Made by a program: the position numbers and the translations under genes
From: a virus
Reading direction: 5' to 3' (one strand)
DNA length: 43,302 nucleotides
IMG/VR virus record: IMGVR_UViG_3300034072_000812
Span: 1 to 43,302 of that record
The notes under the pieces: model-generated
Told to the model about the DNA's origin: nothing
Database searches by the model: none
What the model saw: only the letters and a program-made list of their open reading frames with translations
In this document: positions 1-43,302 of the stretch, in pieces
Numbering within the stretch: position 1 is the stretch's first letter
Layout of the letters: every line of letters starts with the position of its first letter

Positions 1-3
1 CCA

Positions 4-26
4 GCCCTGCAATGCGGGGCTTTTTT
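4..26 (+). terminator. Rho-independent terminator
   Basis: GCCCTGC and GCGGGGC pair as a 7-bp stem (one G-U) around an AAT loop, followed by six T. It lies just upstream of the methyltransferase gene. If the window is circular, it ends the transcript of the gene at 42801-43286. Confidence 0.75.
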
Positions 27-27
27 C

Positions 28-966
28 ATGGATGTTATGAATGAGCTTCATCTTTTCGCAGGCGCTGGTGGCGGCATCCTCGCAGGGCAGTTGCTTGGAC
101 ACAGAACAGTCTGCGCCGTCGAGTGGGAGCCTTACGCTCAGGCCGTGCTTGTGGCACGACAAAACGATGGAACCTTCCCGCCTTTCCCGATTTGGGATGA
201 CGTGCAAACCTTTGACGGAAAACCATGGCGCGGAATTGTTGACATCGTGGCTGGAGGGTTTCCGTGCCAAGACATCAGCGCTGCCGGGAGCGGCGCGGGA
301 CTTGACGGAGAACGCAGCGGAATGTGGCATCACATGGCCCGCATCATTGGCGAAGTTCGACCCAGATACGTCCTCGTGGAAAACAGCCCAGCTCTCACTT
401 CTCGGGGGCTTGGAAGAGTTCTCGGAGACTTGGCCGCGCTGGGGTTTGATGCGTGCTGGGGAGTGCTGGGAGCGTCAGACGTTGGTGCCCCGCACAAGCG
501 AGAGCGCATCTGGATTGTGGCAAACGCCCGTCGCAGACGACGCAGCGAACCGGGCGAATGGGAAGTGGAACAGTCGCGGGGAGCCGAAGCTGTCAGCGCA
601 AGTGATGTGGCCGACAGCGACTGTCTGCGGCAACTACAACCGCAAAGGTGCGAGTGCAACCAGTGGGGACGGCCTTGCAACAGCAGTAACGCAGCGCACC
701 TATCCGACAGCGACAGCGCACAAGGGATGGAGCCCGAACCACAACCTGGCGGACACGGACGACCGGCTGGACTACACAGTAGAGCGCGAGGCTTTCAACC
801 CTGGCCAGCAGACCCCGCCGATGCGCCTGAATCCGGCGTGGGTCGAGTGGTTGATGGGGTGGCCCATCGGTCACACCGAATTAAAGCCCTTGGAAACGGG
901 CAAGTGCCAATCTGCGCGGCAGTGGCATGGGCACTTCTTGGAGGCGCTAAGGAGTTTCATAAATGA
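28..966 (+). CDS. Phage DNA (cytosine-5) methyltransferase
   Basis: C5-cytosine DNA methyltransferase, predicted to transfer a methyl group from S-adenosylmethionine to cytosine in DNA. Visible motifs in order: AdoMet motif I FAGAGGG near residue 10, catalytic motif IV GGFPCQDIS with its Cys near residue 80, motif VI ENSPAL near 118, motif VIII KRERIW near 157, and the C-terminal motif X-like IKALGNGQVP near 290. The region between motifs VIII and X, normally the target-recognition part, is low in hydrophobics and rich in Arg, Ser, Asp and Pro, as expected of DNA constrained by a second frame. The start could be 28 or Met4 at 37; family members usually begin about there, and no strong ribosome site decides it. 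It ends in an ATGA overlap with the next gene. In phages such enzymes usually protect DNA from host restriction; no cognate nuclease is visible. Confidence 0.9.
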   Translation: MDVMNELHLFAGAGGGILAGQLLGHRTVCAVEWEPYAQAVLVARQNDGTFPPFPIWDDVQTFDGKPWRGIVDIVAGGFPCQDISAAGSGAGLDGERSGMWHHMARIIGEVRPRYVLVENSPALTSRGLGRVLGDLAALGFDACWGVLGASDVGAPHKRERIWIVANARRRRRSEPGEWEVEQSRGAEAVSASDVADSDCLRQLQPQRCECNQWGRPCNSSNAAHLSDSDSAQGMEPEPQPGGHGRPAGLHSRARGFQPWPADPADAPESGVGRVVDGVAHRSHRIKALGNGQVPICAAVAWALLGGAKEFHK

Positions 967-970
967 GTAA
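41..970 (+). CDS. Overprinted Trp-rich phage protein in the +1 frame of the methyltransferase
   Basis: A 309-codon reading frame lies almost wholly inside the methyltransferase gene, shifted by one base. Its product is rich in tryptophan and carries motifs I recognise from standalone phage proteins of unknown function: FSETWPRWG near residue 128, WPTATVCGNYNRKG near 190, and LNPAWVEWLMGWP near 265 followed by LKPLETGKC. The DNA for this last motif also encodes methyltransferase motifs IX-X. The start codon at 41 follows an in-frame TGA at 38-40 and overlaps the possible methyltransferase ATG at 37. The stop TAA at 968 lies inside the next gene. Nothing in the window shows it is translated. 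The open length and motif match make it more than a shadow, but the function is unknown. Confidence 0.6.
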   Translation: MSFIFSQALVAASSQGSCLDTEQSAPSSGSLTLRPCLWHDKTMEPSRLSRFGMTCKPLTENHGAELLTSWLEGFRAKTSALPGAARDLTENAAECGITWPASLAKFDPDTSSWKTAQLSLLGGLEEFSETWPRWGLMRAGECWERQTLVPRTSESASGLWQTPVADDAANRANGKWNSRGEPKLSAQVMWPTATVCGNYNRKGASATSGDGLATAVTQRTYPTATAHKGWSPNHNLADTDDRLDYTVEREAFNPGQQTPPMRLNPAWVEWLMGWPIGHTELKPLETGKCQSARQWHGHFLEALRSFINE

Positions 971-1376
971 CGCCGCATACAAGAAATGGTACGAAGCAAA
1001 CATTGATCGTGCGAGATTGTTAAAGCGCCAGTCAATGCGGCGTCTTCGCGCAGAGAACCCAGAGAAATACAACGCTCAATCAAAGGCTGCGAAGGCCAAG
1101 GAGCGCGAGCGGCTTTTTGAAATATATGGGCACGAGTGCGTCAGGTGTGGTTTTAGCGATAAGCGAGCTTTGACGCTAGATCACATTCACAACAACGGAA
1201 ACATAGAGCGGGCAGAGCTAGGCGAGCGCGGCGTGTATCGCAAAGCAAAAGCATTTCACCAGCCAGATATGTACCAAATCCTTTGTATGAACTGCCAGTT
1301 CATAAAAAGGACAGAGGACAGAACATCGAACCAGCATAGGCCACGCGAGTGGCAGCAGCAGCATTCCGATTGCTGA
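963..1376 (+). CDS. HNH endonuclease-like protein
   Basis: 137 aa. An Arg/Lys-rich N-terminal helix (residues 1-50) precedes a compact zinc-type nuclease fold: CVRCGF near residue 60, LDHIHNNG near 72 (the His of an HNH motif), and ILCMNCQFIK near 108, so two CxxC pairs flank the His/Asn centre. Proteins of this build occur widely in phages as free-standing HNH nucleases. The ATG overlaps the methyltransferase TGA as ATGA, which suggests translational coupling. A terminator follows at 1395. Confidence 0.75.
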   Translation: MSNAAYKKWYEANIDRARLLKRQSMRRLRAENPEKYNAQSKAAKAKERERLFEIYGHECVRCGFSDKRALTLDHIHNNGNIERAELGERGVYRKAKAFHQPDMYQILCMNCQFIKRTEDRTSNQHRPREWQQQHSDC

Positions 1377-1394
1377 CGCCTTAAACACTTCAAC

Positions 1395-1417
1395 AGCCCC
1401 GCACGCCGGGGCTTTTT
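1395..1417 (+). terminator. Rho-independent terminator
   Basis: AGCCCCG and CGGGGCT form a perfect 7-bp stem with a CACGC loop, followed by a T run. It separates the methyltransferase/HNH pair from the next set of overlapping small genes. The same style of GC hairpin recurs at 5418, 9939 and 10270. Confidence 0.8.
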
Positions 1418-1434
1418 CAATTCTGGAGACAGCA

Positions 1435-1722
1435 ATGAGCTTTGAGCTACTGATGCGCGACTGCGCAGCCGAAGAAGACCGCCGATCAAAACGCGACGAG
1501 CTGATGCAGATTGAAGAAGCCCGCCTCGCTGCCGTTGCCGTCTTTGAAGCACGGCTCGGCAAGTACGACCGCTTGCTAGACGGCCTCAGCTACCGCGATC
1601 ACGATGACCAAGTGATTGCCGCACTGATGGACGCTTGCGCTGCCGGTGTGCCGTCGTGCATTGCAGTGGTGAAAGCGCTGGCAGACAAGCATGGTTATCA
1701 CACAGCGGAGATTGACGAATGA
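1435..1722 (+). CDS. Hypothetical phage protein (helical, 95 aa)
   Basis: 95 aa, charged and predicted mostly helical (residues 8-45 rich in Glu, Arg and Ala), with no recognised domain. TGGAGA lies a suitable distance before the ATG. The stop overlaps the next start, so it opens a run of four tightly coupled genes (1435-2822). Function unknown. Confidence 0.65.
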   Translation: MSFELLMRDCAAEEDRRSKRDELMQIEEARLAAVAVFEARLGKYDRLLDGLSYRDHDDQVIAALMDACAAGVPSCIAVVKALADKHGYHTAEIDE

Positions 1723-2024
1723 ACGACACCACCAACAACGGCGGGCCTGCGTTTCCGGCCTCTTACTACACGGATGACGGAGAGTGGGCAAAAAGAGATG
1801 GCATGACCCTGCGCCAATACGCCGCCATCAAGCTGCGCGTCCCCAACAGCGGCACCGATTGGCTGGACGCAATGATCGTGGCGGCCAAGCGTGACGAACT
1901 GGCAGCGAAGGCGATGCAGTCCTATCTTTTGGACAAAGACCGGGACAGCTTCACTTTTGAACAATGGGCGAATGCCGCCTACGAAATGGCAGACGCAATG
2001 CTCGAAGCAGGGGGACAAGCATGA
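1719..2024 (+). CDS. Phage hypothetical protein of the GMTLRQYAA type
   Basis: 101 aa. The pattern GGPAFPASYY near the N-terminus, GMTLRQYAAIK near residue 28, and a C-terminal WANAAYEMADAML helix is one I recognise from many small phage proteins of unknown function, usually in early accessory gene clusters. It starts by ATGA overlap with the preceding gene and ends just after the start of the next one. No catalytic or membrane features are seen. Confidence 0.75.
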   Translation: MNDTTNNGGPAFPASYYTDDGEWAKRDGMTLRQYAAIKLRVPNSGTDWLDAMIVAAKRDELAAKAMQSYLLDKDRDSFTFEQWANAAYEMADAMLEAGGQA

Positions 2025-2308
2025 CCCGCGCCCCCTCATACCTAGACGACAACACCCGCACCTTCGCCCGCACCTGCCCCGGCTTCGGGAAGACGCAGGC
2101 ACAGCAGGCCGTGGCAATCGAGGTGTACCGCACACCGCTGTGGAAGCGCGCCGTGTGGGCCTTCTGCCGTCATGGCTGGCTGCTCATTCCCGCAGTGCTG
2201 GCTGTGCTGGTTTTCAGCGGCTGCACAAGCGATGTGGACACGTATGCAGCGGTGCAGGCTGATCTGGCTGATGCGATTCACCAGGCTGCGAAGGAGGCGG
2301 GGAAATGA
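2021..2308 (+). CDS. Small membrane protein with lipobox-like motif
   Basis: 95 aa. A charged N-terminal half is followed by one hydrophobic segment (about residues 52-66, LLIPAVLAVLVFSGC) and a short helical tail. VFSGC resembles a lipoprotein box, but the hydrophobic segment lies far from the N-terminus for a signal peptide, so a single-pass membrane protein is the safer call. The start at 2021 follows GGGGACA, and the gene overlaps both neighbours by four bases. An alternative is a lysis accessory, but the true lysis genes lie at 11.7-12.9 kb. Confidence 0.6.
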   Translation: MTRAPSYLDDNTRTFARTCPGFGKTQAQQAVAIEVYRTPLWKRAVWAFCRHGWLLIPAVLAVLVFSGCTSDVDTYAAVQADLADAIHQAAKEAGK

Positions 2309-2724
2309 CCAACTATCGCAAAACCGAGGATTGGAAGCGCGAAGGAAAAGGCTTTCTAGTAGTCGTGAACCACTACACCTCGCCAATGCGCGAAGAGCCC
2401 GCGTGCTACGACAGCGAGGGGCCGCACCGTTGGTGTGTGTACGCCTACATCTACCCGAGCCACCCGCACTTTGTCGCGTTTGATGGCACGGAAACGATGT
2501 GGCAACCAGCCGCCTCCATGATGCCGCTGCACGGTGGGCCAAGCCTGCTGCGCGTGCACACAAAGCACCCAGACCACGCTGTTACGAGCTATCAAGTGGG
2601 CGCGGATTACCACCACCTGCACGACACCGCCTACACGCGGATGGCGAATGAGCAGGAGGCTTTCAGCGTCTTTGCTGATGCTGACGAATTGTTCGACTGG
2701 CTTAGTGAAAGGCCATTGGTATGA
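2305..2724 (+). CDS. Hypothetical phage protein (139 aa)
   Basis: 139 aa, rich in His, Tyr and Trp, with no transmembrane segment. It has a mixed beta-like body (RWCVYAYIYPSHPHF near residue 42) and a C-terminal acidic helix ending ADELFDWLSERPLV. It starts and ends in ATGA overlaps, so it belongs to the coupled cluster 1719-2822. I do not recognise a named family. Confidence 0.65.
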   Translation: MTNYRKTEDWKREGKGFLVVVNHYTSPMREEPACYDSEGPHRWCVYAYIYPSHPHFVAFDGTETMWQPAASMMPLHGGPSLLRVHTKHPDHAVTSYQVGADYHHLHDTAYTRMANEQEAFSVFADADELFDWLSERPLV

Positions 2725-2822
2725 ACCGCCTAAAAGAGTTCGCCGCCCTGTACCACATCTATCGCCAGTGCCACAAGCCCATCGCAGCCGCTCGGTATGC
2801 GTGGATTGTGTCGGGCGGGTGA
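2721..2822 (+). CDS. Very small phage protein (33 aa)
   Basis: 33 codons beginning MNRLKEFAALYHIYRQCHK and ending YAWIVSGG. Basic amphipathic proteins of this size and pattern (RLxEFxALYxxYR then ARxAW) recur in phage early clusters. Its ATG overlaps the preceding TGA. Function unknown. Confidence 0.6.
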   Translation: MNRLKEFAALYHIYRQCHKPIAAARYAWIVSGG

Positions 2823-2848
2823 TTCAACAAACATGAATTGAGGATGAC

Positions 2849-3415
2849 ATGAACGCAACCACGAAAGCCGAGGCCGATGTGCTGGAGGTGTGGCTCCCAA
2901 TATCGGGCTACGCAGGGCTGTATTCGGTGAGCAACTTAGGCCGAATCCGCAGTGAGCCGAAAAATGTGATCCGATGTAACGGGGTTGTATGCCCCATGCC
3001 GCAAAAGATCCGACGACCTGCATTAGGAGCTAACGGATACCTGAGCCTGGGGCTTGTGAATGCCAGCGGAGTGCGGCGCACGCACTACGTCCACACATTG
3101 GTTCTAGAGCACTTTGATTCACCCCGTCCAGATGGCATGGATGCGTGTCATTGCGACGGCAACAAGATGCACAACGCAATAGCCAACCTGCGCTGGGACA
3201 CAAGGTCTGGAAATCACGCCGACAAGATGCAGCACGGGACAGCGACCATAGGGGAGAACCACCCAATGCGCAAGCTAACCAATGAAAAGGTCTTGGCGAT
3301 GCGAAATAGGCGGGCGGAAGGTGCATCAGTGACACAGCTTGCAAAAGAGTTTGACGTATCGCGCATGACTGCGCACAGGGCCGCAACTGGCCGCAGCTGG
3401 AGCCATATCACATGA
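2849..3415 (+). CDS. NUMOD4-HNH homing endonuclease
   Basis: 188 aa. Residues 12-35 (EVWLPISGYAGLYSVSNLG) are a clear NUMOD4 module. Residues 80-125 form an HNH_3-type nuclease: HTLVLEHF, CHCDGNKMHN, NLRWDTRSGNHADK. The C-terminus (about 140-185) is a helix-turn-helix of the type VTQLAKEFDVSRMTAHRAATG, probably for DNA site recognition. Such proteins are free-standing homing endonucleases that spread by cutting alleles lacking them. GAGGATG precedes the start, and the end overlaps recT by ATGA. It probably entered upstream of the recombination module. Confidence 0.9.
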   Translation: MNATTKAEADVLEVWLPISGYAGLYSVSNLGRIRSEPKNVIRCNGVVCPMPQKIRRPALGANGYLSLGLVNASGVRRTHYVHTLVLEHFDSPRPDGMDACHCDGNKMHNAIANLRWDTRSGNHADKMQHGTATIGENHPMRKLTNEKVLAMRNRRAEGASVTQLAKEFDVSRMTAHRAATGRSWSHIT

Positions 3416-4332
3416 ACGCCATCACAACCATTGAGCAGTTCGTTTACGGGGCTGAGTCCAGCTTCCAAAGCGTGCTGGTTGACCGCTCCATCAACTTCGA
3501 GCGCGAAGCCGGTTTCGCCATTCAGATACTGACCTCGGGCGACTACATCGCCAAGCTGGCAGCTGGCGACCGGCAATCTGTCGTCAATGCCGTGACCAAC
3601 ATCGCGGCCATCGGCATCAGTCTGAACCCGGCAAAAAAGCAGGCCTACCTGGTGCCGCGCAAGGGCAAGATTTGCCTGGACATCAGCTACATGGGCTTGA
3701 TTGACTTGGCGATTGATTCCGGTTCGATCATGTGGGCGCAGGCCGCGCTGGTGCATGCCAACGACGCCTTCACGCTCAACGGCTTTGACAAGCCACCAAC
3801 GCACTCATTCAACCCGTTCTCCAAGGAGCGCGGCGAAATGGTGGGCGCCTACGTTGTGGTGAAGATGCACAGCGGCGACTACCTCACCGAGTGCATGAGC
3901 CGCGAGGAAATCGACGCAATCAAAAACCGCTCCGAATCGGTGAAGGCCGGGAAGACCTCGCCATGGGACACCGACTATGGCGAAATGGCGAAGAAGACGG
4001 TGGTCAAGCGGGCCTACAAATACTGGCCCAAATCCGACCGCCTCGATCAAGCCATCCACCACCTGAACACCGATGGCGGCGAAGGGCTGGCAACGCTGAC
4101 AAAGCCTGCAGCGGTTGACCCCACGCCCATCATCGAAGGCGCCCGCGCAACGAAGACGGTGGACGAACTCAACGCCTACTGGGCAGAGCACAACGGCAAG
4201 CTGGCAAACGACCTGGCAGCGCACGATGCGCTCAAGAAGGCATGCCAAGCGCACAAGAAACGGCTGGCCGCAGAAGCCGCAAAGAACGAAGCAACTGATG
4301 TGGAGGTGAAAGATGCCGTGGCTACAGCTTGA
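3412..4332 (+). CDS. recT: RecT-family single-strand annealing protein
   Basis: 306 aa. RecT-type recombinase that anneals complementary single strands produced by the partner exonuclease. Typical sequence includes IGISLNPAKKQAYLVPR near residue 66, ISYMGLIDLA near 92, GAYVVVKMHSGD near 145, and TDYGEMAKKTVVKRAYKYWP near 190. The C-terminal 70 residues are charged and Ala/Lys-rich, as usual. It is followed at a 20-bp overlap by a YqaJ exonuclease gene and then SSB, a standard phage double-strand-break recombination set. Confidence 0.93.
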   Translation: MNAITTIEQFVYGAESSFQSVLVDRSINFEREAGFAIQILTSGDYIAKLAAGDRQSVVNAVTNIAAIGISLNPAKKQAYLVPRKGKICLDISYMGLIDLAIDSGSIMWAQAALVHANDAFTLNGFDKPPTHSFNPFSKERGEMVGAYVVVKMHSGDYLTECMSREEIDAIKNRSESVKAGKTSPWDTDYGEMAKKTVVKRAYKYWPKSDRLDQAIHHLNTDGGEGLATLTKPAAVDPTPIIEGARATKTVDELNAYWAEHNGKLANDLAAHDALKKACQAHKKRLAAEAAKNEATDVEVKDAVATA

Positions 4333-4960
4333 CCAGGGTTCGGAGGAATGGCTAACAGCGCGGCGTGGAAAAATCACCGGCAGTCGATTCAAGGATGCGC
4401 GCGACAAGCTCAAGGGCGGACAGCCGTCTAAGGCGTGCCTCGGGTATGCCATGGACATTGCCCGCGAGCGCATCGGAGGCAGCGCGCCGCCCAAGTTCCA
4501 GAACGCAGCCATGCGTACTGGCACCGAGCAAGAGCCATTCGCCCGCGCCATGTACGAAGCGCGCACAGGGCACATGGTGGAAGAAGCCGGGTTCTATCTG
4601 TCCGACGACGCGGTGTTCGGCCTGAGCCCTGACGGCCTGATCGATGACGACGGCGTGCTGGAAATCAAGACCATGGTCAGCAGCGACACCCTTTTCACTG
4701 CCGTGGCCGATGGCGACCTTTCGGCCTACATGGACCAGTGCCTGGGCTACCTGTGGTTGCTGGGCCGCCAGTGGGTGGATCTGGTCCTGTGGTGCCCGGA
4801 CCTGAACCACATGGTCATCAAGCGCATCGCCCGCGACGAAGACGCCATCGAGGCACTGGAAGCCGACCTCATGGCTTTCGCGCGCCTTGTGACGCAGTAC
4901 GAAACCACCCTGCGCACCGCCATTAAATCAACCACCGAGACGGCACTGGAGGCCGCATAA
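4313..4960 (+). CDS. YqaJ-family (lambda Exo-like) viral recombinase exonuclease
   Basis: 215 aa. PD-(D/E)XK exonuclease of the YqaJ/lambda Exo family, predicted to digest the 5' strand of double-stranded ends and load RecT. Landmarks: GSEEWLTARRGKITGS at residues 9-24, GTEQEPFAR near 69 (the conserved Glu), GLSPDGLI near 103, EIKT near 117 (the metal-binding catalytic core), and MDQCLGYLWLLG near 141. A strong GGAGGTGAAAG lies before the ATG, inside the 3' end of recT. Confidence 0.92.
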   Translation: MPWLQLDQGSEEWLTARRGKITGSRFKDARDKLKGGQPSKACLGYAMDIARERIGGSAPPKFQNAAMRTGTEQEPFARAMYEARTGHMVEEAGFYLSDDAVFGLSPDGLIDDDGVLEIKTMVSSDTLFTAVADGDLSAYMDQCLGYLWLLGRQWVDLVLWCPDLNHMVIKRIARDEDAIEALEADLMAFARLVTQYETTLRTAIKSTTETALEAA

Positions 4961-4964
4961 AACC

Positions 4965-5396
4965 ATGGCAACACTTACCGGACTTTTCACCCTTGGCCGC
5001 GATGCGGAAACCCGCGTAACCCAAGGCGGTACAACCGTCGTGCAATTGGCCGTGGCCTACAACTACGGGCGCAAAGGCGAAGATGGCAAGAAGCCTAGCC
5101 AGTGGGTGCGCGCATCCATGTTCGGCAAGCAGGCCGAAACGCTGGCACCGTATCTGACCAAGGGCAAGCAAGTCTCTCTGGTTATTCGTGACCTGCACAT
5201 AGCCACGTTTCAAAAGCAAGACGGCAGCACCGGGACTTCACTGGAGGGTGTGGCCGATTTTGACGACTTTGCACGCGGCCCGAAGCAAGAGGGCGCGGCT
5301 CCAGCCCCGGCCCCGCGTCCTGCGCCAGCACCGCCCCCTGCGCAACGCTCTGCGGGCAGTGGCTTTGACGACATGGACGACGACATTCCATTCTGA
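4965..5396 (+). CDS. ssb: Single-stranded DNA-binding protein
   Basis: 143 aa. The OB-fold part spans residues 1-105 (LTGLFTLGRDAETR at the start, QWVRASMFGKQAETL near 45, GVADFDDF near 85). A Pro/Ala linker and the acidic tail DDMDDDIPF follow. The tail is the signature by which SSBs recruit repair and replication proteins. It lies five bases after the exonuclease gene. A terminator at 5418 closes the recombination module. Confidence 0.9.
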   Translation: MATLTGLFTLGRDAETRVTQGGTTVVQLAVAYNYGRKGEDGKKPSQWVRASMFGKQAETLAPYLTKGKQVSLVIRDLHIATFQKQDGSTGTSLEGVADFDDFARGPKQEGAAPAPAPRPAPAPPPAQRSAGSGFDDMDDDIPF

Positions 5397-5417
5397 CCAC
5401 CCCGCACCCCACCCCCA

Positions 5418-5440
5418 AGCCCTCCCCGTGAGGGCTTTTT
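5418..5440 (+). terminator. Rho-independent terminator after ssb
   Basis: AGCCCTC and GAGGGCT pair over 7 bp with a CCCGT loop, followed by TTTTTCTTT. It ends the recT-exo-ssb unit. The next gene starts within this T run. Confidence 0.8.
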
Positions 5441-5444
5441 CTTT

Positions 5445-5963
5445 ATGACCATGCCAAGAAAAGTGCACACGACAGAAAGCCTACTTGCCCGCGCAGATGA
5501 ATTTGGGGACTGCCTGATCTGGAACGGCTACATGGCAAACAACACACCTTATGTCTTCCACGAAGGAAAGATGACCAGCGTAAGGGGTTTGCTGTGGAAG
5601 CTGTCTGGCAAGAAGGTCCCAGATGAAAAGGTGTACTACCGGGCAATCTGTCAACAGGATGGATGCGTCAACCCTGCGCACATCCGATGCGACACCGAGG
5701 CTGACCATATGAAAAGACTCGCGCAACCTGAACTGAGGACGGCTGCAGGCGAGGCTATCCGAGCGGCAAAGATTTCTCAGCACAAACGGAAGCTGAGCCG
5801 GATCACGGAGGAAACCATTCAGGAAATTCTCCACAGCAACGAAACAGGCCCTGAGATTGAGCGACGCCTGGGAATCAGCAGATCGCTGGTTAGCCAGTAC
5901 CGCAGGGGCAGGCTTGGAGCAACCAGGGCGAGCAACCCATTTCAGGGCCTTGGCGCCCGTTGA
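5445..5963 (+). CDS. HNH-like endonuclease with C-terminal helix-turn-helix
   Basis: 172 aa. The centre contains the cysteine/His pattern of small phage HNH nucleases: AICQQDGCVNPAHIRCDTEADH near residues 66-87, where CVNPAHI is the usual loop. The C-terminal 50 residues (ITEETIQEIL, ERRLGISRSLVSQYRRGR) form a homeodomain-like HTH. I see no clear first catalytic His, so activity is uncertain. The start is 5445 or 5451; neither has a good ribosome site because the preceding terminator sits there. Confidence 0.7.
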   Translation: MTMPRKVHTTESLLARADEFGDCLIWNGYMANNTPYVFHEGKMTSVRGLLWKLSGKKVPDEKVYYRAICQQDGCVNPAHIRCDTEADHMKRLAQPELRTAAGEAIRAAKISQHKRKLSRITEETIQEILHSNETGPEIERRLGISRSLVSQYRRGRLGATRASNPFQGLGAR

Positions 5964-5976
5964 GCAAGGATTCCCC

Positions 5977-6543
5977 ATGACCGATAAAACAGACAGCAAG
6001 GAGCGCGAGGCGTTTGAAGCTTGGTATTGCGACCAGATGCGGGCCGCAGGCTACAACGCGGACGAAGGCATTGCACAACTGCGCGAGGGCAACCACTACG
6101 GCAAAGAGCGCGTGATGCTCAACGGAAAGTGGGAAGGCTGGCAGGCCCGCGCCTCTCTCGCAGCAAGTGCGGGGAGTGAGCCAGTGGCGCAACTGGCCGC
6201 AGAGCGAGATGAGCTATTCCAAGCGGCAATCGACTTCATCCGAACCCTGACGGGCATGGAGCCGCCGCCTATTGAAGTAGCACCTCCCGAAGTGTTCGCA
6301 CCATTCCATGCGTTTGTGAACACCATACAAGCCATCACCAATAAACGCAACAGCCCTCCGCGAGAGGGAATGGTGATGGTCCCAAAGGAGCCGACTCACC
6401 ACATGCTTAACGCCGCCGCCAGTGCATACGAGGACGCAAGGCAGTCGCTGGGTGCTTACAACGCGCCATGGGCTGCTTACCGCGCCATGCTGGAAGTCGC
6501 CGCCCCACCAACCTCATCTGCGGATAGCAGAAAGGGGGAGTGA
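5977..6543 (+). CDS. Modular phage accessory protein (EAFEAWY / WQAR type)
   Basis: 188 aa. The N-terminal module KEREAFEAWYCDQM to KWEGWQARASLA, a coiled-coil stretch EPVAQLAAERDELFQAAIDF, and a C-terminal module with VPKEPTHHMLNAAASAYED and AAYRAMLEVAAPP are mosaic pieces that recur in proteobacterial phage hypothetical proteins, also parts of the genes at 6704 and 7613. The start at 5977 is chosen because the module begins there. Function unknown. Confidence 0.7.
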   Translation: MTDKTDSKEREAFEAWYCDQMRAAGYNADEGIAQLREGNHYGKERVMLNGKWEGWQARASLAASAGSEPVAQLAAERDELFQAAIDFIRTLTGMEPPPIEVAPPEVFAPFHAFVNTIQAITNKRNSPPREGMVMVPKEPTHHMLNAAASAYEDARQSLGAYNAPWAAYRAMLEVAAPPTSSADSRKGE

Positions 6544-6707
6544 TGACTGACCAAAAGCTCCACTACGAAAACATGGGCGGATTGCTTATCCGCCGTGACG
6601 GCTTACTGCACTGGCGGTGCCCAGACTGCAAGGCCGAAGGCGCCTCCAAAAAGGTGCTGCGCGTCTGCCCACAGTGCAAGCAACCAGACAAGAAAGACCC
6701 ATCATGA
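6543..6707 (+). CDS. Small zinc-ribbon protein (54 aa)
   Basis: 54 aa with two CxxC knuckles, WRCPDCK near residue 25 and RVCPQCKQP near 40, spaced as in a zinc ribbon. The ATG overlaps the preceding stop, and its stop overlaps the next ATG, so it is embedded in a coupled operon. It probably binds nucleic acid or protein. No family name is assigned. Confidence 0.7.
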   Translation: MTDQKLHYENMGGLLIRRDGLLHWRCPDCKAEGASKKVLRVCPQCKQPDKKDPS

Positions 6708-7393
6708 CAAACCAACAAGGGGCGCCAGAAGCGCTGCGGCTGGCGGATGCCATCAAGGCCAGTGGCCAATTCACAAATCTGCACACGCTAGACGAAGCAT
6801 CCGCCGAACTGCGCCGCCAGCACGCCCGCATCACAGAGCTTGAGGCAGAGCTGGAAGCCGCGGGCGCTGGCGGTGTGAGTGGGCCGCTGATGGGCCGTGC
6901 CTCCCTCTCAGCAAATGCAGGGGAGCCGCGCAAAGTCTTCCTGGTGGCTACGGGCGAGGAGCACGAGGGCGAGGCGACCTACACGCGGTACGACGACAAG
7001 CCGCCGCCGCTCTGTGATTCGGAATGCCTGTTTGCCGCCCCACCTACAGCACAAGCGGAAGGGTGGACGGCCACAGCGCAGCACCAGACTTATCGCTGCA
7101 AGATCAAGTCGCGCAAGCAGATCGACAAGGAAATCCCCAGAGATCAGCAAGGCTGGTGGGCCGATGTCGCCGCAGGTCAAAAGTTGCTGCTCAGGCCAGC
7201 GGTGCAGGCAGACATTGACCGATGCCATCTGGGCGGGCGCCGCAGCAAGAACCCTGATGACTACATGTGCGAAACGCAGACCAACGGATCGTTGGTTTCC
7301 AAGATCGCACTGGAATACATGCATCCAGAGCAAAACGTGTTTGCAGCCGTCCCACCCCTTCCCACATCAGCCGAGGGGTTGGAGCATGGGTGA
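6704..7393 (+). CDS. Modular phage hypothetical protein (229 aa)
   Basis: 229 aa. It begins APEALRLADAIKASG, then a helical stretch AELRRQHARITELEAELEAA (coiled coil), a middle part VFLVATGEEHEGEATYTRYDD, and a C-terminal part with YRCKIKSRKQIDKEIPR. The first 60 residues match a mosaic module common in phage accessory genes. It is joined by ATGA to the zinc-ribbon gene and overlaps the next gene by eight bases. Function unknown. Confidence 0.65.
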   Translation: MTNQQGAPEALRLADAIKASGQFTNLHTLDEASAELRRQHARITELEAELEAAGAGGVSGPLMGRASLSANAGEPRKVFLVATGEEHEGEATYTRYDDKPPPLCDSECLFAAPPTAQAEGWTATAQHQTYRCKIKSRKQIDKEIPRDQQGWWADVAAGQKLLLRPAVQADIDRCHLGGRRSKNPDDYMCETQTNGSLVSKIALEYMHPEQNVFAAVPPLPTSAEGLEHG

Positions 7394-7616
7394 CACAGGC
7401 TACTTCTACATGGGCATGCGCATCCACACCAGCCCGCACGCGATCAAGCTCAGAAAAGCCGTGCAACTGGTGCGCCACCCAATCAGAAAGCGCCGCCGCA
7501 ATTGGGCCGTCAAGGTGACTTGGCACGAGGACCCCGCCATCTTTGTTCTGAACAGCACCACGCTGATTTGCCATCCAGCCATCTATCAAAAGTTCCAGAA
7601 GGAATTCTCGCCATGA
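7386..7616 (+). CDS. Small basic hypothetical protein (76 aa)
   Basis: 76 aa, beginning MGDTGYFYMGMRIH, with a very basic centre (VRHPIRKRRRNWAVKVTW) and an aromatic end. No domain is recognised. It starts inside the previous gene and its stop overlaps the next ATG. The strong positive charge fits a nucleic-acid-binding role, but that is only inference. Confidence 0.55.
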   Translation: MGDTGYFYMGMRIHTSPHAIKLRKAVQLVRHPIRKRRRNWAVKVTWHEDPAIFVLNSTTLICHPAIYQKFQKEFSP

Positions 7617-8677
7617 CAAACCCCACCCCACACGGGCAAGTGCCCGAGGCGTTAATTGATCTGATCGACGCCTACGCAGAGACACGGCACCGCTGCGGCG
7701 GCATCTACAACGCCAAGACAGAGGCTGCGCGCAAGGCTGTGATTGAGGCATTGAGCGGGGTGCAGGCACTCAGCGCAGCGCCAGCAGAAGTGCAAAGCCC
7801 CTGGAGCCGTGCGCTTGAAATCCGCATGGCCCAGGGTTGGAAGCTCAAGGGCGACCGCGTTCCCGTGCTTTACACCGACTCTATCAACGGCGAAGGCGTC
7901 GGAAGGGACGATCTGTGGCTCTGCACAACCGGAGCCCTCGCAGCATCACCCACACCCCCAGCAGAGCAGCAAGCCATGACTGTGATTGATGCGGAGCAAT
8001 GGGAGCCGTGCTCACCGTCTTGGATTGCGCGTGGCGGAGATTGCGCTGCAGCTCCTCGCGTCTGGAATGCTGCAACCTGCAATCACTGGCACCCTAAAGC
8101 CGCCCCCACGGCAGCACCCCAGCAGGAGGCGCAGGAGCCTTCACACCGAGAAACGGTTGATGTGGTCGGTGTTCGTAGCAACGGCGAGCACGTCAATCTT
8201 GGAAAGATCGCTATGCCTCCGCGCATGAAGGCCCGAGAAATCGCAATCGAGCAGTTCGGTAGCTTTAAAGATGATGACGGCTCCGACGCCGAGATGTGTT
8301 TTGGCGCGCTTGAATACTTCCTTGAATGGCTGATTCAGCAAGGATGGTCTAAAGCACCCCAGCCAGCGCCTGCGCCGCTGAGTGATGACGTTGTGAAGGA
8401 TGCTGCGCGGTATCGGTGGTTGCGAGAGCATGAAGGTGCGGACGGCTTGATCAGAAGCGATTGCCGTGGTCTATATCTGCCGCAGCGAGACGCACTGGAT
8501 TCAGCCGTTGACGCATTGTTGTTCACGACTCCATCTCAGCGCGGAGAAATTGCAGGCGACGGGAAGCCATGCAATAACGATCACGACCCAGACTGTCGTT
8601 GGCCTGACTGCCGATGTCGAGAGCGAGAAAGAATGGCAGCGGCCATCGACGCAGCCCGCAAGCAAGGAGGTGCGTGA
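7613..8677 (+). CDS. Large mosaic phage accessory protein
   Basis: 354 aa made of several modules that recur in phage hypothetical proteins: an N-terminal helical part (VPEALIDLIDAYAETRHRC), a middle Cys/Trp part (EQWEPCSPSWIARGGDC, near residue 125), and a C-terminal DAARYRWLREHEG module near 268. Ala/Pro linkers join them, ending in a Cys-rich patch and ERMAAAIDAARKQGG. Start 7613 is set by ATGA overlap; the stop is shared with the next gene's start. Function unknown. Confidence 0.65.
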   Translation: MTNPTPHGQVPEALIDLIDAYAETRHRCGGIYNAKTEAARKAVIEALSGVQALSAAPAEVQSPWSRALEIRMAQGWKLKGDRVPVLYTDSINGEGVGRDDLWLCTTGALAASPTPPAEQQAMTVIDAEQWEPCSPSWIARGGDCAAAPRVWNAATCNHWHPKAAPTAAPQQEAQEPSHRETVDVVGVRSNGEHVNLGKIAMPPRMKAREIAIEQFGSFKDDDGSDAEMCFGALEYFLEWLIQQGWSKAPQPAPAPLSDDVVKDAARYRWLREHEGADGLIRSDCRGLYLPQRDALDSAVDALLFTTPSQRGEIAGDGKPCNNDHDPDCRWPDCRCRERERMAAAIDAARKQGGA

Positions 8678-8868
8678 TGCAACCGTGGGCTAAATGGTGC
8701 TTTGCGCACCGCATGGGCTGGGTTGTTTTTGCTGTGCTGATTGTCGGCCTCCCGGTTTATTTGCTGATCGGGTGCTATCAAGGCGCAGTAGAGCTTGCAA
8801 AAGAGTGGGCGGGCGACTGGCGCAGTATTCAACGATTTGCAAAACAATTGGGAGCAAACCATGACTGA
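8677..8868 (+). CDS. Small single-pass membrane protein (63 aa)
   Basis: 63 aa with one strong hydrophobic helix at about residues 14-34 (MGWVVFAVLIVGLPVYLLIG) and a charged C-terminal tail. A perfect AGGAGG sits at 8665-8670, seven bases before the ATG, which overlaps the previous TGA. The strength of the ribosome site stands out in this cluster. A role at the inner membrane is likely; which one is unknown. Confidence 0.7.
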   Translation: MQPWAKWCFAHRMGWVVFAVLIVGLPVYLLIGCYQGAVELAKEWAGDWRSIQRFAKQLGANHD

Positions 8869-9040
8869 GAAAAAACAGCCGACAGATGACGAGCTGGATA
8901 CGCTCATTGATGAAGTGGCGGGCCTCGATTCATCGAACGAGGCATTCAGAGAATTCGCCCGCGCAGTCCTCGAAAAGTGGGGCACGCCACAGCCAGTTGT
9001 GCGGGAGCAGAAGGAGTGCACATGCAGCAATCGGAGTTGA
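8861..9040 (+). CDS. Small acidic protein, possibly truncated by HNH insertion
   Basis: 59 aa: an acidic helical start (DDELDTLIDEVAGLD), EFARAVLEKWGTPQPV, then REQKECTCSNRS. The WGTPQPV segment is often internal in phage proteins of this kind. Its last codons overlap the start of the HNH gene at 9022, so the natural C-terminus may have been lost when that gene entered. GGGAGCA precedes the start. Confidence 0.6.
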   Translation: MTEKKQPTDDELDTLIDEVAGLDSSNEAFREFARAVLEKWGTPQPVVREQKECTCSNRS

Positions 9041-9546
9041 AACAATTACTGCATTACGATGCGCCTACTGGAATTTTCCGTTGGAGGTTCTGCAAAAACC
9101 GCCATATGCAACCATGGGACATTGCTGGAGTACCAACAAAAAGACAGGGGTACATCAAGATCATGATCAACAGGAAATCGTATCTGGCACATAGATTGGC
9201 ATGGTTGTACGTTACAGGATCAATGCCCAAAAGTCACATTGACCACATCAACGGAGATAAGGCAGACAACAGAATCCAGAACCTGAGAGAAGCAGACAAT
9301 GCAACAAATCATTGGAATGAACCACTGAGGTCTGCCAACAAATCAGGTCATAAAGGTGTTTGGATGAACAAAAACACCAAGAAATGGCAAACTGGATTGC
9401 GCTTCAATGGGGTACAAGTTTCTGCTGGAAGCTTTGAAAACTTGGAAGATGCCGCATCCGCAATCCGAGCGCTTAGAGAAAAATGCCATGGAGAGTATGC
9501 AAACCACGGCCTCACGCAGAACGGAGGCCAGCATGGCACTGAGTGA
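9022..9546 (+). CDS. HNH homing endonuclease with AP2-like DNA-binding domain
   Basis: 174 aa. The N-terminal part QLLHYDAPTGIFRWR leads to the nuclease centre LAHRLAWLY, IDHINGDKADNRIQNLR (HNH, residues 74-92). After that comes an AP2-type three-strand domain (HKGVWMNKNTKKWQTGLRF ... AGSFENLEDAASAIRA). The gene is visibly more AT-rich than its neighbours and overlaps both of them, as expected of a recently arrived homing gene. Its start follows AAGGAG at about 9010. It is a paralogue of the gene at 39913-40410 in the other arm. Confidence 0.9.
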   Translation: MQQSELKQLLHYDAPTGIFRWRFCKNRHMQPWDIAGVPTKRQGYIKIMINRKSYLAHRLAWLYVTGSMPKSHIDHINGDKADNRIQNLREADNATNHWNEPLRSANKSGHKGVWMNKNTKKWQTGLRFNGVQVSAGSFENLEDAASAIRALREKCHGEYANHGLTQNGGQHGTE

Positions 9547-9799
9547 CGACAAGCTTTGGGATTTGTGGAACGCGCAAGGCACAGACGACATGAGCTGCGC
9601 AGAGGCATTTGTCTTCGCCCGAGCCATCGAGACCGAAGTCCGCAAGCAGGACACCGAGCTGATTCGGCAGATGCACGATGCCATGAGTAACCTAACAACA
9701 CTCTGCATGAGCGGCGGATCACCATTGTTTATGACAGAGTTTGACCGCCTCATTGAAGCCACCACCGCAGCCCGAGCAAGGCTGGGAGAAAAGCCATGA
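9533..9799 (+). CDS. Hypothetical phage protein (88 aa)
   Basis: 88 aa, all-helical looking, beginning MALSDDKLWDLWNAQG and containing CAEAFVFARAIETEVRKQD, a pattern found in many small phage proteins. ACGGAGG before its ATG lies inside the end of the HNH gene, and the two overlap by 14 bases. Function unknown. Confidence 0.65.
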   Translation: MALSDDKLWDLWNAQGTDDMSCAEAFVFARAIETEVRKQDTELIRQMHDAMSNLTTLCMSGGSPLFMTEFDRLIEATTAARARLGEKP

Positions 9800-9951
9800 G
9801 CCGCCGATCCCGAGAGCGCGGAGACAAGCGCGAACGATGGGACTTCCAGCCCGACTGGCGCGAAGAGCGGGACAACGACGACGACGAGCTACCGGAGCGG
9901 GACGACGACGATCCACCGCCCGCAAACACTTTTCACATAGGCCGCCATTGA
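9796..9951 (+). CDS. Small highly charged protein (51 aa)
   Basis: 51 aa, with an Arg-rich start MSRRSRERGDKRERW and a strongly acidic middle (NDDDELPERDDDD). The stop codon lies in the loop of the terminator at 9939. It is coupled by ATGA to the preceding gene. The composition suggests an intrinsically disordered protein. Confidence 0.55.
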   Translation: MSRRSRERGDKRERWDFQPDWREERDNDDDELPERDDDDPPPANTFHIGRH

Positions 9952-9964
9952 GCGGCTTTTCTTT
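9939..9964 (+). terminator. Rho-independent terminator
   Basis: GCCGC and GCGGC pair (extended by G-U and A-T) around a CATTGA loop that contains the stop of the preceding gene, followed by TTTTCTTTT. Confidence 0.7.
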
Positions 9965-9976
9965 TGGAGAAGCGAG

Positions 9977-10264
9977 ATGGCAAACGCACGCTGCACCGAC
10001 TGCAAATACTGCATCAAGCAAGACACCGGATACTCAAACTATACGGTTGAGGGTTGTGATGCGGATTGCCTGCTGGGTCTAAACCCCGCACTACCTGATG
10101 ACGCTTTCTACGGCAAAGCCGGGTCGCTCGACTATGCGGCAACCTGCATCCGCTTTCAAGCTGGCAATCCGGTCGAGGTTGACGTCGATCACGATCAAGG
10201 AGCGCTGGAAGAGTATTCGGACGATCCGGAAATCAAGGCGCTATTGCGCTCATACAACGCGTAA
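9977..10264 (+). CDS. Cys-containing hypothetical protein (95 aa)
   Basis: 95 aa. Cysteines cluster at the N-terminus (ARCTDCKYC near residue 4) with further Cys at CDADC near 27 and one near 55, suggesting a metal site. The C-terminal part is acidic. TTGGAGA precedes the start, and the gene stands alone between two terminators. No family is recognised. Confidence 0.65.
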   Translation: MANARCTDCKYCIKQDTGYSNYTVEGCDADCLLGLNPALPDDAFYGKAGSLDYAATCIRFQAGNPVEVDVDHDQGALEEYSDDPEIKALLRSYNA

Positions 10265-10269
10265 ACATC

Positions 10270-10295
10270 GCCCCGCATGTCGGGGCTTTTCTTTT
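10270..10295 (+). terminator. Rho-independent terminator upstream of xis-int
   Basis: GCCCCG and CGGGGC form a 6-bp stem with a CATGT loop, followed by TTTTCTTTTT. It insulates the integration genes from the upstream operon. Confidence 0.8.
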
Positions 10296-10306
10296 TGGAG
10301 GTCAGG

Positions 10307-10672
10307 ATGACAGCAGCAGAAGCAGCACTGTTCCTGCAAGTATCCAAGCGGCAGGTCTATACACTCGCCGCCCCACAAGGCCCAATCCCTTGCGTTCGCA
10401 TTGGGAAGCGGGTCATTTTTGACGAACCCGATTTACTGGAGTTCAAACTATCATGCCGATCTACAAGGACAAAGAAAGAGGCTGCTACGTTTTCGAGTTC
10501 TCGCGCCGTATCGGTGGGGAGCGCGTCCGTGCTACAAAAGCACTTCCAAAAACGTGGACTCGCGCCCAAGCTGACGCCTACGACCGGCAAGAATCCGCAC
10601 GGCTTTATGCGACAGGTTCAGGCATCGAGAAGCCAGAGCGCAGCATCGAGGAAGCTGTCGCTTGTTACCTGA
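10307..10672 (+). CDS. Excisionase-like helix-turn-helix protein
   Basis: 121 aa as an open frame. Residues 1-50 (AAEAALFLQVSKRQVYTLAA, PCVRIGKRVIFDEPDLLEF) are a typical winged-helix/HTH_17 excisionase or AlpA-type domain. The remaining 70 residues overlap the start of the integrase gene in another frame and are Ser/Lys-rich, so they may be dispensable or biologically meaningless. TGGAGGTCAGG lies directly before the ATG. Its place ahead of int suggests it is the recombination directionality factor. Confidence 0.75.
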   Translation: MTAAEAALFLQVSKRQVYTLAAPQGPIPCVRIGKRVIFDEPDLLEFKLSCRSTRTKKEAATFSSSRAVSVGSASVLQKHFQKRGLAPKLTPTTGKNPHGFMRQVQASRSQSAASRKLSLVT

Positions 10673-11412
10673 TCGAGCGGGCGCCAAAACTCAAGCAGGG
10701 GGCCAACGTCGAGCGCGAGCTGGCCCTGATCTATTGGGTCTACCAGGGGCGGATGCTTTCTGAGCTGCCAGCCGTGTGCAAGGAATACGCCCTGAAGGCC
10801 GTGAACGACAAGGGCCAGCCATTGGCACCGGCCTCAATCCGCAACCGCATACGCTACCTCACGGCGGCATGCCGGTACGCTTGGAAGCACCATGATTACT
10901 GCGAGCACGACCCCGGCGAAAAGGTGGTGGTGCCCGAGGTGAAGAACGAGCGCCATCACTATGTTGACCGGGCCACCATGCTCCAACTTTGCAGAGCCAC
11001 ACACAACAAGATGGCGCGCATGGCGGTGCGGATGGCTTTTTACTCGGGGATGCGCCTGTCGGAGATTCTGCGGGCCGTGCCGTCTGGTGGCGTGTGGGTG
11101 CTGCTTGACACCAAGAACGGAGAGCCGCGCAACGTGCCAATTCACCCGAAGGTGGCGGTATGCGCAAGGCACTTCAAAGCCTGCCCGAAAATCACGATCC
11201 AGTTCAATTTCCGCAAGGCCAGGGACGCGTGCAATCTTCCACATCTGCACTTCCACGACCTGCGGCACAGCACGGCCAGCGCAATGCTGGGGGCTGGGGT
11301 TGACCTGTACACCATCGGCAAGGTTTTGGGCCACAAGGACAGCCGCAGCACGCAGCGTTACAGCCATTTGAGCTTGGACGCGGTCACCAGCGCAATCCGC
11401 AAGATTGGCTAG
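10453..11412 (+). CDS. int: Tyrosine integrase
   Basis: 319 aa tyrosine recombinase. The N-terminal SAM-like domain covers about residues 50-150. The catalytic domain shows the first Arg in YSGMRLSEIL near 199, the Lys in TKNGEPR near 220, HDLRHSTAS near 270, LGHKD near 294, and the nucleophile Tyr in TQRYSHLS near 303. It should integrate the phage at the tRNA-Ser-bearing attP that begins at its stop codon. It starts inside the excisionase gene, so the two are made from one transcript. Confidence 0.95.
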   Translation: MPIYKDKERGCYVFEFSRRIGGERVRATKALPKTWTRAQADAYDRQESARLYATGSGIEKPERSIEEAVACYLIERAPKLKQGANVERELALIYWVYQGRMLSELPAVCKEYALKAVNDKGQPLAPASIRNRIRYLTAACRYAWKHHDYCEHDPGEKVVVPEVKNERHHYVDRATMLQLCRATHNKMARMAVRMAFYSGMRLSEILRAVPSGGVWVLLDTKNGEPRNVPIHPKVAVCARHFKACPKITIQFNFRKARDACNLPHLHFHDLRHSTASAMLGAGVDLYTIGKVLGHKDSRSTQRYSHLSLDAVTSAIRKIG

Positions 11413-11431
11413 TTGTCCAAATTTTTACCAG
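11411..11431 (+). repeat. 21-bp direct repeat, copy 1 (integrase arm-type site)
   Basis: The repeat starts AGTTGTCC and ends TTTACCAG, and is identical to 11640-11660. It overlaps the integrase stop codon. Two perfect copies flanking the tRNA-derived core fit arm-type integrase binding sites. Confidence 0.75.
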
Positions 11432-11435
11432 CACA

Positions 11436-11484
11436 CCAAAAAGAAAAAGGCCCGGTGCTATTGATTTAATAGCTACCGGGCCTT
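11436..11484 (-). terminator. Strong hairpin terminator downstream of the tRNA-Ser end
   Basis: AAGGCCCGGT and ACCGGGCCTT pair over 10 bp, followed by a further 6-bp GCTATT/AATAGC stem after one bulged T. On the minus strand it is followed by TTTTTCTTTTT. It begins a few bases after the CCA end of the tRNA segment, so it is probably a tRNA terminator carried by the phage. In the circular phage it could also stop late minus-strand transcription before int. Confidence 0.75.
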
Positions 11485-11488
11485 GATA

Positions 11489-11552
<64 letters not shown>

Positions 11553-11639
11553 TTGCAATCAATAACGATAGCAAGAGAACAGCATGAAATAAGGATTCCT
11601 GCTCATGCATGGAGCGCATTGAGCGCATGAAATGCATGC

Positions 11640-11660
11640 AGTTGTCCAAATTTTTACCAG
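11640..11660 (+). repeat. 21-bp direct repeat, copy 2 (integrase arm-type site)
   Basis: Identical to 11411-11431. It lies on the far side of the tRNA core, next to tandem GAGCGCAT repeats and ATGCATGCA. Confidence 0.75.
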
Positions 11661-11694
11661 TCACTTTCGGCCTACTTCGGCCACGCCTCGCGCA

Positions 11695-12117
11695 TCACTT
11701 GCTGACGCCCTTCACCTTTTCGAAGGTACGCGCCCCGGCAATGCCAAGCATGCCCGTCAGGATGACCCACAGCGCATCCGTGTCCAGCATGGGGGGGTGT
11801 GCCAGGGTTCCCGGAATCCAGCCCTTAGCCTGCATCAATGCCCAGCACCACACCATGAACGGGTAGGCTAGGAACTGGTACGCCATCGCGGCGGCGCCGA
11901 TCCACCCGCAGGCTGGACGCCACCCGGCGACGAAAATGGATGTGTGCGCGGCCTCGGCCTTGTTAACTTCCATCTGCGTCGTGAGCAAGCTGGCGTCTAT
12001 CTTGGCAAGCTCGATCTGAGCGTCCAATCGCTCTTTATCGGTGGTCACCAAGTCGTCAATCACATTGCCAATGGTGCCGATGATGCCGCCCACGGCGGAG
12101 ACTGCGAGGGGGTTCAT
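11695..12117 (-). CDS. Holin, three-transmembrane GTA/phage type
   Basis: 140 aa. A Gly-rich N-terminal part (AVGGIIGTIGNVIDDL), a charged amphipathic helix (TDKERLDAQIELAKIDASLL), then hydrophobic helices near residues 72-95 (GWIGAAAMAYQFLAYPFMVWC) and 112-128 (ALWVILTGMLGIAGA), ending in a basic tail. This fits the 3TM holin family common in proteobacterial phages. It would form the membrane lesion that triggers lysis. It overlaps the endolysin gene by four bases and is the last gene of the late arm. Confidence 0.8.
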   Translation of the reverse strand: MNPLAVSAVGGIIGTIGNVIDDLVTTDKERLDAQIELAKIDASLLTTQMEVNKAEAAHTSIFVAGWRPACGWIGAAAMAYQFLAYPFMVWCWALMQAKGWIPGTLAHPPMLDTDALWVILTGMLGIAGARTFEKVKGVSK

Positions 12118-12620
12118 GCGGCCTCCTTCAATGTGCGGCGAAGCCAGCCCAGCAAAAAGCCACGCTGCGAGCTGTCGCGTGTGATGATCTGTTCGTATCG
12201 GGCCAGCTTCGCTAGGGCGTAGCGGGCCAGAAACAGATCGGCGTCGTAGTTGTTCAATGCAGCCAAGGTCTTCGGGCCTATCTTCCCGTCAGGGGTAGTG
12301 CCAACGACAATTTGCGCCAGCTTCGCTGCAGTGCCCGTGCCTGCGTTGACAGCGAAGTCAAACAGTGTCCGTGCCACATCCTGGCTCTGCACTTCCTCAA
12401 GCCGCAACGGTGTCCAAAAATTGGAGCGGTAGAACCCGCGCACCATTTCAGCCGGTGGAGTGTCTCCAGCATCGATGTAGGCCCACCCTGCCCACTTCGG
12501 CCAAGCGTTGCGCGCAATGCCAGCGTATGTCTGCCCGCCACGGTCGTTCTTGACGGTGTGCAGGACGTAGCCGCCTTCGTTGACGATCATGCGCTCGAAG
12601 GCTGGAAGGAAGTCGCTCAT
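12114..12620 (-). CDS. Endolysin, glycoside hydrolase family 108
   Basis: 168 aa. Starts FLPAFERMIVNEGGYVLH, where the Glu of NEGGY is the catalytic acid of GH108 (ZliS-like) muramidases. It continues GGQTYAGIAR near residue 28 and the peptidoglycan-binding-like domain TPDGKIGPKTLAALN near 110-125. It cleaves the glycan backbone of the host wall at lysis. The start at 12620 is chosen because the family begins there. No signal peptide, so it needs the holin. Confidence 0.88.
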   Translation of the reverse strand: MSDFLPAFERMIVNEGGYVLHTVKNDRGGQTYAGIARNAWPKWAGWAYIDAGDTPPAEMVRGFYRSNFWTPLRLEEVQSQDVARTLFDFAVNAGTGTAAKLAQIVVGTTPDGKIGPKTLAALNNYDADLFLARYALAKLARYEQIITRDSSQRGFLLGWLRRTLKEAA

Positions 12621-12937
12621 TTCGGTGTCACCCCGCTTTTCATGGCTGTCCAAATACCGACAATTGCCCCAACAAAGGTTGTGATATAGCCCAATGGCTT
12701 CGCAGCTTTGCCGATCCACTCCAGCACCTTCATGGCCCCTTTGAAGCTGCGAAAAGCCTCCAGCAGCTCGGCGGTGTCGGCCTTGATGGCGTTGGTCGCG
12801 TCGGTGTTTTCTTTGAGCAAGTTCCGAAACTCGGCTTGCTCCAGCTTCACCGCTGTGATTTCGTCAGTCAGGGAGTCCATGCGCTTGTCGCCGTGGTCGA
12901 GGGCGCGGGCAACGTCTTGCTCGAATTCCTCATTCAT
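12617..12937 (-). CDS. Coiled-coil plus C-terminal membrane helix protein (lysis cassette)
   Basis: 106 aa. Residues 1-70 are a charged coiled coil (DKRMDSLTDEITAVKLEQAE). The end, about 78-100, is a hydrophobic helix (PLGYITTFVGAIVGIWTAM). The build resembles XhlA-type haemolysin/holin accessory proteins and some spanin-like proteins; I cannot tell which. GGGGGAG precedes the ATG. It overlaps the upstream and downstream lysis genes by four bases each, which supports a lysis role. Confidence 0.7.
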   Translation of the reverse strand: MNEEFEQDVARALDHGDKRMDSLTDEITAVKLEQAEFRNLLKENTDATNAIKADTAELLEAFRSFKGAMKVLEWIGKAAKPLGYITTFVGAIVGIWTAMKSGVTPK

Positions 12938-13404
12938 CGCTCCCCCGTTCTTTGCTGCATAGAAACCCCCGCTTCTTCGGGCTGTGAATACATCGTGCGG
13001 GCCATTGCTGCCGCACCGTTTGGCCCATATCGCCAAGGCTCTTTCCAGCCCAGTGCAGCGCCCAATGCCTCTGAGCAAAACCAGCCGCGCTCACTGTCTG
13101 CCAGCCACGGCAGCACAAACCGCACGTTGCCCATCAGGTCATACGGTGCGCCATCGTTCGCGCGGAACCACTCGCGGGCGTAGGGCTCAGCAGCATCAGG
13201 CAGCTCGATAAAGTCCCAGTGCGCCGGGTCGTAGTCAATGCGCTTGAGCCGCACACCGCCATCGATGTAGCTGGCCGATGCGCTCATGCCGTCGCTGAAC
13301 ACCAGTTCGCAGTGGCTGTATGGGCCACGGTCAATCACGCGCACTGCGCGGCTGTAGATGCCCTGCCAGCCCGGTCTGGTGGCTTTGTAGAAGGCGGCGC
13401 GCAT
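12934..13404 (-). CDS. NlpC/P60-like (permuted papain-fold) hydrolase
   Basis: 156 aa. The sequence PYSHCELVFSDG near residue 28 and WFCSEALGAALG near 107 carry the paired His and Cys typical of circularly permuted papain-fold (YiiX/NlpC-like) proteins. FCSE would hold the nucleophile Cys and SHCE the His. Such proteins are phage virion-associated or tail-borne hydrolases. It lies between tail-tip genes and the lysis cassette, so either a tail-assembly or a wall-degrading role fits. Confidence 0.65.
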   Translation of the reverse strand: MRAAFYKATRPGWQGIYSRAVRVIDRGPYSHCELVFSDGMSASASYIDGGVRLKRIDYDPAHWDFIELPDAAEPYAREWFRANDGAPYDLMGNVRFVLPWLADSERGWFCSEALGAALGWKEPWRYGPNGAAAMARTMYSQPEEAGVSMQQRTGER

Positions 13405-13407
13405 AGG

Positions 13408-13896
13408 TCAGCCACCCCGGTACTGTTCGATGTCTTGCACCGGTGCATCCAGAATCTCCAGCGCACGGCCAGCAGCCAGCAGACCAGCAGTCTCCAATGC
13501 CTGCACGCCAGCGCGCAGGTCAGCTCGGTCCAGGTCGATAAAGGTTGCGTCCTGCTGGTCTTTAAGGTCAGCACGCAGTGCGGCTGCCTGCTGACGCTGG
13601 GGCATGGTGGCGGCAGGGTTGTCTAGCGCCGACATCTCCAGCATGACTTTTTCAGCGCGCGTAAAGCGGTTGCGAAACGCCAGCTTGGTGATGTGCCGGG
13701 TGGCAGGCGCAGGCGGTGGTGGCAAAAACACAGGGGCTGACCCTGCCGCACTGGCGTCACGGTCATAGGTCGAGCCAATCAGTTCAGAGTGCAGCCCGTC
13801 CACCTCAATGATTGACGGCGATGAGGGCAATTGGCTGTGCGCCTCCACCACCGCGAAGACGACGCCCAGCGCATTGAGTTGTGCGTAATAAGGCAT
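13408..13896 (-). CDS. Tail-associated hypothetical protein (162 aa)
   Basis: 162 aa beginning MPYYAQLNALGVVFAVVEA, with a Pro-rich stretch (FLPPPPAPATRHITKLAFRNRFT) and a helical C-terminus (QRQQAAALRADLKDQQDATF). The motif LAFRNRFT..EK followed by a helical domain recurs in phage proteins just after tail fibres, and a tail-fibre-assembly or structural role is likely. The start is placed at the second Met by comparison with that pattern. Confidence 0.55.
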   Translation of the reverse strand: MPYYAQLNALGVVFAVVEAHSQLPSSPSIIEVDGLHSELIGSTYDRDASAAGSAPVFLPPPPAPATRHITKLAFRNRFTRAEKVMLEMSALDNPAATMPQRQQAAALRADLKDQQDATFIDLDRADLRAGVQALETAGLLAAGRALEILDAPVQDIEQYRGG

Positions 13897-13897
13897 T

Positions 13898-14311
13898 TCA
13901 GTGGTACTCCGTGACTTGAAAGTTGGTGTTAGCCGTGGTGGCCCCGCCATGATCTACCCGCACAGTCGTTGAATTGGTCAGAGTAAGTCGCGCCCCAACG
14001 GAGCTTGATGAACCAAGCCAGGCGACCTCTGATTTGCTGGTATTGACGGCAGATATGTAGGCCTCGGCACTAGCCGTGGAGCTTGCAGCAATTACCCCGC
14101 GCTGAACGGACTTGATCGCCCGCCCACCGTCTGGCCGCCAGTTTGTAGTGTCGCTGGCGGGGTCGGTGGTACCCGCCCCGGCAGTGATACGCACATAGCG
14201 CTGATGATCTGTAGGGCTTCGGGTCACATTGCCTGCGGCATAGGTGGTGCCGCTAACCCAATATTTCGGGTCGCCCCCGCCGGATGAGAAAAACTGGCTT
14301 GCGGTGCTCAC
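13898..14311 (-). CDS. Virion protein with CBM-like module, GTG start
   Basis: 137 aa. Residues 14-60 contain DPKYWVSGTTYAAGNVTR then PASDTTNWRP, the aromatic pattern of CBM5/12-type carbohydrate-binding modules seen in phage tail tips. A Ser/Thr-rich beta region follows. I choose the GTG at 14311: it has GGAGG six bases upstream, and the adjacent ATG at 14313 belongs to the end (Met-stop) of the upstream gene. It probably helps receptor binding. It shares the module with the gene at 14979-15914. Confidence 0.6.
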   Translation of the reverse strand: MSTASQFFSSGGGDPKYWVSGTTYAAGNVTRSPTDHQRYVRITAGAGTTDPASDTTNWRPDGGRAIKSVQRGVIAASSTASAEAYISAVNTSKSEVAWLGSSSSVGARLTLTNSTTVRVDHGGATTANTNFQVTEYH

Positions 14312-14979
14312 ATGAACCTCCAAGAGTTGGTAATGAAACGAAGCTGGTAGGTGGCAATGAGGTCAAGCGTCATGTCTTCGGCCAAACCCATGATTTGCTT
14401 GCCGCTGCGCGCCAGCTGGTTGTCTTTGCGAGAGTTGGCTACCGTGACCCACACCACATCACCATCCAGCGGGGCGGCAGGGAGGGTGACAGTCACGGCC
14501 CCAGCCGCTTCTAGGGAATAGTGCCGACCAGCAACCGCAGTCACTGCTGCTGCACTGACGTGCTCTAGTGGCAGCCCGTTACTCAATGCCGAGTAATCCC
14601 GCCAAGCCGGAACGCCCGCCGCGTCGGTGGCATAAACGCGGCTTGGCACCGGCGTGGGAATGCCTGCACTTGCCCCTGCCGCCTGGGCGTAGGTCAGCGC
14701 CTCATCTCTCGCGACGCCTGCGACGCCTGCGGCGGCGGCGGCATTACTTGCCGCCGTGCCTGCCGTGCTGGCCGCATCGCCTGCTGCCGCGGCTTTGGCT
14801 TGTGCCTCGTCGGCGTTGTTCTTCACGTTGTTCGCCACTGCTAGCAGTTCGCTATTGAACGTCACCGACATGTGATTGCCGAATGCGTAGGCGCTGGCGT
14901 TGTAGGTGCCTGCCGCCCGCTCTGATAGGGCGGGGAAATTGGGCACCGGCGTCATGCTTGGGACGGGTTGGATTGCCAT
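14308..14979 (-). CDS. Putative tail fibre / appendage protein
   Basis: 223 aa. An N-terminal part (PVPNFPALSERAAGTYNASA), an Ala-rich coiled-coil repeat from about residues 50 to 100 (NNADEAQAKAAAAGDAAS), and a C-terminal beta-rich domain with GAVTVTLPAAPLDGDVVWV near 160. This order, anchor then Ala-rich shaft then beta head, is typical of short phage fibres. The last codon ATG overlaps the next gene's start region. Host-binding role by inference. Confidence 0.65.
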   Translation of the reverse strand: MAIQPVPSMTPVPNFPALSERAAGTYNASAYAFGNHMSVTFNSELLAVANNVKNNADEAQAKAAAAGDAASTAGTAASNAAAAAGVAGVARDEALTYAQAAGASAGIPTPVPSRVYATDAAGVPAWRDYSALSNGLPLEHVSAAAVTAVAGRHYSLEAAGAVTVTLPAAPLDGDVVWVTVANSRKDNQLARSGKQIMGLAEDMTLDLIATYQLRFITNSWRFM

Positions 14980-15914
14980 TAGATGTTCCCTTTGATCGTC
15001 AAATTGAGCGAAGCCACGCTGAAACTTTCGGGGCTGATAGAGCCAGTCACAAAGCCCAGCGTGCTGAGGTAGCCGTAGCGCGGCAGGTTGGATGCTTCAA
15101 ACGGCACCGCTACGTCTGCAACCTCTCCAAGTACGGCATCTGCGTACATCGCCTGGCCACCAGGCAGGCGAATGGAGCAGGTCACATCGCGCGAGCCGGT
15201 GCGCTTGACTTGGGTGTAGGAGCCGTCTTTGGCGTACTCTCGGTACGTGTAGGTCTTGCGCTCAGAGCGTGCGCCGTAGTCGGCCCCGCCCCAATCGCCA
15301 TCACCGATCAAGTTGCGCCAGTCGCCAATCTTGATGTCACCAATCGCCACCGCGCCAGATGCTGCAGCAGTGACGGTGATGGTGACCTCGGCACCTGGCA
15401 GGACTGGCAAATCGTCCAGCCCTACCTGCTCCACCTTGGGCAGCACGGTAAAAAGCAGTTCATAGAACCCCGCCGCTTGCGCGAAGAGGTCGAACGTTTG
15501 CTGTTTGGCGATGGTGCCCCCCGGCGTTTCGCGCACGGTGATGGTGCAGCTGTCGCCCTCGGCTCCGTACACACGAATCGCGTTGAAGAAGCCGGGATTC
15601 ACCACCACCGTGAGCGAGCCGGTGCCTCGGGCCTTGGTGGATGTGTAGTCGTCAAACATCGCCATGCGGGCGGTGGCGCGTGAGCGCAGCCAATACACGG
15701 GGTCAGCCTCTGGCAATGCAGTGCGGGCGCTGTGGGCCTGCCTGCACAGCCATATAGCCCCGTTGCTGGTGCGCTCGTCGCCTGCGGCGTAGGTGCCGCC
15801 AGACACCCAGGCCACCTCACCGCTTGCGGTGTCAGGCTCGGGGATGGTGGTGCCCGCGCCGATCATGCTGGGCACGATCTGCACAGGCACCATCACTTTC
15901 ACGGATGCGGTCAT
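14979..15914 (-). CDS. Tail tip / baseplate-type structural protein
   Basis: 311 aa. Residues 28-75 (EVAWVSGGTYAAGDERT ... ADPVYWLRS) form a CBM5/12-like module. The rest is beta-rich, with TVVVNPGFFNAIRVYGAEGD near 97 and KTYTYREYAKDGSYTQVKRT near 222. It overlaps the tape measure by four bases, the place where distal tail proteins lie in siphophages. It is probably a distal tail or baseplate component; assignment to a named family is not secure. Confidence 0.6.
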   Translation of the reverse strand: MTASVKVMVPVQIVPSMIGAGTTIPEPDTASGEVAWVSGGTYAAGDERTSNGAIWLCRQAHSARTALPEADPVYWLRSRATARMAMFDDYTSTKARGTGSLTVVVNPGFFNAIRVYGAEGDSCTITVRETPGGTIAKQQTFDLFAQAAGFYELLFTVLPKVEQVGLDDLPVLPGAEVTITVTAAASGAVAIGDIKIGDWRNLIGDGDWGGADYGARSERKTYTYREYAKDGSYTQVKRTGSRDVTCSIRLPGGQAMYADAVLGEVADVAVPFEASNLPRYGYLSTLGFVTGSISPESFSVASLNLTIKGNI

Positions 15915-18900
15915 ACCGTGGCTTCCTTAATCGCTTGGGCCAGTGCGGCAACGTTCATGATTTCGGCTCGGTAGGCGTTGCCGCCGTCCGTGCCGTTGTC
16001 CTGTTGCTGCGCCATCTGGTCATTGGTTTTTTCGATTTCCGCAAGCCGTGCCTCCACCTTCACAAGTTGGGCAGTGACAGTGCGCAGTTCTGCAATCAGG
16101 GCCTCGCTGTCGCCGCCAGTCGAGCCGCCGTTTGCCCAAGGGTTGAACGCCTTGGGCACGATTGCTTCGCCTTCGTGGATGCGCGCGGTCATGTCGCGGG
16201 GTACGTAGTTCGTACCCACAGCAAACGCGGGCAGGCGGATGTTGTAGGTTTGCTCCCACAGCTTGCGCAGCTCTGGTATGCGCTTTGCCACGTCTAGCAA
16301 GGACTCACCCGCGCGGATGTAGCCAATGGACCCATCAGCCCCGGTGAACTGGGCCATGTTGTTGTCCAGCTTCGTGAACGAGGCACCGCCAAACGATGGG
16401 TCGCTGTACTTGCTGCCAACAGCGGCCCAGCCAGTAGTCGCATTGAAGTAGGCGTCGAAATCGGCCTGCATCTTGGCGAAGGTGGCGGCAATGCCGGTGG
16501 CACCGTCACGCCCAACGTCTGAATAGCTGTTGCGCAGCAGGTCGTACAGGTCGCCAGCAAACCCGGTGAGGTTGCTGTTGAGGGCCTGTAGCTCTGACAC
16601 CGCAGCCCCAGCCGATGACGCGATGGACTCTTGCAGGCTGGCCTGGGCTTCGCTGCTTTCCAGAACGCTTGCGAGCTTGGCCTCGGTGAGCACGCGGTCA
16701 CGCAGGTATTCGGCCTGCGTTATCGTGCCGTCAGCGCTGGCCGACAAGAACGCATCGGCAGCACCTGCCAGTTTTTCAGCAGCGGACGCATCGCCACCGA
16801 GCGCCAGGCGTGTGTACTCGTCGAGCACGCTCTTGGTCTCTGCGTAGCGCGAAGCTGGATCGCTCAGGGCTGTGGTGCTGGCGCGCAGCTTTTCGAGCGA
16901 ACTCTGGATGCTGGACGCAGCAGTGCGCCAGGACGCAGCAGCCGCCTTTGCAGCATCGGCAGCGGCAGATGCAGCCGATTGCGCGGCAGCGTCTGCACCG
17001 CCCGAGATAGACCCGAACATGGCATCAAGCGCCGCCTGTGCGTCATCGGTGTAGCCCTGCTCTGCCGCTGCACGGTCAATGTCTGCAAAGTAGGCATTGG
17101 CCGCAGCGTTAGATGCCGCCATGGCGTCGATCAGCCCATAAATCTGCTGCTGCATAGCAACCGCAGCGGGGCCGAATTGCGCCAGTGCGGCCAACTCGCG
17201 TTCACGCTCCAGCGCCACGGCGGCGAGGTTGTTGCCTTGTGCCCGCAACAGGTCGATCTGCAGGCGGCCCATGGTGTCGGCCTGCTGCGAGGCGAGCTGC
17301 TGGAAGTAATCAGCCGTGTTGGCAAAGGTGCCAGACAGGGCCAGCAGTGCCGCTGCCAGCTCGGCATCACCCGCAGCAAAGGCCGCCTCTACCGCTGCGC
17401 GGAATTGATCCTTGGCATCGTCGCCCAACCGTGGGTCAATGCTCAAGTCCAGCCCCGTCAGGGCTTCGTTGAGCTGCGCCACCGCCGAATCGATGCGCTC
17501 TTGCTCGCTGTAGAAGCCTTGGTAGAAGGCCCCCGCACCAGCCGTGAGCGCCTCGATAGAACCGGCAGCGTCCAGCAGGCCGGACTGCATTGCGTCGGTC
17601 AGGGACGAGAACATTTCCATGCTGCGGCCCAGCGCGACGAATGCAGACTGCACCACGCCAATCTGATTCAGCACGCCAGTGAGCTGCTCCATGCTGGCCG
17701 AATCGCCAATGCTTTCGAGCATGTCATCCGCCCAGCTGGGCAAGTCCATATCGAGCAGCACCTGGCGGGTGTCTTGCGCCACGGCAGCAAGGTACTGGCG
17801 GTAGCCTTCTTCACCGTCACCAAACTCACGCGGTGCCCAGCGGCTTTGTCGGTTGTTTTCCCAGTTCAGCAGCTCTTGCCCATCGCGGCTGATGCGCAGG
17901 CCGCCCCATGCGCCGTCTTCGCTGGTGTCGTCGGCGAACGCTGTGGCGATTTCATACCCAGCTGTTTGGCCGAATGCCACGGCAATGCCATCCAGCGCCG
18001 TGCCAAGGCTTTGCGCCAAGGTGCTGACGGCTGTGATGGTTTGCGCGCCTGCTTCCACCCGGCCAAAGCCGATGTTGTAGCCAGTTGCGTCTTGGCCCGA
18101 CATGAGGCCGCGCGCGCCGCTGTATTGCGCCGCCCCGCCCGTGTGGTAGGTGCCGGAGTCGTCCAGCCCGCCCAGGATAGACACCAGGGCCGCGATGCCA
18201 CCAATCCAGGGGAGCGCGGCACCCACCCCGCTGAGCAATCCGCCGCCCGCAGCCCCCGCAGCATTGGCAGCAGCAGCGGCAGAAGCGGCATCGATGCCAA
18301 TGGTGGCGGCCAACCCGGTATTGGCGGCGACGGTGTTCAAGCCCAGCCAGCCGCCCACGGTGCCCAGCATGCCCTGAGTGCCTTGCAATCCGGTGATGAG
18401 GTTGGCCCCGCTGCCCAGCATTCCGAGCGCGCTTGCACCGCCCCCAGCCGCTGCGGCGGCGTTGCCGTACAGCATGCCGTTGATAGCACCCGCCACAGGC
18501 GACATAACGGCGCTGATGACGGGGCGCAGCACCAGCGTGCTGAACATGTTTTTCAGGGTCGAGCGCAGGTTCTCGGCAAAGCCCTTGCCACTTTCAAAGC
18601 CACGGAGAAGCGCATCGGTCAGGCTGCGGTTAATGTCATCTGCTGCACGCTGCCACTCGTCGGCAGCCTTCTTTGCGGCTTCCCGATTGGCTTTCACCAA
18701 ATCAAGCTCCATCTCTTTCGCAGCACCGGCTTTCTTTGCAGCAGCCAATTCACGGTATGCCTCGGCCTGCTGCTTGAGCGCGTTGTAGGTCTGCTCGTCC
18801 AGGTTGCGGTCCATCTGCTTGATGGCCTGCAACTCCAGGTCGGTCGCCAGCATCTCCAGCTTGGCCGCGTCCAGTTCGGCAATGGCCTCCTTGGAAAGCC

Positions 18901-20719
18901 CCAGGCGTGCAGTCGCTTCAAGCTGCGCGGCAGTATCCGCTTTGATCTTGTCGAGTCCGGTGGACAGGGATGTGAGGTATTTTTCGCGTGACGCGGCGGC
19001 GTCGAGGTTGGCTTTGGCGAGGGTTTTGGCGGCATCTGCCGCTTGCTCACTGGCGATTCGGTTCTCAAACAGTGCGGCCACTTGCGCCCGCTGTTGGTTG
19101 GTGAACCCAGCCCAAACAGCACTACCAGCCAGCGCAATGAATTCCTCTTGCGCTTTGTTGTATCCGTGCTGTGCTGCTTCTGCCGCTGCTGCGGCTTTTG
19201 GCAAGTCAACGCCAAGGCGCTGCATCAGCTTGTCATACTCAGACAGAGCCTCTTTCGTCGCCCGCGCACCCGCCCTAGTGGCTACAGTTGGCGCAGACGA
19301 TGTGCCCAGATCAATGCGGCGCGGGTCAGTAGCTGCGGATGCGTTGCGCGTTGCGTAGCGCGCGTACTCTTCTTGGGCCTTTCTTGCTCCCAAAATGCGC
19401 TTTTCTGTCAGGTCGATTTGCTTGCGTGCCTCTTCAGCATCGGCAACCATCTGCTCTCTGATCGCGGCTACACCGGCAAAATTGAACTGCGCGGCCTGCG
19501 CGACCTGGGCGGCCAGCCCCCCAATCTCTACGCCAACCTGAGTGATCACATATTTGAGGTTCGCCCCGAGAACCGCGACAGTCTCAAAGACTGTTGCTAC
19601 ACCCTCTTGGAACGTAGTGAGCGCACCAGTCGCCCGCCCGCTATCGTCATAGGCCGCCGTCATCGCTTTGATGATGGTCGTAGCGTCCTCGATTGCGCCG
19701 TTTGCCAGCTTGATGCTGTCGTAAATCAGCGTGCCAGCATTGCGCTCATTGATCGTGCGGAACAGTTCGTCCCATGTGTCGCCCAGCTCAGAGATAGCGC
19801 CATCCAGCGTCTTGGCGCGTTCGGCCATAGCTCCGCCAAACTGCACATTGCCAATGTCTTCGAGATACTTGGTAATCTCAGACGCGCTGTTTTTGATGGT
19901 GGTCGTGACCCCCTGGAAAGTGAGCGAAACGTTGTCGCCCTCTTTCTTGGCCTTAATGCCAAACTCTTTCAGGCGCTCAAACTCGCCAGTGCTGGCATCC
20001 GCTACAGCCTCGATCATCTGATTGAGGTCTTTGCCCATCGCAGATGCGGTGTTGCCGAAGCTGGTAAGCGCGGCGCGGGTCGGGTCAAGCCCCAGCGCCT
20101 TCATCTTCACAAAGCCTTGCGTGGCCTGCGCCAAACCAAATGGCGTTTCCTTGGCAAAGGTTTTCAGCCAAGACAGTTCACGCTCTGCGGCTGCGCTGCT
20201 GCCGGTCACGGTTTTCAGGCTGGAGTTCAGCACGTCGAACTCGCGCTGCACTTCCACCAGCTTCCCAACTACGCCAAACGCAGCGGCGCCAGAAAACGCC
20301 ACAGCCATAGCGCGGCCCGCTGCCTGCGCAGCGCTGCCCAAACCAGACAGGCCGCTTTCAGCCTTCTTTGTCGCTTCCTCTGCCTTGCGCAGTTCATCAA
20401 GGAACGGCTGAAATTTGGCTTTATCCAGCCCCTTGAACTCAAGCTGCGCCTCGAACTTTTGAGACGCGGTTTTCCCAAGCATCTCCAGTTCACGGGTGGA
20501 CTTCTGAATCGCGCTGCGCATCCGAGACTCTGCCCGCGTGAACTTCTCTGCGCCCGCCTCTGCGCCTGTGCCGATGTTGTCCACCGCTGCCCCGGCTTTG
20601 GTGGCCTCGGCCTGTACCTTGCTGGCCATCTGCCCAGCTTTGGCCCCCACCCGATCAAATGCGCCTTCCGCCTTCTCGGACGTGACGACTACTTCGCCGG
20701 TAATGCTTAGGTCTGCCAT
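15911..20719 (-). CDS. Tail length tape measure protein
   Basis: 1602 aa. The N-terminal tape-measure domain covers about residues 150-360 (FDVLNSSLKTVTGSSAAAE, GFVKMKALGLDPTRAALTSFG, ELGDTWDELFRTI). It is preceded by an Ala/Lys-rich helical start and followed by long Ala-rich coiled coils. A Gly/Ala-rich hydrophobic stretch around residues 770-880 may insert in the membrane during DNA entry. The C-terminus holds RIHEGEAIVPKAFNPW, which is common in these proteins. Family rule: its helical length sets tail length, so this phage has a long tail of siphovirus type. Long open frames on the opposite strand are shadows of this GC-rich gene. Confidence 0.93.
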   Translation of the reverse strand: MADLSITGEVVVTSEKAEGAFDRVGAKAGQMASKVQAEATKAGAAVDNIGTGAEAGAEKFTRAESRMRSAIQKSTRELEMLGKTASQKFEAQLEFKGLDKAKFQPFLDELRKAEEATKKAESGLSGLGSAAQAAGRAMAVAFSGAAAFGVVGKLVEVQREFDVLNSSLKTVTGSSAAAERELSWLKTFAKETPFGLAQATQGFVKMKALGLDPTRAALTSFGNTASAMGKDLNQMIEAVADASTGEFERLKEFGIKAKKEGDNVSLTFQGVTTTIKNSASEITKYLEDIGNVQFGGAMAERAKTLDGAISELGDTWDELFRTINERNAGTLIYDSIKLANGAIEDATTIIKAMTAAYDDSGRATGALTTFQEGVATVFETVAVLGANLKYVITQVGVEIGGLAAQVAQAAQFNFAGVAAIREQMVADAEEARKQIDLTEKRILGARKAQEEYARYATRNASAATDPRRIDLGTSSAPTVATRAGARATKEALSEYDKLMQRLGVDLPKAAAAAEAAQHGYNKAQEEFIALAGSAVWAGFTNQQRAQVAALFENRIASEQAADAAKTLAKANLDAAASREKYLTSLSTGLDKIKADTAAQLEATARLGLSKEAIAELDAAKLEMLATDLELQAIKQMDRNLDEQTYNALKQQAEAYRELAAAKKAGAAKEMELDLVKANREAAKKAADEWQRAADDINRSLTDALLRGFESGKGFAENLRSTLKNMFSTLVLRPVISAVMSPVAGAINGMLYGNAAAAAGGGASALGMLGSGANLITGLQGTQGMLGTVGGWLGLNTVAANTGLAATIGIDAASAAAAANAAGAAGGGLLSGVGAALPWIGGIAALVSILGGLDDSGTYHTGGAAQYSGARGLMSGQDATGYNIGFGRVEAGAQTITAVSTLAQSLGTALDGIAVAFGQTAGYEIATAFADDTSEDGAWGGLRISRDGQELLNWENNRQSRWAPREFGDGEEGYRQYLAAVAQDTRQVLLDMDLPSWADDMLESIGDSASMEQLTGVLNQIGVVQSAFVALGRSMEMFSSLTDAMQSGLLDAAGSIEALTAGAGAFYQGFYSEQERIDSAVAQLNEALTGLDLSIDPRLGDDAKDQFRAAVEAAFAAGDAELAAALLALSGTFANTADYFQQLASQQADTMGRLQIDLLRAQGNNLAAVALERERELAALAQFGPAAVAMQQQIYGLIDAMAASNAAANAYFADIDRAAAEQGYTDDAQAALDAMFGSISGGADAAAQSAASAAADAAKAAAASWRTAASSIQSSLEKLRASTTALSDPASRYAETKSVLDEYTRLALGGDASAAEKLAGAADAFLSASADGTITQAEYLRDRVLTEAKLASVLESSEAQASLQESIASSAGAAVSELQALNSNLTGFAGDLYDLLRNSYSDVGRDGATGIAATFAKMQADFDAYFNATTGWAAVGSKYSDPSFGGASFTKLDNNMAQFTGADGSIGYIRAGESLLDVAKRIPELRKLWEQTYNIRLPAFAVGTNYVPRDMTARIHEGEAIVPKAFNPWANGGSTGGDSEALIAELRTVTAQLVKVEARLAEIEKTNDQMAQQQDNGTDGGNAYRAEIMNVAALAQAIKEATV

Positions 20720-20732
20720 GGGGCCTCACAAA

Positions 20733-20764
20733 CAAAAAAGGCCCACGGGGTAAGCCGTGAGCCT
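20733..20764 (-). terminator. Hairpin terminator before the tape measure gene
   Basis: Minus strand: AGGCTCACGG pairs with CCGTGGGCCT (one mismatch) and is followed by TTTTTTG. It is the second of two hairpins in tandem between the small membrane-protein gene and the tape measure gene. Confidence 0.65.
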
Positions 20765-20772
20765 CAGAAATG

Positions 20773-20795
20773 AAAAAACCCGCCGAAGCGGGTTT
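20773..20795 (-). terminator. Rho-independent terminator downstream of the membrane-protein gene
   Basis: Minus strand: AAACCCGC-TTCG-GCGGGTTT followed by TTT. The UUCG loop makes it very stable. It closes the inserted immunity-like cassette. Confidence 0.8.
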
Positions 20796-20815
20796 GTGTG
20801 TGTTGCGCTGTGGCG

Positions 20816-21076
20816 CTACGGGTTGGCGATCTTGCGCGCGGCCTCAATCTCCCTGTCGTCGTGCGCCTTGAGCGCCATCGAGGACAGAGGGAATTGAGTC
20901 GCCAGAATCACGCCCGGCATGCTTCTGAGAGCGTCTTCGTTGACGAAGAACTCCGACAAAGCAAAGGTGACTCGCGGCACAAGATGGGTGCCGCGCGAAC
21001 CTGTGAAAACATGGAAGTTGCCGATGAACAGCACCCCACCCAGAAGGATCGGAAGTGCGATCCAGAACTTGTTCAT
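20816..21076 (-). CDS. Small membrane-anchored protein (moron-like)
   Basis: 86 aa. An N-terminal hydrophobic segment (FWIALPILLGGVLFIGNF, residues 4-21) acts as signal anchor, and about 60 residues follow, ending AHDDREIEAARKIANP. AGGAGGG is seven bases before the ATG. It sits between the antirepressor gene and two tandem terminators, so it seems to travel with the immunity cassette. A lysogenic-conversion or exclusion role is possible but unproven. Confidence 0.65.
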   Translation of the reverse strand: MNKFWIALPILLGGVLFIGNFHVFTGSRGTHLVPRVTFALSEFFVNEDALRSMPGVILATQFPLSSMALKAHDDREIEAARKIANP

Positions 21077-21155
21077 GAGCCCTCCTATAAGAAGTGCTCA
21101 TGTTACTAAATGGTGCAGCCTTCGTGCAGCTTGCGCTTGGCGGTTAATGGCTGCT

Positions 21156-22139
21156 TCATACCGTAGTCAACCTTCCGCTGTCCTGCTTCATGCGAAACGC
21201 AGCCCGCGCCGCTAAGCGCTGAGTGCAGGCACTTGCAAGATTCGCCAGCTCTTCATCCGACGACATCATTCCGTTTGGTTCAAGGATGCGGGTCGGCAGT
21301 TCTTTCATAGAAACCACCATGGCATCGCTTTGGATCGGCTTGGCCCACGGGATAGTTGGCTTGCCTTCGCGGTCGTGGTTCAGGCAGAACATCCAGCGAT
21401 CCCACTTCGACACATCCTTGCCATCAATCACCGCATCAAACACGGTTCGCATTGCTGATGCGGCAACCTCTGTTGCAAGGCTGAAGGCACTTTTCAGTAA
21501 CTCAGAATCTTGCGGCTTGGCGGGCTCTGCATCAAGCACCACGCCTTCATATGCACCACGGGGCAGCTTTCCAATCAGGTACTTGCGCGCATCCAAGTGT
21601 CTTGTCGCAGGAAGTTCAAGATAGCTATTCACGCGGAACTTCTTGTGCAGGCGTGCCCACGTTTCCCCAAACCCTTGCACACCAGCCTTCACAATCGCGT
21701 CAACAATCTCTTTCAAGTCCTGCGCTTGCGCTGGACTGATGCGGTCGTAGTCAATAGCGGGGTTATGTGGCCGCGTCGTGCGCGCCAACAACTCCTTCTC
21801 CATCTTGTTAAACGCAGCAAGGTAGGCCAATTTCCATTGCATCGCTTCTTTGCCGGTGAACCCCATCGCCAGCAAAGTGAAGCCGTCACGGGTGATGCGG
21901 TAGGACGGGTCTTTTCGCATTGCACCGTTTGGCCCCGCCACCTCCACGAACGTCAACGCAAAATTGCGTTCACGATCCTCAGAAGGAATTTCCATCTTTC
22001 TGATGGCGCGCATCACATCTGCGTGACGCTTACCAAAGTGCGCCGCGACTTGCTGGCTTGTCGTTGTGACCGACCCGTCGATGACTTGAAGATCAGGCGT
22101 GATTGCGCTACTGACTTGAACTGCTTTAGAATCGCTCAT
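21156..22139 (-). CDS. Rha-family regulatory protein / antirepressor
   Basis: 327 aa. Residues 25-120 are a Rha domain (VAAHFGKRHADVMRAIRKME, NFALTFVEV, YRITRDGFTLLAMGFTGKEA, MQWKLAYLAAFNKME). Residues 140-200 are an antirepressor C-terminal type domain (RISPAQAQDLKEIVDAI, RLHKKFRVNSYLELPATRH). This two-part build is typical of phage antirepressors that inactivate prophage repressors. The start at 22139 follows AAGGAAAC. It lies behind an Arc-like gene and under a predicted antisense RNA, as ant does in P22. A promoter between the palindromic operators upstream of arc would drive both. Confidence 0.85.
   Translation of the reverse strand: MSDSKAVQVSSAITPDLQVIDGSVTTTSQQVAAHFGKRHADVMRAIRKMEIPSEDRERNFALTFVEVAGPNGAMRKDPSYRITRDGFTLLAMGFTGKEAMQWKLAYLAAFNKMEKELLARTTRPHNPAIDYDRISPAQAQDLKEIVDAIVKAGVQGFGETWARLHKKFRVNSYLELPATRHLDARKYLIGKLPRGAYEGVVLDAEPAKPQDSELLKSAFSLATEVAASAMRTVFDAVIDGKDVSKWDRWMFCLNHDREGKPTIPWAKPIQSDAMVVSMKELPTRILEPNGMMSSDEELANLASACTQRLAARAAFRMKQDSGRLTTV
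22103..22132 (+). promoter_or_regulatory. Candidate promoter for a Sar-like antisense RNA
   Basis: TTGCGC (22103-22108), an 18-bp spacer, then TAGAAT (22127-22132, five of six consensus bases). The predicted start near 22139 falls on the ant start codon, reading away from ant. The -35 is weak, so this is a candidate only. Confidence 0.4.
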
Positions 22140-22216
22140 GATGTTTCCTTGATTCGCGTCTTTGGTTACTTCACTCAAAGCCTCGGTTGTTCCACCAACC
22201 GGGGCTTTTCCTTTTT
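22139..22216 (+). ncRNA. Predicted Sar-like antisense RNA against ant
   Basis: A plus-strand transcript of about 75 nt from the candidate promoter would end at the terminator at 22178-22216. It would cover the ant start codon, its AAGGAAAC ribosome site and the whole arc-ant gap, and stop at the arc stop codon. Phage P22 has a 68-69-nt antisense RNA, Sar, in the same place that blocks ant translation. Size, position and terminator agree; expression is not shown. Confidence 0.5.
22178..22216 (+). terminator. Plus-strand terminator between arc-like and ant genes
   Basis: AAGCCTCGGTTG and CAACCGGGGCTT pair over 12 bp with one G-U and a TTCCAC loop, followed by TTTTCCTTTTTC. On the minus strand the G-U becomes an A-C mismatch and no T run follows, so the hairpin is built for plus-strand RNA although every gene around it is on the minus strand. 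Confidence 0.75.
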
Positions 22217-22404
22217 CAGGCGGCATTTGCATGTTGCGGCCCTTGGTGTTGTCGCTCGGCCACGCTTTTGCGCAGCGCTGCAACGATCTGGCCGTTGAAA
22301 GTGCGGTCATTCACTTTTGCCGCCTCATGCACGACGGCATGTAGCTCTCGCGGCAGACGGAGCGCTGTCCGCACCCACTCATCTTGCTTGCCTTCGACTT
22401 TCAT
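22216..22404 (-). CDS. Arc-like ribbon-helix-helix repressor
   Basis: 62 aa. VRTALRLPRELHAVVHEAAKVNDRTFNGQIVAALR fits a ribbon-helix-helix fold: strand RTALRL, helix PRELHAVVHEAA, helix TFNGQIVAALRKSV. The start at 22404 follows AAAGGAAAG. It is followed by ant and faces the Mnt-like gene across palindromic operators. It is similar to its divergent neighbour (RTALR(L/V)P, NDRTFN/NNRTFN), so the two are duplicates. It probably limits antirepressor expression. Confidence 0.85.
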   Translation of the reverse strand: MKVEGKQDEWVRTALRLPRELHAVVHEAAKVNDRTFNGQIVAALRKSVAERQHQGPQHANAA

Positions 22405-22417
22405 ATCTTTCCTTTCG

Positions 22418-22481
22418 GCTTCACTTTGAAGCTGAGAGTGATTATGCACGACTTCAAATTGAAGTCAACTCCAGATTGAAG
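22418..22481. promoter_or_regulatory. Operators for Arc/Mnt-like repressors
   Basis: Two inverted repeats with the core TTCA-N3-TGAA: GCTTCACTTTGAAGC (22418-22432) and GACTTCAAATTGAAGTC (22450-22466), centres 33 bp apart. A half match (GATTGAAGCC) is near 22474-22483. They fill the gap between the two divergent ribbon-helix-helix genes. One lies inside the ant-direction promoter. Confidence 0.7.
22441..22468 (-). promoter_or_regulatory. Promoter for the arc-like and ant genes (P-ant type)
   Basis: Minus strand: TTGACT (22468-22463), a 16-bp spacer, CATAAT (22446-22441). The palindrome GACTTCAATTTGAAGTC overlaps the -35 and fills most of the spacer, so repressor binding would directly block RNA polymerase. 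Confidence 0.7.
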
Positions 22482-22501
22482 CCATCCAATAAACTAGCCC
22501 C

Positions 22502-22762
22502 ATGGCCACACAAGACGACTACATCCGCACCGCCTTGCGCGTCCCCCCAGACCTACACGCGCAAATCCACGAATCGGCCAAGGAGAACAACCGAACGTTC
22601 AACGCTGAGATCGTGGCTCGTCTACGCGGCAGCTTCGAAACCAGGGATACAGACATAGCCCAAGACACCGTTGGGGCCATGCTCAAGAGCCTCAAAATGA
22701 CCATCACCCATGCCGAGACACTTGCGAAGCGTCTCGAACTCATCGAGAAGAAGCGCTCTTAG
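22502..22762 (+). CDS. Mnt-like ribbon-helix-helix repressor
   Basis: 86 aa on the plus strand, opposite to all structural genes. Residues 8-45 (IRTALRVPPDLHAQIHESAKENNRTFNAEIVARLR) are a ribbon-helix-helix domain. The C-terminal 30 residues form a coiled coil (MLKSLKMTITHAETLAKRLEL), as in Mnt, which forms tetramers that way. It is expected to be made in the lysogen and to repress the arc-ant promoter. No ribosome site is visible before the ATG, so it may be translated from a leaderless message. It ends four bases inside the tail-chaperone extension, tail to tail. Confidence 0.85.
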   Translation: MATQDDYIRTALRVPPDLHAQIHESAKENNRTFNAEIVARLRGSFETRDTDIAQDTVGAMLKSLKMTITHAETLAKRLELIEKKRS

Positions 22763-23070
22763 CCCTCTGCCCGGTTATCGCTCATCTGCTTGAGGGCCGC
22801 GCCCTCCATCACTTGGATGTCTGAAAACATCTCGTCCCACTCTTGCGGGTCTTTGGCCGCCCGGTCGAGCAGTGGGTACACGGCGTTGTAGTCCAGCCCC
22901 GTTGGGCCGCCCATTCCGACGCGCCATTGGGTGAAAACACTGTCGAACACCCGCCACACAGTCCAGTTCTCAGGCCAGACTTCGACCTCATCGAGGCCGT
23001 AGTCAGCAGCCGAGAAAAGCGCGCCCTTCTTTTCTTGGAAGTAGCGCGCCTGTGTGGCTTGGGTCAGTTT
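22759..23070 (-). CDS. Tail assembly chaperone extension (T-like, DUF1799-type), reached by -1 frameshift
   Basis: About 102 codons open in the -1 frame after the upstream chaperone stop. No usable ATG occurs in the upstream part; only an internal GTG at 22959 could start it. The product contains VWPENWTVWRVFDSVFTQWRVGMGGPTGLDYNAVYPLL, matching DUF1799-type phage tail proteins. A slippery GGGAAAC at the end of the upstream gene would fuse it to that protein, giving a product of about 230 aa, as lambda does for gpG-gpGT. Confidence 0.8.
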   Translation of the reverse strand, partial: KLTQATQARYFQEKKGALFSAADYGLDEVEVWPENWTVWRVFDSVFTQWRVGMGGPTGLDYNAVYPLLDRAAKDPQEWDEMFSDIQVMEGAALKQMSDNRAEG

Positions 23071-23450
23071 CCCAAACGGCCTTCCAGGCAGGCGCCACGG
23101 TATGCGTCGCCAAATGCCGCGATGGAGGCCGGGATTTCATCCTGGAGTTGGAGCAGCGTTTCAACGGTCAGGTCGTAGCTAAAGTCCCACGAGTCGATTG
23201 CGTCGATCAGCTTCTTCACTGTCTTTTCGCCCCCCTTGGCGAACAGCGCCTCGAAGTCGATTTTCTCGCCTTCAGCAGGCTTCTCGGTGTCTGCGCTGTG
23301 ATACAGGTCGTTCAAAAACGCGCCGTATTCCTTGCGGGTGCGGTACTTGAACGTGGTGTTGATCGCGCCTTCTTCGCCGTCTGGCATGGTGAACTTGACG
23401 GGGAAAGGCTTGAACGTCTTGGGCTTGTTGCCGAGCTTGATGGTTGCCAT
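23064..23450 (-). CDS. Tail assembly chaperone (G-like)
   Basis: 128 aa. Starts MATIKLGNKPKTFKPFPVKF, with a mixed alpha/beta body (TTFKYRTRKEYGAFLNDL near residue 32) and a helical end (TVETLLQLQDEIPASIAAF). Its position, after the tail tube and before the tape measure, is that of the tail assembly chaperones that coat the tape measure during tail building. Its last codons GGA AAC TGA sit in a slippery site, so a share of ribosomes should continue into the T-like extension. Confidence 0.85.
   Translation of the reverse strand: MATIKLGNKPKTFKPFPVKFTMPDGEEGAINTTFKYRTRKEYGAFLNDLYHSADTEKPAEGEKIDFEALFAKGGEKTVKKLIDAIDSWDFSYDLTVETLLQLQDEIPASIAAFGDAYRGACLEGRLGN
23067..23076 (-). promoter_or_regulatory. 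Programmed -1 frameshift site
   Basis: The minus strand reads TTTGGGAAAC, two overlapping slippery heptamers (TTTGGGA and GGGAAAC, frame 0 as G GGA AAC) directly before the TGA at 23066-23064. Lambda uses GGGAAAG at the same place. Confidence 0.8.
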
Positions 23451-23556
23451 GATTTACTTTCTTCGCAGGGTTTGCAGAAATGCCCTTGCCCAGCCCGCGC
23501 GCCCTGCGAAGAGCGACACGAGCCGGGTAGGTGCGTGGGTGGCCTATGGCCGGAGA

Positions 23557-24210
23557 TCAGGAGGCGTAGCGCGTGGTGCGGTTGTTGCCCGAGACAGCGG
23601 CCGTCACGGTGTTGATCTGGCCGTCATTCATCTGCACGGACTCGTTCAGCGCCACGGTTCCGGGCACCAGCTGGATCTGGCCCGAGCGGGTCACGATGCG
23701 CAGGATGGTGTTTGTCTGCACGTCGGTCAGCGACTTCAGAGCGGCATAACCAGCAGAGCCGATGGCGTCGGCGTCAAGGGTCAGCGTGTAGTCAGTGCCG
23801 TTGAAACCGTCGTTCATCTTGTAGCGAACGTCGCTTTCCAGGTACTTGTAATCCACCGTGATGGGGTCTCCGCCAGAGCTGGAGACGGCAGTAATCATGG
23901 TGATCTGCTGCCAGGTAGATACCTTGCGCACCGAGCCAGCGCCAGCGCCCACAGGGAAGAAGGTGGTAGACGTGGTGTCCATGCCTTCCAGCGTGATCGA
24001 GGTGTTCAGCACCACGTTCTTGATGCGGGCAGCGCGCAGGTTCAGACGACCCCAGCCGCTGGAGACTTCCACGAAATCGCCGTTGGCAAGGCCAGTGGTG
24101 CTAGCCATCGTCAGAACGCATTCGGTGGCGTTGCTGGCTGCGCTGAAAGAGAGTGCGGTTGCAAAAACGGAGGCGACGAAAATATTCGTGCCGGTTGGTA
24201 CTTGTGCCAT
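23557..24210 (-). CDS. Major tail tube protein
   Basis: 217 aa, beta-rich, starting MAQVPTGTNIFVASVFA, with NGDFVEVSSGWGRLNLRAARIKN early (two strings), WQQITMITAVSSSGGDP near residue 100, and DYTLTLDADAIGSAGYAAL near 140. This matches phage tail tube proteins of lambda gpV/phi-type. It is placed after the tail completion genes and before the tail chaperone, as usual. AAAGG precedes the start. Two hairpins upstream may tune its expression. Confidence 0.88.
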   Translation of the reverse strand: MAQVPTGTNIFVASVFATALSFSAASNATECVLTMASTTGLANGDFVEVSSGWGRLNLRAARIKNVVLNTSITLEGMDTTSTTFFPVGAGAGSVRKVSTWQQITMITAVSSSGGDPITVDYKYLESDVRYKMNDGFNGTDYTLTLDADAIGSAGYAALKSLTDVQTNTILRIVTRSGQIQLVPGTVALNESVQMNDGQINTVTAAVSGNNRTTRYAS

Positions 24211-24230
24211 TTTGTGGGCCTTTCAGAAAT

Positions 24231-24253
24231 GAAAAAACCCGCTCGGGGCGGGT
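24231..24253 (-). terminator. Hairpin with T run upstream of the tail tube gene
   Basis: Minus strand: ACCCGC-CCCGA-GCGGGT followed by TTTTTC. It is terminator-shaped but sits inside the late operon, so it would have to be read through (antitermination) or serve to stabilise the 5' end of the tail tube message. Confidence 0.6.
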
Positions 24254-24277
24254 CTGGGTTGCGCCCACAAGGGGCAA

Positions 24278-24312
24278 GAAAAAAGCCCCGCCCGGTTTCC
24301 CGAGAGGGGCTT
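24278..24312 (-). terminator. Hairpin with T run downstream of the tail completion gene
   Basis: Minus strand: AAGCCCC and GGGGCTT enclose a 16-nt loop that can itself pair (TCGGG/CCCGG part), followed by TTTTTTC. Tandem with the hairpin at 24231. Confidence 0.6.
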
Positions 24313-24342
24313 GCTTGGTTGGCTTTCGCCTAAATCAGTGGG

Positions 24343-24696
24343 TTATCTGGCTGCCCAGATAGAAAAGCGCTGAATGCGCCCGAACACTTCCGGGTCTTCG
24401 TCTTCGCCTGGTGATGGCTCGCCCATCGGGGTGGCGGAAAAGACGGTGGTGAGGCAAAGCGCGTCTTCGATTGCACGGATCATGGAAAGCGCTTCCTTTT
24501 CGGTCGTGCTCCAAACGCTGATCTGCACGGCTGTGTTCCGCTTGTCTGGCGCTGTGTTGTCCAGAAACCTTAGCGACTCGCCTCCAAACCCAAGGTACGT
24601 GACAAACGGCTTTGCAGTTCCGTATGGAGCCACCTTCACGAACACGCGCGGGCAAATGGTCTTCAGCAGCGTGTGCAAGTCTGCTTCCATCGTCAT
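24343..24696 (-). CDS. Tail completion protein (DUF3168-like)
   Basis: 117 aa. MEADLHTLLKTICPRVF, PFVTYLGFG near residue 30, and NTAVQISVWSTTEKEALSMI near 54 follow the pattern of DUF3168/gp17-like tail completion proteins, which cap the tail tube at the head side. ATGA overlap with the preceding gp10-like gene. It ends before two hairpins. Confidence 0.82.
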   Translation of the reverse strand: MTMEADLHTLLKTICPRVFVKVAPYGTAKPFVTYLGFGGESLRFLDNTAPDKRNTAVQISVWSTTEKEALSMIRAIEDALCLTTVFSATPMGEPSPGEDEDPEVFGRIQRFSIWAAR

Positions 24697-25124
24697 TTCT
24701 TCACCTCCGCGATGTAGCGCGTCTTGATGGCTTCGCGTACCTGGGCGCGGGTTTCGACCACCGAGCGGGCGATGAACGGATCAGCGGCGGTGCGGCTGGT
24801 GCCGTTGTGGACGATGTACCCATACGGGGCTTTGTCCTTGTTGAAACTCACCTGATAAGTGCTCACGTCCTTGTAGCTCTTGTCCTTGCTGAAAACCTGA
24901 TAGATCGAGTCACGCAAGTTTCCGGGCGCATATGGCCCGTACTTCTTGCCACGGATGTAGAAGTAGTGCGATGCGTCAGACACCGGGGCGTTGAGCTTTG
25001 CGCGGTCATAGATGACTTGCACGCCCGCTTGCGCGGCTGGCCGTGTTGCGGCGTGGAGCTTGTCGGCCTCGGCGCGTAGCTGCTCCTTGAATCGGCCAAT
25101 GTCCATGCGAACGGTCATGCCCAT
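24693..25124 (-). CDS. HK97 gp10-like minor tail component
   Basis: 143 aa. RMDIGRFKEQLRAEADKLHA at the start, AGVQVIYDRAKLNAPVSD near residue 34, GNLRDSIYQVF near 68, YGYIVHNGTSRTAADPF near 101. This is the classical HK97 gp10 pattern (RxxAPxxxGxLRxSI, then a C-terminal PFxxRS). It belongs to the neck/tail terminator set and overlaps the next gene. Confidence 0.88.
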   Translation of the reverse strand: MGMTVRMDIGRFKEQLRAEADKLHAATRPAAQAGVQVIYDRAKLNAPVSDASHYFYIRGKKYGPYAPGNLRDSIYQVFSKDKSYKDVSTYQVSFNKDKAPYGYIVHNGTSRTAADPFIARSVVETRAQVREAIKTRYIAEVKK

Positions 25125-25125
25125 T

Positions 25126-25455
25126 TCAGTTCACCACTTCACACGCCAGAAACATGCTGGCGCGGTCCTTGTGGTTTGGGAAAACGTTGTTGATCTGAAA
25201 CACCGTTCCGTCATGCTTGCTAACCAGGCGCATCGCGCTCGTAACGCCTGCGCGCTTGCGCAGAAGCATTGACACCTTTGTCACCGATGTGTCCGCGCCT
25301 GCGCGAATTGACTCGATGCCAGAGAGGTAGGCAGGCTCGCACCACACCTCGGCAATGGTCACCCAGACGCCGGGGATTGGTTGCCCGAGTTCATCCTGGC
25401 CGGTGCCAGGCTGTTGAAGGAGGCACTTGAGGGAGATGCGTCCGGCTTGCATCAT
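25126..25455 (-). CDS. Head-tail adaptor (head closure) protein
   Basis: 109 aa. MQAGRISLKCLLQQPGTGQDELGQ, W.TIAEVWCEPAYLSG and FQINNVFP match the phage head-tail joining family (SPP1 gp16-like), which seals the capsid after DNA packaging. It overlaps the connector gene by four bases and lies one base before the gp10-like gene. Confidence 0.85.
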   Translation of the reverse strand: MMQAGRISLKCLLQQPGTGQDELGQPIPGVWVTIAEVWCEPAYLSGIESIRAGADTSVTKVSMLLRKRAGVTSAMRLVSKHDGTVFQINNVFPNHKDRASMFLACEVVN

Positions 25456-25925
25456 GCGTACACCTTGAACGGCTGGAGCAGGTGGTCAGCGCCGTTGGGT
25501 AGCGCGGACACAGACGCGCCCACCACTGCGTCCTCACGATGGGCATACAGGTGCCCAACGGTCAGCAGCACGGCGGCCTTGATCTGGTCGTTGACGACGA
25601 TGCCATCAAACACTTGGCGATACGCCACCAGGGCGCGCATGTAGGAGTTTTCTGCGGCCTGCAGGGCTGCGGCTTGCTCGTTCGCATCGGTCATGGCCTG
25701 GGCTGCGGTGATGGCGGCTTCTTTCGCAGCGGTGGCGGCGGTGAGCGCAGCAGGGGCGGCGGTCATCGCGGTCTGCAGTGCGGTGCCATCGGCATACACG
25801 CCCCTGTCCATGGCCTTGATGGCGGCCTGCTCGGCGGCGTTGATGTAGAGGCCGATCAGGGCGTCTTCATCGGTGCCGTCCACACGCAGGTGTAGCTTGG
25901 CCTCGGCCAACGTCACGAAGCTCAT
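25452..25925 (-). CDS. Head-tail connector protein (gp6-like) with an Ala-rich insertion
   Basis: 157 aa. The N-terminus VTLAEAKLHLRVDGTDEDALIGLYINAAEQ (two short strings) and the C-terminus QIKAAVLLTVGHLYAHRE are the two halves of the HK97 gp6/DUF3599-like connector fold. Between them (about residues 48-95) is an Ala/Thr-rich helical insertion (MTAAPAALTAATAAKEAAI), longer than usual. It forms the adaptor ring under the portal. Confidence 0.85.
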   Translation of the reverse strand: MSFVTLAEAKLHLRVDGTDEDALIGLYINAAEQAAIKAMDRGVYADGTALQTAMTAAPAALTAATAAKEAAITAAQAMTDANEQAAALQAAENSYMRALVAYRQVFDGIVVNDQIKAAVLLTVGHLYAHREDAVVGASVSALPNGADHLLQPFKVYA

Positions 25926-26131
25926 TTGTTCTCCGGCGCGGCCTTGTGGGCCTTGGTGCTTGCAGGCTTGGATGCCTTTTCTTTTGGCGCTCCATCCGTG
26001 GCCCAGCCTTCGGACAGAGCAACGGCGATCATTTCTTGATCGTCTGCATCGACCTCCTGCCCGGTCACGTAGTCAGCGCGTCGGCATCCGCCGTGCCAGT
26101 AGGTGAAGTCTTTGGTGATGGTGAGTTTCAT
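25922..26131 (-). CDS. Small head-associated protein (69 aa)
   Basis: 69 aa. KLTITKDFTYWHGGCRRADY then GQEVDADDQEMIAVALSEGWA and a Lys/Ala/Pro-rich tail. Small proteins of this pattern (short beta domain plus basic disordered tail) usually lie between the capsid and connector genes in HK97-type operons. Its role is unknown. ATGA overlap with the connector gene. Confidence 0.65.
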   Translation of the reverse strand: MKLTITKDFTYWHGGCRRADYVTGQEVDADDQEMIAVALSEGWATDGAPKEKASKPASTKAHKAAPENK

Positions 26132-26140
26132 GGGAGTGCC

Positions 26141-26165
26141 AAAAGAAAAGGCCCCGAGGGGCCTT
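26141..26165 (-). terminator. Rho-independent terminator after the capsid gene
   Basis: Minus strand: AAGGCCC-CTCG-GGGCCTT followed by TTCTTTT. It lies five bases after the capsid stop. With the hairpin at 27572 it brackets the capsid gene. Confidence 0.75.
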
Positions 26166-26169
26166 GGTT

Positions 26170-27555
26170 TTAGGATGCTGCGATCTTGAGCAGCTTAATT
26201 GCCTGTGTGTTGCGCAGCTTCGCGCCTACACGCTTACGTACATAAAATTTCACGAAGCCGGGGGTGGTGATTTCGTCGCGGGTGATGCGCATGCCCACGC
26301 GGTCGGCGATCAGGTAGCCTTCCTTGAAGTCGCCGAAGGCCAGGGAGAACGCGCCAGCGCCGACGGCGGGCATGTCTTCCGCTTCGGTGATGCCGTAGCC
26401 CATGAAGGTTGCAGGCTGTCCGGCTGTCAGGGCGGGTTGCCACAGGTACTGGCCCGAGGTGTCCTTGTACTTGCGCAGCGCGGCCAAAACCAGCTTGGAC
26501 GTCACCCATTGGGCGTTGTTGCGGTAGCGAGCGCGCAGCGAGTACACCAGGTCATAGAACACATCGGCGCTGGTGGGCAGTGCAGCGGCTTGGCCCGAGG
26601 CGATGTACTGCAGCGTGCCGAATGCGCGGCTGGAATCGGCGGTTGTGACTGGGGTGGGGCCAGCCAGGAAACCGGTGGGTTTCTTGGTGCCATTGCCGCT
26701 CACAAACGCAGCGCCTTCGCCTTGCGCGATGGCTTCGGCTGCGGACATGGTGAGCCAGCTTTCCACATCAAAGAACAGATCGTCCAGCGACTCTTCCGAT
26801 GCCTGGGGCTTGGCAGATGCCATGCCGAACGTCGGGGCCACTTCTGCCAGGTCTGGCGTGTTCGTCTGGCTGCGGGTGTCGGTTTCGCCCACCCACTCAA
26901 AACCAGCGCCGTTGATGTCGAACAGTTCCTTGTAGTCAGGGCTGCCCACAGTGCGCACGGTAGCGATTTGGCGGATAGGGGAAATGTCCACAGACAGGCG
27001 GGCGATCTGGCGCTCGATGATTTCGGGCAGCGCAAAGCCACCAGCGGAGCCGGTAGAGGTGACGGTCTGCGTGGCGCGGGTTTCGCGGCCATCGCGGTTC
27101 TTGGCTTCCAGTTGCTTCGCGGCGGCTGCGGTCTTTTGCTGGCGCTCATGGTCGCCAGGAGCGCGCATCCAGTCCAGGAAGGCATGGCGGTATTCCACAG
27201 CCTCCTTGCTTTCGCCCTCTTGACGGCCACCGTCCATCACGCCGGGACGCGACAGCTTGGTTTCCATCTTTTCCATCTTGGACTTGACCTCGTTCAGGCC
27301 GTCGATGTGTGCATCGATCTTGGCGAGCTTGGCGTCCAGGGCTTCGGTCGAGGCGCCAGACTTCACCGCTTCGATGCGGGCGTCGTTGGTCTTCTTGTAC
27401 TCATCGAAGGCCGTGGCGATCTTGTCCAGGGCATCGGCCACAGACTTGACGCTGGGTTCGTCGCGCTTTTCGTAGGCGCCGACGGCTTGGGCCTTGGCCG
27501 TGAATGCGGCCATGTGGGCGGCCATGACGGCCAGGAGTGTGTTTGCTTTACGCAT
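26170..27555 (-). CDS. Major capsid protein, HK97 family
   Basis: 461 aa. Residues 1-105 form a charged coiled-coil delta domain (VADALDKIATAFDEYKKTND) that acts as internal scaffold and is probably removed by the protease encoded just upstream. The HK97 fold follows: GSAGGFALPEIIERQIARL near 177, TNTPDLAEVAPTFG near 240, DLFFDVESWL near 268, a Gly-rich loop FVSGNGTKKPTGFL near 290, and the end YVRKRVGAKLRNTQAIKLLK. Start 27555 is chosen because the upstream terminator hairpin excludes earlier starts. Confidence 0.93.
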   Translation of the reverse strand: MRKANTLLAVMAAHMAAFTAKAQAVGAYEKRDEPSVKSVADALDKIATAFDEYKKTNDARIEAVKSGASTEALDAKLAKIDAHIDGLNEVKSKMEKMETKLSRPGVMDGGRQEGESKEAVEYRHAFLDWMRAPGDHERQQKTAAAAKQLEAKNRDGRETRATQTVTSTGSAGGFALPEIIERQIARLSVDISPIRQIATVRTVGSPDYKELFDINGAGFEWVGETDTRSQTNTPDLAEVAPTFGMASAKPQASEESLDDLFFDVESWLTMSAAEAIAQGEGAAFVSGNGTKKPTGFLAGPTPVTTADSSRAFGTLQYIASGQAAALPTSADVFYDLVYSLRARYRNNAQWVTSKLVLAALRKYKDTSGQYLWQPALTAGQPATFMGYGITEAEDMPAVGAGAFSLAFGDFKEGYLIADRVGMRITRDEITTPGFVKFYVRKRVGAKLRNTQAIKLLKIAAS

Positions 27556-27571
27556 GGTGGTGCTTTCTGAA

Positions 27572-27598
27572 ATAAAAAAAGCCACCCGAAGGTGGCTT
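27572..27598 (-). terminator. Rho-independent terminator before the capsid gene
   Basis: Minus strand: AAGCCACC-TTCG-GGTGGCTT followed by TTTTT. It lies between the protease stop and the capsid start, inside the late operon. Confidence 0.75.
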
Positions 27599-27617
27599 GT
27601 TGGTGATGACGGGTTCG

Positions 27618-28316
27618 TCAGGAGGTGAGGGAACGCAGCAGCCTGTCGGCTGACTTCATTGCAGCGACGGTCGAATCCACGGAATCCCTCCGCACTTCGC
27701 CCATGCGCATGACGCGCGACACAAAGGCCGTCGCGTCGCTTTTGCTGAACCCGGCATCACGCAGGACTTTTTCAGCATCTTTTGGGGCCTGCAGTTCGTC
27801 TGCAGACTTCACATTCGTAACCCGCGCCTTTTCGTTGGCGGGGAAGGTGACCAGGGAGACTTCCCACAGGTCAATGGCCGTGAGGGTGCGCACTTCCGTA
27901 TCGCGGTCGTAGGCCCATTCCTTGGACATGAACCCGATTGACAGACCGTTGAGCGCGCCCATCTTTAGCAGGGCGTGGGCCTCCTTGCCCTTGACGGTTT
28001 CCATGGCGAGCTGGCCCTTGATGCGCAGGCCCTTTTCGTCTTCGACCATCTCTGTCCAGACGCCGATAGGCTTGTCGGCGTCGTGCTGCCAGAGCATGGC
28101 GGGCATGGTGCCTGCCGCCTTGTGGTCTTTCAGGGATTGGATGAAGGCGCCCTTGGCAATCACGTCGTCGTAGTTGTCACGCACGCCGAAGACGGAGCCG
28201 TAGCCCTCCACAGTTCCATCGTCGCCTGCGGCCTTGATCTGCAGAGCGAAGGAGCGCACTTCGCGCCCGCCGCCCGCATCCTCGCGCTCAGGGCGCTGTG
28301 GTGTCTTGGTTCGCAT
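27618..28316 (-). CDS. HK97-type prohead protease
   Basis: 232 aa, herpesvirus-assemblin-like serine protease (family U35/S78). GTVEGYGSVFGVRDNYDDVIAKGAF (as two strings) at 34-58, MLWQHDADKPIGVW near 74 with the catalytic His, ALNGLSIGF near 121 with the catalytic Ser, and DLWEVSLVTFPANEKARV near 148. It cleaves the capsid delta domain during maturation. It overlaps the portal gene by 29 bases. The last 50 residues form an additional helical region. Confidence 0.92.
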   Translation of the reverse strand: MRTKTPQRPEREDAGGGREVRSFALQIKAAGDDGTVEGYGSVFGVRDNYDDVIAKGAFIQSLKDHKAAGTMPAMLWQHDADKPIGVWTEMVEDEKGLRIKGQLAMETVKGKEAHALLKMGALNGLSIGFMSKEWAYDRDTEVRTLTAIDLWEVSLVTFPANEKARVTNVKSADELQAPKDAEKVLRDAGFSKSDATAFVSRVMRMGEVRRDSVDSTVAAMKSADRLLRSLTS

Positions 28317-29529
28317 TGGTGTTTCCTTCTGTCGCTGTGCCGCTGCTCATGTTCATCGGCTTGAGATATTCATCACCGCCTGGGCGTGGATCCCAGCCCT
28401 CTTCATCGCGGTATTCGTTCGGGCTCATAAGCCCCATTTCAACCATCGTGCGGGCGTAAACAGCGCGATCCTTGATAGACCCGGCGCGCATGTAGCGGGT
28501 GTCGAACTCTCCGAACAGCGGCCCTGCCCCGTCCAGCAGCATTTCATCGATGCGCTGTGTCCATGCCTTGTGCCATGGCGCCAGGCAGTGGATCAGGTGC
28601 GCGGCAAAGAATGCCTCGGAACTGGCGAAAGTGCTGGTCTTGTCGGAGTGCCCCACCATGATCGGGAAGACCCCATAACCCCGGCAGATTTCCTCAATCT
28701 GCAGGCGCCGGGTTTCAACATGCTGCGCATCGACCCCGGTTTGCGTCGTGGGTTGCCACTTTGCAGCCCGATCCAGTACCAGGGGCGTCCCGGCACCAGC
28801 GGGGCCAGTCTGTGTCTTGATCCATGCGCTGATGCGTTTGTGCTGCTCTTCCGTGAGGTTGCCGTCAACGCTGTATGTGCCGCTGGGGCGCAGCCCGTTC
28901 TCGTGCATGGCCGCTTGGCTGCGTTCGGTCGCCATCGCAAGGCCGATTGCGGAGCGGGCCAGCGCCACAGCATTCATGCTGCCCACCCAATCCCACTGCA
29001 CGCCGTTCAGGACAAAGACGTCATCCGGGCCGAACTCGCCGATCAAACCAAACTCGTCCCAGCACCGGTAGCGCACCTCGTAGCGCGAGACTTTCTGCAC
29101 ATCCCAGTTACCCGGCATGACAGGAATCAGCTCTTTCACGCGGCCATTCAGGCCCTTGACCTTGATGGACAAACCCGCGCCGGTCAGCGCGGCGTGAATG
29201 GTCATCTGCCGACGCCATTCAAAGCTGGTCTGCCACTCGTTCGGGCGGCGAGACAACAGCCGGTATTCCGGGATGTTGGTCGCCTTCTGGCGTGTGCCGT
29301 CCTGCATCTCGCGGAACACATGCAGGTCAGGCGTTGCGCAGCCATCGGCAATCACCTTCACGCACGCAAGGACTGTCGCCACCTGCAGCGCTGTCTTGTC
29401 CGTGACGGCGACTCCGGCGACAGTGCCGCCGCCCACGCCGTCGATCAGGCTTGCCACCTGGTCGTAGGTGAGCTGGGCAGCTTTGCGGCCCAAGAGTCGG
29501 TCAAGGAGTTTCAAGGTGTGGTTTCCCAA
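28288..29529 (-). CDS. Portal protein, HK97 family
   Basis: 413 aa. The core covers about residues 45-370: TALQVATVLACVKVIADG, FEWRRQMTIHAALTGAG, PVMPGNWDVQ, ATERSQAAMHENGLRPSG, VDAQHVETRRLQIEEICRGYG, VGHSDKTSTFASSEAF. These are standard HK97 portal signatures. It forms the ring through which DNA enters and leaves the head. It overlaps terminase upstream by 19 bases and the protease downstream by 29. Confidence 0.93.
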   Translation of the reverse strand: MGNHTLKLLDRLLGRKAAQLTYDQVASLIDGVGGGTVAGVAVTDKTALQVATVLACVKVIADGCATPDLHVFREMQDGTRQKATNIPEYRLLSRRPNEWQTSFEWRRQMTIHAALTGAGLSIKVKGLNGRVKELIPVMPGNWDVQKVSRYEVRYRCWDEFGLIGEFGPDDVFVLNGVQWDWVGSMNAVALARSAIGLAMATERSQAAMHENGLRPSGTYSVDGNLTEEQHKRISAWIKTQTGPAGAGTPLVLDRAAKWQPTTQTGVDAQHVETRRLQIEEICRGYGVFPIMVGHSDKTSTFASSEAFFAAHLIHCLAPWHKAWTQRIDEMLLDGAGPLFGEFDTRYMRAGSIKDRAVYARTMVEMGLMSPNEYRDEEGWDPRPGGDEYLKPMNMSSGTATEGNTNANQDTTAP

Positions 29530-31169
29530 AATGATTTTTCAGACGCTGGGTTCAGCGACATAAGCGTCACCGCGTTAAACAGCGCCATCAGCAAGTCAAT
29601 CTTCGCGCTGCCTGCGGCCTGTTTTGTGATGATTACGGCGTTTCCTCTTGGCTCCACCTTGGCATTGCCTACGCACCACGCCATGATTGGTTGCCCGCTG
29701 TGGACTAGCACGCCTTCGGCCAGCTTGCGCTCGGCAGTCTTGATCGCGCCCGTTAAACGCCATCCCTGCGTCACACCAACCATCTTTGCCTCGGGTATCT
29801 CGGCCTCTGCCAGTGCGTCAGTGATGCCGCCCAATCCAGCCGGGTCGCAGCCGATCTTGTCCAGCAGGCCGCGCGCTTCGATCAATGCGCAGATGCTGGC
29901 AACGTCTGCCACGTCATCACCGATGTTTTTCACCAGCGTCAAATCGCCATCCTTGGCGAAGTCGTGCAGGCGCGGTGCAATGTCCTTGCGCCTTTCCAGC
30001 ACGGAGGGATGCGCCCATCCGTGGCACCACGTCAGCCATTCGCGGGTTTCTTTGTCCCGGCCTACTACGGCCAAACCAAGCAAGTCATCCAGGCCGCCGC
30101 CGTCAATGCCTACATCCACCACTTCGGAGCGGTCTAGCAGTTGATCCAGCGTCAGGCCGGGGGCTTTGGCCTGGGCCTCCCAGAAGTCGGCACCTGCCCA
30201 ACGGTCGGAGCGGAGGTTTAGGCCTATCTCTACGTTGGCGTGCTTCGCCATGAAGCCACGGAACGAGTCGCCTCCAGCCAATTCGGCCTTCTTGAACTCG
30301 CGCTCAAGGAACGCTTGATCTACGGAGAACCCCATGTTGGGATTCACCATCGCCATGTTTTCCAGCTTCAGGCAGTCGCCGTTAGCCACCATCTCGGGCG
30401 GGTGCTCGAAGATCACTGGCACGAACGCCGGGTCAATAATCTTGCCGTCGCGCACGTCGCGGGCGTAGTCCAACTTCTGCTTGAACACGCCTGCCGGTGG
30501 TTCGTCCGACTGCGTGGTAAGCCAGATCACGAAGCCCTCGGGACGCGATGCCAGGCCGCCCAAGGCTTCCCGGAACATGTTCTCGGCGCTCGGCATCTTG
30601 CCGAACAGGTGAAGCTCGTCCACCAGGGTGCCAACCGACTTCTTGCCGCCGACCGTGTTCTGGTCTGCCGCCAGCACCTTCAAGGCCGCCCCGCTCTCGC
30701 GGTGGGTGATGGTCTTGATGTGCGTCTGCACATGCATCAGGACTTCGAGGTCTTCGTCCTTCTGCACCATGTCGCGGGCTGGCGCGAACGCATTATTTGC
30801 CACCTCCACCGTGGGGGCCAGTACGGAAAACTCAGCCGACTGACGCCAGTTCAAAATGACCGCAGTCATCATGATTCCGGCTGCGATGGTCGATTTTGAG
30901 TTTTTCTTCGGAATGAGAATGAACCATTCCGTGATGAGCCTGCGCCCGCTGTCTGCGTCGTAGGCCCCGAAGATCGAGCGCACCAGATCGAAAACCCACT
31001 CTGCGCACGACTCGCCAAATGTCGGGCTTCCAGGCGCGTCCACGATCTTCAATTGCTTGAAGATGGCAAGCGCCTGCTCTGCCTGCTCAGGGAAGATAGG
31101 CGGCGGAATGATGGACTTCCCCGTCTTGAGCCGATCAGCCCAATCGACGCATGAGGTAGTCCATTCCAT
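29511..31169 (-). CDS. terL: Terminase large subunit
   Basis: 552 aa. The ATPase part has the Walker A variant LIPKKNSKSTIAAG near residue 88, used by HK97-type terminases, the Walker B VDELHLFG near 188, and the coupling motif WLTTQSDEPPAG near 216. The nuclease part shows VGIDGGGLDDLLGLAVVG near 352 and later acidic residues. It translocates DNA into the prohead and cuts it. It lies four bases after the small subunit gene. Confidence 0.93.
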   Translation of the reverse strand: MEWTTSCVDWADRLKTGKSIIPPPIFPEQAEQALAIFKQLKIVDAPGSPTFGESCAEWVFDLVRSIFGAYDADSGRRLITEWFILIPKKNSKSTIAAGIMMTAVILNWRQSAEFSVLAPTVEVANNAFAPARDMVQKDEDLEVLMHVQTHIKTITHRESGAALKVLAADQNTVGGKKSVGTLVDELHLFGKMPSAENMFREALGGLASRPEGFVIWLTTQSDEPPAGVFKQKLDYARDVRDGKIIDPAFVPVIFEHPPEMVANGDCLKLENMAMVNPNMGFSVDQAFLEREFKKAELAGGDSFRGFMAKHANVEIGLNLRSDRWAGADFWEAQAKAPGLTLDQLLDRSEVVDVGIDGGGLDDLLGLAVVGRDKETREWLTWCHGWAHPSVLERRKDIAPRLHDFAKDGDLTLVKNIGDDVADVASICALIEARGLLDKIGCDPAGLGGITDALAEAEIPEAKMVGVTQGWRLTGAIKTAERKLAEGVLVHSGQPIMAWCVGNAKVEPRGNAVIITKQAAGSAKIDLLMALFNAVTLMSLNPASEKSFWETTP

Positions 31170-31172
31170 TGT

Positions 31173-31538
31173 TTAAACCTTCTTGCCTCCCGCTGCTACG
31201 AGCTTCGGCGGTGTTGCGATAGCAAATTTGCTGGCAACCTTCTTGGCTGCGTCTGCCTGCTGCTCTTTCTTACCACCCTCGCCCAGCTTGGCGTGCATGA
31301 ACGGCATCAGCGCCTTGGCAGCATCGGCACGCAGCTTTACATCGGCCTCAAGATCGTTCATCAGCGCCAGCAGAAACAACTTCGGGTCTTTGTGTGCCAG
31401 GGTCACGCCTTGCGGGATGTCCACAACAGGCAATTCAGACTCTGGCGCAGGGACTGGAATCACCAGCTTCTGCGGCTCTTTCGGTTTGCGGCCAGCGCCA
31501 TGCCTAGCGCCGCCGCTACGCCCTTTGGCTCCAGCCAT
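31173..31538 (-). CDS. terS: Terminase small subunit
   Basis: 121 aa. The N-terminus AGAKGRSGGARHGAGRKPKEP is the basic start typical of phage small terminases of this type. The middle (LALMNDLEADVKLRADAAKALMPF) is helical. The C-terminus is Lys/Ala-rich. The start at 31538 follows AAAGGAAA. It recognises the packaging site, presumably the cos-like sequence just upstream. Confidence 0.8.
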   Translation of the reverse strand: MAGAKGRSGGARHGAGRKPKEPQKLVIPVPAPESELPVVDIPQGVTLAHKDPKLFLLALMNDLEADVKLRADAAKALMPFMHAKLGEGGKKEQQADAAKKVASKFAIATPPKLVAAGGKKV

Positions 31539-31621
31539 TTGATTTCCTTTTGACTCGTTTTGAAAGGGGGCTTTTTTGTCCAAATGGGTGAACTGGGGGT
31601 GTCCGTGTTTCGATCGTTCCA

Positions 31622-31645
31622 GACTTTGAACCGCCCCCCGCCCTT
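31622..31645 (-). other. Candidate cos (packaging) region
   Basis: Between the HNH-kinase gene and terS the minus strand reads GGGCGGGGGGCGGTTCAAAG, a G-rich block followed by TTCAAAGTC. G-rich sequences followed by such a motif are common between HNH and terS genes of cos phages. The exact cut is not determined. Confidence 0.4.
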
Positions 31646-31650
31646 GGTCG

Positions 31651-32463
31651 TCACGCTCCGGTGTCAATCACTTCATGGCCGCTTGCGTTGCTGTACTCAC
31701 TCCACCACTTCACAGTTGCGCGTATTGACCTCGCAGCACGGTCGCCTTGGCGTGATTCACCGATGCGGTGCAGGCATAGCTCCTGACTCGCCAGAACAAC
31801 TACCAGGCGCTGCGGCTGTAGCGTCTTTCGCCACCACTCGCGCTCTGCGTTTGTTGCGGCTGACACGATGAACCATGCGTGCGGTGCCTTCGCTGTCGCT
31901 AGTGAGGCAAGTAGCTCATTGCGCCTTGTCAGGCTGCGCTCTAATGTGTGCGCGTCCCACCGCTCGGAGCTAATTCCTAGCTCTGCCCGGATGGCATCCA
32001 TGTCGATGACTAGATCGGACTTGCCTTTGTGCTTTTTAATGAACGTCGATTTTCCACCTCCAGCGGGGCCGCACACGATGGTGAGCGGGATGGCTGAGGG
32101 TTTCAGCGTCGTTGGGTGCAGCAGCTCCTGTATGTGCGCCTGGTTGTCTGCTGGCAAGTAATCGCGTCTTGCGCTCCCGTCCCGCTTGCTTTTGGCTGCG
32201 TGGCATGGGATGCACCTTACCCGGTAGTTACTGGGATGGTTTGGGCCGCCTTGCTCTAGAGGGATTTCGTGGTCAATCTCATTTGACGTACTGACGAGCC
32301 CACAATCAACGCAGGTGTACAGCCCTGCGACAAGCGCATCATGCCGCTCCTTTATCCCTGCCCTGCCCCTGATGCGGGTGGTCGCCCCTGCCTTCGTTTG
32401 CAGCGTTGGCAGTCGAGTGGTAGCGATGGATGCCAGCCTGTTCGGCAGTCGTTGCAGCTTCAT
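31651..32463 (-). CDS. HNH endonuclease fused to a P-loop polynucleotide-kinase-like domain
   Basis: 270 aa. Residues 35-95 are an HNH nuclease: YTCVDCGLVSTSNEIDHEIP, GGPNHPSNYRVRCIPCHAAK, with paired CxxC zinc ligands and the IDHEIPLEQGG His. Residues 125-270 are a P-loop kinase-like domain: IVCGPAGGGKSTFIKKHKG (Walker A, near 129-147), VIDMDAIRAELG near 151, and a lid-like Arg-rich segment SRQGDRAARSIR. HNH proteins beside terminase assist cos cleavage and packaging in HK97-type phages. The kinase half is unusual and might act on the 5' ends made by cutting, which is speculation. ATGA overlap with the upstream gene. Confidence 0.85.
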   Translation of the reverse strand: MKLQRLPNRLASIATTRLPTLQTKAGATTRIRGRAGIKERHDALVAGLYTCVDCGLVSTSNEIDHEIPLEQGGPNHPSNYRVRCIPCHAAKSKRDGSARRDYLPADNQAHIQELLHPTTLKPSAIPLTIVCGPAGGGKSTFIKKHKGKSDLVIDMDAIRAELGISSERWDAHTLERSLTRRNELLASLATAKAPHAWFIVSAATNAEREWWRKTLQPQRLVVVLASQELCLHRIGESRQGDRAARSIRATVKWWSEYSNASGHEVIDTGA

Positions 32464-32735
32464 TGCCTAGCTACCAATGCTCTCAACGCCTCGGCAGACT
32501 CCGGCAGCTCCACAAACTGGCGCTGGCTGTAGTCGTACTCGCGCGGGGCGATCAGTACATCCACACCAACACCGATCTGCACATCCACGCCTGCGGTGTG
32601 CTCATTGCCACAGATGGCGCAGGTGAAGCGCTGGCCCTTGTAGACCAGAGCATCGTCGTGCAGGTCGTTATCCGCGCCATTGGGGCAGTCGTACTCCATC
32701 CAGACTTCGCGCCTTGGGTAGTTCATGTTGCTCAT
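32460..32735 (-). CDS. Hypothetical protein with CxxC knuckle (91 aa)
   Basis: 91 aa. MEYDCPNGADND and FTCAICGNEHTAG (about residue 37) give three cysteines that could bind one metal ion. The C-terminus is acidic and helical. It starts at MSNMNY (or Met4) and overlaps the HNH-kinase gene by ATGA, so the two are probably made together. No family name. Confidence 0.6.
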   Translation of the reverse strand: MSNMNYPRREVWMEYDCPNGADNDLHDDALVYKGQRFTCAICGNEHTAGVDVQIGVGVDVLIAPREYDYSQRQFVELPESAEALRALVARQ

Positions 32736-32869
32736 TGTGTTCTGCCTGCCATCGGGCTACAGGGCTGGCCCTGCTGGCTGCTGCCGACGCTTCCCAGCAC
32801 CGAGCTTGCGGAGGAGTCCCGTCGATCCCGTTTTGGCCCGGCGCTGGTTGCCGGTGATCGGGCGGGCGA

Positions 32870-32995
32870 TTACTGACACGCCTCACAAGTCCCGTCTTCG
32901 CTCAGTTCGCAGATGACGGGAAGAGGCGTTTCGTCGTTCAGGTCAAGCGCGAATGGTTCGGGCTTGTCTTGCTCGGGTGTGGTGTCAGGGTTCAT
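32870..32995 (-). CDS. Small acidic protein ending in CEAC (41 aa)
   Basis: 41 aa: MNPDTTPEQDKPEPFALDL followed by NDETPLPVICELSEDGTCEACQ (split here for length). It is strongly acidic with Cys at the end. I start it at 32995 because the longer open frame runs through the tRNA-like element. No clear ribosome site, so confidence is modest. Confidence 0.45.
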   Translation of the reverse strand: MNPDTTPEQDKPEPFALDLNDETPLPVICELSEDGTCEACQ

Positions 32996-33062
32996 GTTTT
33001 GGGTGCGGGCGCGCTGCCAGTTGGACAGAGCCAGATCATGGGAGAGCAGCGGCCCGCGAACG

Positions 33063-33167
33063 TGGTTGCTGTGCTGGGATTCGAACCCAGGGAGACCGGC
33101 GTATCGGCCCAAGCGCCACGCCAATCCCTCTAGCTTGGTCACCCTTCGGCCTCTCGGGCACACGGCG
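33063..33167 (-). tRNA. tRNA-like element, class II, probably degenerate
   Basis: Minus strand: D arm CCC-GAGAGGCCGAA-GGG, long variable region with GGCG/CGCC, perfect T arm CTGGG-TTCGAAT-CCCAG, acceptor strand CACAGCA, A and CCA. Against it, the acceptor stem CGCCGTG/CACAGCA has two C-A mismatches, and the anticodon region CCAA-GCTAGAGGGA-TTGG gives only a 4-bp stem. It looks like a decayed or unusual Leu/Ser-type tRNA at the start of the late transcript. Confidence 0.45.
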
Positions 33168-33173
33168 AAATGC

Positions 33174-33205
33174 AAAAAGCCCCGATGCATTGCTGCTTCG
33201 AGGCT
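33174..33205 (-). terminator. Leader terminator (tR'-like)
   Basis: Minus strand: AGCCTCGA and TCGGGGCT pair over 8 bp with one U-G, 12-nt loop, followed by TTTTTGC. On the plus strand the U-G becomes C-A, so it is built for minus-strand RNA. It lies about 50-75 bases after the candidate late promoter, like lambda tR'. Confidence 0.65.
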
Positions 33206-33259
33206 CCAGAGACACCACCGCCTGCCGTTGGGCAAGCGATGAACGACACATTGTCGCGG

Positions 33260-33290
33260 AATATGGCGCGATTATGCACTACTTTGTCAA
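33260..33290 (-). promoter_or_regulatory. Candidate late promoter (pR'-like)
   Basis: Minus strand: a perfect TTGACA (33290-33285) and CATATT (33265-33260) at 19-bp spacing; CATAAT occurs at 33276-33271 but is too close. It sits just at the end of the Q-like gene and before the leader terminator. The spacing is not ideal. Confidence 0.45.
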
Positions 33291-33668
33291 GCGGCGCAAG
33301 TAGTGGCCCCAAAATAATCTCAAGCCCTGAACTCTGGAGTCATGCCACAGCCTGCGCTTGATGCCCATGCGAAGCCGCGCGGATAGCTCGCTCTCGGCCT
33401 TGGGGATGTACACCGCTGCCAGTACGCGGCTGTACTGCCTGGGCACCACCTGCAAAGCCCGCTGAACATCCATCGCCGCGAAGTCAGCCATCAGCTCAGG
33501 CATGGGTTCCTCGCCTGGTGTGGGTGGTGCCCTGTACTGGCCTTCGGCACTGGCGCAGCGGCGCTTCTTGTAGCGGTCTTGTGCCCACAGTCCGTAACGG
33601 ATCAGTAGCTCCTCTGCTTCGCGCAGGTCAGGCGGGGTCACGCTCAGGTTGATGTTTTCGCGCTTCAT
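33279..33668 (-). CDS. Q-like late antitermination protein
   Basis: 129 aa. INLSVTPPDLREAEELLIRYGLWAQDRYKK at the start, YRAPPTPGEEPMPEL in the middle, and AAMDVQRALQVVPRQYSRVLAAVYI near residue 75 followed by a basic end. The pattern (leading YGxWxRxR helix, then a sigma-4-like two-helix part) is that of phage Q-type antiterminators. Its position, last gene before a promoter-terminator pair and the late genes, is the strongest support. It would let RNA polymerase pass the leader terminator and the hairpins inside the late operon. Confidence 0.65.
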   Translation of the reverse strand: MKRENINLSVTPPDLREAEELLIRYGLWAQDRYKKRRCASAEGQYRAPPTPGEEPMPELMADFAAMDVQRALQVVPRQYSRVLAAVYIPKAESELSARLRMGIKRRLWHDSRVQGLRLFWGHYLRRLTK

Positions 33669-33982
33669 GCGGCATGGCTCCAGGCTGTCAACAATGGATT
33701 GGCTGGCCTCACATACCTGGGCCTTGGCTGCTTTACTGGCCTTGGCTGCTTTGCTGGCTGCGGGGCCTTGAATCTCTGCCACCCCTCGGCAATGGTGAAG
33801 CGCATGGGGTAAGCGCTTCGATCCACGCTGGCGAACCCAAGGCCAACCGCACGGCTGCAATACGTGCGAACAGAGTTCACATCCAGCTCGGGGAAAACGG
33901 CCTGGTGGATTTCTGCCGCTGTTGCTGGGCCCATGCCTTCCAGCGCAGCGCATAGCTCTTTGATTCGGACGCCTACTCTCAT
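33665..33982 (-). CDS. Putative winged-helix DNA-binding protein (105 aa)
   Basis: 105 aa. VRIKELCAALEGMGPATAAEIHQAVFPEL, VNSVRTYCSRAVGLGFASVD and PMRFTIAEGWQRFKA (three strings) fit a winged helix: helix, HTH with the NSVRTYCSRAV recognition helix, then wing. A Lys/Pro-rich repeat tail (KQPRPVKQPRP) follows. Overlaps NinG and Q-like genes by four bases each. A regulatory or replication role is possible. Confidence 0.6.
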   Translation of the reverse strand: MRVGVRIKELCAALEGMGPATAAEIHQAVFPELDVNSVRTYCSRAVGLGFASVDRSAYPMRFTIAEGWQRFKAPQPAKQPRPVKQPRPRYVRPANPLLTAWSHAA

Positions 33983-34536
33983 GCTTTCAGTTCCTTCAAT
34001 TTCTTTTTGTAGGCTTCGCGGATGGCCCGCAATTCGTCGTGCGTCCACTTGTGCGGTGTGTTGTTGTGCTCCAGGGCTTCCACTCGGGCTAGATCGAGCC
34101 GGGCCACAAGTCCGATGCGATAGTCCACTGCGCGCCCCGCTCCCCATTGGTTGCAGTGAACGCATTGGGCGTGAACGTTGTCCTCATGAAAGCGGAGATG
34201 CGAAGCACTGCCCACAGAGCGATAGTGACCAGCGTCACGACCAGCGTGTAATCCCGATAAATCAGGTGGAGCTGCGCCACAGGAGATGCAGGGCTGATGC
34301 GCGTCACGCGCCCGGATGTAGGCGTTGAATTCACGTTGAGCCTCCTTGATGAGTACTGGGATGGTCTTGATGGCTTCTTTGCGGGTGCGAACCTTGGCGC
34401 GCTCCTGAACCTTTTCCTGGCGCACCTTTTTCATGGCGCAGGCGGGAGAACAGACAACCATCATTGGGCGCACCGGCGTAAACAATGCTCCGCACATTTG
34501 GCACACCTTGTTTTTTAGCCAGCGATCAACCGCCAT
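33979..34536 (-). CDS. ninG: NinG (Rap) recombination protein
   Basis: 185 aa. CQMCGALFTPVRPMMVVCSPACA (zinc knuckles) near residue 12, RKEAIKTIPVLIKEAQREFN near 50, ARDAHQPCISCGA near 76, and AGHYRSVGSASHLRFHEDNVHAQCVHCN (two strings) near 100-128 are the full NinG signature. In lambda this protein is a Holliday-structure nuclease that aids RecA-independent recombination. Start 34536 with GAGGGGTG upstream. It overlaps the HNH gene by 11 bases. Confidence 0.93.
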   Translation of the reverse strand: MAVDRWLKNKVCQMCGALFTPVRPMMVVCSPACAMKKVRQEKVQERAKVRTRKEAIKTIPVLIKEAQREFNAYIRARDAHQPCISCGAAPPDLSGLHAGRDAGHYRSVGSASHLRFHEDNVHAQCVHCNQWGAGRAVDYRIGLVARLDLARVEALEHNNTPHKWTHDELRAIREAYKKKLKELKA

Positions 34537-35113
34537 ATAGCGACACCCCTCGCGTGTAGCGGTCAAAAACCGTGCCGTAAGGTATGCCTGTGGCGTCCGA
34601 AACCTGCGCCAAAGTCATAGCCTGCCCCTCATGCTCAACAAACACATTGCTGCGCATGTTGTTTTGCTGCTGCTTCGGGGTTGCCCAACGACAATTTGCT
34701 GGCTCGTAATTGCCGTTGGGGTCAATCCTGTCCAGGCTGCAACCATCGGGCCGGTCGCCCATGTCTGCATAGAAGTTTGCAAAAGACTCGCGCCAGCTGG
34801 CGCAGACCGTTATGCCGCGCCCTCCGTAACTCGCATAGTGCATATGTGTTGGGCGTGTGCAGCGTGACACCATCGCATCCCAGCTGGAATAGCCAGGCGT
34901 ACGCTTGCCGATCCCATGTTTGCCGCCAGGGCTGCATGTCTTGGTATTTCCGCGTAGCAGGTGTGTTGCATATACCGATTTCTCTTTTCCACACACACAA
35001 ACGCAGAGCCACTTGGACTTTCCTTTGTGGATACTGTGCGAGATCGCTGTTAGATCACCAAAGACCATTCCTCGCAGGTCTGCGACCTTTGACATTGCAG
35101 TTTTTCTTTTCAT
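34526..35113 (-). CDS. HNH/AP2-type homing endonuclease-like protein
   Basis: 195 aa. WLCVCVCGKEKSVYATHLLRG near residue 32, PGYSSWDAMVSRC near 72, YGGRGITVCASWRESFANF near 95, and SLDRIDPNGNYEPANCRWAT near 122 form the pattern of phage homing-nuclease proteins whose core is LDRID..GNYEP.NCRWA. A C-terminal HTH follows (TLAQVSDATGIPYGTVFDRY). It is inserted between ninB and ninG, overlapping both, which suggests a mobile origin. Confidence 0.85.
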   Translation of the reverse strand: MKRKTAMSKVADLRGMVFGDLTAISHSIHKGKSKWLCVCVCGKEKSVYATHLLRGNTKTCSPGGKHGIGKRTPGYSSWDAMVSRCTRPTHMHYASYGGRGITVCASWRESFANFYADMGDRPDGCSLDRIDPNGNYEPANCRWATPKQQQNNMRSNVFVEHEGQAMTLAQVSDATGIPYGTVFDRYTRGVSLYGG

Positions 35114-35544
35114 TGCCACCCCTCCGGCGCGTGAATCACAACCCCGTGCTCTGCCGCCCAAGCCATCACGAACTCGGACAACTCGGCGCACTCGGCTTTT
35201 GTGAGTTGGCTGGTGCGCCTGAAAACGATGTCCACACCATGCCCATCCAATGCGGGCAGCATCTCGATAGGCTCTCCACGCGCCCGAAGCCATGCGGCGG
35301 TCAACAGGCGTTTCCATGTGTCCACGTCGCGCTTTGCACCGGCCCATTCCACCTGCTTGCTGATTTCAGACAGGCAGGCGTGCAATAGGCGGTTCTGCGC
35401 ATCGCTGCGCTTCTCTGGCCTGATTTCAAGCACCAGGCGCTGCCCACCAGCACCTAGCCAGCCCTTGGCATGTGCCCATGCTGTCTTGATGGCCTGGTGG
35501 GCCTGCTGGGCGTTGTACAGGCTCATGGTGATGCGTCCAGCCAT
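35110..35544 (-). CDS. ninB: NinB recombination protein
   Basis: 144 aa. LVLEIRPEKRSDAQNRLLHACLSEISKQVEW (two strings), DVDTWKRLLTAAWLR near residue 75, HGVDIVFRRTSQLTKAECAEL near 103, FVMAWAAEHGVVIH near 125. This is lambda NinB (Orf), which helps load recombinases onto SSB-coated DNA. The start at 35544 follows GGAGG. The N-terminus overlaps the DUF3310 gene by 119 bases. Confidence 0.9.
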   Translation of the reverse strand: MAGRITMSLYNAQQAHQAIKTAWAHAKGWLGAGGQRLVLEIRPEKRSDAQNRLLHACLSEISKQVEWAGAKRDVDTWKRLLTAAWLRARGEPIEMLPALDGHGVDIVFRRTSQLTKAECAELSEFVMAWAAEHGVVIHAPEGWQ

Positions 35545-35803
35545 TGCGCCGCCCCTCCTGCGCGTCAACCTCCGCCAGCTTCTGCGCGTAGTGCTGCGCC
35601 TTGCCTGCATCGTCCGTGCCCTCTTTCTTGCCCTGGCGCATGGCGTACTTGATGACGTTGCCTTTGAGAAAGCCGCGAAATTCCTCTGGCGTCAGCACGG
35701 CTTGCATTACGTCCCACGGCTGCATCTGCATGTCTCGGTAATGCGAACCGCCCACTTGGCGGGCGTCTGCCGTGATGGCGATTTCTGGGAACACGGTATT
35801 CAT
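35426..35803 (-). CDS. DUF3310 (nucleotide-kinase-like) protein
   Basis: 125 aa. Residues 16-80, QVGGSHYRDMQMQPWDVMQA, GFLKGNVIKYAMRQGKK and AGKAQHYAQKLAEV, are the DUF3310 signature found in many phages. The last 40 residues overlap ninB in another frame and look unconserved (His/Trp/Gly-rich). Its start overlaps the upstream stop by four bases. Function of the family is not established. Confidence 0.82.
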   Translation of the reverse strand: MNTVFPEIAITADARQVGGSHYRDMQMQPWDVMQAVLTPEEFRGFLKGNVIKYAMRQGKKEGTDDAGKAQHYAQKLAEVDAQEGRRNGWTHHHEPVQRPAGPPGHQDSMGTCQGLARCWWAAPGA

Positions 35804-36138
35804 GCCGCCTCCTTCTCAGTGCTGGGCACGGGGAGCCAGGACAGGGTTTCGTCCTGGGCGTCGTCTCCAGGGTCGCGGATGGGGCGGAGATACTTATCGG
35901 CAATGAATGCCTCATCGCCGGGGAGTAAATAAGCGGCCTTGCCAGTCGCGTTATCAATGCCTCTGCTGCCCGTCGCCAGCCCGCACAGCCAAACATGGCC
36001 GCATTCGCTCCACTCTTTTTCAAGAGTCACCAGGTCGGCACGCTCCGCTTGTGTGCATTCGCGAACGACTTCAACAATCACGCCGTGGCGAAAGTGTGGG
36101 CGGATGACTTCGGCCATCACCCCAGGTTTGCAATTCAT
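35800..36138 (-). CDS. Hypothetical phage protein (112 aa)
   Basis: 112 aa. MNCKPGVMAEVIRPHFRHG, GHVWLCGLATGSRGIDN near residue 46, GDEAFIADKYLRPIRDPGDD near 72, DETLSWLPVPSTEKEAA at the end. Proteins starting with CKPGDLA and ending DKYLRPIRP.D are common small phage proteins with a beta-barrel-like look. The start at 36138 follows GGGGGGTGAAGTG. Function unknown. Confidence 0.7.
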   Translation of the reverse strand: MNCKPGVMAEVIRPHFRHGVIVEVVRECTQAERADLVTLEKEWSECGHVWLCGLATGSRGIDNATGKAAYLLPGDEAFIADKYLRPIRDPGDDAQDETLSWLPVPSTEKEAA

Positions 36139-36142
36139 CACT

Positions 36143-36337
36143 TCACCCCCCACTCTTTGGCCGTGCGGGTGAGGATTGCTTGGCGAGCATGTGCCGCTTC
36201 AATTCCCCCGCGATTCCATTCCACATGCCTGTTTCGCATCGTTCCAACTCCTTTGCCTGAAACCATGAGTGCTCCTTTGTTGCTGGGTTGCTTGCCAACT
36301 TGATGAGGTGGGCTAGCTGCTTTTCGTACTCCGTCAT
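36143..36337 (-). CDS. Small hypothetical protein (64 aa)
   Basis: 64 aa. YEKQLAHLIKLASNPATKEH then SWFQAKELERCETGMWNGIA and a basic tail. The LASNPATKxHxWxxAKELE pattern occurs in small phage proteins. Four bases separate it from the next gene. A longer frame in another register (36138-36410) looks random in comparison. Confidence 0.6.
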   Translation of the reverse strand: MTEYEKQLAHLIKLASNPATKEHSWFQAKELERCETGMWNGIAGELKRHMLAKQSSPARPKSGG

Positions 36338-36503
36338 TCATCTCTTCCCCTGTATTCCCTGTATCTGCTCTTGAGCGGACAGACCTAGCCCTTCCTGGGT
36401 AGGCCTTCACATGTCTCGACTTCCTGCTCCGTCGCGTTACATGACCCGCCAGACGTTCGGGGCAAGGGCTCTGGCTTCGCCACCCTTTGCTGTATCTCAG
36501 CCC

Positions 36504-36629
36504 CTAATCCCACAGTTCAGCTCTCCCCTGGTGCCTGTCGTTAAACCATGGCCGACACATCCAGGCGGCACGTTTAGAGCGGCGTGCGCGCTTGATTCCT
36601 GTGCTGCTGCGGTGCTCGGAGAACCGCAT
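36504..36629 (-). CDS. Small basic protein (41 aa), in the primase-downstream gap
   Basis: 41 codons: MRFSEHRSSTGIKRARRSKR, then AAWMCRPWFNDRHQGRAELWD minus its first residues. GAGAGGGAA lies directly before the ATG. The rest of the stretch between 36338 and 36663 shows nothing else I can support. Ribosome site and composition (Arg/Lys-rich, Trp) make it plausible; no homologue is recognised. Confidence 0.4.
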   Translation of the reverse strand: MRFSEHRSSTGIKRARRSKRAAWMCRPWFNDRHQGRAELWD

Positions 36630-36663
36630 TTCCCTCTCTGGCTTCGGGGCAGCACCTCTTGAG

Positions 36664-37521
36664 TTACTTCCGGCGAACCTCCATCAGCAACTGACAGACA
36701 GCAAAGAGGCCAGCACGCATGTGCAAATCGTTGGCGTCCTCGCCCATGACAGGGCTCATGCAGTACGGGAGGCCCGTGGCCTGGGCGCACTTTTCGCCTG
36801 TACCGGACTTGTCGTGATCGGCAAAAACGAATGCACGGCCCTTGATCTGCTGCGCGATGAATTCCAGGTTGTTCGCGCTGAAACAAACCAGCACAGAGGC
36901 GCGCAAACCCACGCTGCGCAGCGCTGCAACAATGGATAGACCCGTTGCATAGCCTTCGCACAAAATCGTTTCTGGCGCGGTCTTGTCGCCCATGCGGAAC
37001 ACTGCGCCCTTGGCCTTCATGCCTGGGCTCATCTTTTTGGTAAAAGCCATTGCGGCTTCGTCCCAGCGAATCACTTGCACCCCTTGCACGTTGTTGGTGT
37101 GCAGGTTGCGCATGGGGATCAGCAAGGCACCATCAGCGGCCACAAAGCCTTGTGCCTCTGCAAACCCTTTGCGATGCAGGTAGTTGTGTTCGGCGGGCTG
37201 GGCGTTACGGAGCAGTTCCATGGCACGCACTGCGGCACGCTGGTATTCCTGCTCTTGCGCAGCCTGGGCGGCTTGCCGCTTTGCCTTCCATGCGGCCTTC
37301 TCAGCCTCAGTCCATGGCTGCACATTGGCATCGTTGAACCACTGCACGCGGGCTTCCGCAGACCAGTTAAACACCCAGCCACGAGCACCGTCCCAAAAGT
37401 AAGCGCCGTTCTTGCCGTTTGGCTTGTCAGTGGTGCCGCAGCGCTTGATGCGCTCCGAGGCGTACAACTTGGATGGGTCAATCTCCACGCCATGTGCGCG
37501 GGCAAATGCAATGAAGCTCAT
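36664..37521 (-). CDS. TOPRIM-domain phage primase
   Basis: 285 aa. An N-terminal part (AFARAHGVEI, GTTDKPNGKNGAYFWDGARGW) is followed by a helical linker and then TOPRIM motifs: NYLHRKGFAEAQGF near residue 113, LLIPMRNL near 133, ILCEGYATGLSIVAALRS near 186 (the Glu), and FVFADHDKSGTGEKCAQ near 231 (the DxD metal site). It probably synthesises RNA primers for phage replication together with the helicase upstream. It overlaps that gene by ATGA. Confidence 0.88.
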   Translation of the reverse strand: MSFIAFARAHGVEIDPSKLYASERIKRCGTTDKPNGKNGAYFWDGARGWVFNWSAEARVQWFNDANVQPWTEAEKAAWKAKRQAAQAAQEQEYQRAAVRAMELLRNAQPAEHNYLHRKGFAEAQGFVAADGALLIPMRNLHTNNVQGVQVIRWDEAAMAFTKKMSPGMKAKGAVFRMGDKTAPETILCEGYATGLSIVAALRSVGLRASVLVCFSANNLEFIAQQIKGRAFVFADHDKSGTGEKCAQATGLPYCMSPVMGEDANDLHMRAGLFAVCQLLMEVRRK

Positions 37522-39059
37522 TTCTTCACCGCCTTGCGATAAGCCAAATCCAGGCTCTTGATCTTGTTGCGCACGTTGGCCGTGATTTCGGCATTTGGGG
37601 TGCTGTAAAAATCAAAGCCAGCCGGTGGGCAGTCGCCAGTGATCTTTTGATACAGGTGCCATGCGCGGCCACGTTGACGCTCAGGTGAGCTGTGCCCACG
37701 CGCATAAGTGCAAAGCTGCTCCCACAGGTGGCGGCGGTCGTCTGCCAGCTTCTTCTTGCCCAGCATCACAACCTCTTCCATCACGCCAGCTACAGCCTCT
37801 TGCAAAGCAGCTTCTTGCTTCTCAAAACCGCAAGACATGCAGCGCTTGTGAAACGGCTTGTAGCCGCACGAAGGGCAACCCTTGGCTTCCTTCTCTTCGT
37901 CATCGCGGCGAATCTTCTTGTCCAGCTTCTCGCCCATGTCCAGGGCATCCAGGCCGTTGAAAAAGATTTCCGAGAAGTCCTCGGCAAAGCGAATGATGTT
38001 TCCCGAGTGATCCAGCAGAATGCAATCCTTCTTGCCCGTATCAGGAGAAGAGCGCAGGCCACGGCCCCACATTTGGATTGCGGTGGAAAGGGACTTGCGA
38101 AGGGGGCGGCAATCCACGACACACCCAACGTCAGGCACATCAAACCCCTTGGCAAGTGCCTCCACACTGATGAGAACGCGCAGGCTGCTATCAGCCTTGC
38201 TGTATTCCTTCACCAGCAATTCACGCTCGGCTGCGGTGGTTTCGCTGGTGAACACAGCCGCCATCACACCGGCATCCAAGAACTGACGGGCCAGTTCCTG
38301 GCAGTGCTTAATCGTTGCTCCGAAAACAATGGTCTTGCGGTTTTCGCCGTGGCTAATCCACTCCTTCACCACATCGCCAACGATTTGCATCCCGCGCTCT
38401 TCGGCTGCGCTGTCTGTCCACTCGCCGCCCGAAGTGGCCGCGCCGGTCATATCTGCACGCTTGCAAGACAGGACACGCATGGGCACCAACACACCCGATT
38501 GCGTGAGGTCGTGCATCGTCGTGGCGTTAATCAGGTTCGTGAAAATCTTGCCAAGGCCAGACGAAAACGGAGTGGCTGACAAGCCAATGCACACAGCCTT
38601 GCTCGACTGTGCAAACTCCGTCCACACCTTCAGTTGCGTGTGCGCCTCATCAATAATCACCACATCAGCAGCGGGCCAGTAACCACGCTTGGCAATGGTT
38701 TGGGCGCTGGCAATCTGATACGGCATATCAGGGGCACGACGCCAGTGGTTTGCCTGCACGATGCCGTGGGCGCTCAGGCCGTAGGCATCAGCGGCCTTGC
38801 TAGTCTGGTTGATAAGCGTGGTGCGGTCGCAAACAAAAACAACGCGACGGCCCTTCACCAATGCCTCATGCGCAATACGGTGACCCAAATACGTCTTGCC
38901 CGCACCGGTGGGGGCCATGATGAGCTGATTCTTGTGCCCATCTCGGAAACCCTGGCGCAGCGCTTCATGGGCTGCTTGCTGAAAAGGACGCGCTACGGGA
39001 AAGCAGGTGCTGACGTAGTTGGGCGCGTCATCAAACAGACGAGTCATGACGGCGCTCAT
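37518..39059 (-). CDS. SF2 DEAH-type DNA helicase
   Basis: 513 aa. Walker A LIMAPTGAGKTYLGHRIA near residue 47, motif II IIDEAHTQL near 135, motif III SATPF near 162, motif V VEALAKGFDVPDV near 300, motif VI QMWGRGLRSSPDTGKK near 330. A zinc ribbon GCPSCGYKPFHKRCMSCGFE lies near 394-413. This is a UvsW/phage-type replication helicase, between the ParB-like and primase genes. It overlaps both neighbours by four bases. Confidence 0.92.
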   Translation of the reverse strand: MSAVMTRLFDDAPNYVSTCFPVARPFQQAAHEALRQGFRDGHKNQLIMAPTGAGKTYLGHRIAHEALVKGRRVVFVCDRTTLINQTSKAADAYGLSAHGIVQANHWRRAPDMPYQIASAQTIAKRGYWPAADVVIIDEAHTQLKVWTEFAQSSKAVCIGLSATPFSSGLGKIFTNLINATTMHDLTQSGVLVPMRVLSCKRADMTGAATSGGEWTDSAAEERGMQIVGDVVKEWISHGENRKTIVFGATIKHCQELARQFLDAGVMAAVFTSETTAAERELLVKEYSKADSSLRVLISVEALAKGFDVPDVGCVVDCRPLRKSLSTAIQMWGRGLRSSPDTGKKDCILLDHSGNIIRFAEDFSEIFFNGLDALDMGEKLDKKIRRDDEEKEAKGCPSCGYKPFHKRCMSCGFEKQEAALQEAVAGVMEEVVMLGKKKLADDRRHLWEQLCTYARGHSSPERQRGRAWHLYQKITGDCPPAGFDFYSTPNAEITANVRNKIKSLDLAYRKAVKK

Positions 39060-39916
39060 GCTGCTTCCTTCAACATGGCTTCCAGCTTGGCAATCTGGCG
39101 GTCACGGGACTTCACCAGACGGATTGCCTCGGCCTTCTCATTCATCAGGCCTTGCAAGCGGCTTTCCAGCACAGCATTGACAGCATTCAGGCGCTTGATT
39201 TCGTTGTATGCGGTAGCCAGCTTGTCATCGGCCAGCAGCAGCTTGTTGAATGCATCTTGATCTGCTTGCTCTTGCAGTTCAGCTGCACGAATTTCTGCTT
39301 CGTCCGGGCCGTCATAGGCTGGCGCTTCTTCGACCGGTGCTGCCTTTGGTGTTGGCTTGTGGATTGCAGCGGCTTGCTCTTCCTTGGGCAGCTTGGCAAT
39401 GGCTGCGGCTTTTGGCAGGCCAATCTCCCCGGACTTCACGGCGGCAATGACTTCAGGTGTGGCGTTGGATTGCACCGCTTTGGCCTGCTGGATCGTGCGT
39501 TTCGTCACACCAACCGCATCGGCCATCTCTTGATTGCTAGCCTGTAAGGGTGAACTGAGTTCACCCTTATCTGGGCGATGCGAAGGCTTCCACTCGCGCA
39601 GCGATACCTCAATCAATGCCCATGCAGAAAGCGGCAGATGGCGGCGGTCTTTGTTCTGGGCACGGACAAAAGCCACCGGATCAATCCAAGCGTCCAGTTC
39701 TTTGCGTGGGCAATCCATGCCCAGCTCAGTCGCCGCGCTGTAACGGTGCCAGCCATCAATCACCATGCCCTCGAAAAGCGTGATCGGGTTCTGCACGCCG
39801 ATGTTTTCGATGCTGTCTTTCAGCGACTGGAATTCATCCGCGTGCATCGCGGGGAAAGCTGCGCTCAGGGGGTGCTGGGAATACTGCATGTTCAATACTT
39901 CGGTTTGTGCGTTCAC
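39056..39916 (-). CDS. ParB-like nuclease-domain protein with HTH and coiled coil
   Basis: 286 aa. Residues 12-105 are a ParB/Srx-type domain (LSAAFPAMHADEFQSLKDSI, GVQNPITLFEGMVIDGWHRY, AAKELGM-like). Residues 128-150 are an HTH (NQEMADAVGVTKRTIQQAKA). The C-terminal 75 residues form a coiled coil. Such proteins in phages act in replication or gene regulation. A 25-bp perfect palindrome lies inside the gene between the two domains. It overlaps the helicase and the HNH gene by four bases. Confidence 0.85.
   Translation of the reverse strand: MNAQTEVLNMQYSQHPLSAAFPAMHADEFQSLKDSIENIGVQNPITLFEGMVIDGWHRYSAATELGMDCPRKELDAWIDPVAFVRAQNKDRRHLPLSAWALIEVSLREWKPSHRPDKGELSSPLQASNQEMADAVGVTKRTIQQAKAVQSNATPEVIAAVKSGEIGLPKAAAIAKLPKEEQAAAIHKPTPKAAPVEEAPAYDGPDEAEIRAAELQEQADQDAFNKLLLADDKLATAYNEIKRLNAVNAVLESRLQGLMNEKAEAIRLVKSRDRQIAKLEAMLKEAA
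39545..39569. repeat. 25-bp perfect palindrome inside the parB-like gene
   Basis: TAAGGGTGAACT, a central G, and AGTTCACCCTTA: 12-bp arms with a single central base. In frame it encodes DKGELSSPLQ, a linker between the ParB-like and HTH domains. It may be a binding site of the protein itself or part of an origin. Confidence 0.75.
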
Positions 39917-40410
39917 AGGGTCGATCCCTCATGGAGCCGTCGCTTGGCTTGCAGGTACGCTGCATGCGCCAACTCCGGCGTGTCAAAGCGACCGAGGTTG
40001 TGGTGCTTGCCCCCGGTTTGTATTTGCGCCAGCCAGCGGTTTGTCCAACGGCAAAACGTCACGCCAAGGAAACCGCTGGTGTTGTTGGCCTGGGGTTTGC
40101 GCACGTTCTGCGCATTGACGCGATCAGTCGCAAGCCGCAGATTCGCGATGCGGTTGTCGTGCTTGTCGCCGTTGATGTGATCGATCTTTTGCGTGGGCCA
40201 CTCGCCGTGCACATAGAGCCATGCGAGCCGATGCGCCAGATAGAGCGTCCGGTCGATTCGGATCGTCAGGTAGCCACTTTTGGCAACGCTGCCCGCAACC
40301 TGTCCAGGCTTGACACGACTTGGGCTAGGCGGCTTTGACCAGCACATCGACCCAGTAGAGGAATCGAATGACAAAACTTCGCGCAGGCGATTTGCTGTTA
40401 GTTGGCTCAT
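39913..40410 (-). CDS. HNH homing endonuclease with AP2-like domain
   Basis: 165 aa. TANRLREVLSFDSSTGSMCW, LYLAHRLAWLYVHGEWP, IDHINGDKHDNRIANLRLAT (HNH centre, near residue 84), then TSGFLGVTFCRWTNRWLAQI and LGRFDTPELAHAAYLQAKRR (AP2-type). A paralogue of 9022-9546: HRLAWLYV and IDHINGDK..NRI.NLR are shared. Start 40410 overlaps the preceding small gene. It lies upstream of parB and may have entered there. Confidence 0.9.
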   Translation of the reverse strand: MSQLTANRLREVLSFDSSTGSMCWSKPPSPSRVKPGQVAGSVAKSGYLTIRIDRTLYLAHRLAWLYVHGEWPTQKIDHINGDKHDNRIANLRLATDRVNAQNVRKPQANNTSGFLGVTFCRWTNRWLAQIQTGGKHHNLGRFDTPELAHAAYLQAKRRLHEGSTL

Positions 40411-40511
40411 TTTTTTGCGATCTCGGCGTTGTCGTAGTCCCGCACCCACAGCGCCAGCGACACAGAGCGCAGGCGAATGCACGACTGGATGAACTTGGCG
40501 ATGCGCTTCAC
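40407..40511 (-). CDS. Very small protein with GTG start (34 aa)
   Basis: 34 codons starting GTG: MKRIAKFIQSCIRLRSVSLA then LWVRDYDNAEIAKK. The GTG overlaps the preceding TGA (GTGA) and its own stop overlaps the HNH ATG (ATGA). The amphipathic basic helix is like other tiny phage proteins. Coupling on both sides is the main support. Confidence 0.5.
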   Translation of the reverse strand: MKRIAKFIQSCIRLRSVSLALWVRDYDNAEIAKK

Positions 40512-40669
40512 AGAGAGGCCTTCTTGAGCGCTTTTTGCCGCTCAGCCTCTTTGCGGCCTTCGGCTTGGTTGCTGATGTGAAACCCCACATACCGGCGCTC
40601 TGTGCTGATGACGCGGATACGTGGTGAAGGTGCGGGCTGCGCCTTTGGGCGAACGGCTGGAAAGCTCAT
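40508..40669 (-). CDS. Small basic protein (53 aa)
   Basis: 53 codons: MSFPAVRPKAQPAPSPRIRV, then ERRYVGFHISNQAEGRKEAE and a Lys-rich end. Rich in Arg, Lys and Pro. It starts just after the 59-aa gene and shares a GTGA overlap with the next one. No family recognised and the ribosome site is weak. Confidence 0.5.
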   Translation of the reverse strand: MSFPAVRPKAQPAPSPRIRVISTERRYVGFHISNQAEGRKEAERQKALKKASL

Positions 40670-40687
40670 TTGTGCGTTTTCCGTTAC

Positions 40688-40867
40688 TCAGTCGTTACGC
40701 TGAGGTGCGACAAGGCGCGACAACAGCTCCTGCATGTGCAATGCAGACGAAGCGAGAAGAAACACGGCCTCTTCAAACGTGAGGCCGTTGGCTTGGGCGA
40801 ACTCCATCAAGCGCTGGTGTGCTGCGCTGTCTGGTTCATAGGCAATGGTTGGAATTGCTTCGGGCAT
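40688..40867 (-). CDS. Small helical protein, possibly ribbon-helix-helix (59 aa)
   Basis: 59 codons: MPEAIPTIAYEPDSAAHQRL, FAQANGLTFEEAVFLLASSA, ending LVAPQRND. A short strand (IPTIAY) followed by two helices (SAAHQRLMEFAQAN and FEEAVFLLASSALHM) would fit a ribbon-helix-helix fold. It is flanked by CGTTAC/GTAACG repeats that might be operators. Function inferred only from the pattern. Confidence 0.55.
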   Translation of the reverse strand: MPEAIPTIAYEPDSAAHQRLMEFAQANGLTFEEAVFLLASSALHMQELLSRLVAPQRND

Positions 40868-40875
40868 GAGCGCTC

Positions 40876-40893
40876 CGTAACGTGGTTGTTACG
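40876..40893. repeat. Inverted repeat CGTAAC-N6-GTTACG
   Basis: A perfect 6-bp inverted repeat just upstream of the 59-aa gene. CGTTAC occurs twice more in direct order at 40682-40698, at that gene's end. The four sites look like binding sites of one small regulator. Confidence 0.5.
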
Positions 40894-41101
40894 CTTGAGC
40901 GCGTGGCAATTCATTGCGGTGTGCAGGAACATGGATGCCATGACCTTCCAGCAGATCAAGACCCTTCAAAGCCAGCTCAAGAATCAAAGGCGTGACTTGC
41001 TTGCCTTCGGCCTGGGCTTTTTCAAAGAACACGGCGAACTGCTCTTCGTTGAGCGAGAGGTTCACGCGCTTGTGCTTGATGTGTGCGGGGTTGGCATACA
41101 T
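40889..41101 (-). CDS. Ribbon-helix-helix-like small regulator (70 aa)
   Basis: 70 aa. HIKHKRVNLSLNEEQFAVFF, EKAQAEGKQVTPLILELALK. Strand KRVNLSL, helix NEEQFAVFFEKAQA, helix VTPLILELALKGL: the ribbon-helix-helix order. AGGAGAGA precedes the ATG. It lies in the early arm behind the Cro-like gene and might regulate early genes via the CGTTAC-type repeats nearby. Confidence 0.65.
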   Translation of the reverse strand: MYANPAHIKHKRVNLSLNEEQFAVFFEKAQAEGKQVTPLILELALKGLDLLEGHGIHVPAHRNELPRAQA

Positions 41102-41210
41102 GGCTTCTCTCCTGGTGGTGGTGTTTTGGTTGGGCTTGTGGTGTTAGGCGCCCGCCCGCAGACGCTGGACAATGGAAGTGCGACCAACCAAGCCAACGAA
41201 AGGGGCAGAC

Positions 41211-41540
41211 ATGAGGGAATCGATTGGGCTGACACCAGCCCAAGCCATAGAGGCGAACTTCGCAATCACGTTGAACATCAGCCGCCTCCTTGGATGGCTT
41301 GTGTTCTGCGTTGCGCATCTGGCGCTGGCATGGCTTGGTCTTGCGTTGCTGTGGTGGTTTCAGGTGACACCAGAGCAAATTCAGAACGCCCTGCCATCAG
41401 GGATTTCTTCAACAGCATCAGCTGCCGGTCTGTCAGTGATTGGCGGTCTTTCCGGGTATCTGACAGTTGCGCAATGGGCATGGAGAAAGCTGTACGTACC
41501 TTGGCAAACAGACCAGCTGATGCAGGGCCTTGGGCATTAG
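41211..41540 (+). CDS. Membrane protein encoded against the early operon (exclusion-type candidate)
   Basis: 109 aa on the plus strand, while every neighbour is on the minus strand. A polar N-terminus (IGLTPAQAIEANFAITLNIS) is followed by a long hydrophobic helix, about residues 25-52 (LLGWLVFCVAHLALAWLGLA), a polar part, a second hydrophobic segment (AAGLSVIGGLSGYLTVAQWA), and a charged end. AAAGGGGCAG precedes the ATG. A lone divergent membrane protein near the switch is typical of lysogenic-conversion or superinfection-exclusion genes, but no family match is known to me. Confidence 0.6.
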   Translation: MRESIGLTPAQAIEANFAITLNISRLLGWLVFCVAHLALAWLGLALLWWFQVTPEQIQNALPSGISSTASAAGLSVIGGLSGYLTVAQWAWRKLYVPWQTDQLMQGLGH

Positions 41541-41788
41541 CCATGTGCGGCCTCCTTGGTCTTGCGGGTGGGTTGATCAATGGTTTCGCGCAGCAAGGTC
41601 GCGGCAGCTTCCAGTTGCTCGGCGCTGATATCGATGCGCAGGGTCAGCACCATGTGGTTGCTATCGAAGCCGGTGCCCGCTTCGAGGATGCGCGGGAGGC
41701 CTTCTTCACGCAAAACAGCGATGAGGGCGTTCGTGAGGTGGATAGGGCCACGGATGCGGCCCGTTCCGAATGCTGGGGTGGCGGCCAT
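41537..41788 (-). CDS. Hypothetical early protein (83 aa)
   Basis: 83 aa. FGTGRIRGPIHLTNALIAVL, FDSNHMVLTLRIDISAEQLE, ending RKTKEAAHG. Alpha/beta with a repeated helix-strand look, no catalytic motif. The ATG comes directly after the stop of the Cro-like gene, so the two are cotranscribed. The end overlaps the plus-strand membrane gene by four bases, tail to tail. Confidence 0.6.
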   Translation of the reverse strand: MAATPAFGTGRIRGPIHLTNALIAVLREEGLPRILEAGTGFDSNHMVLTLRIDISAEQLEAAATLLRETIDQPTRKTKEAAHG

Positions 41789-42046
41789 TTACGCGGCCTC
41801 CTGCTGCTTGGCTTTGCGGGCGGGCTTGGCAAGTTCGGGCCAGATGGACTGCCAGTCGTCGGGGCGAAGGTCGCGGCGGGTGACTGCGCCATTGGTGGCG
41901 CGCTCAATGGATGCGCAGCGATGCACGGGGACAGGGCGGCTCCCGCTGATCCAGTCCGACAAGTCCGAGGCATGAGCGCCGATCTGCGCCGCAAGCTTGG
42001 CTTTAGCTCCGCGCTCGAGTGATTCAAGGTAGTCAGATAGCTTCAT
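41789..42046 (-). CDS. Cro/YdaS-like DNA-binding protein
   Basis: 85 aa. KLSDYLESLERGAKAKLAAQ, IGAHASDLSDWISGSRPVPV, CASIERATNGAVTRRDLRP are the YdaS/Cro-type HTH pattern (helix, recognition helix SDLSDWISG, then the RPVP turn). It is the first gene of the minus-strand arm and would compete with the CI-like protein for the operators between them. Its promoter places the transcript start only a few bases before the ATG, so the message may be nearly leaderless. Confidence 0.88.
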   Translation of the reverse strand: MKLSDYLESLERGAKAKLAAQIGAHASDLSDWISGSRPVPVHRCASIERATNGAVTRRDLRPDDWQSIWPELAKPARKAKQQEAA

Positions 42047-42054
42047 GGCTATGC

Positions 42055-42082
42055 ATTTTAGCCTAAGGCTAATGCCTGTCAA
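42055..42082 (-). promoter_or_regulatory. Early promoter (PR-like) for the cro arm
   Basis: Minus strand: TTGACA (42082-42077), a 16-bp spacer, TAAAAT (42060-42055). Close to consensus. The palindrome TTAGCCTAAGGCTAA overlaps the spacer and the -10. Confidence 0.8.
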
Positions 42083-42112
42083 TAGCCTTGCGCTCATTGC
42101 TTTCAATAGCAA
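42058..42112. promoter_or_regulatory. Operators of the lysis-lysogeny switch
   Basis: A perfect 15-bp palindrome TTAGCCTAAGGCTAA at 42058-42072 and a second inverted repeat TTGCT-N6-AGCAA at 42097-42112, with ATAGC half-sites between. They lie between the divergent CI-like and Cro-like genes. Confidence 0.65.
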
Positions 42113-42132
42113 ATAGCTAAAAACTTACTCAG

Positions 42133-42801
42133 ATGAAAACCGTCGAAGAAATACGCCGATTGAAGCTGGCCGCGCTAATCGCCGAGGCCGGGAATCAGTC
42201 CATGCTGTCGGACAAGATTGGCAAGGCTCCGGCGCAAATAAGCCAATGGCTGAACGCGTCAATTAATTCCAAGACTGGCAAGCCGCGAGTCATGAGCAAC
42301 GCTATTGCCCGTGAGTTGGAACAAAAAATGGGGAAGCCGCACGGCTGGATGGATCAGCAGGACACATCAATTGCAAACACAGAACCAGGCCCAGACCTGC
42401 GCGGCAAGGTGCCACTGATTTCCTGGGTACAGGCCGGGGAGTGGTGCGCGGCCTCAGACCCGCACTTGCCAGGCCAGGCTGACAGATGGATGGATTGCCC
42501 CGTAAGCCACAGCGGCAGCACGTTTGCTCTGCGCGTGCGCGGCGACTCTATGACGGCGCCCAGCGGCAACAGCAGGACATACCCCGAGGGCTGCTACATC
42601 TTTGTTGACCCGGAGCGCAAAACCCCTGTAAACGGTGATCGGGTGGTGGCCTGCCTGACGGGCACCGACGAAGTGACCTTCAAAATCTACAAAAACGAGG
42701 ACGGACGCCAGTGGCTACAGCCGCTGAACCCGTCGCATGAGCCCATCCGGGAAAAGTTTCACATCTTGGGCACGGTGCTTGGTAAGTGGGAGGATGGGTG
42801 A
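42133..42801 (+). CDS. LexA-like phage repressor (CI, S24 peptidase)
   Basis: 222 aa. N-terminal HTH, residues 8-65 (LAALIAEAGNQSMLSDKIGK, APAQISQWLN). The C-terminal S24 domain has the self-cleavage Ala-Gly bond in ISWVQAGEW near residue 100, the catalytic Ser in RVRGDSMTAP near 140, and the Lys in DEVTFKIYKN near 182. DNA damage should therefore inactivate it and induce the phage. No ribosome site is seen before the ATG. The next gene starts on its TGA. Confidence 0.93.
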   Translation: MKTVEEIRRLKLAALIAEAGNQSMLSDKIGKAPAQISQWLNASINSKTGKPRVMSNAIARELEQKMGKPHGWMDQQDTSIANTEPGPDLRGKVPLISWVQAGEWCAASDPHLPGQADRWMDCPVSHSGSTFALRVRGDSMTAPSGNSRTYPEGCYIFVDPERKTPVNGDRVVACLTGTDEVTFKIYKNEDGRQWLQPLNPSHEPIREKFHILGTVLGKWEDG

Positions 42802-43286
42802 TGTTTGATGCGCAACAAGTGGCGGGGGCTCTTGGCAGCCTTAAGGCAGCGGCTGATATCGCAAAGGCTGTGATGGGGGCAAAGGTTGACTTCGCCGTGA
42901 AAGAACAGGTGATGTCAATTCAGCAGTCTCTCTTGGAGGCCCAGCAAGCCATGCTTGCGATGCAAGAGGCGATGGCGGACGCCAACAAGCGCGCACGCCA
43001 AGCTGAAGAGGCATTGGTGGCAGCCAACGATTGGGCGAAGGAAAAGGAGCGATACAAGCTTTTTTCCCCATACGCCGGAGCGGTCGTATACGCGATGAAA
43101 GAAAGCGTAGCGAATGGAGAGGTGCCGCATTACATCTGCACAAACTGCTATGAGCAGCGCCGCAAGTCGATCCTGAGCTATGTGAAGTTGCCAGATAGTT
43201 TGTACGCGCTCCGGTGCAGCGTATGCAAGCGCGATGCTCCGACGAACTTCCGAAACGCGGGGCATGCGAAGTACCCGCCGGAGTAG
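42801..43286 (+). CDS. Coiled-coil protein with C-terminal zinc ribbon, linked to the repressor
   Basis: 161 aa. A hydrophobic N-terminal helix region (VAGALGSLKAAADIAKAVMG), a coiled coil of about residues 38-85 (LLEAQQAMLAMQEAMADANK), and a zinc ribbon: YICTNCYEQRRKS near 112 and LRCSVCKRDAP near 140. GGGAGG is eight bases before the ATG, which overlaps the repressor TGA. As part of the repressor operon it is probably made in lysogens. No function is assigned; immunity or exclusion is possible. Confidence 0.65.
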   Translation: MFDAQQVAGALGSLKAAADIAKAVMGAKVDFAVKEQVMSIQQSLLEAQQAMLAMQEAMADANKRARQAEEALVAANDWAKEKERYKLFSPYAGAVVYAMKESVANGEVPHYICTNCYEQRRKSILSYVKLPDSLYALRCSVCKRDAPTNFRNAGHAKYPPE

Positions 43287-43302
43287 TGCCACACAACGCC
43301 CC

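Follow-up and report, generated by a model that had tools for sequence, protein, structure and literature searches.

We asked whether two long reading frames lying on the same strand of a 43.3 kb virus record are both genes and, if so, what the second of them encodes. The window is the whole stretch of DNA analysed, 43,302 nucleotides. An earlier first-pass annotation had reported two same-strand frames of about 310 codons each staying open, and direct reading of the sequence bears this out. Frame 1 (alpha) occupies positions 28-966 of the plus strand (312 amino acids, or 309 from the conserved ATG at 37) and frame 2 (beta) occupies positions 41-970 of the same strand, stop-free over 309 amino acids, while the third frame carries 14 stops across the same span. 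The mutual overlap of alpha and beta is long, at about 926 nt, with an offset of 4 nt between the starts (ATGaATG) and of 4 nt between the stops. The eight bases at 963-970 serve all three frames, as start of the next gene, alpha stop and beta stop. The evidence given below makes it very probable that positions 37-970 encode a C5-cytosine DNA methyltransferase made of two subunits, with the genes of the two nested in different frames (Table 1).

Table 1. Features of the nested frames in the window, and beta frames annotated in three public phage records.
Feature	Record	Position	Strand	Evidence or remark
Alpha, putative catalytic subunit of a C5-cytosine methyltransferase (motifs I-VIII, then a hydrophilic linker and motif X)	Window	37..966	+	PF00145 1e-31; phrog_363 1e-67; TIGR00675 1e-24; alternative ATG upstream at 28
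Alpha against PDB	Window	4-170 (match positions)		M.HhaI 2e-25
Beta, putative recognition/motif IX subunit, +1 frame, 309 aa	Window	41..970	+	phrog_1008 2e-30
Double start ATGaATG	Window	37..43	+	Alpha ATG 37-39; beta ATG 41-43
TGA closing the beta frame on the upstream side	Window	38-40	+
Alpha motif IV GGFPCQDIS, including the catalytic Cys	Window	253..279	+	Alignment columns invariant
Beta segment FDPDTSSWKT...TWPRWGLMRAGECWE, conserved and lying opposite alpha motifs VI-VIII	Window	356..472	+	Alignments; omega_beta 0.28-0.31 in the region
Alpha motif VIII region GAPHKRERIW	Window	484..513	+	Alignment of alpha relatives
Beta recognition-like region, WPTP-type modules	Window	509..826	+	Alpha here an unconserved hydrophilic linker; omega_beta 0.09-0.24 against omega_alpha 0.24-0.65; equivalent region in frame after motif VIII in single-chain enzymes
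Beta motif IX RLNPAWVEWLMGWPIGHT	Window	824..877	+	Near-invariant columns; hhalign to single-chain motif IX, probability 93.5, E 2.2e-7
Alpha pre-X and motif X GRVVDGVAHRSHRIKALGNGQVP	Window	838..909	+	Alignment; DNA partly common with beta motif IX
ATGAGTAA: next gene start (963), alpha stop TGA (964-966), beta stop TAA (968-970)	Window	963..970	+	Direct reading
Annotated CDS is the beta frame, given as the methyltransferase	Acidovorax phage Alfacinha3 (L239)	512-1678
Annotated CDS is the beta frame	Synechococcus phage Ssp-JY39 (L240)	506-1621
Annotated CDS is the beta frame	Pseudomonas phage phPA-G (L246)	839-1567

Both proteins were compared by tblastn with 94 IMG/VR loci, L002-L081 collected via beta and L082-L095 via alpha alone, and in nearly all of them both frames are open while the third frame has 8-26 stops. 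Beta was present in 14 of the 14 viral loci chosen by alpha and was equally open there, except for three loci with one stop at the extreme end of the span. As a null, the synonymous codons of alpha were shuffled with the alpha protein and codon usage preserved. Against a mean expectation of 4.9, beta stops were absent from 87 of 89 relatives, and in the window alone 0 were seen against 2.9 expected (P=0.008); stops in frame 2 in most close homologues, which had been named earlier, together with neutral substitutions there, as the mark of a chance open frame, were not what the relatives displayed. Neighbouring ORFs of the same loci had 10.8 stops per 300 codons in their +1 frame and alpha had 0.11. 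Single-chain C5-methyltransferase genes, used as the negative control, carried +1 stops near the expected number in nearly all cases, even at about 70% G+C. Genomes of two phylum samples were also screened with alpha as the sole criterion, and 31 of the 32 loci so obtained had a beta-profile match in the +1 frame.

Two alpha relatives were without a convincing beta. In L305 (G624, 43% G+C) the profile match was weak and the +1 frame was largely closed, with 16 stops; in L308 (G615) the +1 frame was open and gave no beta-profile match.

Codon usage at conserved positions indicated constraint on synonymous sites, with identical codons at same-amino-acid columns in 61% of cases for alpha pairs (null 39%) and in 46% for control pairs (null 41%). 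Frame identity was above shuffle in both alternative frames, the third-frame control included, because synonymous sites are conserved. Since the third frame was also raised, neighbour-gene controls and site-class rates were used instead.

For the site classes, isolated differences between close relatives were sorted by their effect in each frame in 36 sequence-disjoint pairs; the omega ranges represent the two available estimators, and the bootstrap intervals are wide for some of the middle-region values. Over motifs I-VIII omega_alpha was 0.05-0.06 and omega_beta 0.28-0.31, in the middle region the values were those listed for positions 509..826 in Table 1, and at the IX/X end omega_alpha was 0.11-0.24 and omega_beta 0.11-0.25. 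Rates from a larger set of 126 non-independent pairs agreed with these. A selection test of the kind proposed in the first-pass annotation gave an omega_beta of 0.09-0.31 over the full length, against 0.87-1.49, near neutral, for the +1 frame in 45 control pairs of neighbouring genes. Changes silent in alpha that create a beta stop were seen once over motifs I-VIII, where the rate of the remaining alpha-silent changes predicts about 125. The site-class rates therefore indicate that alpha and beta are constrained from end to end, alpha more strongly in the catalytic part and beta more strongly in the middle. Both frames are genes under purifying selection over their full length.

These data bear on the possibility that frame 2 owes its openness to chance in DNA rich in G+C, or to a constraint at the DNA or RNA level. 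The window has 61% G+C, a single gene of such composition would be stop-free in +1 with P about 0.01, and the raised identity of the third frame would suit a DNA- or RNA-level constraint. However, relatives at 47-55% G+C are equally open, single-chain C5-methyltransferases at about 70% G+C are not open in +1, frame-2 substitutions are strongly non-neutral with stops that almost never fix, and the beta start codon is fixed, so that the probability left to this explanation is close to nil.

The evidence for the start is as follows. In most relatives the beta ATG lies 4 nt after the alpha start, the RTGaATG arrangement being conserved. The second alpha codon, from which the beta ATG derives, is AAT in 135 relatives and AAC in 1, while elsewhere in these genes AAC is the commoner asparagine codon (813 against 485 AAT). 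Beta has its own fixed start codon. A Shine-Dalgarno sequence of at least 4 bases was found in 103 of 140 relatives and in 24 of 132 control 20-mers taken farther upstream; it ends mostly 4-5 nt before the alpha start and therefore 8-9 nt before that of beta. The Shine-Dalgarno of the window itself is weak. Terminator-like hairpins with similar GCGGGGCTTTTT occur in the window at 3-25, 1395-1417 and 24280-24291 (minus), and hairpins of this type gave 5 matches at up to one mismatch against 0.44 expected; one of them (3-25) lies just upstream of the alpha start.

Analysis of the alpha protein revealed motifs I, IV, VI and VIII in one chain, as in a single-chain C5-methyltransferase. The PF00145 match ends at residue 172, after motif VIII, phrog_363 also matches, and the alignment of relatives contains no conserved columns in alpha between motif VIII and the motif X region. 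The recognition domain and motif IX of a single-chain enzyme are not in the alpha chain and are located in the beta frame, and the motif IX signature (RLNPAWVEWLMGWP) is read in frame 2 and not in frame 1. Frame 1 had earlier been credited with all motifs of a C5-methyltransferase; this does not hold for motif IX.

The most conserved block of beta, LNPxWVEWLMGWPxGWT, resembles motif IX of C5-methyltransferases. In single-chain enzymes (L107, L201 and others) one frame continues from motifs I-VIII into a region of WPTP type, then into a motif IX (for example RLNPAFAEWMMGLP) and GNGVVP, and the modelled structure of one such protein matched M.HhaI. The beta profile aligned with the single-chain enzymes on motif IX and directly matched their C-terminal halves. 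Intermediate sequences connect the two: window beta matched L103 beta at 1e-10, and L103 beta in turn matched L201 (1e-44) and L107 (1e-40) across the part that spans recognition, IX and X; there was also a match at 3e-43 between window beta and L156 beta, and L156 beta runs on into motif X in the same frame. As judged from these alignments, the second half of beta shares ancestry with the part of single-chain C5 enzymes that holds the recognition domain and motif IX, and is therefore a displaced old domain rather than a new protein. By homology and position, the WPTP region of beta is the probable DNA-recognition part. The conserved beta segment at 356..472 had no counterpart in the single-chain enzymes, and only the N-terminal half of beta, together with the linker and motif X tail of alpha, looks overprint-born.

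Beta matched PHROG 1008 over profile positions 33-281 of 329, as did 57 of 58 relatives. A Pfam search with 58 betas returned no match, and the beta profile retrieved nothing credible from PDB sequences. AlphaFold2 modelled beta alone with low confidence (pLDDT 59.5), a poor model that fits a partner-dependent subunit and proves nothing. In frame 2 the first-pass annotation had seen a separate phage family possibly born by overprinting, and had proposed a search for standalone members. Among 266 beta-profile matches there was no standalone beta and no locus with beta lacking a nearby alpha: alpha overlaps in the +1 frame at 252, and the remaining 14 comprise enzymes read in a single frame, alleles that are split or frameshifted, and fragments adjoining an alpha. 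Together with the homology of the C-terminal half to single-chain enzymes, this leaves the idea of a separate family unsupported.

The same observations weigh on the idea that beta, although real, is an unrelated protein, such as a regulator or an anti-restriction factor, overprinted on the methyltransferase by chance. No relatives of its N-terminal half are known beyond this arrangement and the Pfam result is blank, both of which speak for such a protein. However, the recognition/IX half of single-chain enzymes, exactly what alpha is missing, has its homologue in the C-terminal half of beta, and beta was never found without alpha; we regard an unrelated beta as very improbable.

Comparison of the loci revealed more than one architecture. 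In 156 loci motif X is in alpha and motif IX in beta, as in the window, and in five (L100, L103, L156, L159 and L190) alpha ends after motif VIII and beta carries both IX and X. L109 is a mosaic (1948-3696, 2324-3538), with recognition-like LPTP repeats in the beta frame and IX and X in the alpha frame. L007, L094, L067, L188 and Mycobacterium phage Llama (L245 759-1518) carry alleles whose alpha and beta halves have been split, or have traded places, through a frameshift arising from natural mutation or sequencing error. Klebsiella phage BUCT711 (L102 1497-2193) and Salmonella phage S9-5 (L098 1497-2241) have the 5' part in common, after which both frames diverge, as though a swap of the 3' module had replaced the two of them at once.

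The five-locus architecture, that of the Samy type, would suit a programmed frameshift, in which the ribosome shifts after motif VIII to make one fused chain (alpha I-VIII with beta recognition and IX) and beta is no separate product. In the window type, however, motif X in alpha and motif IX in beta are read from the same DNA, and a complete enzyme is therefore impossible by any single shift. Moreover, the beta ATG is fixed (135 to 1) and beta is constrained over motifs I-VIII, upstream of any possible shift site, which leaves a frameshift fusion very improbable.

We infer for the two-subunit enzyme that both frames are translated, that the products physically assemble, that they methylate DNA and that this has an anti-restriction role. 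From one mRNA, ribosomes would initiate at either of the two starts 4 nt apart, a single Shine-Dalgarno serving both in most relatives. Alpha, from the ATG at 37, would bind SAM and carry out catalysis through motifs I-VIII and would also contribute motif X, and beta, from the ATG at 41, would contribute the recognition domain and motif IX. The two would assemble into one enzyme methylating a specific site in the phage DNA, most likely for evasion of host restriction. Points that weigh against this reading are the two alpha relatives L305 and L308, the weak Shine-Dalgarno of the window and the terminator-like hairpin at 3-25.

Beta relatives were found in genomes and MAGs of Pseudomonadota, Verrucomicrobiota, Planctomycetota, Spirochaetota, Chloroflexota and Geothrix (Acidobacteriota), on a Leptospira plasmid, and in phages of a Gram-positive lactobacillus, of cyanobacteria and of actinobacteria. 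In a set of 399 Pseudomonadota genomes that includes G001, known beforehand as a carrier, 23 had a beta match. Nested pairs of this kind are present in hundreds of phages and bacteria from many phyla, usually with one gene of the two annotated. None of the 16 public records examined has both full frames annotated, most having alpha only, which upholds an earlier suggestion that annotators often pick one of two real genes. In 3 of the 16 (Alfacinha3, Ssp-JY39 and phPA-G) the beta frame is annotated and the catalytic alpha is left out, one of these CDSs being named cytosine-specific methyltransferase; the Samy record has alpha and the end of beta. In Streptomyces phage phiBT1 (NC_004664.2) gp9.1 (L244 903-1403) is annotated as a methylase, possibly inactive, and the unannotated +1 frame (L244 1021-1950) contains a recognition-like region and motifs IX and X.

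The phylogenetic tree of the catalytic part, which is weakly resolved and midpoint-rooted, placed the single-chain forms inside one mostly actinophage clade. This suggests, without proving it, that the nested form is older than the single-chain form in this sample. The events would most simply be read as a split enzyme whose halves overprinted each other, in an order that so weak a tree leaves uncertain. A fuller account, to which we give an even chance, is that of a phylum-spanning class of nested C5-methyltransferases with mutually overprinted halves, in which the catalytic frame dominates in the 5' part and the recognition frame in the middle, and one stretch encodes motif IX in one frame and the motif X region in the other. 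In such an account the N-terminal half of beta would be overprint-born, the class would be old, and the sampled single-chain actinophage enzymes would be later frame-restored fusions.

The present results amend how a large group of methyltransferases from phages and bacteria is annotated, and an inactive enzyme would be expected where alpha is cloned alone. They also provide a natural system for the study of overprinting, with enzyme halves in a measurable, position-dependent conflict and single-frame relatives as controls.

A search of the open-licence literature found no description of the nested arrangement in phages. PHROG 1008, which beta matches, is labelled DNA methyltransferase, a label silent on the second frame; members of PHROGs 1008, 26627 and 27243 are probably beta frames or parts of them. 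An HNH endonuclease of the ShiLan type is hidden in the second frame of actinophage methylase genes (PMC11855218). The likeness lies in a second frame concealed within a phage DNA methylase gene; the ShiLan type, however, is a mobile insertion encoding a homing endonuclease, whereas the second frame described here would supply the missing half of the methyltransferase itself.

The genes of AquI are reportedly adjacent and not nested. M.AquI (CYCGRG) is a C5-methyltransferase split after motif VIII into two chains (PMC3404938), a split common to the Samy-type loci (L100, L103), where IX and X are both on the second chain. Its motif X is on the small subunit, whereas that of the window is on alpha.

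The closest likeness, in motif layout as described, is with M.EcoHK31I, and among the E. coli and plasmid relatives none was identifiable as EcoHK31I or EaeI. The small subunit of that enzyme is said to be read in an alternative frame inside the large-subunit gene. M.EcoHK31I (YGGCCR) is a two-polypeptide C5-methyltransferase whose large subunit holds motifs I-VIII and X and whose smaller polypeptide holds IX (PMC3404938), and alpha likewise has I-VIII and X, with IX on beta as the second polypeptide. The predicted recognition domain of M.EcoHK31I was placed on its large subunit (PMC3404938), whereas here none is visible in alpha and the homologous region is in beta; furthermore, each of the present frames spans nearly the whole of the other, with 4 nt between the two starts and 4 nt between the two stops. 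The data fit one two-chain enzyme with catalysis on alpha and recognition and motif IX on beta, and the best reading of the pair is that of a putative heterodimeric methyltransferase of the M.EcoHK31I kind, its subunits nested over almost their entire length.

Follow-up and report, generated by a model that had tools for sequence, protein, structure and literature searches.

Genes of the cassette and its place in the tail operon

The window analysed here is an entire IMG/VR virus record of 43,302 bases, whose tail genes lie on the minus strand and run from the tube gene through a TAC_4 chaperone gene and a DUF1799 chaperone gene to the gene of the tape measure protein (TMP). Between the DUF1799 and TMP genes, at about 20.75-22.76 kb, we found a cassette of ~2 kb in which a Mnt-like ribbon-helix-helix (RHH) gene on the plus strand is followed, all on the minus strand, by an Arc-like RHH gene, a Rha-domain gene, a small open reading frame (ORF) and a terminator. 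The initial annotation had likewise placed the feature between tail chaperone and tape measure, with coordinates of 22103-22762; the location is borne out by the flanking genes, but the coordinates cover the upstream part of the feature and not its whole span. The genes and terminators that frame the analysis are the following.

23557-24210, minus strand: tail tube protein gene (family profile search)
23064-23450, minus strand: TAC_4 tail chaperone gene (E 9.3e-20)
22759-22959, minus strand, frame open to 23136: DUF1799 tail chaperone gene, flanking the cassette (E 5.3e-18)
22502-22762, plus strand: Mnt-like RHH repressor gene, 86 aa (Pfam Arc E 1.7e-6; phrog_795 E 1.4e-16)
22216-22404, minus strand: Arc-like RHH gene, 62 aa (Pfam Arc E 4.8e-4; phrog_795 E 7.8e-13)
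21156-22139, minus strand: Rha-domain antirepressor gene, 327 aa (Phage_pRha E 2.1e-26; Ant/ORF6C-type C-terminal half)
20816-21076, minus strand: small membrane-protein-like ORF, 86 aa (hydrophobic N-terminus, judged by eye)
20776-20795, minus strand: cassette terminator (terminator scan)
20738-20765, minus strand: second hairpin terminator, adjoining the TMP start (terminator scan; comparison with relative L003)
15911-20719, minus strand: TMP gene, flanking the cassette, 1602 aa (PHROG match)
42133-42801, plus strand: S24/LexA-type phage repressor gene, candidate antirepressor target (phrog_4 E 1.6e-35; UmuD-like phrog_811 E 1.9e-7)

The S24-type repressor is a primary immunity repressor separate from the cassette, and since the phage also carries an integrase gene, next to an excisionase-like gene at 10.3-11.4 kb, we read it as temperate by gene content.

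The cassette reads as an insert in the late operon that is absent from some relatives. A nucleotide search of phage records with positions 20600-23500 returned nothing useful, and L003 was the only close relative in which we found the site empty: its chaperone is 89% identical to that of the window, the cassette is missing, and the DUF1799 stop and the TMP ATG are about 67 bp apart. Similarity between the two sequences ends at ~22,772, shortly ahead of the DUF1799 stop, and picks up again at ~20,744, in a terminator-like hairpin that stands just before TMP in the window and in L003 alike. The resulting borders, about 20.74 and 22.77 kb, agree with those expected beforehand (near 20.73 and 22.76 kb), and because L003 lacks these genes, they are not fixed tail genes that close relatives always carry. 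The hairpin at 20738-20765 is probably not part of the insert, since a counterpart is present in the empty site. The G+C content of the cassette is 0.549, compared with 0.616 for TMP and 0.599 for the upstream tail genes. Its own terminators, as initially annotated, are found on the minus strand (20795-20776) and on the plus strand (22177-22208). The small membrane-protein gene noted at the same time corresponds to the ORF with the hydrophobic N-terminus, for which family-profile and PHROG searches gave no match; a role in exclusion would be a guess.

The cassette contains two divergent repressor genes of the Arc/Mnt family. The Mnt-like protein, with the beta-strand IRTALRVP and a C-terminal extension of ~38 aa, matches Pfam Arc above the curated cut-off, and the stop of its gene overlaps that of the convergent DUF1799 gene; the Arc-like protein falls 0.1 bit below the same cut-off. 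Over 45 residues the two proteins share 60% identity (E 1e-19), in keeping with the earlier view that they are duplicates of each other, and they share the beta-strand RTALR. Direct comparison of the window Arc with P22 Arc gave no link; a profile (A2) searched against solved structures retrieved Mnt (1mnt, E 2.5e-7) and Arc (1arq, E 2.2e-6), and P22 Mnt matches phrog_795 at E 2.6e-35, a family that P22 Arc also matches. This best PHROG family is labelled 'partition protein ATPase', which, with weak matches to HicB-type RHH families, would favour a toxin-antitoxin or plasmid-partition unit with an antirepressor as accidental neighbour. The label is a misnomer, however, since P22 Mnt and Arc match the family, and neither a toxin gene nor a ParA partner gene lies within 20.75-22.76 kb. 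We rejected this reading as highly improbable because P22 Mnt carries the same label.

The antirepressor gene is co-directional with arc and downstream of it, and gene order and family matches together confirm the arrangement first proposed, namely divergent Mnt-like and Arc-like genes with a Rha antirepressor behind Arc. Its product has Phage_pRha at the N-terminus and not P22_AR_N, the domain of the P22 Ant family proper, which is present in L009 and L109. Direct BLASTP of the window Rha protein against P22 Ant fails (E 0.14), and a PDB search with the same protein gave no match. The C-terminal half has matches to phrog_2127 (E 2.8e-7) and to phrog_2812 (E 3.3e-6), both of which P22 Ant matches as well (E 7.1e-32 and 1.3e-52, respectively). 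In addition, the L009 protein, composed of P22_AR_N and ORF6C, bridges the two, its N-terminal half resembling P22 Ant (E 1e-23) and its C-terminal half that of the window Rha protein (E 7e-14). Given this bridge and the two common PHROG families, the most plausible reading of the window protein is that of an Ant-type antirepressor whose N-terminal domain has been exchanged, which supports the original suggestion that Rha replaces the P22 Ant N-terminus.

Predicted operators, promoter and antisense signals

The control elements predicted between mnt and the first codons of rha are listed below.

22469-22481: predicted degenerate operator O3, CTCCAGATTGAAG, one mismatch, on the mnt side
22452-22464: predicted operator O1, CTTCAAATTGAAG, overlapping the -35 edge and the spacer of the arc-rha promoter
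22441-22468, minus strand: predicted arc-rha promoter, TTGACT-16-CATAAT (one found, 0.7 expected)
22419-22431: predicted operator O2, CTTCACTTTGAAG, downstream of the -10 box and upstream of arc
22177-22208, plus strand: hairpin with T-tract, putative sar-like RNA terminator, between the arc stop and the rha start
22127-22132, plus strand: candidate antisense -10 box TAGAAT, within the first codons of rha

Palindromic operators between the RHH genes had been noted from the start. Exact CTTCANNNTGAAG occurs twice in the 43,302 bases, at O2 and O1, against 0.02 expected, and none of 100 shuffles reached two; a third copy with one mismatch brings the number of sites to three. The centre of O2 lies 16 bp past the -10 box, and O3 lies 17 bp from O1, on the mnt side. 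Sequence and conservation both place these predicted sites in the mnt-arc intergenic region, over an ant-type promoter: the -35 and its operator overlap are conserved in relatives, and the site spacings of 33 and 17 bp are kept in the closest ones, among which the three bases at the centre of the site and the beta-strand of Arc differ. All three operators are exact in L111, L188, L189, L190 and L191, two are exact in the window and in L108, and L109 has one exact operator with near-copies. Since the sites are constant while the Arc beta-strand varies, the operators appear to track Mnt, not Arc; no separate Arc operator stands out by eye in the alignment of the relatives.

We extended this comparison to loci retrieved by scanning with a Mnt alignment, 80 from genomes and 30 from viruses; together with earlier loci, these provided 90 with a divergent RHH pair by a local profile. 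After removal of six duplicate loci (L192, L193, L196, L197, L205, L212), the motif CTTCAnnnTGAAG was found at 11 of 17 loci with a TALR-type Mnt and at 0 of 67 others (Fisher p 6.7e-10 for sequences that are not independent; loci found by similarity are related, so that this value and the shuffle counts overstate independence). The remaining 6 of the 17 lack the exact motif. A protein-blind scan of all viral contigs for two motifs 19-23 bases apart returned 19 stretches, six on contigs already known and 13 new; a TALR RHH protein adjoins the motif in 8 of the 13, and no RHH protein was found near it in the other five. This coupling suggests a testable specificity rule, whereby an RHH strand [RK]TALR is predicted to read CTTCAnnnTGAAG. 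Because the window Arc and Mnt share RTALR, the two may compete for the same operators.

The identical strand may also mean that one of the two proteins is redundant, and the third operator is mismatched in the window, as might be expected of a decaying, non-functional cassette retained by chance in the tail operon. However, all reading frames of the cassette are intact, and the promoter, the two exact operators, the hairpin and the leader are conserved; we regard decay as decidedly unlikely.

The hairpin behind arc has its T-tract on the strand opposite to rha. Among eight sequences, 92.7% of the cells of its stem are paired, with changes on both sides in 7 of 12 pairs; the covariation score was reached by 0 of 500 shuffles, pairing fell to 25-42% when the partners were slid, and the covariation is compatible with either strand being in use. 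Of the 90 loci, 26 have an antisense-oriented terminator in the 160 nt behind the arc stop, compared with 7-16 in ten shuffles, and 3 have a sense-oriented one, compared with 0-6, the scan being limited to loops of at most 12 bases, so that hairpins like that of L044 were missed. In addition, TTGGCGGA follows arc at 7 of 84 distinct loci, with 0.2 expected; such loops are a typical feature of RNAs targeted by antisense transcripts.

At the other end of this interval, the candidate antisense -10 box is preceded by a weak -35 (TTGCGC, 3/6, spacer 18). The sequence ATNCTA, whose antisense TAGNAT resembles a -10 box, stands right behind the start codon in 14 of the 53 loci where the first gene after arc could be called, and in none at five downstream offsets. 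RATTCTA is present in the leaders of nine loci (the window, L108, L109, L110, L188-L191 and L141), a selected set chosen by eye for likeness and screened for this very motif, in which 9/9 is not a test and which does not contain L111, a member of the same operator clade; the test is the count of 14 of 53 against 0. The domain families of the proteins behind these leaders nevertheless differ: following almost identical leaders, relatives encode Bro-N in L108, a locus of Polaromonas sp. OV174, P22_AR_N in L109 and AntA in L189, and Rha, P22_AR_N, Bro-N, AntA, ORF6N and KilA-N all occur as effector domains among the modules. In P22 (NC_002371), the annotation of the sar RNA spans 15021-15090 and that of its promoter starts at 15097, six bases past the A of the ant ATG, and the candidate antisense -10 box of the window is in the same place as the sar promoter to within a base. 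We infer that a sar-like antisense RNA may be made from the window cassette.

These signals bear on a simpler reading, in which the cassette is a moron supplying an accessory antirepressor mainly against other prophages, with the phage's own CI unaffected, no antisense RNA, and the post-arc hairpin serving as an attenuator or mRNA stabiliser between arc and rha. The free swapping of effector domains behind constant control parts is as expected if their targets differ from the phage's own repressor, and a published study deals with antirepressors that act in trans and coordinate the induction of prophages (PMC3121763). In contrast, the T-tract lies on the antisense strand, and the excess of ATNCTA behind the start codon is left unexplained by an attenuator. 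We consider this simpler reading possible, though rather doubtful.

Recurrence of the module at the TMP junction

We compared the insertion site across DUF1799-anchored loci and a few from other searches. In this sample, which is non-random since its loci are of mixed origin (a Rha scan supplied L009, chaperone searches supplied L004 and L025, and a DUF1799 scan supplied L044 and L099), inserts of more than 400 bp occupy the DUF1799-TMP junction in 8 of 62 distinct loci, compared with 2 of 67 for tube-chaperone, 0 of 69 for chaperone-DUF1799 and 1 of 36 behind TMP. Four of the inserts exceed 1 kb; those of L009, L044 and L099 contain RHH or HTH repressors with an antirepressor, and that of L093 contains other genes.

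The initial annotation had proposed a search for further arc/mnt pairs adjacent to a tape measure gene. TMP is the first large gene behind the module in 14 of 78 distinct RHH-pair loci from the Mnt scans (L044/L196, L108, L116, L117, L133, L136, L142, L167, L172, L194, L206, L207, L213 and L215), so that the arrangement is recurrent and no one-off. This count leaves out the doubtful L124, as well as L135 and L168, two enterobacterial loci in which the module adjoins a protein read by eye as tail tip protein J. A Mnt protein search of phage records retrieved two phages, Paracoccus phage vB_PkoS_Pkon1 and Acinetobacter phage TCUAN1, both with the module before TMP. Since many of the other pair loci are truncated at the end of their contig or belong to early or different late regions, the TMP junction appears to be a recurrent site, not an exclusive one. 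As the sole site it was rejected: modules of the same clade adjoin a terminase gene in L110, a giant late protein gene in L141 and L191, and other genes in L109 and L188.

This distribution also weighs on a local role, in which the promoters, terminators and repressors of the cassette would set the late transcription that reaches the TMP gene. The same idea has been put forward for the P22 ant moron and the tailspike gene (PMC2629481); two terminators precede TMP in the window, and a sense terminator lies within 120 nt of the DUF1799 stop in 16 of 63 junctions, compared with 20 of 309 control windows. However, the same-clade modules just named lie elsewhere, and most DUF1799-TMP junctions have no insert at all. 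We judge a local role unlikely.

Proposed switch and comparison with P22 immI

We favour the reading of the cassette as a P22 immI-type secondary immunity switch, or 'ant moron', set between the tail chaperone and TMP genes, with a probability of roughly 0.77. It is directly supported by the gene content and order, the insertion, the conservation of the operators and their coupling to the Mnt type, the covariation of the hairpin and the recurrent antisense -10 box; DNA binding, the antisense RNA, Arc feedback and the target of Rha are steps that we infer. In a lysogen, the Mnt-like protein would bind the three CTTCAnnnTGAAG operators and keep the arc-rha promoter off. On entry into a cell without Mnt, the promoter would fire and give a burst of Arc-like protein and Rha antirepressor. 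Arc, a paralogue of Mnt with the same DNA-reading strand, would then shut the promoter again, and the antisense RNA, running from the rha start codon to the post-arc hairpin, would limit the translation of rha. Rha itself may disarm an S24-type phage repressor, be it the phage's own, a resident's or that of an incoming phage, thereby shifting the balance between lysis and lysogeny.

Our results suggest that siphophages of proteobacteria commonly have the immI architecture, as does at least one proteobacterial myophage, that the likeness extends to where the antisense promoter would lie, and that the architecture recurs in front of the TMP gene. The switch would be a reusable unit, in which the control elements are kept and the output protein is swapped among relatives, and such natural domain swaps behind constant control offer a way of finding out which phage repressor is attacked by which antirepressor domain. 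A broader proposal, which we advance tentatively, is that long-tailed proteobacterial phages widely share the immI switch as a mobile control chassis. The Mnt gene, three operators, arc and a sar-type RNA would stay together as a unit, with different antirepressor domains placed behind it (Rha, P22_AR_N, Bro-N, AntA), and the chaperone-TMP junction would be its preferred docking site. In the line of the window, arc would have become a second mnt copy, with both repressors reading the same operators and competition between paralogues in place of two operators; the terminators would also gate transcription into the TMP gene.

P22 immI (mnt, arc, sar, ant) is one of the founding gene-control systems. 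The roles of its parts are established: arc and ant are both under repression by Mnt; Arc in turn inhibits mnt and tempers the expression of ant; the sar transcript is antisense to the ant mRNA and binds it; the Ant protein binds C2; and lysogeny drops when immI is deleted (PMC11016777, in the parts concerned with immI). The P22 immI order of mnt, arc and antirepressor had already been recognised in the window, and both the gene order and the geometry of promoter and operators match the annotation of NC_002371. Firstly, both systems have a divergent RHH pair with the antirepressor behind arc. Secondly, one operator lies inside the ant promoter and one just behind it, these being in P22 Oarc, inside Pant, and Omnt, directly behind. 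Thirdly, the putative antisense terminator of the window stands, as in P22, between arc and the antirepressor gene, and the candidate antisense -10 box occupies the position that it has in P22, roughly +7 to +13 of ant. Lastly, both are placed in a late operon with a membrane-protein gene nearby (sieA in P22). The window differs from P22 in having Rha in place of P22_AR_N, a single type of operator, in three copies that appear to track Mnt, where P22 has separate Oarc and Omnt, an Arc that is a close paralogue of Mnt, and a membrane ORF behind the antirepressor; it also lies at the chaperone-TMP junction of a long-tailed phage, whereas P22 immI lies between gene 16 and the tailspike gene.

In P22-like phages (epsilon34 and others), the corresponding insert has been named the 'ant moron' (PMC2629481). 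The passages of that paper on the insert note its variability and its absence in some relatives, and ask why the site tolerates it. Like the window cassette, it is a variable late-operon insert, often composed of immI and accessory genes and absent in some relatives; these passages describe it for P22-like phages only, at a single site upstream of the tailspike gene, and P22-like phages are also the only ones for which our searches found an ant moron in the literature. Comparable arrangements exist in other phages. Pkon1 and TCUAN1 resemble the window in having a divergent Arc-like pair with an antirepressor-type gene between the tail genes and TMP, but differ in the effector domain (KilA-N in Pkon1, ORF6N in TCUAN1) and in their operator sequences, and their records do not label the genes as immI. 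Arc-like genes accompanied by an antirepressor or KilA-N gene are likewise described in Paraburkholderia terrae prophage 437 (orf63-66, one or more Arc-like genes; PMC5567305) and, shortly before TMP, in Psychrobacter phage Y8A (ORF43-48; PMC10434257), which differs from the window in that a single Arc-like gene is listed near TMP; the relevant passages of these two papers describe the genes without comparing them to immI.

The junction between the tail chaperone and the tape measure

We counted intrinsic terminators at junctions between DUF1799, the tail chaperone gene, and the tape measure gene (TMP) in 63 distinct viral loci (for example L028, L058 and L083). Of these 63 junctions, 16 have a sense-oriented terminator no more than 120 nt away from the DUF1799 stop, versus 20 of 309 control windows, an odd thing to find midway through a late operon. 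In the window itself, the DUF1799 frame is open to 23136 and has no ATG, GTG or TTG start upstream of 22959 (stretch 22959-23136), and the similarity of its relatives reaches upstream of that position; the upstream part of the gene is possibly translated from a rare start or as a frameshift product.

Sequence behind arc and a small RNA match

Directly behind arc, TTGGCGGA was found 3' of the gene at 7 of 84 distinct loci, against 0.2 expected. This sequence may act as a loop that an antisense RNA recognises.

Loci with TTGGCGGA directly behind arc
L113
L194
L167
L112
L136
L142
L123

Elsewhere in the window, a small RNA family match falls within the phage, close to the primase gene.

Window 36444-36567, (-) strand: Rfam RF02932, Betaproteobacteria-1 sRNA, 96.2 bits

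Genes accompanying the cassettes

Several cassettes with a ribbon-helix-helix (RHH) pair encode, between arc, the antirepressor gene and TMP, a protein that by eye looks exported by the Tat or Sec route.

Exported-looking proteins, Tat or Sec, judged by eye
L044, 12600
L167, 9334
L117, 4981
L207, 9341
L213, 8199
L172, 7860

The sole one scanned, at L099 12060-12692, gave no Pfam match. At L099 10278-10809, a pair that by eye resembles RelE/Phd shares an insert with the module, and the head-tail genes of Paracoccus phage vB_PkoS_Pkon1 (L026 9616-10221) include an annotated RelE/HipB-type pair. A giant late protein of phrog_11358 adjoins the module in L141 and L191; that of L141 has a DarB-like match.

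Operators, a possible duplication and the naming of Mnt

In five of the viral contigs recovered by the paired operator motif alone (L219, L220, L221, L232 and L234), the surroundings of the motif yielded no RHH protein. In L225 (4483-5137), both divergent RHH proteins carry the beta-strand residues TALR, as in the window; this locus is perhaps a second mnt-to-arc duplication. For phage P22 itself, the mnt product is called 'partition protein ATPase' in both NC_002371 and PHROG (phrog_795), a misleading label that propagates to proteins of this type.
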